41,848 nt of DNA from Gammaproteobacteria bacterium (GTDB taxonomy: Bacteria > Pseudomonadota > Gammaproteobacteria > PS1 > Pseudothioglobaceae). The translations under genes and the position numbers were made by a program. A model generated the notes under the pieces. The model was not told where the DNA came from, did not search any database, and worked only from the letters and a program-made list of their open reading frames with translations. This document shows, in pieces, positions 1 through 41,848 of the stretch. How positions within the stretch are numbered: the first letter of the stretch is position 1; the number at the start of each line of letters is the position of its first letter. The stretch covers positions 1 through 41,848 of the forward strand of contig JASLYC010000072.1 of NCBI GenBank assembly GCA_030739975.1. Reading direction: 5' to 3'.

Positions 1-436
<436 letters not shown>

Positions 437-553
437 AATCTTTAACTCTTTAGAACCATTGGTTCAATTTTTTTAAAAGCTTTTCTGCTTTTGTTTTTTA
501 TGTGCACTGCACAATTTTTATTGTACGAGTGCCCACACAAGTTGTTTGATATT

Positions 554-565
554 TTGTTAAAGAGC
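554..565 (-). promoter_or_regulatory. rRNA antitermination boxA
   Basis: Read on the minus strand this is GCTCTTTAACAA, matching the boxA core of gammaproteobacterial rRNA leaders. It lies between the rRNA promoter and the 16S 5' end, where boxA is expected to load the Nus antitermination complex. Confidence 0.8.
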
Positions 566-609
566 TACCACAAATAAAACGTTAGTTTTTGATGCGGTGA
601 AAGGCGGAA

Positions 610-637
610 ATTATACTCACATATATTTTTGCGTCAA
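610..637 (-). promoter_or_regulatory. Strong sigma70 promoter of the rRNA operon
   Basis: On the minus strand a -35 box TTGACG (632-637) is separated by 16 bp from a perfect -10 box TATAAT (610-615). Transcription would start near 603 and run through boxA into the 16S gene. The leader is about 165 nt. Only one clear promoter is visible. Confidence 0.8.
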
Positions 638-702
638 GCTCTTTTCACTTTTTTTTGCTAATTAATTTTGAATATTTTTTCTCGCTTATTTTTTATAGAA
701 AA

Positions 703-1164
703 CTAAGGCTTTATTTTGTGGCTAGGCACTATCATATTGAGTAATTCATCTGCCTCGTTAATATCAACAATCTCACCAATATTATTAACCATTTCTAGGT
801 CGTTATCATTCCACCCTTTAATACCAAGTTTTAATGACCTTACGTTGCAAAAATTCATATTTATTAATGTCAATGCAGCAAGTGCAGACCGTCTTCCAGA
901 TCTACACACAACTACTATGTTTTGATTACGAGAGCCAGCAAGGATTGGTATAGTTTCACCATAGTTCCAAACACAAGACTCCTCAAGTAAGCCTCTCGGG
1001 ACATGTAAAGAGCCTTTGATGTGCATTAAATCGAATTCGCTTTGTTCCCTCACATCTAAAATAATAGGCGCTGGTTCAGTTTTTATTTCCTCCTCTAAAT
1101 CCCAAGGAAATAACTCTGTCACAAACTCTAAAGCATTATCTACAAGGCTTTGGTATTCGTCCAT
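703..1164 (-). CDS. Rhodanese-domain protein
   Basis: This 153-residue single-domain rhodanese (sulfurtransferase fold) has an active-site loop CRSGRR at residues 87-92, with C87 as the likely persulfide-forming cysteine. The usual LDVRE strand is at about 36-40 and the GSLHVPRG segment at about 51-58. There is no signal peptide or membrane segment, so it is probably cytoplasmic. Its ATG directly abuts the stop of the NarL-like regulator (1165), so the two are translationally linked and it is the last gene of the mnmE-kinase-regulator-rhodanese run. Sulfur relay or a redox-sensing link to the cysteine-bearing kinase are possible roles; neither is shown by the sequence. The family assignment is firm and the substrate is unknown. 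Confidence 0.85.
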   Translation of the reverse strand: MDEYQSLVDNALEFVTELFPWDLEEEIKTEPAPIILDVREQSEFDLMHIKGSLHVPRGLLEESCVWNYGETIPILAGSRNQNIVVVCRSGRRSALAALTLINMNFCNVRSLKLGIKGWNDNDLEMVNNIGEIVDINEADELLNMIVPSHKIKP

Positions 1165-1806
1165 TTAATTGAGCCTATCTTTACAGCACCCCTGTTCAGT
1201 AATCATAACTGCTACTTCAACTCTTGAGTTTAGAGATAATTTTTTAAGTATTGATTTGACGTGAAGTTTTACTGTGCCATCTGATATTCCTAAATCTCGG
1301 CCTATCACTTTATTGCTACAACCACTAGCTACTTTACATGCGACCTCTTGTTCTCTATTAGTTAAGGATTCAAAAGAAGCTTCATTGTCAGTTAATTCAT
1401 TCTTTAAAACTTTAGCCAAAATATGAGTCATCTCTTTTGCTACAACTATTGAGCCTTTAACAATCTCCCCTATAGCGTCTACCAATTCATCTGGATCCAT
1501 ATCTTTTAATAGGTATCCTTGCGCTCCATGTTTTAAGCAATTACGTAAATCATATTCTTCAGTGCTAGTAGTGAGCATTACTACTGGTGATTTTATGTTT
1601 TTAGATTTTATTAACCTCAGAACCTCGATGCCTGACATTTCAGGCATGCGCAGATCCAATAGAATAATATCAAAACAAAATTTCTCTATTTGTATTAAGC
1701 CTTCTTTGGCAGTTGCAGCAGACTGCGCATTTATCTTTCTTGACTCTAGTAACGAAATTAAACCGTTTCTAAATAATGCATGGTCGTCAATAATATATAC
1801 ATTCAT
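1165..1806 (-). CDS. NarL/FixJ-family response regulator
   Basis: This 213-residue two-domain regulator has an N-terminal receiver with the acidic pair D7-D8 and the phospho-acceptor D51 (in LLDLRMPEMSG). A C-terminal LuxR-type helix-turn-helix spans about residues 146-200 (LTNREQEV...SDGTVKLHVKSIL). It is a DNA-binding transcription factor of the NarL type. Its ATG lies 2 nt downstream of the stop of the kinase gene, so it is almost certainly the cognate partner of that kinase. Denitrification or other electron-acceptor genes are the usual targets of NarL proteins, but none are in this window, so the regulon is unknown. It could equally be a regulator of oxygen or redox response. Confidence 0.9.
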   Translation of the reverse strand: MNVYIIDDHALFRNGLISLLESRKINAQSAATAKEGLIQIEKFCFDIILLDLRMPEMSGIEVLRLIKSKNIKSPVVMLTTSTEEYDLRNCLKHGAQGYLLKDMDPDELVDAIGEIVKGSIVVAKEMTHILAKVLKNELTDNEASFESLTNREQEVACKVASGCSNKVIGRDLGISDGTVKLHVKSILKKLSLNSRVEVAVMITEQGCCKDRLN

Positions 1807-1808
1807 AG

Positions 1809-3287
1809 CTATTCCTTAAAAGTAACAATAACACGCGTGCCTTCTCCAATATCAGACTCTATATCAATTTTAGCGCCAATTATTTCTGCCCTCTCTTTCA
1901 TAATATTCATTCCAATATTATTCCCCATTATTTCGTATTCATCCTGATCTTTCTGAAACCCTACACCGTCATCCTCAATGAGTAGTTTACAAGTTGGCTC
2001 AGAAACTAATAGTATCCTTACATTTTTTGCTTTTGCATGTTTACGAACATTTGCTAACGCCTCTTGGGTAATTCTTAGAATTTGAATTTCAACTTCAGGA
2101 AGTAATTTTAGTCTTCCATTGACTTGAAAAAAAGTTGCTATACCCTCTTCAGATTTAAATCTATTAACAAGGTTCTTTAATGATACCTCGATACCTTTTG
2201 CATCAAGAGGAACTCTGAAATTACACATTAACTCTCTAAGTTCCTGATTTGCCTGGGTAATGTTATCTTGCAAATTTGCTATCTTTTTACTAGCACTTGA
2301 GGTGTTGCTATTTTTTATTGAATCTCCTAGAACGGTTGTTTGCAATTTTAGACTGTATATAGTTTGAGCTAAAGAGTCGTGCATTTCTTGGGATAATAAT
2401 AATCTTTCTTGAGATAGTTCCATTCTTTTTGTCTCTCTATCAAGCCTGGCCTTGTCCAAAGCAACAGAAATATTGTCAGAAATTGATTGCAGCAAAGCTC
2501 TTTCATCTTGCGCTAATGATGGCTCAATATCGAAAAATAAATTAAATATGCCTAAGGTCTTATTGTGGTACCTTAATGGAATAAAGATAGAGCCAACCTT
2601 GGCCTGCTGTTGAGATTTCTTACCAACACATTTTGCGCAAGTATGGACACTGAACTGAACATAAGCATCTTGCGCTAAAGCTATCTCACCACAAAAACAA
2701 TCTGAAACTAATATTTCTGAAACCTGCCCATTTTTATCTATCACTCCTCTGGTAGCAGCTAATTGCAATTCGCCATTGGCATTAAGGCTTCTTGCTACAC
2801 CTGATCGAGCGCCTGTCATATTAATATAAATATCCAAAAAACTTTCGAACAGCTCATTGGTAGAATGCATTTTATTTAGCTTTGAAGAAATACCATAAAG
2901 AGTTTCTAGTGAGGCTGACTTTTTACTTAGACGCTGTATCTGTTTCTTGAGAATAGTTTCCATGTCGTCATATAAATATTGATTTTCTTCTATAAGGTGA
3001 TTAATTGCACTAGCAATAGGTTGGAATGATGACGGTTGTTTTTCTTCTAGCCTAGCATTTTGATTAATTTTGTAGCCCCTTACCCATTTCTGTAATTCAT
3101 TGAATGGTAATAAGAAATCTTTACGAATGACAAAGTATAAGGCTATAAAAATAACTAAAATTACTAAGCTAATCAATCCATCAATATAGCTAGAGCTGTT
3201 GTAAAACAAAATTACTTCAATAACTAGAGCAAACGATAGTGCAATAGTAATTAAAAAATATAATAAAAATTTTGTTTTAATGCTCAT
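1809..3287 (-). CDS. NarX-like sensor histidine kinase with GAF-region cysteine cluster
   Basis: This 492-residue membrane kinase has two N-terminal transmembrane segments (about 8-28 and 36-55) separated by a very short loop, then a HAMP-like linker. A GAF-like domain (about 145-280) follows, then a HisKA_3 dimerisation domain with phospho-acceptor H303 in EMHDSLAQT. The C-terminal HATPase has an N-box at about 408-420, DDGVGF at 439-444 and GMNIMKERA at 459-467. The GAF region carries C197, C199, C217 and C220, resembling the central cysteine cluster noted in NarX-type sensors. The periplasmic nitrate-binding region of E. coli NarX is absent, so the signal is more likely sensed in the cytoplasm, perhaps redox or O2 through the cysteines (inference). 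It is operonic with the response regulator. Confidence 0.87.
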   Translation of the reverse strand: MSIKTKFLLYFLITIALSFALVIEVILFYNSSSYIDGLISLVILVIFIALYFVIRKDFLLPFNELQKWVRGYKINQNARLEEKQPSSFQPIASAINHLIEENQYLYDDMETILKKQIQRLSKKSASLETLYGISSKLNKMHSTNELFESFLDIYINMTGARSGVARSLNANGELQLAATRGVIDKNGQVSEILVSDCFCGEIALAQDAYVQFSVHTCAKCVGKKSQQQAKVGSIFIPLRYHNKTLGIFNLFFDIEPSLAQDERALLQSISDNISVALDKARLDRETKRMELSQERLLLSQEMHDSLAQTIYSLKLQTTVLGDSIKNSNTSSASKKIANLQDNITQANQELRELMCNFRVPLDAKGIEVSLKNLVNRFKSEEGIATFFQVNGRLKLLPEVEIQILRITQEALANVRKHAKAKNVRILLVSEPTCKLLIEDDGVGFQKDQDEYEIMGNNIGMNIMKERAEIIGAKIDIESDIGEGTRVIVTFKE

Positions 3288-3328
3288 ATAATTTCTGTAT
3301 TAATTGTAAATCTTAAATCACTTTCTGG

Positions 3329-4669
3329 TTATTTTCCAATACAAAATGAAGAAAATATCTCGCCCAATAAATCGTCTGAAGAAAATTCACCTGTAATGCT
3401 ACCCAGCTGAAGGCCTGCTTGACGCAAATCTTCTGCCAGCAACTCACTCGCACTACTGCTTAATTGAACTATACCATTTTGAATGTAACTAAGAGCAGAT
3501 TCAAGAGCTATTATGTGTCTTTTTCTTGCCAAGACAACATTTTCTCCTAAGTCATTAAACCCAGCAATCCGAGCCAACTCATCTCTCAATAGATCAACAC
3601 CTGATCCATGTTTTGCCGATATTGTTAATTCAACCATATCCAAATTGCTTGATTTAGAAACTGACTCATTAGTTAAATCTGACTTGTTTTTTACCAGCAA
3701 TATTGGCTTATCTTTAACGCTTACAGGAAGTATTGATAGGTCGGCATTTTTCTCTTGCGCATCATATACAACAATAACAACATCAGCCCTTTCAATTTCT
3801 ACATGTGCTCTTTTTATTCCTTCTTTTTCAATTTTATTGTCACTTAAATGGAGGCCCGCAGTATCAATAATATTCAACGGCATTCCATTTATATGTATTG
3901 TCTCTCTCAATATATCTCTAGTAGTTCCAGCCTCATCTGTTACTATTGCACTAGATTGAAGTGTAAGAGCGTTTAACAGTGAAGATTTCCCAGCGTTCGG
4001 TTTTCCTGCAATCACTATATACAAGCCTTCCCTCAAAATAGCTCCCTGTTTTGCAGAGCTAAGTATATCTATTATCTTGTTTTCAATATTTATTATCTTT
4101 TCCATTGCACGATGAGATTCCAAAAAATCTATATCTTCATCAGTAAAATCAATGGTTGCTTCTACAAATACACGAAGCTCAGTGATTGAGTCATTTATTC
4201 CATTCACTTTAGAAGAAAATTCACCCGACAATGATCTTAAGGCTGATCTTGCTGACTGTCTGGAATTGGCAGAGATAAGATCAGCAACAGCCTCTGCCTG
4301 AACTAGATCCATCTTGCCATTTAAAAATGCACGCTTTGAAAATTCACCAGGCTCAGCAGCTATAGCGCCCAACGTAATTACTGCATCCAACAAACTGCTC
4401 ATTACCTTGGTTCCGCCATGGCCTTGCAGCTCAAGAACATCTTCCCCTGTAAATGAGTTTGGAGCTGGAAAAAATAATGCCACACCCTTGTCAATAATTT
4501 CAGCATCTTGGCCAAAAAAAGAACCATAGTGTGCGAAACGAGGCTTTGGTTTATAGCCTAGCATTTTTTTTGCAATATCAAGTGTGTGTGGGCCAGATAC
4601 ACGAATTACTCCCACTCCCACTTGTCCTATACCACTAGCAATTGCACAAATGGTGTTAATACTTCCCAT
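3329..4669 (-). CDS. mnmE: tRNA modification GTPase MnmE (TrmE)
   Basis: MnmE works with MnmG to install the 5-(carboxymethyl)aminomethyl group at wobble U34 of certain tRNAs, using a methylene-THF-derived carbon. The 446-residue protein has the full family layout: an N-terminal THF-binding domain, a helical domain, and an embedded G domain with P-loop GKPNAGKS (222-229), DTAG and NKSD motifs. It ends with the diagnostic C-terminal CIGK, whose cysteine is conserved. The ATG at 4669 fits the family start (GSINTICAIAS). The kinase gene begins 41 nt downstream on the same strand, so co-transcription is possible. Confidence 0.97.
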   Translation of the reverse strand: MGSINTICAIASGIGQVGVGVIRVSGPHTLDIAKKMLGYKPKPRFAHYGSFFGQDAEIIDKGVALFFPAPNSFTGEDVLELQGHGGTKVMSSLLDAVITLGAIAAEPGEFSKRAFLNGKMDLVQAEAVADLISANSRQSARSALRSLSGEFSSKVNGINDSITELRVFVEATIDFTDEDIDFLESHRAMEKIINIENKIIDILSSAKQGAILREGLYIVIAGKPNAGKSSLLNALTLQSSAIVTDEAGTTRDILRETIHINGMPLNIIDTAGLHLSDNKIEKEGIKRAHVEIERADVVIVVYDAQEKNADLSILPVSVKDKPILLVKNKSDLTNESVSKSSNLDMVELTISAKHGSGVDLLRDELARIAGFNDLGENVVLARKRHIIALESALSYIQNGIVQLSSSASELLAEDLRQAGLQLGSITGEFSSDDLLGEIFSSFCIGK

Positions 4670-4791
4670 ACAATTAAATCTTTTGAGGTAGAAGTATAAA
4701 TTTTAAACTAACAGCAGTAAACAAGAAAGATGTTTGGCTATTATTAGAAATTATATGGCAACAATACAATGCGCATAAACATTGAACCCAA

Positions 4792-6048
4792 CTAGGTAAC
4801 TGTTTTTAGAATTATTTCTAGCCCTTTTCTGAGAACATCTTCATCTTTAGCACAATTTATACGTATACATTGATTTTGATGGTCCCAATCTGACTCCATA
4901 CCCATAAAAAAATTATGCCCAGGAATAATATATACGTTCTTTTTTTTGAGCTCAATATAAAGCTGTTCAGAAGTAATTTTCAATTCTGGGAACCACAGCC
5001 ACATAAAGAATGCACCCTCTAATTTATGCATATAGACTGGAAAATCTGTAAAAACCTCATTAAAAATAGTAACCGCATTGTCAGCCTTTTGTTTATAAAA
5101 AGGTTTTATAACATCACTACAAACTTGCAATAGTTCGTCATCTTGAATCATTCTCGTTAGTATTCCTGGACCCATACTATTAGGAGCCAAAGTCAGGACC
5201 CCATTAATTCTACTTAGTGCCTGGGCTATTTCTCGATTAGCAATTACAATACCTGTTCTAAGGCCAGGCAATCCAAGCTTAGAAAGAGACATACATAGTA
5301 CTATATTATTGTTCCAGTCTAAATTAGCGTTGGTATATAGGGCATCTGGAAATGGCTGTCCATAAGCATTATCAACTATAAGAGGAATGCTGTTATCTTG
5401 TGCAATGGTAGTTAATTCTTTTAGCTCAATATCAGTAATAACGTTACCAGTAGGGTTTGTAGGCCTTGAGACACAAATAGCTCCAATATTATTTTGTTTA
5501 ATTGTAGATTTTAATTTGTCAAAGTTTATTTGATACTTATATTGTTTATTGTCTAAAAATACAATATCTGGCTGGATTGAAACAAAAATATCTTCTGTAA
5601 GACCCTGATCTGCATATCCAATATATTCAGGAACTATAGGTAATAATATTTTCCTGGAAGATCCATCTTGCATTTCACCTGCTAATAAATTGAATAAACT
5701 GAAAAAGCTATTTTGTGACCCGTTGGTAATAACTATATTACTCTCATCAATATCCCACTTATAGTGTTTATTAAACATGATCGAGAGGGCCTTAATAAAT
5801 TCTGCATTACCTCTTGGTGAGTCATAACGACCAATAACACTAGCTATTTCAGATTTATCTATAAGTTTTGTTATTTCTTTGATAAATATTTCATTTAACT
5901 GATTAATAGGTGCCGGATTACCGCCACCTAACATAACTATATCAGTGTCATTACTATGGTTAGCAGATCCTAGGTCATCCATTAACCTGGTAATACCATT
6001 TTCACTAGAAAACTTAATACCAAATTTTGAATATTTGATATTCTTCAT
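4792..6048 (-). CDS. avtA: Valine-pyruvate aminotransferase (AvtA-type)
   Basis: This is a fold-type I PLP aminotransferase of 418 residues. The N-terminus (KFGIKFSSENGITRLMDDL, then MLGGGNPAPI at about 39-48) is close to E. coli AvtA as I recall it, which interconverts valine/2-oxoisovalerate and alanine/pyruvate. Expected PLP contacts are visible: N198 in SRPTNPTGN, D226 and Y229 in VDNAYG, the Schiff-base lysine K257 in SLSKLGLPGLR, and R264. It starts 16 nt after the M20 amidohydrolase, so the two look like an operon. Substrate preference cannot be read from sequence, and a broader alanine/branched-chain aminotransferase is possible. Confidence 0.85.
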   Translation of the reverse strand: MKNIKYSKFGIKFSSENGITRLMDDLGSANHSNDTDIVMLGGGNPAPINQLNEIFIKEITKLIDKSEIASVIGRYDSPRGNAEFIKALSIMFNKHYKWDIDESNIVITNGSQNSFFSLFNLLAGEMQDGSSRKILLPIVPEYIGYADQGLTEDIFVSIQPDIVFLDNKQYKYQINFDKLKSTIKQNNIGAICVSRPTNPTGNVITDIELKELTTIAQDNSIPLIVDNAYGQPFPDALYTNANLDWNNNIVLCMSLSKLGLPGLRTGIVIANREIAQALSRINGVLTLAPNSMGPGILTRMIQDDELLQVCSDVIKPFYKQKADNAVTIFNEVFTDFPVYMHKLEGAFFMWLWFPELKITSEQLYIELKKKNVYIIPGHNFFMGMESDWDHQNQCIRINCAKDEDVLRKGLEIILKTVT

Positions 6049-6064
6049 ATACTTAACAAATTTA

Positions 6065-7243
6065 TCATTTCAAAATATTGAAGACTAGCTGAGCCCAGTA
6101 ACTTACCCCTAGAGTCATTACATCGTCATTGAAATCATACTGCGCATTATGCAGCATGCATCCACCCTTAGGCTGGGACTTGGGAACGGCTCCATTTCCA
6201 ATCCAAATATACGCCCCTTCAGAGGCATTTAATATAAATGAAAAATCTTCAGAACCCATGCTAGGAGGCATATCCCTGATAACATTATGTTTACCAGCAA
6301 CCATAGATGCTGCTTCTGCGCACTTTTCAGCGTGTTTTTTTGTATTAATAGTTGCAGGATAACTAGGAGTGACAGTTAAACTTGCTGATACCCCCATAGT
6401 AGAACCAATATTTTCAACTATAGAATGCATCTTACTTTTCACCATTTCCCCAACATTATTGTCAAAATACCTCAATGTGCCTTTAATTTTGACATCATTT
6501 GGAATAACGTTATAAGCACTGCCGGCATTTATTGCAGTAATACTCAGCACAGCAGAATCTGTTGGCTTGATATTTCTAGAAACTATACTATGTAAGGCGT
6601 TAATTATTTGGGACGACGAAACAATAGGGTCTATACACTGATCAGGCATAGCTGCATGCCCGCCTCTACCTTTGACATTTATATCAAGTGTATCTACAGC
6701 TGCCATTACTTCATTGTCATGGATAGCAAAACAACCCTTTTTAAGGCCTGGCCAATTATGCATACCATATACTGCTTGGCAAGGAAAAAGCTCAAATAAT
6801 CCTTCCTCAATCATAACGCGTCCGCCACCGCCACCTTCCTCTGCGGGCTGGAAAATAAAGTGCACAGTTCCAGAAAAATTATTGTTCTCTTTGAGGAATA
6901 CAGCTGCGCCAAGAAGCATTGCTGAATGTCCATCATGTCCACAAGCATGCATTTTTCCTTCGTGAACTGACTTATAGTCAAAAGTGTTTAGCTCAGTAAT
7001 TGGAAGAGCATCCATATCTGCCCTAAGACCAATAACAGGACCTGATTTTTCGCCTCTAATTGTTGCCACTATGCCTGTACCAGCTAAGCCACGATGGATC
7101 TTTATGTCTTTTGAAATTAAAACTGAAGCAATATAATCACTAGTTAGCCTTTCTTCAAAGCTTAACTCGGGGTGTCTGTGCAAATGGTGACGCCAAACCA
7201 CCATTTGCTCTTTTAAATCAGTATTAAGTATCTTTGAAAGCAT
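6065..7243 (-). CDS. M20-family metallo-amidohydrolase (hippurate/N-acyl-amino-acid type)
   Basis: This is a cytoplasmic zinc amidohydrolase of the M20D group, which includes hippurate hydrolase, N-acyl-L-amino acid amidohydrolases and AbgB. In the 392-residue form, metal and catalytic motifs are RADMDALPITE (about 74-84), HACGHDGH (99-106), the QPAEEGGGG segment with E135/E136, and MHNWP with H162. The ATG at 7243 is chosen; an in-frame TTG at 7258 would add five residues (initiator plus YKFT), and neither has a clear Shine-Dalgarno. It lies upstream of avtA on the same strand, suggesting release of an amino acid from an acyl conjugate followed by transamination (inference). The natural substrate is unknown. 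Confidence 0.88.
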   Translation of the reverse strand: MLSKILNTDLKEQMVVWRHHLHRHPELSFEERLTSDYIASVLISKDIKIHRGLAGTGIVATIRGEKSGPVIGLRADMDALPITELNTFDYKSVHEGKMHACGHDGHSAMLLGAAVFLKENNNFSGTVHFIFQPAEEGGGGGRVMIEEGLFELFPCQAVYGMHNWPGLKKGCFAIHDNEVMAAVDTLDINVKGRGGHAAMPDQCIDPIVSSSQIINALHSIVSRNIKPTDSAVLSITAINAGSAYNVIPNDVKIKGTLRYFDNNVGEMVKSKMHSIVENIGSTMGVSASLTVTPSYPATINTKKHAEKCAEAASMVAGKHNVIRDMPPSMGSEDFSFILNASEGAYIWIGNGAVPKSQPKGGCMLHNAQYDFNDDVMTLGVSYWAQLVFNILK

Positions 7244-7312
7244 AGTAAATTTGTACAATTATTAACATACTAAGCACATTTAAACATACAAATACTAGTT
7301 AATTATTAGCTA

Positions 7313-9838
7313 TTAAGATCTTAAGTTCTTATTTTCTGGGTCAAATGGGGACTCTTCAATAACGATGGCTTTGTGCCTTTCGCCTAAAATTTCAATTTCA
7401 AGTGAAGACCCTACATTGGCATATTCAACCTTAACTAAACCTAGCGCTAGAGATTTTCCACAACGCCAGCCATAACCGCCAGAAGTTGCTCTGCCTACAA
7501 TCTTTCCATCCTTATAAATCGCTTCTGACCCTCGCGCATCTGCGTCCGTAACATCCAATACTTCCAAGGTAACAAAGCCATTTTCAAAGCCATTATTTTT
7601 CCACTTAAATAAAGACTCTTTACCAATAAAGTCAACCTCTTTATCTAATTTAACAAATCGATCTAGGCCTGACTCGAATGCAGAATATTCTATTGACATC
7701 TCTCTTGGAATTAAGCGGTAAGACTTCTCTAGTCTCATAGAGTCCATTGCTCGTATACCAAATGGCTTAATACCAAACTCTTCTCCTGCATCCATTAGCT
7801 TATCAAAAATATAGTTTTGCATCTCTATTGGGTGGTGCAATTCCCATCCTAGTTCGCCAACAAAGTTTACCCTTAATGCTTCTGCAGTAGCGTAACCTAC
7901 ATTTATCTTTTTACCGGTTAGCCATTTAAAATTGTTATTTGACAAATCAGCATCAGTCAATTTTTGTAGAACATCTCTAGAACTTGGACCTGCCAATACC
8001 AGGACCCCTGTTTGGCTTGTAACACGCTGCACATTTACACTGCCATCTTTGGGTGCCAACTTGAATAAGTAGTCATGATCATGTGACTCGAAAGCTCCTG
8101 CTGAAACCAAATAATAGCGTTGTGGTGCCGTCTTATATACAGTAAATTCTGCTCTAACACCTCCATTATTTGAAAGCATATGTACCAAACTTATTCTGCC
8201 TATATTTTTAGGCATTGTATTTGCAAATATTGACTCTAGCCACATCTCGGCTCCAGGCCCTTTAACAATACATTTTGCGAATGCGGACATATCTAAAAGC
8301 CCAACCTTTTCGTTTACATGTTTGCACTCATTACCTACATGCTCAAAGTAGTTTGAGCGCCTGAATGAATTTTTTTCAACAATTCGACCGTCCTCTAAAG
8401 GCTTTGAATGATTTTTGTTCAGTAGAACTTTTGATGGGTCATCTTGGTTTATATCTTCAGCGCTTAAAGCGTAGTCATTACTAGGCATAAACCAGTTAGG
8501 CCTTTCCCAGCCATAGACAGACCCGAACACTGCCCCTAATTTTTTCATACGTTCATAACAAGGGGTAGTCTTTAAAGGTCTTGAAGCAGAGCGCTCCTCA
8601 TCTGGGTAATGAGTTGTAAATACATTTGAATATGCCTCTTCATTTTTTTCAATTAAATACCCCCTAGTAGCGTAAGGTCCAAAGCGACGAGGGTCAACGC
8701 CCATCATGTCTACTGTTGGTTCTCCATCTACAATCCATTCTGCTAGTTGCCATCCTGCTCCTCCGGCCGCAGTTATGCCAAAACTATGCCCTTCATTTAA
8801 CCAAAAATTCTTAAGACCGGGTGCTGGTCCTACAATTGGATTTCCATCAGGAGTATAGGCTATAGCGCCATTGTAGATATCTTTAATGCCAACCTCTGCA
8901 AATGCTGGAACTCTATTAATACAAAAATCAATATGTGGCATTAAACGATCAAGGTCTGCCTCAAATAACTCATATTGACAGTCCTCACTTGGTCCATCTG
9001 CATAGCATACTGGAGCACCTTTTTCATAAATTCCCAATATCATCCCGCTGGCTTCTTCGCGCAAATAATAACCAGCATCAGACTCTCTTAGCACTCCCAT
9101 TTCAGGTAGCCCTTGTTTTTTCCTCTCTAATATATCTGGGTGTGGCTCTGTAACAATAAATTGGTGCTGAACTGGAATAACAGGTATATCTAGACCAACC
9201 ATTTCTCCAGTTTTTCTAGCAAAATTACCTGTACATGAAACTACATGATCACAGGCTATATCACCTTTGTCTGTTTTAACAATCCAGCTATCGTCATTTT
9301 GTTGCTCAAGGGCATTGACTTTGGTGTGTTCATAAATTTCAGCTCCCCTATTTCTTGCACCTTTACATAGTGCTTGAGTCAGGTCTGCTGGCTGAATATA
9401 TCCGTCATCTGGGTGTTGAATAGCTCCTACTAAACCCTCAGTATTACACAATGGCCATATCTCTTTAATCTGTTCAGGAGTAAGGAATTTAACATTTACT
9501 CCTACCGTTGAACCAACACCAGCGTAATATTTATATTCGTCCATTCTGTTTTCGCAATTAGCTAAACGAATATTTGAAACCACACTAAAACCGACATTCA
9601 TACCGGTCTCTTGTTCAAGTTCGTGATAGAAGTTAACAGAATATTGGTGCAGCTTGCCAACAGAATAGCTCATATTAAATAATGGCAATAAGCCTGCAGC
9701 ATGCCAAGTTGAGCCTGAAGTTAAGTCTTTCCTCTCAATCATAACAATATCAGTCCAGCCTTTTTTTGCTAGATGATATAGAGTTCCTGCTCCAACTACC
9801 CCTCCACCAATCACAACTACTTGGGTTTTATTTTTCAC
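7313..9838 (-). CDS. Dimethylglycine/sarcosine dehydrogenase-like flavoprotein with folate domain
   Basis: At 841 residues this matches mitochondrial-type DMGDH/SARDH. It has an N-terminal FAD-dependent DAO domain (GGGVVG 11-16), a bridging FAO_M segment (about 370-425), then GCV_T and GCV_T_C folate-binding domains (about 430-830). H46 in TSGSTWHAAGL is the histidine that binds FAD covalently in DMGDH. The enzyme would oxidatively demethylate dimethylglycine to sarcosine and pass the carbon to THF. Because a separate sarcosine oxidase is encoded nearby, dimethylglycine is the more likely substrate (inference). The start is GTG at 9838, decided by AGGAG seven nt upstream. The promoter and operator lie at 9925-9988, shared in design with the mttB operon. 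Confidence 0.9.
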   Translation of the reverse strand: MKNKTQVVVIGGGVVGAGTLYHLAKKGWTDIVMIERKDLTSGSTWHAAGLLPLFNMSYSVGKLHQYSVNFYHELEQETGMNVGFSVVSNIRLANCENRMDEYKYYAGVGSTVGVNVKFLTPEQIKEIWPLCNTEGLVGAIQHPDDGYIQPADLTQALCKGARNRGAEIYEHTKVNALEQQNDDSWIVKTDKGDIACDHVVSCTGNFARKTGEMVGLDIPVIPVQHQFIVTEPHPDILERKKQGLPEMGVLRESDAGYYLREEASGMILGIYEKGAPVCYADGPSEDCQYELFEADLDRLMPHIDFCINRVPAFAEVGIKDIYNGAIAYTPDGNPIVGPAPGLKNFWLNEGHSFGITAAGGAGWQLAEWIVDGEPTVDMMGVDPRRFGPYATRGYLIEKNEEAYSNVFTTHYPDEERSASRPLKTTPCYERMKKLGAVFGSVYGWERPNWFMPSNDYALSAEDINQDDPSKVLLNKNHSKPLEDGRIVEKNSFRRSNYFEHVGNECKHVNEKVGLLDMSAFAKCIVKGPGAEMWLESIFANTMPKNIGRISLVHMLSNNGGVRAEFTVYKTAPQRYYLVSAGAFESHDHDYLFKLAPKDGSVNVQRVTSQTGVLVLAGPSSRDVLQKLTDADLSNNNFKWLTGKKINVGYATAEALRVNFVGELGWELHHPIEMQNYIFDKLMDAGEEFGIKPFGIRAMDSMRLEKSYRLIPREMSIEYSAFESGLDRFVKLDKEVDFIGKESLFKWKNNGFENGFVTLEVLDVTDADARGSEAIYKDGKIVGRATSGGYGWRCGKSLALGLVKVEYANVGSSLEIEILGERHKAIVIEESPFDPENKNLRS

Positions 9839-9924
9839 TAAAATTCTCCTTTAATTTAACTAGCCAAAACTTATCTCGAAATATAACAAATCATTAACGT
9901 TGATTTCTTTAATTTATTGAAATG

Positions 9925-9942
9925 ATTGACTAAACGGTCAAT
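9925..9942. promoter_or_regulatory. Putative TetR-family operator at the dehydrogenase start site
   Basis: ATTGACTAAACGGTCAAT is an 18-bp pseudo-palindrome covering about +1 to +18 of the dehydrogenase transcript. The same 18-mer occurs inverted at 10501-10518, and diverged versions overlap the tetR promoter at 25368-25419. Position and recurrence fit repression by the BetI-like regulator at 25443; this is inferred. Confidence 0.7.
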
Positions 9943-9948
9943 GGTGGA

Positions 9949-9977
9949 ATCTTATTGGAAAAATACACTTTTGTCAA
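9949..9977 (-). promoter_or_regulatory. Promoter of the dimethylglycine dehydrogenase-like gene
   Basis: On the minus strand the -35 box TTGACA (9972-9977) is 17 bp from the -10 box TAAGAT (9949-9954). Transcription would start near 9942, giving a leader of about 100 nt before the GTG at 9838. It is the same promoter as the one at 10466-10494, in the opposite direction. Confidence 0.75.
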
Positions 9978-10025
9978 TATATTTTTTATACTATTAATGG
10001 CTATAGTTACTGGTCTATAGTGCTA

Positions 10026-10328
10026 CTATTTAGGCTTATATCCACTATTAGTGACATAAGAATTCAATACTTCAGAGTTAAATGAGTTATCTAACTCTGC
10101 CGCCTTATTTTGAACTGGAGCCTTTAAGTCGCCGTCAGGAATTTCAATTACCTCGTCGTTCCAATCAGCTAAATAAGCATTGGAATCGGTAGACCCACCA
10201 ACCGTCGCAGCAGCATCTACAGCTTCCATAAACCTACTATCTAGCTGTATCTTTTCAACCTCTCTTCTAGATTTTTTTATCATAACCTGGGTTGGTATGT
10301 CTCGCCATTTAATAATTGTAAGTTTCAT
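10026..10328 (-). CDS. Small Virulence_fact-family protein of unknown function
   Basis: This 100-residue soluble protein begins KLTIIKWRDIPTQV and contains RFMEAVDAAA and AYLADWND segments. I recognise these as the small Virulence_fact family (Pfam PF13769 from memory), found in other bacteria beside corrinoid methyltransferase, MetF and DUF1638 genes. The name is historical and no biochemical role is known to me. It has no cysteines, membrane segment or signal peptide, and its C-terminal half is acidic. The gene lies exactly between the two arms of the 64-bp inverted repeat and points towards the dehydrogenase gene, 187 nt away. It may assist corrinoid or folate methyl transfer (inference from context only). 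Confidence 0.75.
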   Translation of the reverse strand: MKLTIIKWRDIPTQVMIKKSRREVEKIQLDSRFMEAVDAAATVGGSTDSNAYLADWNDEVIEIPDGDLKAPVQNKAAELDNSFNSEVLNSYVTNSGYKPK

Positions 10329-10407
10329 ATATAAACTGCTAATAAATATAAATTGATATAAAAATTCTTATTAATATAATTCAATGCGATTCTACCAGTA
10401 ATCCTTA

Positions 10408-10435
10408 GTTATATATTTACTTTGGATTTTGTTAA
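10408..10435 (-). promoter_or_regulatory. Possible promoter of the Virulence_fact-family gene
   Basis: On the minus strand TTAACA (10430-10435) and TATAAC (10408-10413) are separated by 16 bp. Transcription would start near 10401, about 70 nt before the ATG. No copy of the TTGACTAAACGGTCAA operator overlaps it, so this gene may not share the control of its neighbours. The region is very AT-rich, so a chance match is possible. Confidence 0.4.
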
Positions 10436-10465
10436 TATTTTTTTATTTTCACACTAAAAAATATA

Positions 10466-10494
10466 TTGACAAAAGTGTATTTTTCCAATAAGAT
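10466..10494 (+). promoter_or_regulatory. Promoter of the corrinoid methyltransferase operon
   Basis: A perfect -35 box TTGACA (10466-10471), a 17-bp spacer and a -10 box TAAGAT (10489-10494) place the start near 10501. The first gene begins at 10546. The operator directly follows, covering the start site. Confidence 0.8.
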
Positions 10495-10500
10495 TCCAAC

Positions 10501-10518
10501 ATTGACCGTTTAGTCAAT
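10501..10518. promoter_or_regulatory. Putative TetR-family operator at the methyltransferase operon start
   Basis: ATTGACCGTTTAGTCAAT is the exact reverse complement of 9925-9942. It occupies +1 to +18 of the predicted transcript, where a bound repressor would block initiation. The likely ligand-responsive regulator is the BetI-like protein at 25443-26033 (inference). Confidence 0.7.
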
Positions 10519-10545
10519 ATTATTAATTATTTATGGGGATCATTT

Positions 10546-11250
10546 ATGAGCGACGAAGAAGATTTTGATCTTAATGATTTAGATGACAAGGAGCTTGTAG
10601 AACAAATTCAAGATGATCTTTATGACGGCCTTGATGATGAGGTAACTGAAGGTACTGAGATACTTCTATCAAGGGGCTGGGATGCCAATGATGTACTAGG
10701 CGAAGCGCTTGTAGGCGGAATGAAAATTGTTGGTGTTGATTTTAGAGATGGCATTTTATTTGTCCCAGAGGTGCTGAAATGTGCTGGCGCTATGAAGGGA
10801 GGTATGAGCATTCTACGTCCAATCCTTTCAGAGTCTGCTAAAGATACCTCGCTAGGTAAATTTGTAATTGGCACTGTTAAGGGAGATATTCACGATATAG
10901 GTAAAAACTTAGTAGGGATGATGCTTGAAGGTTCTGGTTTTGAGGTTATAGATTTGGGAATTAACAACCCAGTTGAAAATTATCTTGAAGCTATAGATGA
11001 ACATGAGCCTGTAATAGTGGGCATGTCTGCTCTCCTTACAACTACAATGCCGTACATGGGTGTTGTAGTTGAAGAAATGGAGAAGCGCGGACTACGAAAA
11101 GACGTACATATTATGTGTGGCGGTGCCCCACTAAATCAGGAGTTTGCCGATGCTATCGGCGTCCCAGCTTATGGTCGTGATGCTGCTAGAAGTTCTGAAA
11201 TGGCAGAAGAGTATGTGCGCGGTCTGCGTAATAAACGTGAACACCGTTAG
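10546..11250 (+). CDS. Corrinoid (B12-binding) methyl-carrier protein, MttC/MtgC-like
   Basis: This 234-residue corrinoid protein has an N-terminal helical cap domain (about 15-95), then a Rossmann-like B12-binding domain. The DxHxxG motif is at 114-119 (GDIHDIGKN) and H116 is the likely lower axial cobalt ligand. GMSALLTTTMPYM and CGGAPLNQEF follow, as in MttC/MtbC/MtgC. It would receive a methyl group from the MttB-family protein (16675) and donate it through the methyltransferase at 13386 to THF. The acidic N-terminus (SDEEDFDLNDLDD) is longer than in the Methanosarcina proteins. A GGGG-type ribosome site precedes the ATG. It is first in the operon, directly after the operator. Confidence 0.93.
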   Translation: MSDEEDFDLNDLDDKELVEQIQDDLYDGLDDEVTEGTEILLSRGWDANDVLGEALVGGMKIVGVDFRDGILFVPEVLKCAGAMKGGMSILRPILSESAKDTSLGKFVIGTVKGDIHDIGKNLVGMMLEGSGFEVIDLGINNPVENYLEAIDEHEPVIVGMSALLTTTMPYMGVVVEEMEKRGLRKDVHIMCGGAPLNQEFADAIGVPAYGRDAARSSEMAEEYVRGLRNKREHR

Positions 11251-11878
11251 TAAAAATAACGCTAGAGACAATAAGCGTTTAGTTTTAGGTTGCGGTGCTC
11301 TAGTATATGACTTAACTAGACTTATTAAACAAAATCATGCTCTGTCAGAAAAAGTTGAGTTGCAATGTTTACCTGCCAGATGGCATAACGAGCCTCAATT
11401 AATTGCACCAGCTGTAGAAAAATTGTTATCAGAACGTGCGCATAAGTATAAAGACATTTATATTGCATATGCTGATTGCGGGACTGGAGGCCAGCTTGAC
11501 AGTGTTATTGAAAAATACGGCGCAAAAAGGATTGGCGGGGCTCATTGTTATGAATTTTTTGCTGGAACTGAATTATTTTATAAACTTAATAAACAGGAGA
11601 TAGGAACCTTTTACCTGACTGATTATTTAGTTAATAATTTTGAAAGATTGGTTATTGTGGGGCTGGGTTTAGATAAACATCCAGAACTTTTTGATGTCTA
11701 CTTCTCTAACTATAAAAAGCTAGTCTATTTAGCTCAAACTGAAAATAAACAATGGCAAAAAGATGCCTGTAAATATGCTAAAGATTTTGGTTTTTCATAT
11801 GAATATAGATTTGTAGGTACTGGGGAATTAGATACGGTTTTTAAGGGCATTGAATTCAATGCTGTAGAAGCAAAATAA
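11237..11878 (+). CDS. DUF1638 protein, possible metal-binding accessory factor
   Basis: This is a 213-residue DUF1638-family protein (from memory, Pfam PF07796). Conserved-looking segments are VLGCGALVYD (C19), CLPARWHNEP (C44, H50), YADCGTGG (C81) and GGAHCYEFFAG (H103, C104), a set of Cys/His residues that could bind a metal. The GTG at 11237 is used because the family-like core starts soon after; it overlaps the corrinoid gene by 14 nt. An in-frame ATG at 11213, behind AGAAGAG, would add 8 residues and overlap by 38 nt. DUF1638 genes recur next to MttB-family genes in other bacteria. The function is unknown, and corrinoid loading or repair is only a guess. Confidence 0.8.
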   Translation: MNTVSKNNARDNKRLVLGCGALVYDLTRLIKQNHALSEKVELQCLPARWHNEPQLIAPAVEKLLSERAHKYKDIYIAYADCGTGGQLDSVIEKYGAKRIGGAHCYEFFAGTELFYKLNKQEIGTFYLTDYLVNNFERLVIVGLGLDKHPELFDVYFSNYKKLVYLAQTENKQWQKDACKYAKDFGFSYEYRFVGTGELDTVFKGIEFNAVEAK

Positions 11879-11888
11879 GGTAAATAAT

Positions 11889-12326
11889 ATGTATAAGGCT
11901 AGACTATTTGCAAGTAAGCATGCAAGAGGTTACGAAATAACATATAACTTTTTGTCTCCGATTATTATAAAGACTCTAAAGGCTATACAAGTTATTTCAA
12001 AAAGTAGGTTGGATGTCCCAATTACTTGGCTCGAAAAGCAAATAAAAGGGTTTTTGTTTGACTGCCAGATGTGTGGTAACTGCATACTTTCAAGTACAGG
12101 TATGACTTGTCCTATGAATTGCCCAAAAACTCTTAGAAATGGCCCATGTGGCGGTGTACTTAATAACGGAAACTGTGAAGTAAATCCAGAAATGCAGTGT
12201 GTATGGGTAAATGCTTGGAGAGGATCAAGAAAAATGAAAAATAGCATTGAGATCCAACAAATACAATTTGCTGTAAACCATGAAAAACGTGGAAGTAGTG
12301 CCTGGATAAGTCTAGCTAAAGAATAA
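11889..12326 (+). CDS. MetV-like cysteine-rich partner of MetF (MTHFR_C domain)
   Basis: This 145-residue protein is dominated by a cysteine-rich module: C59, C62, C65, C74, C78, C87, C96 and C104, with the signature NCPKTLRNGPCGG. It is the domain often labelled methylene-THF reductase C-terminal and corresponds to MetV of acetogens, a Zn/Fe-S-binding subunit that partners MetF. The first 45 residues are basic and partly hydrophobic. It lies immediately upstream of the MetF-like gene (24 nt gap), so the pair probably forms a MetVF-type methylene-THF reductase. Here it should act in the direction of methyl-THF oxidation. No RnfC2-type electron-transfer subunit is present. Confidence 0.87.
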   Translation: MYKARLFASKHARGYEITYNFLSPIIIKTLKAIQVISKSRLDVPITWLEKQIKGFLFDCQMCGNCILSSTGMTCPMNCPKTLRNGPCGGVLNNGNCEVNPEMQCVWVNAWRGSRKMKNSIEIQQIQFAVNHEKRGSSAWISLAKE

Positions 12327-12349
12327 ATTTATAGAAAATTATTGTAGTT

Positions 12350-13360
12350 ATGAAAGAATCAATAAAAATTAATCCAGAATTTATTTATCATCCGGGTAAT
12401 CCATTGCCGGAGATAGAAGGCCACGTGTCTTGTGGGCGCTTTGAGCGCATATTGAAAGGTGGTGATTTTGCTGTTACTACTGAGCTTGCACCCCCAGACT
12501 CTGCTGATAGAACCGAGGTATTTCATAGAGCTGCAATGTTCAATGATGTTGTTGATGCAATAAATGCAACTGACGGGTCTGGAGCAAATTGCCATATGTC
12601 AAGTGTCGTTGTTTGCGCACTATTAAGTCATATAGGATATTCACCTATATTGCAGATATCTTGCAGGGACAAGAATAGAATTGCTATACAGGGTGATATT
12701 CTAGGGGCTGCCGCTCTAGGCATAAGCAATGTGCTGGCACTTACTGGAGATGACGTCAGTTCAGGAGACCATCCAGAAGCTAAACGTGTCTTTGACCTAG
12801 ATAGCATATCTTTATTAACAACGATAATAAAAATGAGGGAAGAGTCCTCACTTTTAAGTGGCAGAAAACTCAAAGAGCCCCCCAGAATGTTTGCTGGAAG
12901 CACAATAAATCCATTCGTACCGCCAATCAAATCAAGAGTCTTGCAACTAGAAAAAAAGATTGATGCTGGAGCGGAATTCATTCAAACACAGTACTGCTTT
13001 GATATGCCTATGTTGGTTGATTTTATGGCAAAAGCAGTCGATAAAGGCCTTACAGAGAGAGCTTTTATATTGCCTGGAGTTGGAACTTTAGCTTCTGCCA
13101 AAATGGCAAAGTGGCTTAGAAAAAATGTGCCTGGTGTGCATATTCCAGATAGCATAATAAAGAGACTAGAGTGTGCAAATGACCAAAAAAAAGAGGGACA
13201 AAAAATTTGTACAGAACTTATGCAAAAGGTTAAAGAAATTGATGGCGTCAGTGGAGTCCATGTAATGGCATACGGTCAAGAGAAATACGTTGCACAAATG
13301 GTGAAAGATTCTGGCGTGTTAGGCGACAGAAAGCCATGGGCGCCTATGAATAGATATTAA
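12350..13360 (+). CDS. Methylenetetrahydrofolate reductase (MetF-type catalytic subunit)
   Basis: This is a 336-residue FAD-dependent TIM-barrel protein of the MetF family. Family features include TTELAPPD (E45 as the likely catalytic acid), NATDGSGANCHMSS, the Q/D-containing CRDKNRIAIQGDILGA loop, LALTGDD, and GAEFIQTQYCFD. It interconverts 5-methyl-THF and 5,10-methylene-THF. Together with the MetV-like protein upstream and the methyltransferase 25 nt downstream, it would oxidise the methyl group delivered by the corrinoid system. It is clearly not the short biosynthetic MetF alone, since the MetV partner and surrounding genes point to a catabolic role (inference). Confidence 0.92.
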   Translation: MKESIKINPEFIYHPGNPLPEIEGHVSCGRFERILKGGDFAVTTELAPPDSADRTEVFHRAAMFNDVVDAINATDGSGANCHMSSVVVCALLSHIGYSPILQISCRDKNRIAIQGDILGAAALGISNVLALTGDDVSSGDHPEAKRVFDLDSISLLTTIIKMREESSLLSGRKLKEPPRMFAGSTINPFVPPIKSRVLQLEKKIDAGAEFIQTQYCFDMPMLVDFMAKAVDKGLTERAFILPGVGTLASAKMAKWLRKNVPGVHIPDSIIKRLECANDQKKEGQKICTELMQKVKEIDGVSGVHVMAYGQEKYVAQMVKDSGVLGDRKPWAPMNRY

Positions 13361-13385
13361 TTACAATTTATGGAGTAAAAATTAA

Positions 13386-14282
13386 ATGACAACAAGTACA
13401 ACACTATCTTCAATGAAGGCAGAGGTTACAATTGGCTTTGGACAGCCTTTTGTCATGATTGGAGAACGCATAAACCCTACTGGTAGAAAAATTCTTGCAG
13501 AAGAGATGAAATCTGGTGATTATTCTCGTGTTGAGGCTGATGCTGTAGCACAGGTCATGGCTGGGGCGCAAATGCTTGATATTAATGCCGGTATTCCTTT
13601 GGCAGATGAACCGGCTATTCTTGCAGAATCGATTCGTCGCGTACAGGCAGTGGTTGATGTGCCACTATGTATAGACTCATCAATTATTGAGGCTCTTGAA
13701 GCTGGGCTTGCAGTTTATGAGGGTAGAGCCTTGGTAAATTCTACCACTGGCGAGACCGAAGTTCTGGAAAGAGTGCTTCCGTTGGTAAAAAAATACAATG
13801 CCGCGGTTGTTGCTATTTCAAATGATGAATCAGGTATAAGTCAGGACCCTAATGAACGCTTCAAAGTGGCTAAAAAAATTGTTGAACATGCATCTGATTA
13901 TGGAATTAAGCCGCAAGACGTTGTTGTTGATCCTTTGGTTATGCCAATTGGGGCAATCTCACAAGCAGGCAATCAAGTTTTTGATTTAGTTCGTAAATTG
14001 CGATCAGAGCTAAAAGTAAATACAACCTGCGGAGCATCAAATGTAAGTTTTGGGTTGCCACAACGCAACGGCATTAATAATGCTTTTTTACCAATGTCTA
14101 TAGCAGCAGGTATGACGTCGGCAATAGTTAACCCGCTTCACCCTGAGCTAGTACAAGCTATTAGAGCGGCGGATGTGTTAACAGGGGTTGATGATGGTTG
14201 TGGCTCTTGGATTTCTAATTACAAAGAAAAGGTAGATGGTGTCTCAGCTCGAGAAGGTCGTCGTCGAAGAAGACGCAATTAG
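13386..14282 (+). CDS. Methyltetrahydrofolate:corrinoid methyltransferase
   Basis: This 298-residue pterin-binding TIM barrel is related to AcsE and to the folate domain of MetH. Motifs include MIGERINPTGR (about 24-34), DINAGIP, CIDSS, VNSTTGE and the NTTCGASNVSFGLPQR pterin loop. It transfers the methyl group between the corrinoid protein and THF and here would form methyl-THF. An internal ATG at residue 10 is an alternative start. The extreme C-terminus is GRRRRRRN, an arginine tract that recurs in two other proteins of this operon. The next gene starts 11 nt downstream. Confidence 0.93.
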   Translation: MTTSTTLSSMKAEVTIGFGQPFVMIGERINPTGRKILAEEMKSGDYSRVEADAVAQVMAGAQMLDINAGIPLADEPAILAESIRRVQAVVDVPLCIDSSIIEALEAGLAVYEGRALVNSTTGETEVLERVLPLVKKYNAAVVAISNDESGISQDPNERFKVAKKIVEHASDYGIKPQDVVVDPLVMPIGAISQAGNQVFDLVRKLRSELKVNTTCGASNVSFGLPQRNGINNAFLPMSIAAGMTSAIVNPLHPELVQAIRAADVLTGVDDGCGSWISNYKEKVDGVSAREGRRRRRRN

Positions 14283-14293
14283 GATTAAATTAA

Positions 14294-14704
14294 ATGACTA
14301 GAATTAAATATACAGGTTCTTGTGTTTGTGGCAAAACAGTTTACGAAGCATATGATTTAAAAGATGTGTCGTATTGTCATTGCAAACAATGCCGTAATAT
14401 GACTGGACACCATATGGCTGCATGTCAAGCAGAGCGAGGCAATATCAAAATTAAAGGCTTAGTTAAATGGTTCTATACACACGAAAATTCTCGTCATGGT
14501 TTTTGTAATAATTGTGGTTCACAAATGTTTTGGCAGAACGATAACAGACCAACAATAAGTGTCACTGCTGGGAGTCTAGATGATTCAAAAGGATTAAAGA
14601 TTATTCATCATATTTTTATTGAAGAGAAAGGTTCGTACTACGAAATCAGCCAAAATGAAAAACAATATGTCGGTTATAAAAACAATAGTACAGTTTATGA
14701 TTAA
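14294..14704 (+). CDS. GFA (CENP-V-like) zinc-fold protein
   Basis: This 136-residue protein of the GFA family has the expected zinc ligands C10 and C12 (CVC), C28, C30 and C33 (CHCKQC), and C71 and C74 (CNNCG). Family members are often named glutathione-dependent formaldehyde-activating enzyme, but that activity is disputed and many have unknown roles. Its place inside an operon that produces C1 units, and the sarcosine oxidase nearby that can leak formaldehyde, make a formaldehyde-handling role plausible but unproven. It has no signal peptide. The next gene begins 11 nt downstream with its ribosome site directly after this stop. Confidence 0.85.
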   Translation: MTRIKYTGSCVCGKTVYEAYDLKDVSYCHCKQCRNMTGHHMAACQAERGNIKIKGLVKWFYTHENSRHGFCNNCGSQMFWQNDNRPTISVTAGSLDDSKGLKIIHHIFIEEKGSYYEISQNEKQYVGYKNNSTVYD

Positions 14705-14715
14705 AGGAACTTGGT

Positions 14716-16653
14716 TTGAGCAATAAACAACAAATTTGTTTTACGCCATCAGGCCTTAAACGAAAAGGCAAGAATGGAGAGACATTGCTAAAAGTTGCGC
14801 AAGATGCAGGTGTAGCTCTGCGTTCTCTTTGTGGCGGTTATGGGCAATGTCATCAATGCTGGGTTGAGGTTTCTGAAGGAAAGCACTCAAAGTTTGGTGT
14901 CGAATGTAAGCCAGAAAATGTGAGTGGTGTTACTACTCTTGAAAGGCAATTAATTGCTGACAACCCTATTTATAAAGGCAAGCGTTTGGCTTGTCAAACT
15001 TGTGTAAAAGGTGATTTAGTTATTGACGTACCTGAAGAAAGCCAGGAACATAAAGCCTACATTAGTAAAAAAAATGCAAAACAAGATTATTCTCTGTCAA
15101 GCGCTATAAGTATTTTCAATTGTAATCTTGAAGAGTCAACTCTAGACAAAAATCCTTCAGCTACAGAAAACTTATTATTGCAACTGAAAAAGCAAGGAGT
15201 CAATGCAAAAGTTGACTTCAACTTATTAGGCGATCTGCAAGGTTTAATTAGTAAGACAAAAGGTGAACTCACGGTTGCTGTTCGTGATAATAATGAAGTG
15301 GTAGCAATTTATCCGCAAGGAGAGCTGCAAGTTATAGGAGCTGCAATTGATATTGGCTCTACAACACTTGCGCTCTACGTGTATGACTTGCAAAATGGCA
15401 GGCTTAATTATGAATCTTCTGCTATGAATCCTCAGATTCGTTATGGTGAGGATTTGATGAGTAGAGTTTCTTATGTGATGATGAATAAGGGTGGAGAAAA
15501 TAAATTAACGCAAGCCGTGCGCAACAAGGTTACCGAAATGTTGCATAATGCATGTGAAATATTAGAACTTCAATTGGATAAATTACTAGAAATTGTTGTT
15601 GTTGGTAATCCCATTATGCATCATATTTTTTTCGGAATATCTCCAGTTGAGCTAGGTCAGGCCCCCTTTACTGTAGCAACCAGAGGCTGGCTAGATGTTG
15701 ATGCTCAAAAGCTCGGATTAGACTTGTATCCTAATACCAGAATATCATCTTTGCCATTAATTGCTGGTCATGTTGGTGCAGACACTGCTGCTGCATACCT
15801 TAGCCAAATGGACATAATGCATTCCCAAACGACATTACTTGTTGACATTGGAACTAATGCTGAAATTATGCTGGCAAAGGAAGGTAAAGTATATGCAACG
15901 TCATCTCCAACGGGTCCTGCATTTGAGGGTGCTGAAATTAGTTCTGGTGTTAGGGCTACTTATGGAGCAATTGAAAGAGTAAGAATTGACAAAGAAACGT
16001 TAAATATTCGTTACAAGGTTATTGGTTGTGACTTTTGGTCTGACGAACCTAATTTTGAGTTGGCAAATATAAAGCCAATAGGTATTTGCGGAAGTGGAAT
16101 TATTGAGGCTATTGTTTCATTTGCTGAGACTGGAATTATTGATCAAAGTGGTCTTTTTGTTGATTCAATCGCATCAGATAGATTTTCTAAAAGTGGCAAC
16201 ACTGTAAGGTTTTTACTGGTCGATCAGGGAGAGCAATCGATCTTTATTGAGCAAGTAGATATACGTTCAATACAATTAGCTAAAGCTGCCTTGTCTGCTG
16301 GTGTTTCTATATTAATGGATTACCTTCATTGCACTAATTTTGATCAGATATTATTAGCGGGTGCATTTGGTGCACACTTAGATGCAAGATATGTCGCACT
16401 ACTGGATATCATTCCAACTTCGACAGAAGATAAGATAATTTCTGTAGGTAATGCCGCAGGAATTGGAGCAAGCGCAGCCCTACTAGACGTCAACAAAAGA
16501 AAAAATATTATCGATGCTGTAGAAAATGTTGTCAAAATTGAGACTGCTACAGAATCAAAATTTCAGCAATACTTTGTCGACGCTATGAAATTTTCTGTGT
16601 CTCCAACAAAGTCTCAGAAAGCTAATAAAAATAGACGTAGAAGAAAGCTGTAA
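14716..16653 (+). CDS. RACo-type ATP-dependent reductive activator of corrinoid proteins
   Basis: This 645-residue protein has an N-terminal [2Fe-2S] ferredoxin domain (C39, C45, C48, C93), a middle linker and a C-terminal ASKHA ATPase (DUF4445/RACo_C_ter). The phosphate-binding motif DIGSTT is at 212-217; VDIGTNAEIM, GICGSG and LLAGAFGAHLD follow. Family members re-reduce inactive Co(II) corrinoid to Co(I) with ATP, as required when the cofactor is accidentally oxidised. In an O2-respiring cell this should be in heavy use. The TTG start at 14716 is supported by AAAGGA seven nt upstream. The C-terminus ends NRRRRKL. No dedicated electron donor is encoded beside it. Confidence 0.92.
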   Translation: MSNKQQICFTPSGLKRKGKNGETLLKVAQDAGVALRSLCGGYGQCHQCWVEVSEGKHSKFGVECKPENVSGVTTLERQLIADNPIYKGKRLACQTCVKGDLVIDVPEESQEHKAYISKKNAKQDYSLSSAISIFNCNLEESTLDKNPSATENLLLQLKKQGVNAKVDFNLLGDLQGLISKTKGELTVAVRDNNEVVAIYPQGELQVIGAAIDIGSTTLALYVYDLQNGRLNYESSAMNPQIRYGEDLMSRVSYVMMNKGGENKLTQAVRNKVTEMLHNACEILELQLDKLLEIVVVGNPIMHHIFFGISPVELGQAPFTVATRGWLDVDAQKLGLDLYPNTRISSLPLIAGHVGADTAAAYLSQMDIMHSQTTLLVDIGTNAEIMLAKEGKVYATSSPTGPAFEGAEISSGVRATYGAIERVRIDKETLNIRYKVIGCDFWSDEPNFELANIKPIGICGSGIIEAIVSFAETGIIDQSGLFVDSIASDRFSKSGNTVRFLLVDQGEQSIFIEQVDIRSIQLAKAALSAGVSILMDYLHCTNFDQILLAGAFGAHLDARYVALLDIIPTSTEDKIISVGNAAGIGASAALLDVNKRKNIIDAVENVVKIETATESKFQQYFVDAMKFSVSPTKSQKANKNRRRRKL

Positions 16654-16674
16654 TAGCTAGAATATGGAGAAATA

Positions 16675-18207
16675 ATGATGGCAAGAGAAAGAAGAAGACG
16701 TAGAGGAAAAGTTGATAAAGGTGACAATCAGTTGTTGCCAAAGCCGCCTGCGTATATAAAACGTAAAATACCACACTACAGTATATTAAGCGATAAAGAT
16801 CTAGAAATTATTGAAAATAACGCTGACACAATACTTGAAGAGATTGGTATTGTGTTTTCTGAAGATGAAGAGGCACTAGAAATATTATCTAATGCTGGAG
16901 CTAATATAGAGGGTGAGCGTGTTCGATTCCCTAGAGGGATGTGCCGTAAACTTATACAAAATAGTGCACCAAAAGAGTTTAAGCAGTATGCTAGAAACCC
17001 AGAAAAAAGCGTTATGATTGGTGGCGACAATATGGTTCTAGTTCCTGCTTACGGTTCGCCATTTATTCATAATTTGGATGAAGGTCGTCGATATGCAACA
17101 ATCAGAGATTTCCGAAATTTTGTAAAACTGTCATACATGTCTGACAATCTGCACCATTCGGGAGGCACAATTTGCGAACCATGTGATTTACCAGTAAATA
17201 AACGCCATTTCGATATGATATATAGCCATATAAAATATTCTGACAAACCTTTTATGGGTTCAGTTACTTCTACTGAAAGGGCGCAAGATTCAGTTAATAT
17301 GGCTAAAATAGTTTTCGGTGATGACTTTGTAGATAGTAATTGTGTATTAATTAGTCTTATTAATGCATCCTCACCAATGTCTTTTGACTCAACTATGCTA
17401 GGCTCTTTAAAGGTTTATGCAAGAAATAATCAGGCAACAATAATTACCCCATTTATCGTCGCTGGAGCTATGGCACCGGTTACTGCCGCAGGTGTTGCAG
17501 CACAGAGTTTAGCTGAAGGAATGGCGGGTATGGCATTTGCACAGCTTGTAAGGCCAGGTACGCCTGTTGTCTATGGGAACTTTGTAACTGCTATGTCTAT
17601 GAAATCTGGGGCGCCCACATTTGGAACTCCAGAGGCAGCACATATGATGAATATTTCAGGTGCACTGTCTCGAAGATTGGGTGTACCATTTAGAAGTGGA
17701 GGAGGTTTTAATGGGGCAAAACTGCCTGATGCGCAAGCTGGATATGAGGCTGCCAATACCATGCAGGCAACAATTAATGCAAGTGTAAACTTTAATCTTC
17801 ATACTGCTGGATGGCTTGAGGGAGGTCTTGCTATGAGCTATGAAAAATTTGTAATTGACTCTGACCAAGCTGGAATGATGCGTATAAACGTAGAGGGTAT
17901 AGAAATGAATGAGAACGGACAAGCAATGGACGCTATTCGCGAGGTCGGACCTCAATCTCACTTCTTGGGATGTGAACATACGAAGAATAACTTTAAGACA
18001 GCCTTTTACATGTCAGATATACTAGACGACAAAAGTTTTGAACAGTGGGTGGAAGATGGCTCTAGAGATACAGCAACTATTGCTAACGAAAAATATAAAA
18101 AAATGCTTAGTGAATATAAATTGCCACCACTTGACCCAGATATCGATAATGCTTTGTTAGATTATATTAAGGACCGAAAAGATAGCTTTGAAGACTCAAA
18201 TATTTAG
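16675..18207 (+). CDS. Non-pyrrolysine MttB-family methyltransferase (probable glycine betaine methyltransferase)
   Basis: This 510-residue MttB-superfamily TIM barrel is read without any in-frame amber codon, so it is not a pyrrolysine enzyme. Trimethylamine MttB of methanogens needs pyrrolysine, whereas its non-Pyl relative MtgB demethylates glycine betaine to dimethylglycine. That product suits the dehydrogenase at 7313 and the sarcosine oxidase downstream. Recognisable segments are DNLHHSGGTICEP, RPGTPVVYGNF and FRSGGGFNGAKLPDAQAGYEA, the last lying where Pyl would be expected. The N-terminus carries ARERRRRRGK. Two adjacent ATG codons follow GGAG. Other quaternary amines (carnitine, proline betaine, choline) cannot be excluded. 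Confidence 0.9.
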   Translation: MMARERRRRRGKVDKGDNQLLPKPPAYIKRKIPHYSILSDKDLEIIENNADTILEEIGIVFSEDEEALEILSNAGANIEGERVRFPRGMCRKLIQNSAPKEFKQYARNPEKSVMIGGDNMVLVPAYGSPFIHNLDEGRRYATIRDFRNFVKLSYMSDNLHHSGGTICEPCDLPVNKRHFDMIYSHIKYSDKPFMGSVTSTERAQDSVNMAKIVFGDDFVDSNCVLISLINASSPMSFDSTMLGSLKVYARNNQATIITPFIVAGAMAPVTAAGVAAQSLAEGMAGMAFAQLVRPGTPVVYGNFVTAMSMKSGAPTFGTPEAAHMMNISGALSRRLGVPFRSGGGFNGAKLPDAQAGYEAANTMQATINASVNFNLHTAGWLEGGLAMSYEKFVIDSDQAGMMRINVEGIEMNENGQAMDAIREVGPQSHFLGCEHTKNNFKTAFYMSDILDDKSFEQWVEDGSRDTATIANEKYKKMLSEYKLPPLDPDIDNALLDYIKDRKDSFEDSNI

Positions 18208-18211
18208 ATAT

Positions 18212-18248
18212 ATTAATTGAGTTTATTTAATTAATTTCATTTTTTTTT
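18212..18248 (+). terminator. Weak AT-only hairpin with T-run after the mttB-like gene
   Basis: ATTAATT (18212-18218) pairs with AATTAAT (18229-18235) across a 10-nt loop, and a run of nine T follows. It begins 4 nt after the stop. The stem has no G-C pairs, so termination strength is doubtful, but it marks the only sizeable gap in this stretch. Confidence 0.35.
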
Positions 18249-18299
18249 GAATTTTATTAGCAACTTATTATTACTTTTAACATGATAATACTAGAACTT

Positions 18300-18345
18300 A
18301 TAGTGAAATTAAATATACTTATCTATTTTGAAATGAATTCACTAT
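18300..18345. promoter_or_regulatory. Inverted repeat upstream of fhs
   Basis: ATAGTGAA (18300-18307) and TTCACTAT (18338-18345) form perfect 8-bp arms 30 nt apart, 45 bp before the fhs start. It does not resemble the TTGACTAAACGGTCAA operator, so fhs and the formate dehydrogenase genes may answer to another regulator. In AT-rich DNA this could be chance. Confidence 0.3.
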
Positions 18346-18390
18346 CGAATAAATTTTATTATTATTAATACTATAGCTGAGGAATTGAGT

Positions 18391-20070
18391 ATGAGCAAAT
18401 ATAAAACAGACATTGAGATTGCTAGAGAGGCAACTGGTGAGCATATAAATGATATTGGTAGTAAGTTAAATATTAAGAAGGAAGATCTTGTGCCTTTTGG
18501 ACATGACAAAGCGAAACTCTCATGGAGTGCTATCAATAATGTCCAAAAAAATAAAGATGGAAAATTAATTTTGGTTACTGCTGTTACCCCAACGCCTGCT
18601 GGAGAAGGGAAAACTACAACCTCTGTTGGCCTAACTGATGGCATGAATAAAATTGGCAAGCAAACAACTGTATGCCTCCGCGAGCCGAGTCTTGGGCCAT
18701 GTTTTGGTATGAAGGGTGGTGCAGCTGGAGGTGGCTATGCACAGGTAATTCCAATGGAAGATATTAATTTACATTTCACTGGAGATTTCCATGCAATCAC
18801 ATCAGCTCACAGCTTGTTAAATGCAATGATTGATAATCATATTTATTGGGGCAACTCTTTAAATATTGATAGCAGAAAAGTACAGTTCAAAAGGGTCGTT
18901 GATATGAATGATAGATCGTTAAGATCAATAACATCTTCATTAGGAGGCTCTACTAATGGTTACCCTCGTGAAGATGGCTATGATATTACAGTAGCTTCAG
19001 AAGTAATGGCTATTTTTTGCTTATCACAGGATCTTAATGAGCTAGAAGAGAGACTTGGCAACATCATTATCGCTTATACCAGAGATATCAAGCCTATTAG
19101 AGCTAAAGATATTAATGCCCACCATGCAATGACAGTACTGCTAAAGGATGCATTTAGACCAAATCTAGTACAAACTTTAGAAGGAAATCCAGCGCTTATT
19201 CATGGTGGTCCGTTTGCAAATATAGCTCATGGCTGTAATTCAGTTATAGCAACTAAAACAGCACTAAAGATGTCAGACTATGTTGTAACTGAGGCTGGTT
19301 TCGGAGCAGATTTAGGCGCTGAAAAGTTTTTTGATATAAAGTGTCGCAAAGCTGGACTGGCCCCTGATGCTGTAGTTCTAGTAGCAACCATAAGAGCTCT
19401 TAAACACCAAGGTGGAGTAGCTAAAGAAGACCTGAACTCTGAGAATGTTGATGCATTAACTAAGGGTTGTGTTAACTTAGGGCGCCATATTAGAAATCTT
19501 TCAAATTTTGGTGTGCCTGTTGTAGTTGGTATTAACAAGTTTGTGTCAGATACTGATGCTGAGTTTGAAGCAATTAGAAATTACTGTGAACAGTTTAACG
19601 TTGAAGTTAGCGTTACTAGTCACTGGGAACACGGTGGAGATGGTGCAACTGATTTAGCTGAAAAAGTAGCGAAATTAGCTGACTCAGGGGCGTCTCAATT
19701 TAAAACACTTTATGACGATGAGTTGCCTCTGTTTACAAAGGTTGAAACTATTGCGAAAACTATATATCATGCAGACGAAGTACAGGCTGATCAAAAAATA
19801 AGGGACTCCTTTGCATGGTACCAAAATAATGGTTTTGGACACTTACCGGTATGTATTGCTAAAACACAATACAGCTTCTCAACTGACCCTCTGCTTTTGG
19901 GGGCGCCTGCTGAACACTCTATGTCTATTCGTGAAGTTAGGCTTTCTGCTGGTGCTGAATTCTTAGTGGTTGTTTGTGGTGCAATAATGACTATGCCTGG
20001 ACTACCTAGGTCTCCTGCTGCTGATAAGATTAAACTCAACAAGGAGGGTCTTGTAGAAGGTTTATTCTGA
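18391..20070 (+). CDS. fhs: Formate-tetrahydrofolate ligase
   Basis: This 559-residue formyl-THF synthetase has the P-loop [12 protein letters not shown] at 66-77, [16 protein letters not shown] and [13 protein letters not shown]. The enzyme links formate, ATP and THF; run in reverse it releases formate and makes ATP, which suits a pathway that oxidises methyl groups. The ATG at 18391 is chosen because GAGGA sits seven nt upstream; an in-frame TTG six bases earlier lacks proper spacing. It heads the run fhs-fdhD-fdsB-fdsA, with fdhD starting 2 nt after its stop. FolD, needed to connect methylene-THF to formyl-THF, is not in the window. Confidence 0.96.
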
Positions 20071-20072
20071 TA

Positions 20073-20927
20073 ATGTCATTAATAGGAACAGTTGGCTTTG
20101 ATATTCATAGAGTAGAGGGCTCTAGCTTAGAGTGTAAGAGTGATACTATTGCTATTGAAGAGCCACTGGAGATTGTAGTTAAACACTATTTGAATGGTGT
20201 ATGGATTGAAGAGCCACTTATGGTTACTATGAGAACACCTGGGGATGACTACTCATTGATTACAGGCTTACTTTTTTCTGAAGGTGTTATATCCAATATA
20301 AATGATATTGACAATATATCGCCCTTTGGATCTAACACTGGTAAGTACGAAGTAGACAACTCAATGATTGTTACTCTGGGTAAAGATAACAAAGTAAATC
20401 TTAACAACCTTCAAAGGCATTTTATGGTTAATTCTAGTTGTGGAGTTTGCGGAAAGGGAACCTTAAATGCTATAGAAATAGCTTTTGAACCTAATATTAT
20501 TAGAGATGAACCAATAGTTGATATGAATTTAATTACAAAATTACCAGAACTCCTTAATACAGAACAGGCGCAATTTGCACAAACAGGTGGTGTTCATGCC
20601 TCGGGACTCTTTGAAATTAATGGAGATTTGCTGCACTTGTCAGAGGATGTTGGTAGGCACAATGCTCTAGACAAGTTGATTGGGAGCGCAAAAATTAATA
20701 ATATATTAAACCCTGTTGAGCAGTTCGTAATGTGTTCAGGAAGGATAGGTTTTGATATAATTCAAAAAATATTAATGTCTGGTATTGGTATGGTTGTGGG
20801 TATTGGAGCGCCAACATCATTAGCAATTGATTTAGCAAAAAAATTCGATATTACTTTGATTGGGTTTATAAAAAACCACAAGTACAATATATATAACGGT
20901 GGGTGGCGAATAAAGCCTCTTACATAG
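20073..20927 (+). CDS. fdhD: Formate dehydrogenase accessory sulfurtransferase FdhD
   Basis: FdhD transfers sulfur from a cysteine desulfurase to the molybdenum cofactor of formate dehydrogenase, which is inactive without it. The 284-residue protein has the diagnostic CGVCGKG motif with the two functional cysteines, plus HASGLF, EDVGRHNALDK and CSGRIGFDI segments. It sits between fhs and the formate dehydrogenase subunits with very short spacing (2 nt before, 9 nt after), the natural place for this maturation factor. Confidence 0.95.
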   Translation: MSLIGTVGFDIHRVEGSSLECKSDTIAIEEPLEIVVKHYLNGVWIEEPLMVTMRTPGDDYSLITGLLFSEGVISNINDIDNISPFGSNTGKYEVDNSMIVTLGKDNKVNLNNLQRHFMVNSSCGVCGKGTLNAIEIAFEPNIIRDEPIVDMNLITKLPELLNTEQAQFAQTGGVHASGLFEINGDLLHLSEDVGRHNALDKLIGSAKINNILNPVEQFVMCSGRIGFDIIQKILMSGIGMVVGIGAPTSLAIDLAKKFDITLIGFIKNHKYNIYNGGWRIKPLT

Positions 20928-20936
20928 GGAGATAAA

Positions 20937-22577
20937 ATGTCTAGGAATATTAGCCTTCTATCTGGAAAAAAAGATGACAAAAACAGCCTGTTTGGAAAAA
21001 TAGCTTCAAGTCCAAATCAGGAATCTGACAATAAAATTGCACGCGACTACAACCTTGGTGTGTCAACAATCCATAGCACAAAAAGTTTTTATGACTTTTT
21101 AGGTGATGGCTTTAAAAGTAAAAAAGCATATGTATGCACAGGTAGTGCCTGCCTTTGTCGTGGCACACAAGATTTAGTCTCGAAAAAATTAGATGAAAAG
21201 TTTGGCACTGACAATGTTGGAGAGATGGTTTGCTTGGGTAGGTGTTATGAAAATAGTGCTTTCCACTATGAAGGTAAAAACTATTCCGGCGAAGACATTA
21301 ATAAGCTAGATAAAATTATTAAAGGAACCCACACAGGCCCTAAATATACAATGAAGTCTTATGCTGATACCTCATTCTTAGTAGAGAATGAGGTATTTTC
21401 GACTTATAAAGACTTTAAAGATTTATTAAAAAAGTGTTTATCAGATGACAAGCATAATTTAATAGACAGCCTAAAAGAGTCTGGATTAAGGGGTCGTGGA
21501 GGTGCAGGATTTCCAACAGGTATGAAATGGGAATTTTGTCAGGCACAAGAGGCGAACAAAAAATATGTTGTATGTAATGCTGATGAGGGAGATCCTGGTG
21601 CATTTTCTGACAGATATCTGCTTGAAGAGCAAACATTAAAAGTATTGTTTGGCATGGTAATTTGTGGCTACCTTATTGGCTCTAATCAAGGATTTCTATA
21701 TATAAGAGGAGAATACCCTGAGTCAATCAATATAACTAATCAGGCATTGAACAAGTTGCGCGATCTTGGTTTGCTCGGTAAGAGTATTCTTGGTACAAAC
21801 TTTGATTTTGATATGAATGTTGTTGAAGGTCAGGGCGCTTATATTTGTGGAGAAGAAACTGCACTTATTGCTTCTATTGAGGGTAGACGAGCTGAGGTCG
21901 ATGTACGCCCACCTTTCCCAACTGTTGAAGGTCTATACAAAAAACCTACAGTTGTTAACAATGTAGAGAGTTTAGCTGCAGTTGCAACAATTTTTAAACT
22001 TGGCAATGATTCTTTTAAGAATATTGGCAACGGCAAATCGACAGGAACTAAACTAGTTTCTTTAGATGGTCATTTTAATAATCCGGGTCTTTACGAGGTT
22101 AACATGGCTGCTCCAATGGATTATATTATTGATGATATTGGTGGTGGCTTTAACGAAGACATTAAAGCTGTGCAGGTTGGTGGCCCCCTCGGAGGAATAG
22201 TTCCTGTAGAAATTCTTCGTAATCTGACGCTCGATTTTGAAAGCTTTGATAATGGCGGCTTTCTGCTTGGCCATGCTAGCTTTGTTTGTATACCTAAATC
22301 ATTTTCTGCGATAGAGTATGCAAAGCACTTATTTGCATTTACCGCTCATGAATCGTGTGGTAAATGTTTTCCTTGCAGATTGGGGTCGATTAGAGGAAAA
22401 GAAATGCTAGAATCTGCTATTTACAATAACGCTAAGTTTTCAAAAGAATTAATGCACGACTTGTTAGAAACAATGGAATCTGGTTCACTTTGTGCCCTTG
22501 GCGGGGGCTTGCCTCTCCCAATTAAAAACTTACTAGAACACTGTGCCGAAGAATTTAAACCACTGATGGGGAAATAG
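20937..22577 (+). CDS. fdsB: NAD-linked formate dehydrogenase diaphorase subunit (NuoE-NuoF fusion, FdsB-like)
   Basis: This 546-residue protein fuses two complex-I-like modules. Residues about 35-130 form a thioredoxin-like [2Fe-2S] domain with ligands C67, C72, C99 and C103. The rest is the NuoF-type FMN/NAD(H) module (GRGGAGFPTGMKW, NADEGDPGAFSDR, GEETALIASIEGRR), ending with the [4Fe-4S] motif ESCGKCFPC. It passes electrons from the formate-oxidising subunit to NAD+. The N-terminal helical part of NuoE/FdsG is shortened and no separate fdsG or fdsD is present. The ATG follows AGGGAGAT. fdsA starts 1 nt after the stop. Confidence 0.92.
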   Translation: MSRNISLLSGKKDDKNSLFGKIASSPNQESDNKIARDYNLGVSTIHSTKSFYDFLGDGFKSKKAYVCTGSACLCRGTQDLVSKKLDEKFGTDNVGEMVCLGRCYENSAFHYEGKNYSGEDINKLDKIIKGTHTGPKYTMKSYADTSFLVENEVFSTYKDFKDLLKKCLSDDKHNLIDSLKESGLRGRGGAGFPTGMKWEFCQAQEANKKYVVCNADEGDPGAFSDRYLLEEQTLKVLFGMVICGYLIGSNQGFLYIRGEYPESINITNQALNKLRDLGLLGKSILGTNFDFDMNVVEGQGAYICGEETALIASIEGRRAEVDVRPPFPTVEGLYKKPTVVNNVESLAAVATIFKLGNDSFKNIGNGKSTGTKLVSLDGHFNNPGLYEVNMAAPMDYIIDDIGGGFNEDIKAVQVGGPLGGIVPVEILRNLTLDFESFDNGGFLLGHASFVCIPKSFSAIEYAKHLFAFTAHESCGKCFPCRLGSIRGKEMLESAIYNNAKFSKELMHDLLETMESGSLCALGGGLPLPIKNLLEHCAEEFKPLMGK

Positions 22578-22578
22578 T

Positions 22579-25278
22579 ATGGAGAGCGTATTTATTGATA
22601 ATGTTGAGTTTCCTTATGAAGATTCAAACTCTATCTTAGAATTTAGCAACAAGGCCTTGTGTGATAAGATTATCCCAACTCTATGTGATGATGACAATCT
22701 TAGGCCTTATGGAGCATGTCGTGTATGTTCTGTAGAAGTTCAATACAACGAAGACGGACCTAAAAGAACTGTAGCCTCTTGTCATACTCCTGTTACTCCA
22801 GGAATGAGAATCTATACAAATTCTGATAGCATTAAAGCTCTAAGAAAAAATATTGTTGAGTTGGTTCTTAGTGACCATCCACCGGAATGTTTGACTTGTG
22901 AAGTTAATGGTAATTGTGAACTACAAGATGTTGCTGCCAGTGTAGGTGTTAGACAGATACGTTATGCAAAAGGTGATAACCATCTTGATCGTGAAAAAGA
23001 TTTGTCGCATGCCTATATGAGGATGGATTTGTCCAAGTGTATAAACTGCTCTAGATGTGTTCGTGCATGCGATGAGGTTCAAGGTCAGTTCACGTTGACA
23101 ATGACTGGTAGAGGCTTCGAGTCAAGAATCACGACTGACAATGATATGCTTTTTGGTGACTCTTCTTGCGTCTCATGTGGGGCTTGCGCTCAGACCTGTC
23201 CAACATCAGCTATTTCAGATGTTTTTCAGTCAAAGTCTGTTGAGGCTGACAAGAAAATTAGAACGATATGCTCATATTGTGGTGTAGGTTGCAATCTTGA
23301 GGTGGCAGTTAAAAATGACGAGGTACTATCTATTCGTGCACCTCAAGATGCTATAAATTCAGGGCACACGTGCCTTAAAGGGCGCTATGCATTTAAATTT
23401 TATAACCATGAGGATCGCTTAACATCGCCACTTATCAGAAAAAACGGTGAGCTTATGCCTTGCTCTTGGGACGAGGCACTTGATTTTATTAAAGACAAGT
23501 TTCAATCAATCAAGGCTGAAAATGGTCCTGATTCAATTGCTGGTATTTCTTCCGCTCGATGCACGAATGAAGAAAACTTTTTATTCCAAAAAATGATCCG
23601 CCAATTGGTTGGCACTAACAATATAGATTGCTGTGCACGTGTATGCCACTCTCCTACTGCGTGGGGTATGCAGCAAAGCTTTGGAACTGGTGCTGGCACA
23701 AACCCTGCCACTGATATTCCTTTGGCTGACTTGATGATTGTTATTGGTGCTAACCCGACTTCTGCACATCCGGTTACTGGAGCAAGAATTAAACAGCAAG
23801 CCCTTTCTGGGGCAACACTGATTGTCATCGATCCAGTCAAAACCGAACTTGCTCATCTAGCAGACTACCATTTGCAGTTAAAGCCAGGCACAAACGTTGC
23901 CGTTCTTAATATGTTGCAGTACTTTATTGTAGAGGCTGGATTGGTAGATTATAAATTTATTGAAGATCGTTGTGAAGGCGGACTTGAGTTTATAGAACAA
24001 ATCAAGAAACTTGATGTTGACCAAATGGCACTAATCTCTGGTCTTGACAAAGGTTATGTTAAAGAGGCAGCTATAGCTTATGCAAGCGCAAAGAATGCTA
24101 TGGAATTTCATGGTCTAGGGGTTACAGAGCACTCGCAAGGCTCACAAACAGTGATGTTGATTTCAAACTTGGCAATGTTGACTGGAAATATTGGCAGACC
24201 TGGTGTTGGAGTAAACCCTTTGCGTGGTCAGAATAATGTCCAAGGGGCTGCTGATATGGGTTGTCAGCCACACCATGGCCCAGGTTATATGTGGATGGAT
24301 CAGCAGGATGTACAGGACTATTACCAAACAAAATTTAACCTTCCAACACCCACTACTGCTGGCAAAAAGATTCCCGAAATGTTTGATGGTGCTATCGACG
24401 GATCTGTTAAAGCTCTTTGGATTTTTGCTGAGGATGTTGTACAAACTGACCCCAACACTCATCATGTAATAAAAAGTATGAACGCTCTTGATTTACTTGT
24501 AGTGCAAGAAATATTTATGAGTGAAACAGCAAAAATGGCTGACGTAGTGTTACCAGGAACTACTTTTTTAGAGAAGAGTGGCACATTTACTAACGCCGAA
24601 AGAAGAGTACAACAGGTCAACGCTGCAGTAAAACCACTAGAAGGCTGTAAAACGGATGGGCAAATCATTATTGAGATGATGCGTAAGCTTGGTTATGAAC
24701 AACCAGACTATGATGCAGCAGAAGTTCTTAAGGAAGTAGCAAATGTTGTTCCTTTTTTTGAAGGCATAACCTGGGACGCTTTGTCATCTAACCCTATGGG
24801 CCTTCAGTGGCCAGTAAATAAGAAGGGAGAAGACACAAAAATTTTACATATTGATGAATTCAAACGTGGCAAAGGTAAATTCCATTACTATGACTGGAGA
24901 GAAAGTGAGGAGCTAGTCAAGCACAAAAACAAATACCCTTTCATTCTCACAACAGGTCGTGAATTGCAGCACTATAACTGTGCAACTATGACAAGACGCA
25001 CTGCCAATGTTGAAATATTGCCTAAAGATGTAATTATGTTAAACCCTAAAGATGCTAAAGCCAAGAAGCTATCTACAGGCGACAGGGCAAAACTAAAATC
25101 TGAGCGTGGCGAAATTACCCTTGATGTGGAAGTTACTGACCGCGTTAAAAGAGGTGTCGTTCGTACTACTTTCCATTTCCCTGAGGTATTAATCAATGAA
25201 GTAACAAGTGGCGTAACAGATGAAGAAACTAAATGCCCAGAATATAAAGTTGTAGCTGTAGAAGTTGAAAAGGTCTGA
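22579..25278 (+). CDS. fdsA: Molybdenum formate dehydrogenase catalytic subunit (FdsA/FdhA-like)
   Basis: This 899-residue soluble enzyme carries a chain of clusters. These are a [2Fe-2S] (C36, C47, C50, C68), the His-ligated [4Fe-4S] (H100, C104, C107, C113), two ferredoxin-type [4Fe-4S] (C154-C164 and C197-C207) and the cluster next to the cofactor (C231, C234, C238, C265). The bis-MGD part follows, with the catalytic cysteine C356 in ARVCHSPT, so it uses Cys rather than selenocysteine. It oxidises formate to CO2 and gives electrons to FdsB. There is no twin-arginine signal, so it is cytoplasmic. It is the last gene before a 164-nt gap. Confidence 0.95.
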   Translation: MESVFIDNVEFPYEDSNSILEFSNKALCDKIIPTLCDDDNLRPYGACRVCSVEVQYNEDGPKRTVASCHTPVTPGMRIYTNSDSIKALRKNIVELVLSDHPPECLTCEVNGNCELQDVAASVGVRQIRYAKGDNHLDREKDLSHAYMRMDLSKCINCSRCVRACDEVQGQFTLTMTGRGFESRITTDNDMLFGDSSCVSCGACAQTCPTSAISDVFQSKSVEADKKIRTICSYCGVGCNLEVAVKNDEVLSIRAPQDAINSGHTCLKGRYAFKFYNHEDRLTSPLIRKNGELMPCSWDEALDFIKDKFQSIKAENGPDSIAGISSARCTNEENFLFQKMIRQLVGTNNIDCCARVCHSPTAWGMQQSFGTGAGTNPATDIPLADLMIVIGANPTSAHPVTGARIKQQALSGATLIVIDPVKTELAHLADYHLQLKPGTNVAVLNMLQYFIVEAGLVDYKFIEDRCEGGLEFIEQIKKLDVDQMALISGLDKGYVKEAAIAYASAKNAMEFHGLGVTEHSQGSQTVMLISNLAMLTGNIGRPGVGVNPLRGQNNVQGAADMGCQPHHGPGYMWMDQQDVQDYYQTKFNLPTPTTAGKKIPEMFDGAIDGSVKALWIFAEDVVQTDPNTHHVIKSMNALDLLVVQEIFMSETAKMADVVLPGTTFLEKSGTFTNAERRVQQVNAAVKPLEGCKTDGQIIIEMMRKLGYEQPDYDAAEVLKEVANVVPFFEGITWDALSSNPMGLQWPVNKKGEDTKILHIDEFKRGKGKFHYYDWRESEELVKHKNKYPFILTTGRELQHYNCATMTRRTANVEILPKDVIMLNPKDAKAKKLSTGDRAKLKSERGEITLDVEVTDRVKRGVVRTTFHFPEVLINEVTSGVTDEETKCPEYKVVAVEVEKV

Positions 25279-25367
25279 CTCGTATTACTAAATACCTTTA
25301 TTAATTTTTTCTTTGCTGTACGCTAATGACTGAAAATAGAATATTATGTATTCTGTTCTATCATTTG

Positions 25368-25383
25368 TTGACTATACGGTTAA
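25368..25383. promoter_or_regulatory. Operator-like site 1 upstream of tetR
   Basis: TTGACTATACGGTTAA differs at two of 16 positions from TTGACTAAACGGTCAA, the site at both arms of the 64-bp repeat. It overlaps the -35 box of the tetR promoter, which fits autorepression. Confidence 0.6.
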
Positions 25384-25396
25384 TATGATGTATTAT
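25368..25396 (+). promoter_or_regulatory. Promoter of the tetR-soxBDAG operon
   Basis: TTGACT (25368-25373) and TATTAT (25391-25396) are 17 bp apart, placing the start near 25403 and leaving a 40-nt leader. Both flanking operator-like sites overlap it: one covers the -35 box and the other the start site. Confidence 0.6.
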
Positions 25397-25403
25397 TTTC
25401 TTG

Positions 25404-25419
25404 TTGACTATTTAGTCAG
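25404..25419. promoter_or_regulatory. Operator-like site 2 upstream of tetR
   Basis: TTGACTATTTAGTCAG contains the perfect arms TGACTA and TAGTCA. Its centre differs from the other sites, but the half-sites are the same. It sits at +1 to +17 of the predicted tetR transcript, matching the position of the operators at the other two promoters. Confidence 0.55.
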
Positions 25420-25442
25420 TACTAGGAAAATCCAACGATACC

Positions 25443-26033
25443 ATGGACAAGAAACAAACACTTCATCAGAAAATAATTGACGCTACTTTAACTGAAATAT
25501 CGACCAACGGTATCGAAAATCTTACTGCAAAAAATATTAGCAAACGAGCCAAAACATCTACTGGAATCATATACCATCACTTCGACACAATGGAGGGTCT
25601 AGTATTTGCTACTTATTCAGAATTAATGAATGAACTAGCAAAAAGAAGAAAACAGGTAAGAAAGAAATACCCAAGCGACCCAGTAAAAAGACTGAAAGAA
25701 ACTATGTTAGTTAATTTTGATAAAGAGTTTGTAAATAACACGAATAGAAGTGCATGGACTCAGCTATGGGCGAGCTCTGTATGCAATAACAATATTAATG
25801 AACTAGTTAATCAATACTACAAGTCCCTTTATTCTGATATCGAGTCTGATTTTAAAGAGTTCTGTGATGATGCCAGTTCAAGACAAAATGCATTATCAAT
25901 AATTTCTATGATTCATGGCTACTGGATAGAATTAATAATAACAAAAAATGCTACAGTTGATGAATGCATTGATGCTGCTAACAAATGCATAGACAAAGCC
26001 AACAAAGTCGAACTCATAAAGTCATTAATTTGA
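25443..26033 (+). CDS. TetR-family regulator, BetI-like
   Basis: This 196-residue protein has an N-terminal helix-turn-helix at about 27-46 (LTAKNISKRAKTSTGIIYHHF). Its ligand domain contains SAWTQLWASSVCNNNINELVNQYY, resembling the W-x2-FWA region of BetI, the choline/betaine regulator. It lies at the head of the sarcosine oxidase genes, with soxB starting 33 nt after its stop, so it is probably co-transcribed with them. It very likely binds the operators at 9925, 10501, 25368 and 25404 and releases them with a pathway compound such as glycine betaine or dimethylglycine (inference). The name betI is not used because the ligand is unproven. Confidence 0.85.
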   Translation: MDKKQTLHQKIIDATLTEISTNGIENLTAKNISKRAKTSTGIIYHHFDTMEGLVFATYSELMNELAKRRKQVRKKYPSDPVKRLKETMLVNFDKEFVNNTNRSAWTQLWASSVCNNNINELVNQYYKSLYSDIESDFKEFCDDASSRQNALSIISMIHGYWIELIITKNATVDECIDAANKCIDKANKVELIKSLI

Positions 26034-26066
26034 CCCATTACTAGTAAGGTTTATCATTATTGAGCT

Positions 26067-27314
26067 ATGAAATACTCATTACTTTCATTATTTAAGCAAG
26101 GCCTAAACAACAATCAGGACTGGCCTCAAGCGTGGAGCTCTCCACAGATGAAGAGTAAATATGACGTCATTATTATAGGTGGCGGAGGTCATGGACTTGC
26201 TACTGCATATTATTTAGCAAAAGAACACGGCATAAAAAAAATCGCTGTACTTGAGAAAGGTTATATCGGTGGTGGAAATACCGCTAGAAATACTACTATT
26301 GTTAGGTCCAACTATCTGTGGGACGAATCTGCAATGCTATACCAACACTCCCTTGACTTATGGAATGGACTTTCTCAAGACCTTAACTACAATGTCATGT
26401 TTAGTCCCAGAGGTGTGTATAACCTTGGCCATACACTACAAGAAATGCGTGATATTGAGCGCAGAGTAAATGCCAATGTGATTAATGGCATAACCGCCGA
26501 AGTAGTTCTTGCCGATGAAATTAAAAAACGCATACCTCTTATAAATATATCAAAAAATGTGCGCTATCCTATTATGGGGGCTTCATATCAATCTACCGGC
26601 GGAGTTGCTAGACATGATGCTGTAGCATGGGGCTTTGCAAGAGCCGCAGCATCACTTGGTGTTGATATAATCGAGCAATGTGAGGTTACCGGGATGGACA
26701 TAGAAAACTCAACAATAATGGGCCTCAATACAAGCAATGGGTACGTTCGAGCAAGTCAAGTTGGGTGTGTTGCTGCTGGACACTCATCGGTATTAGCATC
26801 AATGGCAAAAGTCAGACTTCCGATTGAAAGTCATCCTCTTCAAGCATTTGTTTCCGAGCCAATGAAAGCTGTACTCGATACCGTAGTTATGTCAAATGCT
26901 GTGCACGGCTACATAAGTCAGTCTGACAAAGGTGATTTAGTTATAGGGGCTGGTATAGATAGCTATAATTCTTATTCGCAAAGAGGAAGCCCTCACGTTA
27001 TTGAACACACTGCAGCGGCAATACTTGAACTATTTCCAGCATTCAGCAGAGCTAGGATGAACAGGCAATGGGGTGGAATTGTTGACACCACTCCTGATGC
27101 TTGCCCTATTATAAGTAAAACAAAAGTTAAGGGGCTTTACTTTAATTGTGGCTGGGGTACTGGGGGCTTTAAGGCTACCCCTGGCTCAGGCCATGTTTTT
27201 GCTGAAACACTGGCAAAAGACAGCCCACACACACTTGCCAAACCATTTGCAATAGAAAGATTTTATAGTGGCCATCTAATTGACGAACATGGTGCTGCAG
27301 GTGTAGCGCACTAG
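26067..27314 (+). CDS. soxB: Sarcosine oxidase beta subunit
   Basis: SoxB holds the FAD and the covalent FMN of the four-subunit sarcosine oxidase and carries out demethylation of sarcosine to glycine. The 415-residue sequence begins with the usual family leader, then the FAD motif GGGGHG (38-43). H183 in [12 protein letters not shown] corresponds to the FMN-linking histidine. [14 protein letters not shown] lies near the C-terminus. Electrons go to O2, giving hydrogen peroxide. It follows the TetR gene and precedes soxD by 19 nt in the canonical order B-D-A-G. Confidence 0.95.
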
Positions 27315-27333
27315 ACCTTATTGGAATATTATT

Positions 27334-27627
27334 ATGCTGAAAATATTTTGTCCATACTGTATGAGCTACCTTGAAGAGGAGGACTATAGTTATGCAGGAG
27401 AGGCTTTAATTGCTCGCCCAAGTATCCCAGAAGAAGTTAGCGATGAGGATTGGGGTGATTATCTTTTTATGCGAAAAAACCCTAAAGGGAAGCATATTGA
27501 GCAATGGCAACATAGCTCAGGATGCAGAAAGTTTTTTGTCGTTGAAAGGAGCACAATAGATAACACAATATACTCAAGCCATAAAATGTGTGAAACTCAA
27601 AACAGGTTGAATAATGAGAAGAGTTAG
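27334..27627 (+). CDS. soxD: Sarcosine oxidase delta subunit
   Basis: This 97-residue small subunit has the zinc ligands C6, C9 (CPYC), H60 and C64 (HSSGCRKFF). SoxD has no catalytic role but completes the heterotetramer. Its last 14 nt overlap the start of soxA, so the two are translationally coupled. Confidence 0.94.
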   Translation: MLKIFCPYCMSYLEEEDYSYAGEALIARPSIPEEVSDEDWGDYLFMRKNPKGKHIEQWQHSSGCRKFFVVERSTIDNTIYSSHKMCETQNRLNNEKS

Positions 27628-30577
27628 TCCCTCTATTAATAGTGCAGTTATTAATACTGCCAGACCTATTGATTTTGTTTTTGAAAATAAAAAATATAGT
27701 GGTTTCGATGGTGACTCCTTAGCTTCAGCATTGAGCGCCAACGGTCTAAAGGTTTTTAGTAAGAGTTATAAATATGCCAGACCCAGAGGGGTAATGGCGC
27801 CATATGCTGACGAACCAAATGCACTAGTAAGCTTAGAGAAAAAAGGAATATATACGCCAAATGCAAAGGCAACTCAGGTCGAGTTATATCAAGGTTTAAA
27901 TGCCTCAGCACCGACCCTTAATCCTGATCTAATAGGAAAGATTAAGCCCTTGTTTAAAGTTTTTCATAAATTTATGCCGGCAGGTTTTTATTATAAAACT
28001 TTCATGCAGCCAAAAAAATTATGGATGTTCTATGAGAGGCTATTAAGAAGCTTTGCAGGTATATCTAAATCTCCTGTTGATTTAGATTCAGAGCACTACG
28101 ATCACACGCACCATAATTGCGATGTTCTAATTGTTGGAGCTGGAATAGCAGGCCTAACTGCATCCCTAGAGCTTGCTAAAACTAATAAAAAGATCTTGCT
28201 TGTTGATGAGAGACCACAACTTGGCGGAACTTCATATGAATATCCAGATGATCTGGTTGGTGAAACAAACCAAATTTTGCATATAAAAAATATTATTTCA
28301 CAATTAGAAGCGCATTCAAATGTAACAATTCTATCTAGAACTACTGCTTTTGCTTTTCATGATGAAAACAACGTGGTTGCCAACGAATTGCGTCAAGATC
28401 ACCTCACTCCTTCAGTCAGGAATAAAAAAATAAGTAGGCAAAGATTGCACAAGATTAAAGCCAAGCATGTTCTTTTAACAACAGGGGCAAGTGAAAGACC
28501 AATTGCTTTTGACAATAATGACCTACCTGGAATCATGCTTTCAAGCGCTGGACTATCTTTGTTAAATAAGTTTTCTGTGTTGTGTGGGGAAAACGTAGTT
28601 ATTTTTACAAACAACGATTCTGGCTATACCACAGCTAATTATTTTGCAAAATATGCAGATAATATTTGTCTGATTGATGTTAGAAATAAAAGCTCTCGAG
28701 TTGCTTTATCAAGCAAGGTCAAACTTTATTCTAATAGTGCTATTATTAATGCAAATGGAAAAGATTCAGTTAAATCAGTTACAATTTCAGAGCTAGATTC
28801 AAGCAGTAATTTGACCGATAACCGTCAAACTATAGTCGCGGATGCCGTTCTAATTTCAGGAGGTTTTAATCCTATCGTTCATCTAGATTGCCATACCGGT
28901 TCTAACCCAGTTTGGGATGATAATCTAGTGGCTTTTGCTCCAATACTAGACAAGCCTTGCCGTAGCGGAGCTGGTGCACTCACTGGATATATTTATGCAC
29001 AAGATGCTTCTGATAACGCATCTGAACAAGCAAATAATATAATTAGCGGCTCAACAACAAAGTTGCTGGCTAGTGAGAATTATTTAAATACAGTGCAATT
29101 TTTTAATGTCCCTGGGTTTGGTAAAAAGCAGTTTATTGACATGCAAAATGATGTGACTACAAATGATATAGAGCTTGCAATCCGAGAAAACTATAAGTGC
29201 ATTGAACATATAAAACGCTACACAGCTCTTGGCTTTGGAACTGACCAAGGAAAGACATCTAATGTGCTTGGAGTAGCCATCGCAGCCCAAAGTCAAAAAT
29301 TAAAAATGAACGAGGTTGGGACTACAACATTTAGGCCTGCTTATACTCCTGTAGCATTTGGTGCACTAGCTGGACAACATGTTAACGATTTATTTGACCC
29401 TCAAAGGTTTACCCCTATGCAACCTTCTCACGTCAACAATAAAGCTGTATTTGAAACTGTAGGGCAATGGATGAGGCCTTGGTACTTCCCACAAAACGGC
29501 GAAAACATGGACAAGGCGGTTCTAATAGAGTGCGCCCAAACTCGAAACTCATTAGGCGTTATTGATGCATCAACACTAGGAAAGATAGAAATACACGGAC
29601 CTGATGCGAGAGAATTTCTAAACAGAGTATATAGCAATAATTGGACTAAACTTCCTGTTGGGGTATGCAGATATGGCCTTATGCTTGACGAAAATGGAAT
29701 GATTATGGATGACGGTGTTACTGCATGCATTAAAGAAGATCATTTTGTTATGACAACAACAACTGGTGGTGCGGCTAGAGTCTATCAGTGGCTAGAACTA
29801 TGGCTACAAACTGAATGGCCAGAGCTTAAGGTATTTTTAAGTTCAGTTACAGACCACTTCTCTACAACAGCAGTGGTCGGTCCAAATAGTAGAAAACTGA
29901 TGGAATCAATATGTAGCGATATTGACTTCTCACAGGAAGATTTCCCTTTTATGCACTGGAGGGATGGAACAGTATGCGGAGTTAAGGCTCGAGTAATGCG
30001 TATAAGCTTTAGTGGTGAACTTGCCTATGAAATTAATGTGCAGTCCAACTATGGCAGATATATTTGGGATAAAGTTATCGCAAGTGGAAATAAATGGGGA
30101 ATAGTTCAGTACGGAACAGAGTCTATGCATGTTTTGAGAGCAGAAAAAGGCTACATTATTGCTGGGCAAGACACAGACGGGTCAGTAACGCCTTATGATG
30201 CAGACCTGGGCTGGGCAGTTTCAAAAAATAAATCTTTTTCATTTTTAGGCAATAGATCTTTATATCGCTCAGACACTTCAAGGACTGACAGAAAGCAACT
30301 AGTAGGCATACTAACTGAAGATAAAAAATTAGTGCTTGCTGAGGGAGCACAAATGCTGAATAGCACCGAAGACAATAAAATGTTAGGCCATATAACTTCA
30401 AGCTATTATAGCCCAACCCTGAAACGCTCTATTGCAATGGGACTTGTTAGAGACGGACTGAACAGAAAAGGTGACAAGATTGTTGTGTCTACTGCAAAAG
30501 GAGATAAAGTAAATGCAACTATAGGGTCTTATGTATTTTTTGACCCTAAAGGTCTGAAAATGAATGGCAATAAATAA
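27614..30577 (+). CDS. soxA: Sarcosine oxidase alpha subunit
   Basis: This 987-residue subunit has three parts. The N-terminal ferredoxin-like domain has KYARPRG at about 54-60. The pyridine-nucleotide binding domain has DVLIVGAGIAGLTA at about 174-187. The C-terminal aminomethyltransferase-like half (about 610-985) binds THF and captures the methylene group as 5,10-methylene-THF. In known enzymes it also carries the tightly bound NAD+. Length and order match the family. It overlaps soxD by 14 nt and is followed by soxG after 14 nt. Confidence 0.95.
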   Translation: MRRVSPSINSAVINTARPIDFVFENKKYSGFDGDSLASALSANGLKVFSKSYKYARPRGVMAPYADEPNALVSLEKKGIYTPNAKATQVELYQGLNASAPTLNPDLIGKIKPLFKVFHKFMPAGFYYKTFMQPKKLWMFYERLLRSFAGISKSPVDLDSEHYDHTHHNCDVLIVGAGIAGLTASLELAKTNKKILLVDERPQLGGTSYEYPDDLVGETNQILHIKNIISQLEAHSNVTILSRTTAFAFHDENNVVANELRQDHLTPSVRNKKISRQRLHKIKAKHVLLTTGASERPIAFDNNDLPGIMLSSAGLSLLNKFSVLCGENVVIFTNNDSGYTTANYFAKYADNICLIDVRNKSSRVALSSKVKLYSNSAIINANGKDSVKSVTISELDSSSNLTDNRQTIVADAVLISGGFNPIVHLDCHTGSNPVWDDNLVAFAPILDKPCRSGAGALTGYIYAQDASDNASEQANNIISGSTTKLLASENYLNTVQFFNVPGFGKKQFIDMQNDVTTNDIELAIRENYKCIEHIKRYTALGFGTDQGKTSNVLGVAIAAQSQKLKMNEVGTTTFRPAYTPVAFGALAGQHVNDLFDPQRFTPMQPSHVNNKAVFETVGQWMRPWYFPQNGENMDKAVLIECAQTRNSLGVIDASTLGKIEIHGPDAREFLNRVYSNNWTKLPVGVCRYGLMLDENGMIMDDGVTACIKEDHFVMTTTTGGAARVYQWLELWLQTEWPELKVFLSSVTDHFSTTAVVGPNSRKLMESICSDIDFSQEDFPFMHWRDGTVCGVKARVMRISFSGELAYEINVQSNYGRYIWDKVIASGNKWGIVQYGTESMHVLRAEKGYIIAGQDTDGSVTPYDADLGWAVSKNKSFSFLGNRSLYRSDTSRTDRKQLVGILTEDKKLVLAEGAQMLNSTEDNKMLGHITSSYYSPTLKRSIAMGLVRDGLNRKGDKIVVSTAKGDKVNATIGSYVFFDPKGLKMNGNK

Positions 30578-30591
30578 AAGGGTTGGATTAA

Positions 30592-31167
30592 ATGAATAAT
30601 TTAGCAACAAGCACTGAACCAGTTTACGAATCTGCTCTTGAGAAATATAGTACAAATTTTGTTAGTGATAATTGGCAGATAAAAGAAACAAAAAAACTAT
30701 CTTATGTACTGATTAGAGGTCTACAAGACGACGAAAGATTTCTAAGTGCATTGAATTCATTAGGCTTGATTATGCCTGAACCTATGAAAATAACCGTAAA
30801 CGATAACAGAACCTTTATATGGGTTAGCCCAGATGAGTTTTTGTTAGTACTAGAATCTAATGACAAAATTGAATTTATAGATAAGGCAAATAAAGCTTTT
30901 TCAAACATGTTCGCTTATGTAATAGATAATTCAGGTAGCTATACAAACTTAACAATATCTGGAAATAATTATTTAGATGTTATGGCAAAATTATCTCCAT
31001 ATGATTACCTTAACCTTAAAAAACATAGCGCTCTTTCAACTAATTTAGCAAAAGCTCCTGCTATCATCTTTCGTTCCAGAAGCGACTCTATAACAATTCT
31101 AGTGCGTTTCTCCTTCGCTGATTATCTATGGAGAATATTAGAAAATGCTAGTTCAGAGTACACATAG
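30592..31167 (+). CDS. soxG: Sarcosine oxidase gamma subunit
   Basis: This 191-residue subunit is similar in fold to the GCV_T barrel and is needed for assembly of the heterotetramer. ERFLSALNSLGL, FIWVSPDEFLLVL and VIDNSGSYTNLTISG are typical segments. It is the last gene of the tetR-soxBDAG run and is convergent with gshA, whose stop lies 14 nt away. No strong terminator is visible in the gap. Confidence 0.88.
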   Translation: MNNLATSTEPVYESALEKYSTNFVSDNWQIKETKKLSYVLIRGLQDDERFLSALNSLGLIMPEPMKITVNDNRTFIWVSPDEFLLVLESNDKIEFIDKANKAFSNMFAYVIDNSGSYTNLTISGNNYLDVMAKLSPYDYLNLKKHSALSTNLAKAPAIIFRSRSDSITILVRFSFADYLWRILENASSEYT

Positions 31168-31181
31168 ACTGTGCTTATTTT

Positions 31182-32732
31182 TTATTTCTTAAAGTAGTTT
31201 TTCAAAAACTCATCGAAGCTAATTTCATCTGAGCTTTCAATTTCTTCAAGTTGTTTTAACGAAATTTCGGCCTGTTTATCTAACAAAATAAAATGACTCT
31301 TGTCTATCTTATCAAGTAGAAATTTAGACTTATTTTGTTTCGAAAGAGTATCTATATAATCAAAGAAGCCTAAATTATTATCACGCATATTTTTTAAGAA
31401 TAATGCCGATGGTGTAAGGCTAGGGTTTTTTATTCTTTTGGCTATTTCCTCTACATCTTTGCTATGAGCATCGCCAAATAATTTTGCACAAAGGTATATT
31501 TTATTTAATAAATCTTGGCCCCAATCCTGGAGGCTTTTTTGTTCACCATTATCAATTAGAGGTAGACCATGCTCTCTACCCTTGTGTGCAACTAGATTGT
31601 CGTTATTGTCTATTTCATTTTGTTCTGATGTGGTAATTAATGAAGAATCATTAAGTAAACAAAATAATAAAAAAGATTCTAAAAAATTAACCTGCTGACG
31701 GTCAATTCCTAAAGGCAATAGCGGGTTTATATCTAAAGATCTCAGCTCTATATACTCAATACCATCATCTCTTAACGCATCTAAAGGTTTTTTGTCAATC
31801 TGGGGAGAAGGTTTGGGGCGAACGGAGGCATAGTATTCATTCTCAATTTGCAATATATTAGTATTAAGTTGTTGATATATGCCGTTAGTTTTAATGCCAA
31901 TTTTTTCATACTCACGACTCGTAGTTTGCATTCCTGCTTTCAGGCTATGTATATAATGCTCTAAACTATTATAATTTGCCTTAACTCCGGCTACATCCTC
32001 ACATAAATTTTGATAACCAATGTCTCCCATCCTGAGTGATGTGGCATTCGGTTCAAACAGTGTACTTTGATTAAACTCTTTGAGAGAGTGATCATGATAA
32101 CCTTTAAGAAAAGACTTACAAACTGCAGGAGAAGAGCCAAATAGGTAAGGTATTATCCACCCATAACGAATTATATTGCGAGATATCCACATATAGCCAT
32201 CATCAATAAATTCTCTTATACTAGATTCTGAAGATAATATCGAGTGATACTTTTGCCAAAAGTCTTGTGAAAATGAGTAGTTAAAATGTATTCCTGCTAT
32301 AGTTTGCATTCCACGCCCATAACGATTCGCCAAACCTCTCCTATAGGTTGTTTTCATTTTGGCAAGGTTAGATTTTCCGTATTTAGCTATGGGAATATAG
32401 GTTTCACCCCTAATAACACAGGGCATTGAGCTGTGCCAAAAGGTTTGACCTGGTGGCAAATTGTGATACAAATATCCTTGAGTATTTGCTAAAAATGAGA
32501 GTGCCTTCTCGCAGGAATTTACTGGAGGAGTTATAATCTCTATCAAGGATTCAGAGAAATCTGTTGTTATATAGGGGTTTGTTAGTGGGCTACCAAAAAC
32601 ACTTGGGTGTGGAGTTTGACTAATACCGCCTTTTTCAGACACTCTTAACCCTTCTCTCTCGAGACCCATTTTGCTTGATTGTAAAAGCTTCGAATATGGT
32701 TTTATTAATTCTATCTTTTGGATAATATTCAT
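31182..32732 (-). CDS. gshA: Glutamate-cysteine ligase, proteobacterial type
   Basis: This enzyme makes gamma-glutamylcysteine, the first step of glutathione synthesis. The 516-residue sequence has the family N-terminus (MGLEREGLRVSEKG), TDFSESLIEIITPP, FWHSSMPC and EYIELRSLDINPL. Glutathione would supply the thiol for hydrogen peroxide and formaldehyde defence, both relevant beside a sarcosine oxidase, though gshA is on the other strand and is not part of that operon. It is divergent from the Nudix gene across 48 bp. Confidence 0.95.
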   Translation of the reverse strand: MNIIQKIELIKPYSKLLQSSKMGLEREGLRVSEKGGISQTPHPSVFGSPLTNPYITTDFSESLIEIITPPVNSCEKALSFLANTQGYLYHNLPPGQTFWHSSMPCVIRGETYIPIAKYGKSNLAKMKTTYRRGLANRYGRGMQTIAGIHFNYSFSQDFWQKYHSILSSESSIREFIDDGYMWISRNIIRYGWIIPYLFGSSPAVCKSFLKGYHDHSLKEFNQSTLFEPNATSLRMGDIGYQNLCEDVAGVKANYNSLEHYIHSLKAGMQTTSREYEKIGIKTNGIYQQLNTNILQIENEYYASVRPKPSPQIDKKPLDALRDDGIEYIELRSLDINPLLPLGIDRQQVNFLESFLLFCLLNDSSLITTSEQNEIDNNDNLVAHKGREHGLPLIDNGEQKSLQDWGQDLLNKIYLCAKLFGDAHSKDVEEIAKRIKNPSLTPSALFLKNMRDNNLGFFDYIDTLSKQNKSKFLLDKIDKSHFILLDKQAEISLKQLEEIESSDEISFDEFLKNYFKK

Positions 32733-32780
32733 AACAATTACAGATGCTAAAATAGTTTAATTTTACCACTAGAGAATTTA

Positions 32781-33704
32781 ATGGAAACAATCAAAGCTGT
32801 TGTTGGAATACTTAAAGCTAAAGATGGAAAATTTCTCATTACTAAACGTAGACCAGGTAAATTCATGAGTGGATATTGGGAGTTGCCTGGCGGGAAAATT
32901 AATATAGGCGAGTCTCCTGAAGATGCTATTAAAAGAGAGCTAAATGAAGAGCTTGGGATTATGGTAAGTAATACTAATTTTGTTAGATCAGCTATTCATC
33001 AATATCCTGATAGGTGTATAGACCTGCAATACTTTTTTATAGAGAACTATAAAGGCAATCCAAATGGTATTGAAGGGCAAACTTTAGGCTGGACAAAAAT
33101 TAATGAGCTGACAAATTACAAATTACTTCCAAGCGTAAAAGATTTGCTTGTTTCTTTGTCGCTTCCATCAATCTACTGGATTACACCTGAAAGTGAACAT
33201 TACTCAGAACAATGGATGAAAAAATTTGATGAAAAAATAGAGCAAGGTGTTAAACTTATACAGTTACGTGCAAAAAACAAAATAGATGACATATTTATAA
33301 AAAATCTTTACACTAAATGTAACCGCAATAAAGCAAAACTGCTTCTTAACACTGTTAATAAGACATTCAAAGAGGAATATGCGGATGGTTGGCACTTAAC
33401 TACAAAAGAGTTACTATCTTTTAATAGGCTTCCTAATAATGAAAAAATTATAGCAGCCTCTACCCACAATTTAACCGAAGTATTTCTAGCGAAAAAGTTG
33501 GATATAGATTTTGTTGTCTTATCTCCAATAAAGGCTACAAAAACACATCCGGAGGCTACACCTCTCGGGTGGGGTTATGCAAAAAAGGTTGTAGATGAAA
33601 TTACCACGCCAGTATATTTGTTGGGTGGTATGAACGCAAAAGACTTGAACAGGGCCATTAAAATTGGTTCTCAGGGGGTTGCAGGGGTCAGCTCATTGTT
33701 ATAA
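32781..33704 (+). CDS. Nudix hydrolase fused to a ThiE/TenI-like domain
   Basis: This 307-residue two-domain protein starts with a MutT-like Nudix domain (1-130). Its box G38-x5-E44-x7-REL-x-EE-x-G-I (38-60) is intact, so pyrophosphatase activity towards oxidised nucleotides such as 8-oxo-dGTP is expected. Residues about 133-305 form a thiamine-phosphate-synthase-like barrel (IQLRAKN, DGWHLTTKE, TKTHPEATPLGW, LLGGMNAKDL). The ThiE half shows only loose matches to the substrate loops, so a TenI-like or non-catalytic role is possible. This fusion is known in several gammaproteobacteria. Confidence 0.88.
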   Translation: METIKAVVGILKAKDGKFLITKRRPGKFMSGYWELPGGKINIGESPEDAIKRELNEELGIMVSNTNFVRSAIHQYPDRCIDLQYFFIENYKGNPNGIEGQTLGWTKINELTNYKLLPSVKDLLVSLSLPSIYWITPESEHYSEQWMKKFDEKIEQGVKLIQLRAKNKIDDIFIKNLYTKCNRNKAKLLLNTVNKTFKEEYADGWHLTTKELLSFNRLPNNEKIIAASTHNLTEVFLAKKLDIDFVVLSPIKATKTHPEATPLGWGYAKKVVDEITTPVYLLGGMNAKDLNRAIKIGSQGVAGVSSLL

Positions 33705-33729
33705 ACATTATCGATATATAAAATATAAA

Positions 33730-34497
33730 CTACAATCTATAAATAGTATCGCGAGTATAGATCCAGTTTATATCGTCAGAAGAATCTGGGTTATATCTAT
33801 ATCCTTCTACATCAAAGTATTGTAATTCTTCAGGCTCCACCAGCCTGTTATCTATAGCATACCTAGTCATTAAACCTCTAGCTCGTTTTGCGTAAATTCC
33901 AATGACCTTGTAGCTGCCGTTCTTCTTTTCTTTAAAAATAATATTAATAACTTTAGCTTTGAGTGTTTTTTTGTCGATAGCCTTGAAATATTCATTAGAA
34001 GCAAGGTTTATAATTGTATTGCTTTCATCCTCGTTTAGGGTTTGTGATATTTTATCACCCCAGAATTTATATAAATTATTGCCCTCACCATTAATGATTT
34101 TTGTGCTCATCTCTAGACGATATGGAGCAATCAAATCTAACGGCCTTATAACTCCGTATAATCCAGAAATCATACGTAGACTTTTTTGAGCAAAATCTAA
34201 ATCTCTCTGTGTCAAAGATGAGGCATCAATGCCGTTATATACGTCCCCTTTAAAGGCTAATATTGCCTGCTTAGCATTTTCAAGACTTAGTGGGGTAGAA
34301 AATGACTGGAACCTATCATAATTTAACTTAGCAAGTTTCTCACTAATAGACATCAAGCTTGCAATTTGACTCTCTGATTTTGCCCTTAGCAACTCAACAA
34401 GTTGCTCAGCCTCAGAAATTTGTCGAATATGAGAAAATTGTAGTGAACTTGGTGGAGAAAAATCTTGTGTCTTAGATGGAGATATTACAAGTAGCAT
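33730..34497 (-). CDS. yaaA: Peroxide stress protein YaaA
   Basis: This 255-residue protein of the YaaA/DUF328 family has the hallmark start LLVISPSKTQDF and the internal FKGDVYNGIDA and LYGVIRPLDLIAPYRLEM segments. In E. coli YaaA limits intracellular iron and damage during hydrogen peroxide stress. The gene converges on the Nudix fusion and diverges from gltB. Confidence 0.94.
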   Translation of the reverse strand: MLLVISPSKTQDFSPPSSLQFSHIRQISEAEQLVELLRAKSESQIASLMSISEKLAKLNYDRFQSFSTPLSLENAKQAILAFKGDVYNGIDASSLTQRDLDFAQKSLRMISGLYGVIRPLDLIAPYRLEMSTKIINGEGNNLYKFWGDKISQTLNEDESNTIINLASNEYFKAIDKKTLKAKVINIIFKEKKNGSYKVIGIYAKRARGLMTRYAIDNRLVEPEELQYFDVEGYRYNPDSSDDINWIYTRDTIYRL

Positions 34498-34598
34498 TTA
34501 TCCTGAATAGTACGTTAACAGGCTGTCTATTCTACCCTAAGATATATTGCTTAATCCTACTAACAGTAGGTATTTTGGCCACATAATAGTGCCATTTA

Positions 34599-34607
34599 TG
34601 CTAAAAT
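34599..34607 (+). promoter_or_regulatory. Possible extended -10 promoter for gltB
   Basis: TGCTAAAAT fits the extended -10 pattern TGnTATAAT with one mismatch and lies 42 nt before the preferred gltB ATG. No good -35 box is seen, which is allowed for this class. Confidence is low in AT-rich DNA. Confidence 0.3.
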
Positions 34608-34648
34608 TAACGGTTTGTTTGATATTCCCAGTAACTATATCCCCATTA

Positions 34649-37600
34649 ATGAAAAATCAACTATTACACCTTCCAAAGGCTCAAGGCCTTTATAACCCAA
34701 AAAATGAGAAAGAGAATTGCGGTATTGGCTTTATTGCTAATATGAAGGCTAACTCTTCACACAAAATTACTACTGACGCTTTGGAAATGCTACTACGTAT
34801 GGATCATCGAGGTGGTTGCGGTTGTGAGTCAAATACAGGAGACGGTGCAGGAATACTGACTAACATACCGCAACAATTTTTTATTGATGAAGTATATTCA
34901 CTGTTTAATGTAGAAGTTCAATCTGGTGGCTATGGAATAGGTAACGTCTTCTTGCCTCAAGATAAAGAACAAAGATACCATTGTATGGCTCTAGTTAAAG
35001 ACGTCGTTGAACAAGAGGGGCAAGAATTTATAGGCTGGAGAGATGTTCCAATAGATGCTGAAAAGGCTGACATAGGCAAAACAGCAAGGGAATCTCAGCC
35101 TGTGATAAAACAGCTTGTAATTAAAAAGAATGACGAACTTGATAATGACGCATTTGAACGCGCACTGTACAAAATCAGAAAAATATCATCTAATTCTATA
35201 AGGACAGATAGTGCTCTGTCTCAAGCGCTGCTTTTTTATGTATGTAGTTTATCTTCAAAAATTATTATATATAAAGGTATGTTGATGGGCTCTCAAGTAA
35301 GTGACTTTTATTGTGACCTAGATAATCCAAAATTCTCTACATATCTAGCAATGGTTCATTCACGCTTTTCTACAAACACTTTCCCTTCTTGGGATAGAGC
35401 TCAGCCTTGCAGATATATGTCTCATAACGGAGAAATAAATACCCGTCAAGGAAATTACAATTGGATGCGTGCTCGCGAAGGTTTGCTTGAAAGCGACCTA
35501 TTTAAAGATGAACTTATGAAGACACTGCCAGTTATAGAATTTGACGGTTCAGATTCTGGTAGCTTTGATAATGTACTTGAATTCTTAATGATGAATGGTC
35601 GTTCTTTGCAAGAATCTATCATGATGATGATTCCAGAAGCTTGGCAGAACGATGACAACATGAGCACTGAAAAGAAGGCATTTTACGAATACTTTTCAAA
35701 TGTAATGGAGCCATGGGATGGGCCAGCATCTATTGCATTTACTGACGGTAATTATATAGGCGCTGTACTTGATAGGAATGGCCTTCGACCCTCTAGATAT
35801 TATATTACTCATGACGATCGTGTCATCATGGCGAGTGAAGTAGGTGTGGTTGATGTTGATACTGATAATGTAAAAACAAAAGGAAGGCTAAGGCCTGGAA
35901 AAATGTTTCTGGTCGACTTTGATAAAGGCGAACTTATAGATGATAATTCCATAAAGGAAGGTTTTGCATCAAAGAACCCTTACCAAGACTGGCTTTCTGA
36001 TCAACAAATACACTTGTCAGAACTAAACTGTGAGAAAAAACCTCATGGCTTCAACCCCAAAACCTTGGTCCATCGTTTGAAAGCTTTCGGATATAACACA
36101 GAAACCCTTCAGTTTATGTTATTACCAATCGTTAAAGAACTAAGAGACCCGGTAGGCTCTATGGGAAATGACTCTGCACTTGCCTGCCTGTCTAACCAAT
36201 CACGTATTATTTATGATTATTTTAAGCAGCTGTTTGCCCAAGTAACTAACCCAGCAATGGACTCAATACGAGAAGAAGTTGTAATGTCTCTACGATGCTC
36301 TATAGGGCCTGAAGGCAACCTCTTAAAAAATAAACCCGAAAATTCACACAGGCTTGTTGTAGAACATCCAATATTAACAAATGAAGAGGCTGCAGCGCTA
36401 AAAGACTGCAATTATCGTGGTTGGACCTCTAAAACAATTGACATAACTTACAACATAAATGACAATAAAAAAATCTCTGAATTGCTGAAGGATATTTGCT
36501 TAAAAGGGTCAGAGGCTATTAAAGAAGGTCATAGTTTAATTATTCTTTCTGACAGAAATGTTGATAAAGACAACGTTGCCATAAGTGCTCTATTGGCTTC
36601 CTCAGCACTTCATAGGCATTTAGTTGTTCAACACGAAAGAACCCAAGTTGGAATAATTGTAGAAACAGGCGAAGCTCGTGAAGTTCATCACTTCTGCTTG
36701 CTTACTGGTTATGGGGCAGATGCAATTAACCCATACCTAGCATTTGAAGCTCTTTGGCAAGCAAGAGATGAGGGCTTGCTTGGAGATAAGAATGATAATG
36801 AAATTGTCAAATCTTATCGAAAAGGCGTCGCCAAAGGCATGCTTAAAATTATGGCTAAAATGGGAATTGCAACACTTGAGTCGTACAAGGGTGCACAAAT
36901 ATTTGAGGCTGTTGGTCTTGCGCCTGAAGTTATGGACCAGTGCTTCTTTGAGACTTCTAGCCGCATTAATGGTGTTGGTTTTGAGTTGTTGCAATCTGAA
37001 AGTGAAGATCGCCATAGGTCTGCATTCAAAAACAATGAGCTTGAAAATTTTGGTCAATACCATTGGAGAAGTGGCGGTGAAAAACACATGTGGGAGCCTC
37101 AAACTATTTCTAATTTGCAGTTGGCTGCAAGAAATAATGACAAAGAAGCTTACTGGGCTTTCTCTAAGAGATCTAATGATGAAGGAACACGTAACTGTAC
37201 CCTACGTGGCTTAATGACATTCAAGAAAGGAAAGTCAATTAACATTGAAAAGGTTGAAGAAGCAAAGGAAATTGTTAAACGTTTTGCTACAGGGGCAATG
37301 AGTTTTGGTTCGATATCTGCCGAATCACATGAATCACTGGCTATAGCAATGAACAGATTGGGCGGGAAGTCAAATACTGGAGAAGGTGGTGAGGACTCCA
37401 AGCGCTGGAAACCAGAAAGCAATGGGGACTCTCGTAGGAGTGCTATTAAACAAGTCGCATCTGGAAGGTTTGGTGTCACCATTGAATACCTTAACGAGGC
37501 AGATGAAATCCAAATCAAGGTTTCACAAGGCGCCAAGCCAGGTGAAGGTGGAGAATTACCTGGATCCAAGGTAGATGAGGAAATAGCTAGAGTTAGGCAT

Positions 37601-39175
37601 TCAACCCCGGGGGTTGGCTTAATTAGTCCGCCACCACACCACGATATTTATTCAATAGAGGATTTAGCGCAGCTTATATTTGACTTAAAGAGATCAAATC
37701 CAGATGCTCGAATAAGTGTTAAATTGGTATCTGAAGTTGGTGTTGGAACTGTTGCTGCTGGAGTTACAAAAGCGAAATCTGACCACATAGTTATCGCTGG
37801 TCATGATGGAGGTACTGGCGCATCACCACTGACATCAATTAAACATGCTGGGCTTCCTTGGGAGTTAGGTGTTGCTGAAACTCACCAAACATTGGTAATG
37901 AACGATCTAAGGTCAAGAGTTGTTATTCAGACTGATGGTCAATTAAAAACTGGTAGAGATGTGGCAATTGCTATCCTTCTTGGTGCTGAAGAGTTTGGCT
38001 TTTCAACTGCCCCATTGATTGCTCTTGGATGCATTATGATGCGTAAGTGTCATTTAAATACATGTCCAGTAGGTATCGCCACTCAAGATAAAGAGCTACG
38101 CAAAAAATTCACCGGTAAGCCTGAAAATGTCATCAACTACCTGTTTATGGTGGCCGAAGAGTTAAGGTTAATAATGGCAGAACTAGGTTTTAAAACTGTA
38201 AACGAAATGATTGGTAGAGTCGATTTACTTGAAATGGACAAGGCTATTAATCATTGGAAGAAGTCTTCTATAAATTTAGAGGCACTATTAACTCCTGCAC
38301 AAAAACCCAACAAGGATACGTTGGTATACCAAAGCATTCTGCAGGACCATCAATTAGAATTACAAATAGACAATTTGATAATCGAAAAATATAAATCTGC
38401 ACTGATTGACAATAAACCAGTGGCAATTAATTTACCAATAAAAAATACAGATCGTACTGTTGGGGCTATGCTTTCCTCACATATTGTAAAAATTCGTGGC
38501 AACAATGAACTTGCTGACGACTCGTTACATGTTAATTTTGCAGGTTCAGCAGGTCAATCGTTTGGCGCTTTTTTAGCCAAAGGAGTTACACTTGAAGTTG
38601 AGGGAGATGCTAACGACTATGTAGCAAAAGGTCTTTCTGGAGGAAAGGTTATAATTTATCCACCAAAGAACTCTACCTTTGAAGCACAAAATGAAATAAT
38701 AGCTGGCAATGTTTGTGGTTATGGTGCTACTTCTGGAGAGCTATATTTGTCTGGTAGCGTTTCTGAAAGGTTCTGTGTACGCAACTCTGGCGCAACAAGC
38801 GTAGTTGAGGGTGTCGGAGATCATGGTTGTGAATATATGACAGGTGGAAGAGTGATCATTCTTGGGGAAGTTGGTCGTAACTTTGCTGCAGGCATGAGTG
38901 GCGGTGTTGCTTATGTATATAACCCCAATAATACTTTGCAATCGATGTGCAACTTAAGCATGGTCGATTTAGATCCAATGGATATCGAAGCAGAAAAAGA
39001 GCTTCATAAATTTGTTTCACATCACCTTGACTATACTGGCTCAAATATTGCTAAGAAAATTCTAGATGACTGGAATAAAGAAGTTATGCATTTTGTTAAG
39101 GTTATGCCAAAAGAAATTAAACTTGTACTAGCAAATATAGCCAAGCAAACAAAACAGGCAACTACGGTTAGTTAG
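34649..39175 (+). CDS. gltB: Glutamate synthase (NADPH) large subunit
   Basis: GltB turns glutamine and 2-oxoglutarate into two glutamates. The ATG at 34649 gives 1508 residues and puts the catalytic cysteine of the amidotransferase domain (KENCGIGF) at position 24, after a short propeptide as in known GltB. An upstream in-frame TTG at 34547 would add 34 residues without family support. Later landmarks are HNGEINTRQGN, the FMN region SGRFGVTIEYL, GGTGASPLTS, the [3Fe-4S] segment CHLNTCPVGIATQ and the C-terminal GXGXG-rich beta-helix (GGRVIILGEVGRN). The small subunit gltD is not adjacent. Its end overlaps convergent folA by 8 nt. Confidence 0.96.
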   Translation: MKNQLLHLPKAQGLYNPKNEKENCGIGFIANMKANSSHKITTDALEMLLRMDHRGGCGCESNTGDGAGILTNIPQQFFIDEVYSLFNVEVQSGGYGIGNVFLPQDKEQRYHCMALVKDVVEQEGQEFIGWRDVPIDAEKADIGKTARESQPVIKQLVIKKNDELDNDAFERALYKIRKISSNSIRTDSALSQALLFYVCSLSSKIIIYKGMLMGSQVSDFYCDLDNPKFSTYLAMVHSRFSTNTFPSWDRAQPCRYMSHNGEINTRQGNYNWMRAREGLLESDLFKDELMKTLPVIEFDGSDSGSFDNVLEFLMMNGRSLQESIMMMIPEAWQNDDNMSTEKKAFYEYFSNVMEPWDGPASIAFTDGNYIGAVLDRNGLRPSRYYITHDDRVIMASEVGVVDVDTDNVKTKGRLRPGKMFLVDFDKGELIDDNSIKEGFASKNPYQDWLSDQQIHLSELNCEKKPHGFNPKTLVHRLKAFGYNTETLQFMLLPIVKELRDPVGSMGNDSALACLSNQSRIIYDYFKQLFAQVTNPAMDSIREEVVMSLRCSIGPEGNLLKNKPENSHRLVVEHPILTNEEAAALKDCNYRGWTSKTIDITYNINDNKKISELLKDICLKGSEAIKEGHSLIILSDRNVDKDNVAISALLASSALHRHLVVQHERTQVGIIVETGEAREVHHFCLLTGYGADAINPYLAFEALWQARDEGLLGDKNDNEIVKSYRKGVAKGMLKIMAKMGIATLESYKGAQIFEAVGLAPEVMDQCFFETSSRINGVGFELLQSESEDRHRSAFKNNELENFGQYHWRSGGEKHMWEPQTISNLQLAARNNDKEAYWAFSKRSNDEGTRNCTLRGLMTFKKGKSINIEKVEEAKEIVKRFATGAMSFGSISAESHESLAIAMNRLGGKSNTGEGGEDSKRWKPESNGDSRRSAIKQVASGRFGVTIEYLNEADEIQIKVSQGAKPGEGGELPGSKVDEEIARVRHSTPGVGLISPPPHHDIYSIEDLAQLIFDLKRSNPDARISVKLVSEVGVGTVAAGVTKAKSDHIVIAGHDGGTGASPLTSIKHAGLPWELGVAETHQTLVMNDLRSRVVIQTDGQLKTGRDVAIAILLGAEEFGFSTAPLIALGCIMMRKCHLNTCPVGIATQDKELRKKFTGKPENVINYLFMVAEELRLIMAELGFKTVNEMIGRVDLLEMDKAINHWKKSSINLEALLTPAQKPNKDTLVYQSILQDHQLELQIDNLIIEKYKSALIDNKPVAINLPIKNTDRTVGAMLSSHIVKIRGNNELADDSLHVNFAGSAGQSFGAFLAKGVTLEVEGDANDYVAKGLSGGKVIIYPPKNSTFEAQNEIIAGNVCGYGATSGELYLSGSVSERFCVRNSGATSVVEGVGDHGCEYMTGGRVIILGEVGRNFAAGMSGGVAYVYNPNNTLQSMCNLSMVDLDPMDIEAEKELHKFVSHHLDYTGSNIAKKILDDWNKEVMHFVKVMPKEIKLVLANIAKQTKQATTVS

Positions 39176-39659
39176 CAACTCTTTGTAGCACTGTAAAGTG
39201 ATAACTATAAGGGTTTTTTTCGTCGTTCAAGTGTGATTCACGGCTAACCTCTATAAAGTCGCCTCGATTATATTTTGGGAAATATGAGTCACCATCGAAC
39301 TCCCCTTCTATCTCTGTAATATAAAGAGTATCTGCCATAGGCAACATTTGTTCGTAGAATGACGAGCCCCCCATAACCAATACCTCGGAATCATTTTTTG
39401 TTAACTCTAAAGCTTTACTGATACTATCTACAACCTCGCAACCTTCAGCAACAAAAGTAGTATTTCTACTAACTACAATGTTTCTACGGTTAGGCAAAGG
39501 CTTTCCAATTGATGAATAGGTTTTGCGCCCCATTAATACCGTTTTACCGGTAGTTATTTTCTTAAAATACTTTAAATCAGCTGGTAGATGCCATGGCAGG
39601 TTGTTCTCTTTGCCTATTAGGCAATTGTCATCCATTGCTACGATAATTGATAAACGCAC
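39168..39659 (-). CDS. folA: Dihydrofolate reductase
   Basis: This 163-residue type I DHFR shows IVAMDDNCLIGKENNLPWHLPADLK with the catalytic acid D28, then VLMGRKTYSSIG and VMGGSSFYEQ (NADPH site). It keeps the folate pool reduced as THF, on which the C1 pathway upstream depends. It converges on gltB with an 8-nt overlap of the coding ends. Confidence 0.96.
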   Translation of the reverse strand: MRLSIIVAMDDNCLIGKENNLPWHLPADLKYFKKITTGKTVLMGRKTYSSIGKPLPNRRNIVVSRNTTFVAEGCEVVDSISKALELTKNDSEVLVMGGSSFYEQMLPMADTLYITEIEGEFDGDSYFPKYNRGDFIEVSRESHLNDEKNPYSYHFTVLQRVAN

Positions 39660-39710
39660 TTGGTTTACTGTCTAGTAAAATAAGTTACATTTTACAAACA
39701 AAATGTTATT

Positions 39711-40328
39711 ATGATGAAGCTAATTCTCGCATCCTCTTCACCTTTCAGAAAGGAGATATTGTCAAAGTTAGGTGTTGATTTCACTACCAATAGTCCTGAA
39801 ATTGATGAGACAAGGTTGGCTGGTGAGACTCCTTACCAATTGGTTTATAGACTTAGCCAAGAAAAGGCTTATGAGGTAGCCAAAAGAGAGAGTGGTTTAA
39901 TAATTGCCTCTGACCAGGTAGCAACTCTAGAAACTGGAAGCAACCCAAATGACGAGATCTTATCTAAGCCACACACTCATAATAATGCCATAAAACAGTT
40001 ACAAAAGAGCTCAGGCAAAACTGTAAGTTTTTTTACTAGTTTGACTCTTTTAAACACAAATAGCAACAATATTAATACAATAGTCGAAACATATAAGGTT
40101 GTTTTTAAAGAATTGACTAGCCAACAAATTGAAAACTATTTGGTCAAAGAAAAACCATACAACTGTGCTGGTAGCTTTAAATCGGAAGCCTTAGGAGTTA
40201 GCTTATTTGAGCGACTTGAGGGCAATGACCCAAATACATTAATTGGTCTGCCGTTAATCCAGCTTGTAGAGATGCTAAAAGAAGAAGGCCTTGATGTGCT
40301 CTCTAATCGAACGTCTATAGATATATAA
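39711..40328 (+). CDS. yceF: Maf-like nucleotide pyrophosphatase, YceF type
   Basis: This 205-residue Maf-family protein is closer to YceF (7-methyl-GTP pyrophosphatase) than to YhdE. Shared features are LILASSSPFRKEILSKLG, the IASDQV motif, and YNCAGSFKSEALGVSLFERLEGNDPNTLIGLPL near the C-terminus. Two adjacent ATG codons are possible starts. The mfd gene begins 9 nt after its stop, so the two probably share a transcript. Confidence 0.93.
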   Translation: MMKLILASSSPFRKEILSKLGVDFTTNSPEIDETRLAGETPYQLVYRLSQEKAYEVAKRESGLIIASDQVATLETGSNPNDEILSKPHTHNNAIKQLQKSSGKTVSFFTSLTLLNTNSNNINTIVETYKVVFKELTSQQIENYLVKEKPYNCAGSFKSEALGVSLFERLEGNDPNTLIGLPLIQLVEMLKEEGLDVLSNRTSIDI

Positions 40329-40337
40329 AAATCCCTA

Positions 40338-41848
40338 GTGCGATACTTATTCACTAAAGAACATGAGTCAAATTTCAAGTCAAGAAGAGCATTTCACTGG
40401 TGCTCTTTGTATGGTAGCGCTCAATCATTAGCACTAATTGAATTAGCTAAAACAAAACAACAGGTAATACTAGTTATAGCTGATGACATTAAAGATTACA
40501 ACAAAATATACAATTCTCTTAATTTTTTTAATCAAGACTTAACAATACTGAGGTTTGATAATTGGGAGGTGTTGGCCTTTGACCACTTTTCGCCTCACCC
40601 TGATATCACCTCAAACAGACTATCAACCTTATATAAGCTACAAGACTTAAAGAGAGGAATTGTTATTACAACCTTGGAATCTTTATCACAAAGATTGTGC
40701 CCATTGGAGTACGTTAATAGCTATAGCTTTGAATTAAATTGCGGGGATGATTTAAACCTAGAATCGTTCACAAAGAACTTACATAAAATTGGCTATAACA
40801 GAGTGAACTCAGTAATGGAGCACGGCGAATATAGTGTTAAAGGGTCTTTGATAGACCTTTATCCGATGGGCTCTAGATTGCCTTATAGGGTTGACTTATT
40901 TGATCAAGAGATTGAATCAATTAGAACTTTTGATCCAACAACGCAACTATCGATTAACCTTATAAAGAATATACATTTACTTCCAGCTAGAGAATTTTCT
41001 ATAGAAAAAAGTAGCATTGAGACGTTTAAAGAAAATTATATTGATATATTCAATGATAGCGATGGATTTATATTTAATGAAGTCAGCCAATATCGATTCC
41101 CAGGCGGAATAGAATTCTATTTACCTTTATTCTTTAAAAATACTAATACATTATTTGACTACCTTCCTGATGACTCAATAATTGTATCTAATAGTGGATT
41201 TAGTTCGAAAATTAATAGGCTATATGAAGACATCAAAGAAAGGTACAACATTGCAAAAGGCAACTTAGATAGGCCCCCACTACCTGTTAATAATGTATAT
41301 ACAAACAAAGACAACCTATTTGGTGAGATAAAAAAAAGACAGCAATTAATTATTAGCACATCAAAACTCAGCTCTGGCAAAGATGGTATTAATTTTGATA
41401 GCAGGCTACTGCCACCAATGCTAATTGCTGCACAAGCAAAAAATCCACTTTCAAAATTACTAAAATTTTTCAAAAACTACACTGGAAAGGTCTTAATTGT
41501 TTGCGAGTCAAAAGGCAGGCAAAGCATTCTTACTGATCTGTTAAATACAAATGGAATTAACCCTTCAAGTGTAGAAAACTGGCAAGATTTTATTACTACC
41601 AATGAAGAGCTATGTATTACCAGCTCATACCTAGAGGAAGGGCTTTATAGTGAAAAAATTGCAATCATTACAGAGGATAGTCTGTTTGGGCAGGATGTCG
41701 TTCAACAACACAGAAGAAGAAGGGCTAAGCATAGAGATTTTGATGAAGCAATTAAAAGTCTAGTTGAAATAAAAATCAAAGACCCAATAGTTCACGAAAA
41801 TTATGGGGTGGGAAGATTCCTTGGACTAAAAACTCAGCTATTTGATGA
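40338..41848 (+). CDS. mfd: Transcription-repair coupling factor Mfd, N-terminal part (cut by window end)
   Basis: An open frame of 503 codons runs to the window end without a stop. It has the UvrB-homology region of Mfd (FDHFSPHPDITSNRLSTLYKL, then LESLSQRLCP), EHGEYSVKGSLIDLYPMGS and DLFDQEIESIRTFDP. Near the cut is DPIVHENYGVGRFLGL, the start of the RNA polymerase interaction domain. The helicase modules lie beyond the window. GTG at 40338 is the likely start (MRYLFTKEHESNFK), as the frame is closed by TAA at 40326. No ribosome site is evident. Mfd removes stalled RNA polymerase and recruits UvrA. Confidence 0.92.
   Translation, partial: MRYLFTKEHESNFKSRRAFHWCSLYGSAQSLALIELAKTKQQVILVIADDIKDYNKIYNSLNFFNQDLTILRFDNWEVLAFDHFSPHPDITSNRLSTLYKLQDLKRGIVITTLESLSQRLCPLEYVNSYSFELNCGDDLNLESFTKNLHKIGYNRVNSVMEHGEYSVKGSLIDLYPMGSRLPYRVDLFDQEIESIRTFDPTTQLSINLIKNIHLLPAREFSIEKSSIETFKENYIDIFNDSDGFIFNEVSQYRFPGGIEFYLPLFFKNTNTLFDYLPDDSIIVSNSGFSSKINRLYEDIKERYNIAKGNLDRPPLPVNNVYTNKDNLFGEIKKRQQLIISTSKLSSGKDGINFDSRLLPPMLIAAQAKNPLSKLLKFFKNYTGKVLIVCESKGRQSILTDLLNTNGINPSSVENWQDFITTNEELCITSSYLEEGLYSEKIAIITEDSLFGQDVVQQHRRRRAKHRDFDEAIKSLVEIKIKDPIVHENYGVGRFLGLKTQLFD

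Follow-up and report, generated by a model that had tools for sequence, protein, structure and literature searches.

A sensor kinase that resembles NarX and has no periplasmic domain raises the question of which signal it reads and which genes its partner regulator controls. The window (the whole stretch of DNA analysed, 41,848 nucleotides from a member of the SUP05/Thioglobus-type family) carries such a kinase as the first of three neighbouring genes, all on the minus strand, at positions 703–3287. The kinase (492 residues; 1809..3287) is followed after 2 nt by a NarL-like, LuxR-type response regulator (213 residues; 1165..1806), the stop of which is directly abutted by the start codon of a single-domain rhodanese (153 residues; 703..1164) with the active-site loop CRSGRR (C87) and a conserved C64. 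Upstream, 41 nt before the kinase and on the same strand, lies mnmE (3329..4669), an NCBIfam equivalog match above cut-off. Scored by simple motifs, mnmE is upstream of the kinase in 28 of 30 loci from the same order and the regulator is downstream, likewise, in 28 of 30, with one of the misses (L025) explained by a contig end. The genes, the short loop between the membrane helices, the four cysteine positions and the abutting rhodanese are all as an earlier note on this DNA had described them. We consider it probable, and hold with good though not full confidence, that the module is a two-component system derived from NarX/NarL, joined to a sulfurtransferase of the reverse dissimilatory sulfite reductase (reverse-DSR) pathway, which senses the sulfur or redox state of the cytoplasm and controls dsr and the ATP sulfurylase gene sat.

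The first line of evidence is the genomic setting. In most of the relatives fetched from the class the module, with or without its rhodanese, ends the reverse-DSR operon in the order dsrL-J-O-P-N-R, kinase, regulator, rhodanese, and dsr genes stand beside the kinase in 56 of the 73 class loci fetched. The family of the window differs in that the module sits beside mnmE and not at the end of the dsr operon. Across the class sample the kinase occurs in 85 of 92 genomes with dsrA and in 11 of 182 without it (85 with both, 11 with the kinase only, seven with dsrA only, 171 with neither); outside the class it was found in none of 48 dsrA-positive genomes. Within the order dsrA was found in 49 of 83 genomes: 46 have it together with the kinase and three alone, while two have only the kinase and 32 neither. 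In one of the kinase-only genomes (G080) the dsrA promoter region falls at a contig edge. A single genus of 29 genomes, which has neither kinase nor dsrA, accounts for a large part of the co-occurrence seen in the order; when this genus is left out the association of the kinase persists for dsrA (p = 0.0074) and not for nitrate genes (p = 0.67). The rhodanese follows the kinase: an orthologue (E < 1e-45) is present in 42 of 48 kinase-positive and none of 35 kinase-negative genomes. The C87 of its catalytic loop CRxGxR is aligned in 41 of 42 sequences, with one gap. The earlier note had taken a hint of sulfur-linked control from the rhodanese; dsr synteny, co-occurrence with dsrA and the NarL-type site before dsrA described below put that hint on stronger grounds.

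The kinase consists of two transmembrane helices placed by hydropathy (residues ~8–26, 3210..3266, and ~35–53, 3129..3185, both minus strand), a linker, a GAF domain (residues 141–278; 2454..2867, minus strand; Pfam GAF_2), HisKA_3 and HATPase; Pfam lists no HAMP domain at E up to 1. The phospho-acceptor histidine of the HisKA_3 match, H303 (codon 2379..2381, minus strand), occupies a column that is invariant in 15 sequences from the order. An AlphaFold model (mean pLDDT 68) gives a GAF fold that matches solved GAF domains, and a PDB sequence search with the kinase returned kinase cores and one weak match in the GAF region (3p01, E 0.005). Depending on the hydropathy window chosen, eight or 14 residues separate the hydrophobic segments, whereas the method that gives 14 here gives 126 for E. 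coli NarX and 114 for NarQ, which bears out the earlier claim that a periplasmic nitrate-sensing domain is absent. None of the 56 dsr-linked kinases has a long inter-helix loop and ten of them have, by hydropathy, one transmembrane helix or none, so that the signal they read is, judging from these sequences, probably cytoplasmic.

Four cysteines in the GAF match, C197-x-C199-G...C217-x2-C220 (2628..2699, minus strand), had been proposed as ligands of a metal or Fe–S cluster or as thiol switches, a proposal to be given up if orthologues did not conserve them. All four are present in 30 of 30 fetched loci from the order (the order-wide search gave 49 kinase matches in 48 genomes, of which the other 19 matches were left out of this count), and the set is thus more than chance. 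Outside the order the conservation is partial: among the 56 dsr-linked kinases there, C197, C199 and C217 are all present in 35, none of these three is present in 11 and C220 is found in none. Conversely, the three align in all three long-loop kinases of the set (L147, L170 and L175), including L175, the one with a P-box, from which the dsr-linked kinases are not cleanly separated in the kinase tree. CxCG also occurs in two nar-linked NarX controls, where the next cysteine comes 21 or 29 residues on, compared with 17 here, and cysteines of E. coli NarX fall in the C197, C217 and C220 columns in one alignment and are placed otherwise in another. Passages of two papers describe a cysteine cluster as a mark of NarX itself (PMC3519889, PMC1805755). 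We therefore dropped the motif as a special feature, since it occurs in long-loop kinases and is missing from part of the dsr-linked ones; for the same reasons the cysteines are no more than candidate metal ligands or thiol switches, and may or may not take part in sensing.

These observations bear on an alternative in which the module does regulate the sulfur pathway, with an Fe–S cluster held by the four GAF cysteines that reports oxygen or redox state in the manner of AirS. The constancy of the cysteines in the order would fit, AirS is described as an Fe–S kinase (PMC8774646) and Fe–S GAF sensors are mentioned in a passage of another (PMC8199190). Nevertheless, the fourth cysteine is missing from all 56 dsr-linked relatives, 11 of which also lack the other three, and pLDDT is below 50 over much of the cysteine stretch, so that cofactor geometry is unreadable from the model. 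We regard this alternative as unlikely.

The regulator has a receiver and a GerE/LuxR helix–turn–helix domain (Pfam PF00072, PF00196). K188 and K192 of NarL, which we take to be its recognition and contact lysines, are kept in 70 of 70 and 69 of 70 regulators, respectively, and the helix GTVKLHVK of the window regulator is found in 66 of 71 sequences, among them that of E. coli NarL, in contrast to STVKIHVQ and STVKIHVR in two nar-linked control regulators. The E. coli-style NarL consensus is TACYNMT-NN-AKNRGTA. In most regions this search pattern did not outscore shuffles, and it was rejected; a palindrome nevertheless recurred in 17 of its 40 top hits and was then tested as TAYCCCY-NN-RGGGRTA and TAYCCC-N4-GGGRTA. 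The pattern was derived from loci L201–L240 and also first counted there; L280–L299, L327–L343 and the genome-wide scan are independent of its derivation. With at most one mismatch, the second form lies before dsrA in 20 of 20 kinase-positive genomes of the family, in 28 of 32 examined kinase-positive genomes of the class (18 of 20 and ten of 12) and in none of five class genomes that have dsrA and no kinase, while dinucleotide shuffles of the regions gave 0–0.005 sites each under the same test. Across the 1.51 Mb of the genome of the window the exact pattern occurs once and begins 141 bp upstream of dsrA; in most of the family the first base lies ~130–145 bp before the dsrA start. Exact sites number 54 in the 83 genomes of the order compared with seven for the reversed pattern; 28 of them precede dsrA and ten precede sat. 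Looser matches are not enriched (29 versus 21 reversed with up to two mismatches in the window genome; 12 versus 11 reversed with one mismatch in 1.22 Mb of loci). Published NarL sites are given, in a passage of PMC7419079, as a 7-2-7 inverted repeat. From this layout and these counts, the palindrome before dsrA is a putative binding site of the window regulator.

Could the palindrome belong to another regulator, with the kinase and its partner merely travelling with dsr and controlling something else? The assignment of regulator to site is putative, and in 12 family loci the region of the module holds no site with at most one mismatch and two with at most two, both inside genes. In three held-out class genomes with both kinase and dsrA (G559, G586 and G610) the site is absent, the best match having three mismatches; their regulators carry the helix DTVKLHVR, and no cysteine motif is found in the matched part of their kinases. 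Three family genomes (G047, G069 and G072) have dsrA and an exact site and no kinase match, for which assembly loss beside an rRNA operon is our guess. On the other side, all five class genomes examined that have dsrA and lack the kinase also lack the site. Its arrangement is the one published for NarL, and the NarL recognition lysines are retained in the regulator. We therefore judge a separate owner of the site to be distinctly improbable.

Least probable of all, to the point that we give it little credence, is a nitrate or nitrite system of the NarXL or NarQP type that no longer has a periplasmic domain and detects cytoplasmic nitrate, or nitrate presented by a partner protein: the best NCBIfam matches are indeed NarQ, NarX and NarL and across the entire order the presence of the kinase is associated with that of narG or napA (25 genomes with both, 23 with the kinase only, four with nitrate genes only, 31 with neither; p = 0.00015), but the scores miss the curated cut-offs (166.8 of 553, 124.8 of 578 and 209.4 of 250 bits, respectively), the association is gone once the genus that lacks nearly everything is left out, single-contig genomes in which narG and napA are both sub-threshold still have the kinase (e.g. 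G036, G037, G041, G042 and G056), the neighbours in relatives are dsr genes and the loops of the two NarX controls linked to nar are still 144 and 151 residues long. The kinase tracks dsrA better than narG or napA in the order, and a nitrate link was rejected as the reason for its presence (narG in 26 and napA in 12 of 83 genomes).

Returning to sulfur-linked control, the anatomy, synteny, co-occurrence and conserved site come directly from computation, and we infer the binding of this regulator to the site, the direction of control, the identity of the signal and any part of the cysteines or the rhodanese in sensing. With its GAF domain the kinase would detect sulfane sulfur, sulfide or redox state on the inner side of the membrane and would then phosphorylate the regulator. 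The regulator would bind TAYCCC-N4-GGGRTA upstream of dsrA, and likewise upstream of sat in some genomes, and so adjust how strongly the genes for oxidizing sulfur in the cytoplasm are expressed. For the rhodanese we propose the role of a sulfur carrier in the reverse-DSR pathway, and it may supply the signal. A bolder version, which we offer tentatively, is that this is a general reverse-DSR regulator of Gammaproteobacteria in which the GAF cysteines of a former nitrate-sensor kinase receive sulfane sulfur from the rhodanese (or DsrC), with cytoplasmic sulfur flux setting dsr and sat expression; if so, NarX/NarL names taken from best family matches are misleading. SUP05-type bacteria and the symbionts of clams and mussels use reverse DSR as a core route for oxidizing sulfur. 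Given the gene neighbours, the distribution and the matching DNA site, the module is more likely to be the switch for a main sulfur-oxidizing pathway of many marine and symbiotic bacteria than a nitrate sensor, and a defined kinase, regulator, candidate DNA site and predicted targets (dsr and sat) can now be proposed for it. Vesicomyosocius symbionts, with chromosomes of ~1 Mb, retain the module, which suggests that the control matters.

Among known systems, NreB–NreC belongs to the NarL family, and AirS–AirR, for which we know of no dsr link, is likened to our module by description, as a redox-reading kinase. NreB–NreC of Bacillus licheniformis is described as a sulfide-responsive system that activates sqr-pdo (PMC9918477), similar in its two-component control of a gene cluster for sulfur oxidation in which a rhodanese-like protein is also encoded and different in its PAS rather than GAF sensor, its Gram-positive host and its sqr/pdo rather than dsr targets. 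The kinase of AirS–AirR from Staphylococcus aureus is reported to sense redox state via an Fe–S cluster (PMC8774646). The sulfane-sulfur repressors sHdrR and SoxR of Hyphomicrobium (PMC12423496) share sulfur-responsive control of a sulfur-oxidation pathway, but are one-component repressors of the ArsR type. Allochromatium vinosum has the dsr operon in common, and DsrR is said in passages of two papers to participate in the regulation of sulfur oxidation (PMC3368242, PMC11406059); the text passages on dsr call DsrS unresolved, describe dsr transcripts raised by sulfide without a regulator and name no regulator of dsr transcription. A full-text literature search, judged from titles and the starts of abstracts and with most subscription journals outside its scope, gave no two-component system in a dsr locus. 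With NarX–NarL and NarQ–NarP the module shares the HisKA_3 kinase, a GAF-like domain, the cysteine cluster, a NarL-type regulator and the 7-2-7 site layout; it differs from them in having no periplasmic P-box domain, in scoring below the NCBIfam cut-offs, in having relatives that include kinases free of transmembrane helices and in being linked to dsr rather than to nar.

On the minus strand of the window, mnmE (3329-4669) is followed by a sensor kinase of 492 residues (1809-3287; Pfam GAF, HisKA_3 and HATPase), a response regulator of 213 residues (1165-1806; receiver and GerE), a rhodanese of 153 residues (703-1164; Rhodanese) and the 5' part of a 16S rRNA gene (1-436). The top NCBIfam names are NarQ/NarX for the kinase and NarL for the regulator, every score being below its cut-off. 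The best reading of this module is a NarX/NarL-derived system that controls reverse-DSR sulfur oxidation, leaving aside the signal and the use made of the cysteines; a nitrate reading is disfavoured. No description of such a two-component system was found in the full-text literature searched, a coverage that leaves out most subscription papers, so that an earlier description is possible.

The kinase, a single copy in the window genome (1.51 Mb, 95 contigs), occurs in 48 of 83 genomes of the order (E <= 1e-60). It is accompanied by dsrA in 46, is found alone in two (G074 and G080), and is missing from three genomes with dsrA (G047, G069 and G072); 32 have neither. G080, which has no dsrA match, carries a contig-edge stretch 85% identical to a dsrA promoter region. 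Control by nitrate might be argued from the 25 genomes that combine the kinase with narG or napA, set against 23 with the kinase only, four with nitrate genes only and 31 with neither. When one genus, g5 (29 genomes), is left out, this association is gone (p 0.67) and that with dsrA holds (p 0.0074); the tests ignore relatedness, so these p-values are descriptive only. narG is present in two genomes (G022 and G030) of g5, a genus that lacks both dsrA and the kinase. A sample of 274 genomes of the class gave 96 with a kinase match (E <= 1e-40), of which 93 lie outside the order. Over the whole sample, 85 genomes have kinase and dsrA, 11 kinase only, seven dsrA only and 171 neither. Across 299 genomes sampled from the phylum, the kinase is present in all four dsrA-bearing class members and in none of 48 dsrA-bearing genomes outside the class. 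Assembly breaks at rRNA operons could, as a guess, account for its absence from some draft genomes. A promoter-like match at 637-610 lies within 1-700, where the module ends by the 16S rRNA gene.

The earlier note had taken the rhodanese as a hint of control linked to sulfur or redox state, and gene neighbourhood, the co-occurrence with dsrA and a site before dsrA all support the link to sulfur. Stretches were fetched around 73 of the 93 class matches, including all 11 genomes with the kinase and no dsrA match; by a strict rule dsr genes lie in 56 of the 73, and a rhodanese adjoins the pair in 38 of these. A tblastn map of the class loci gives the recurrent arrangement dsrL-J-O-P-N-R>kinase>regulator>rhodanese, preceded in some longer stretches by dsrA-B-C; the names dsrL, J, O, P, N and R were assigned from domains and the published order, dsrABEFHCMKLJOPNRS. 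In locus L119, neighbour clustering and profile scans identify an NAD(P)-binding Fe-S flavoprotein (PRK12771-type), a 4Fe-4S protein, an NrfD protein with a weak DsrP match below the cut-off, a CobB/CbiA-type protein and an Fe-S_biosyn protein; its dsrJ candidate has no Pfam match. In locus L156, dsrA, dsrB and DsrC/TusE score above NCBIfam cut-offs. A Cas6-like protein (L156 6546-7235; PF09559, E 1e-50) adjoins dsrC near the kinase; the Cas6-like cluster recurs in L140, L141 and L145, and dsrAB is divergent in L141, L145 and L156. In six loci of the window family (L162-L167) the dsr genes reach dsrR with no kinase in the stretch, and the dsr stretch of the window genome (L161) was covered only up to dsrO.

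A palindrome, TAYCCC-N4-GGGRTA, precedes dsrA. In a first scan of 40 upstream regions it matched with at most one mismatch in 20/20 family regions (14 exact) and 18/20 class regions from kinase-bearing genomes (12 exact, the remaining two at two mismatches); dinucleotide shuffles gave 0 to 0.005 such matches per region. By a mechanical start call, the distance from its first base to the dsrA start is 131-143 bp in most family regions and 87-279 bp in the first 20 class regions. Twelve further kinase-bearing class regions, outside the derivation of the pattern, gave ten matches at this level (eight exact); of the two remaining regions, one matched at two mismatches and one only at three. Within two mismatches there was no match in five regions from class genomes with dsrA and no kinase (G152 and G161, with gene matches near contig ends, being outside this count), nor in 14 held-out dsrA-bearing genomes outside the class. 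Exact sites occur in all three family genomes with dsrA in which no kinase was found. Three held-out class genomes with kinase, regulator and dsrA (G559, G586 and G610) likewise had no match within two mismatches; all three share the recognition helix DTVKLHVR, and the portion of their kinases covered by the match showed no cysteine motif. The pair is convergent to the dsr genes in G559 and G586, and no dsr gene lies within the stretch around it in G610.

The window genome holds one exact site, starting 141 bp before dsrA; with up to two mismatches the stricter TAYCCCY-NN-RGGGRTA gives 29 sites versus 21 for the reversed pattern. Across the order, exact sites number 54, spread over 38 genomes, versus seven for the reversed pattern: 28 before dsrA, one at the G080 contig-edge promoter, ten before ATP sulfurylase (two called by Pfam, eight by similarity to those two), three before prmA and 12 other or unassigned, two of them in g5. 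The exact prmA sites (L300, L303 and L318) come from three genomes of one genus; exact sites in L309 and L311 lie, respectively, between a phosphofructokinase and a fructose-bisphosphatase gene and before a cytochrome c gene. In loci L119-L200 (1.22 Mb, dsrA stretches included) there are 11 exact sites versus none reversed, ten upstream of dsrA (three of these in dsrA loci L158-L160), and 12 versus 11 at one mismatch, eight of the 12 upstream of dsrA.

With class regulators the window regulator shares up to 56% identity, and with E. coli NarL 37%. Across 69 class loci and the window, NarL Lys188 and Lys192, which we take to be contact residues, are kept in 70/70 and 69/70 regulators, and the Val189 position is leucine in 67/70. 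An orthologue of the rhodanese (E below 1e-45) is found in 42 of 48 kinase-bearing and none of 35 kinase-less order genomes; among 42 aligned, the catalytic cysteine is present in 41 (one gap) and C64 in 37. Since G212 has a rhodanese homologue directly after dsrR (L322 6066-6854) and neither kinase nor regulator, the rhodanese seems to be part of dsr in its own right. The dsrA site is also absent from G212.

Elsewhere in the window, a plus-strand C1 operon (10546-30577) encodes an MtgC-like corrinoid protein (below cut-off), an AcsV/RamA-type activator, formate-THF ligase, formate dehydrogenase, sarcosine oxidase alpha and a trimethylamine-type methyltransferase with no in-frame stop. This gene content suggests that a sulfur oxidiser uses methylated amines.

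The hydrophobic segments of the window kinase (about residues 8-26 and 35-53 by hydropathy) agree with the earlier claim that few residues separate its membrane helices, and its four GAF-region cysteines (197, 199, 217 and 220) are where they had been placed. By a hydropathy threshold, 46 of the 56 dsr-linked kinases have two segments with a loop of 2-22 residues, ten have one or none and none has a long loop, which occurs in three of the 17 other class kinases. The signal thus most likely arises in the cytoplasm or is carried in the membrane. A model of the GAF region predicts a GAF fold with weak loops. In a kinase-core tree four window-family sequences fall among class kinases, and a split with support values of 98/95 sets them apart from E. 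coli NarX/NarQ. The tree has several long branches and unsettled bootstraps and does not cleanly exclude L175, a kinase with the P-box; its dsr-linked label, which includes L171 and L175, is looser than that of the 56.

Conservation of the cysteines in orthologues, on which their proposed role depended, holds within the order and only in part outside it. There, CxC...CxxC is kept in all 30 fetched loci (49 matches in total); kinase loci of named relatives (n=38) include those of SUP05, Candidatus Thioglobus, Ruthia, Ruthturnera, Vesicomyosocius and Bathymodiolus symbionts, a group to which the window very probably belongs. In the dsr-linked class kinases, by contrast, C220 is found in 0/56, and C197, C199 and C217 occur together in 35 and are all absent in 11. 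The latter three columns are also cysteine in the long-loop kinases L147, L170 and L175. The cluster may sense sulfur in the module kinase; from such alignments it looks like NarX heritage, because the cysteines recur in these long-loop kinases and in nar-linked NarX. The NarX proteins of Cupriavidus necator pHG1 and Caballeronia, with loops of 151 and 144 residues, have CxCG and a third cysteine 29 and 21 residues on, compared with 17 in the module kinase. E. coli NarX has cysteines at the C197, C217 and C220 columns when aligned with the nar-linked controls, an assignment with which another alignment disagrees.
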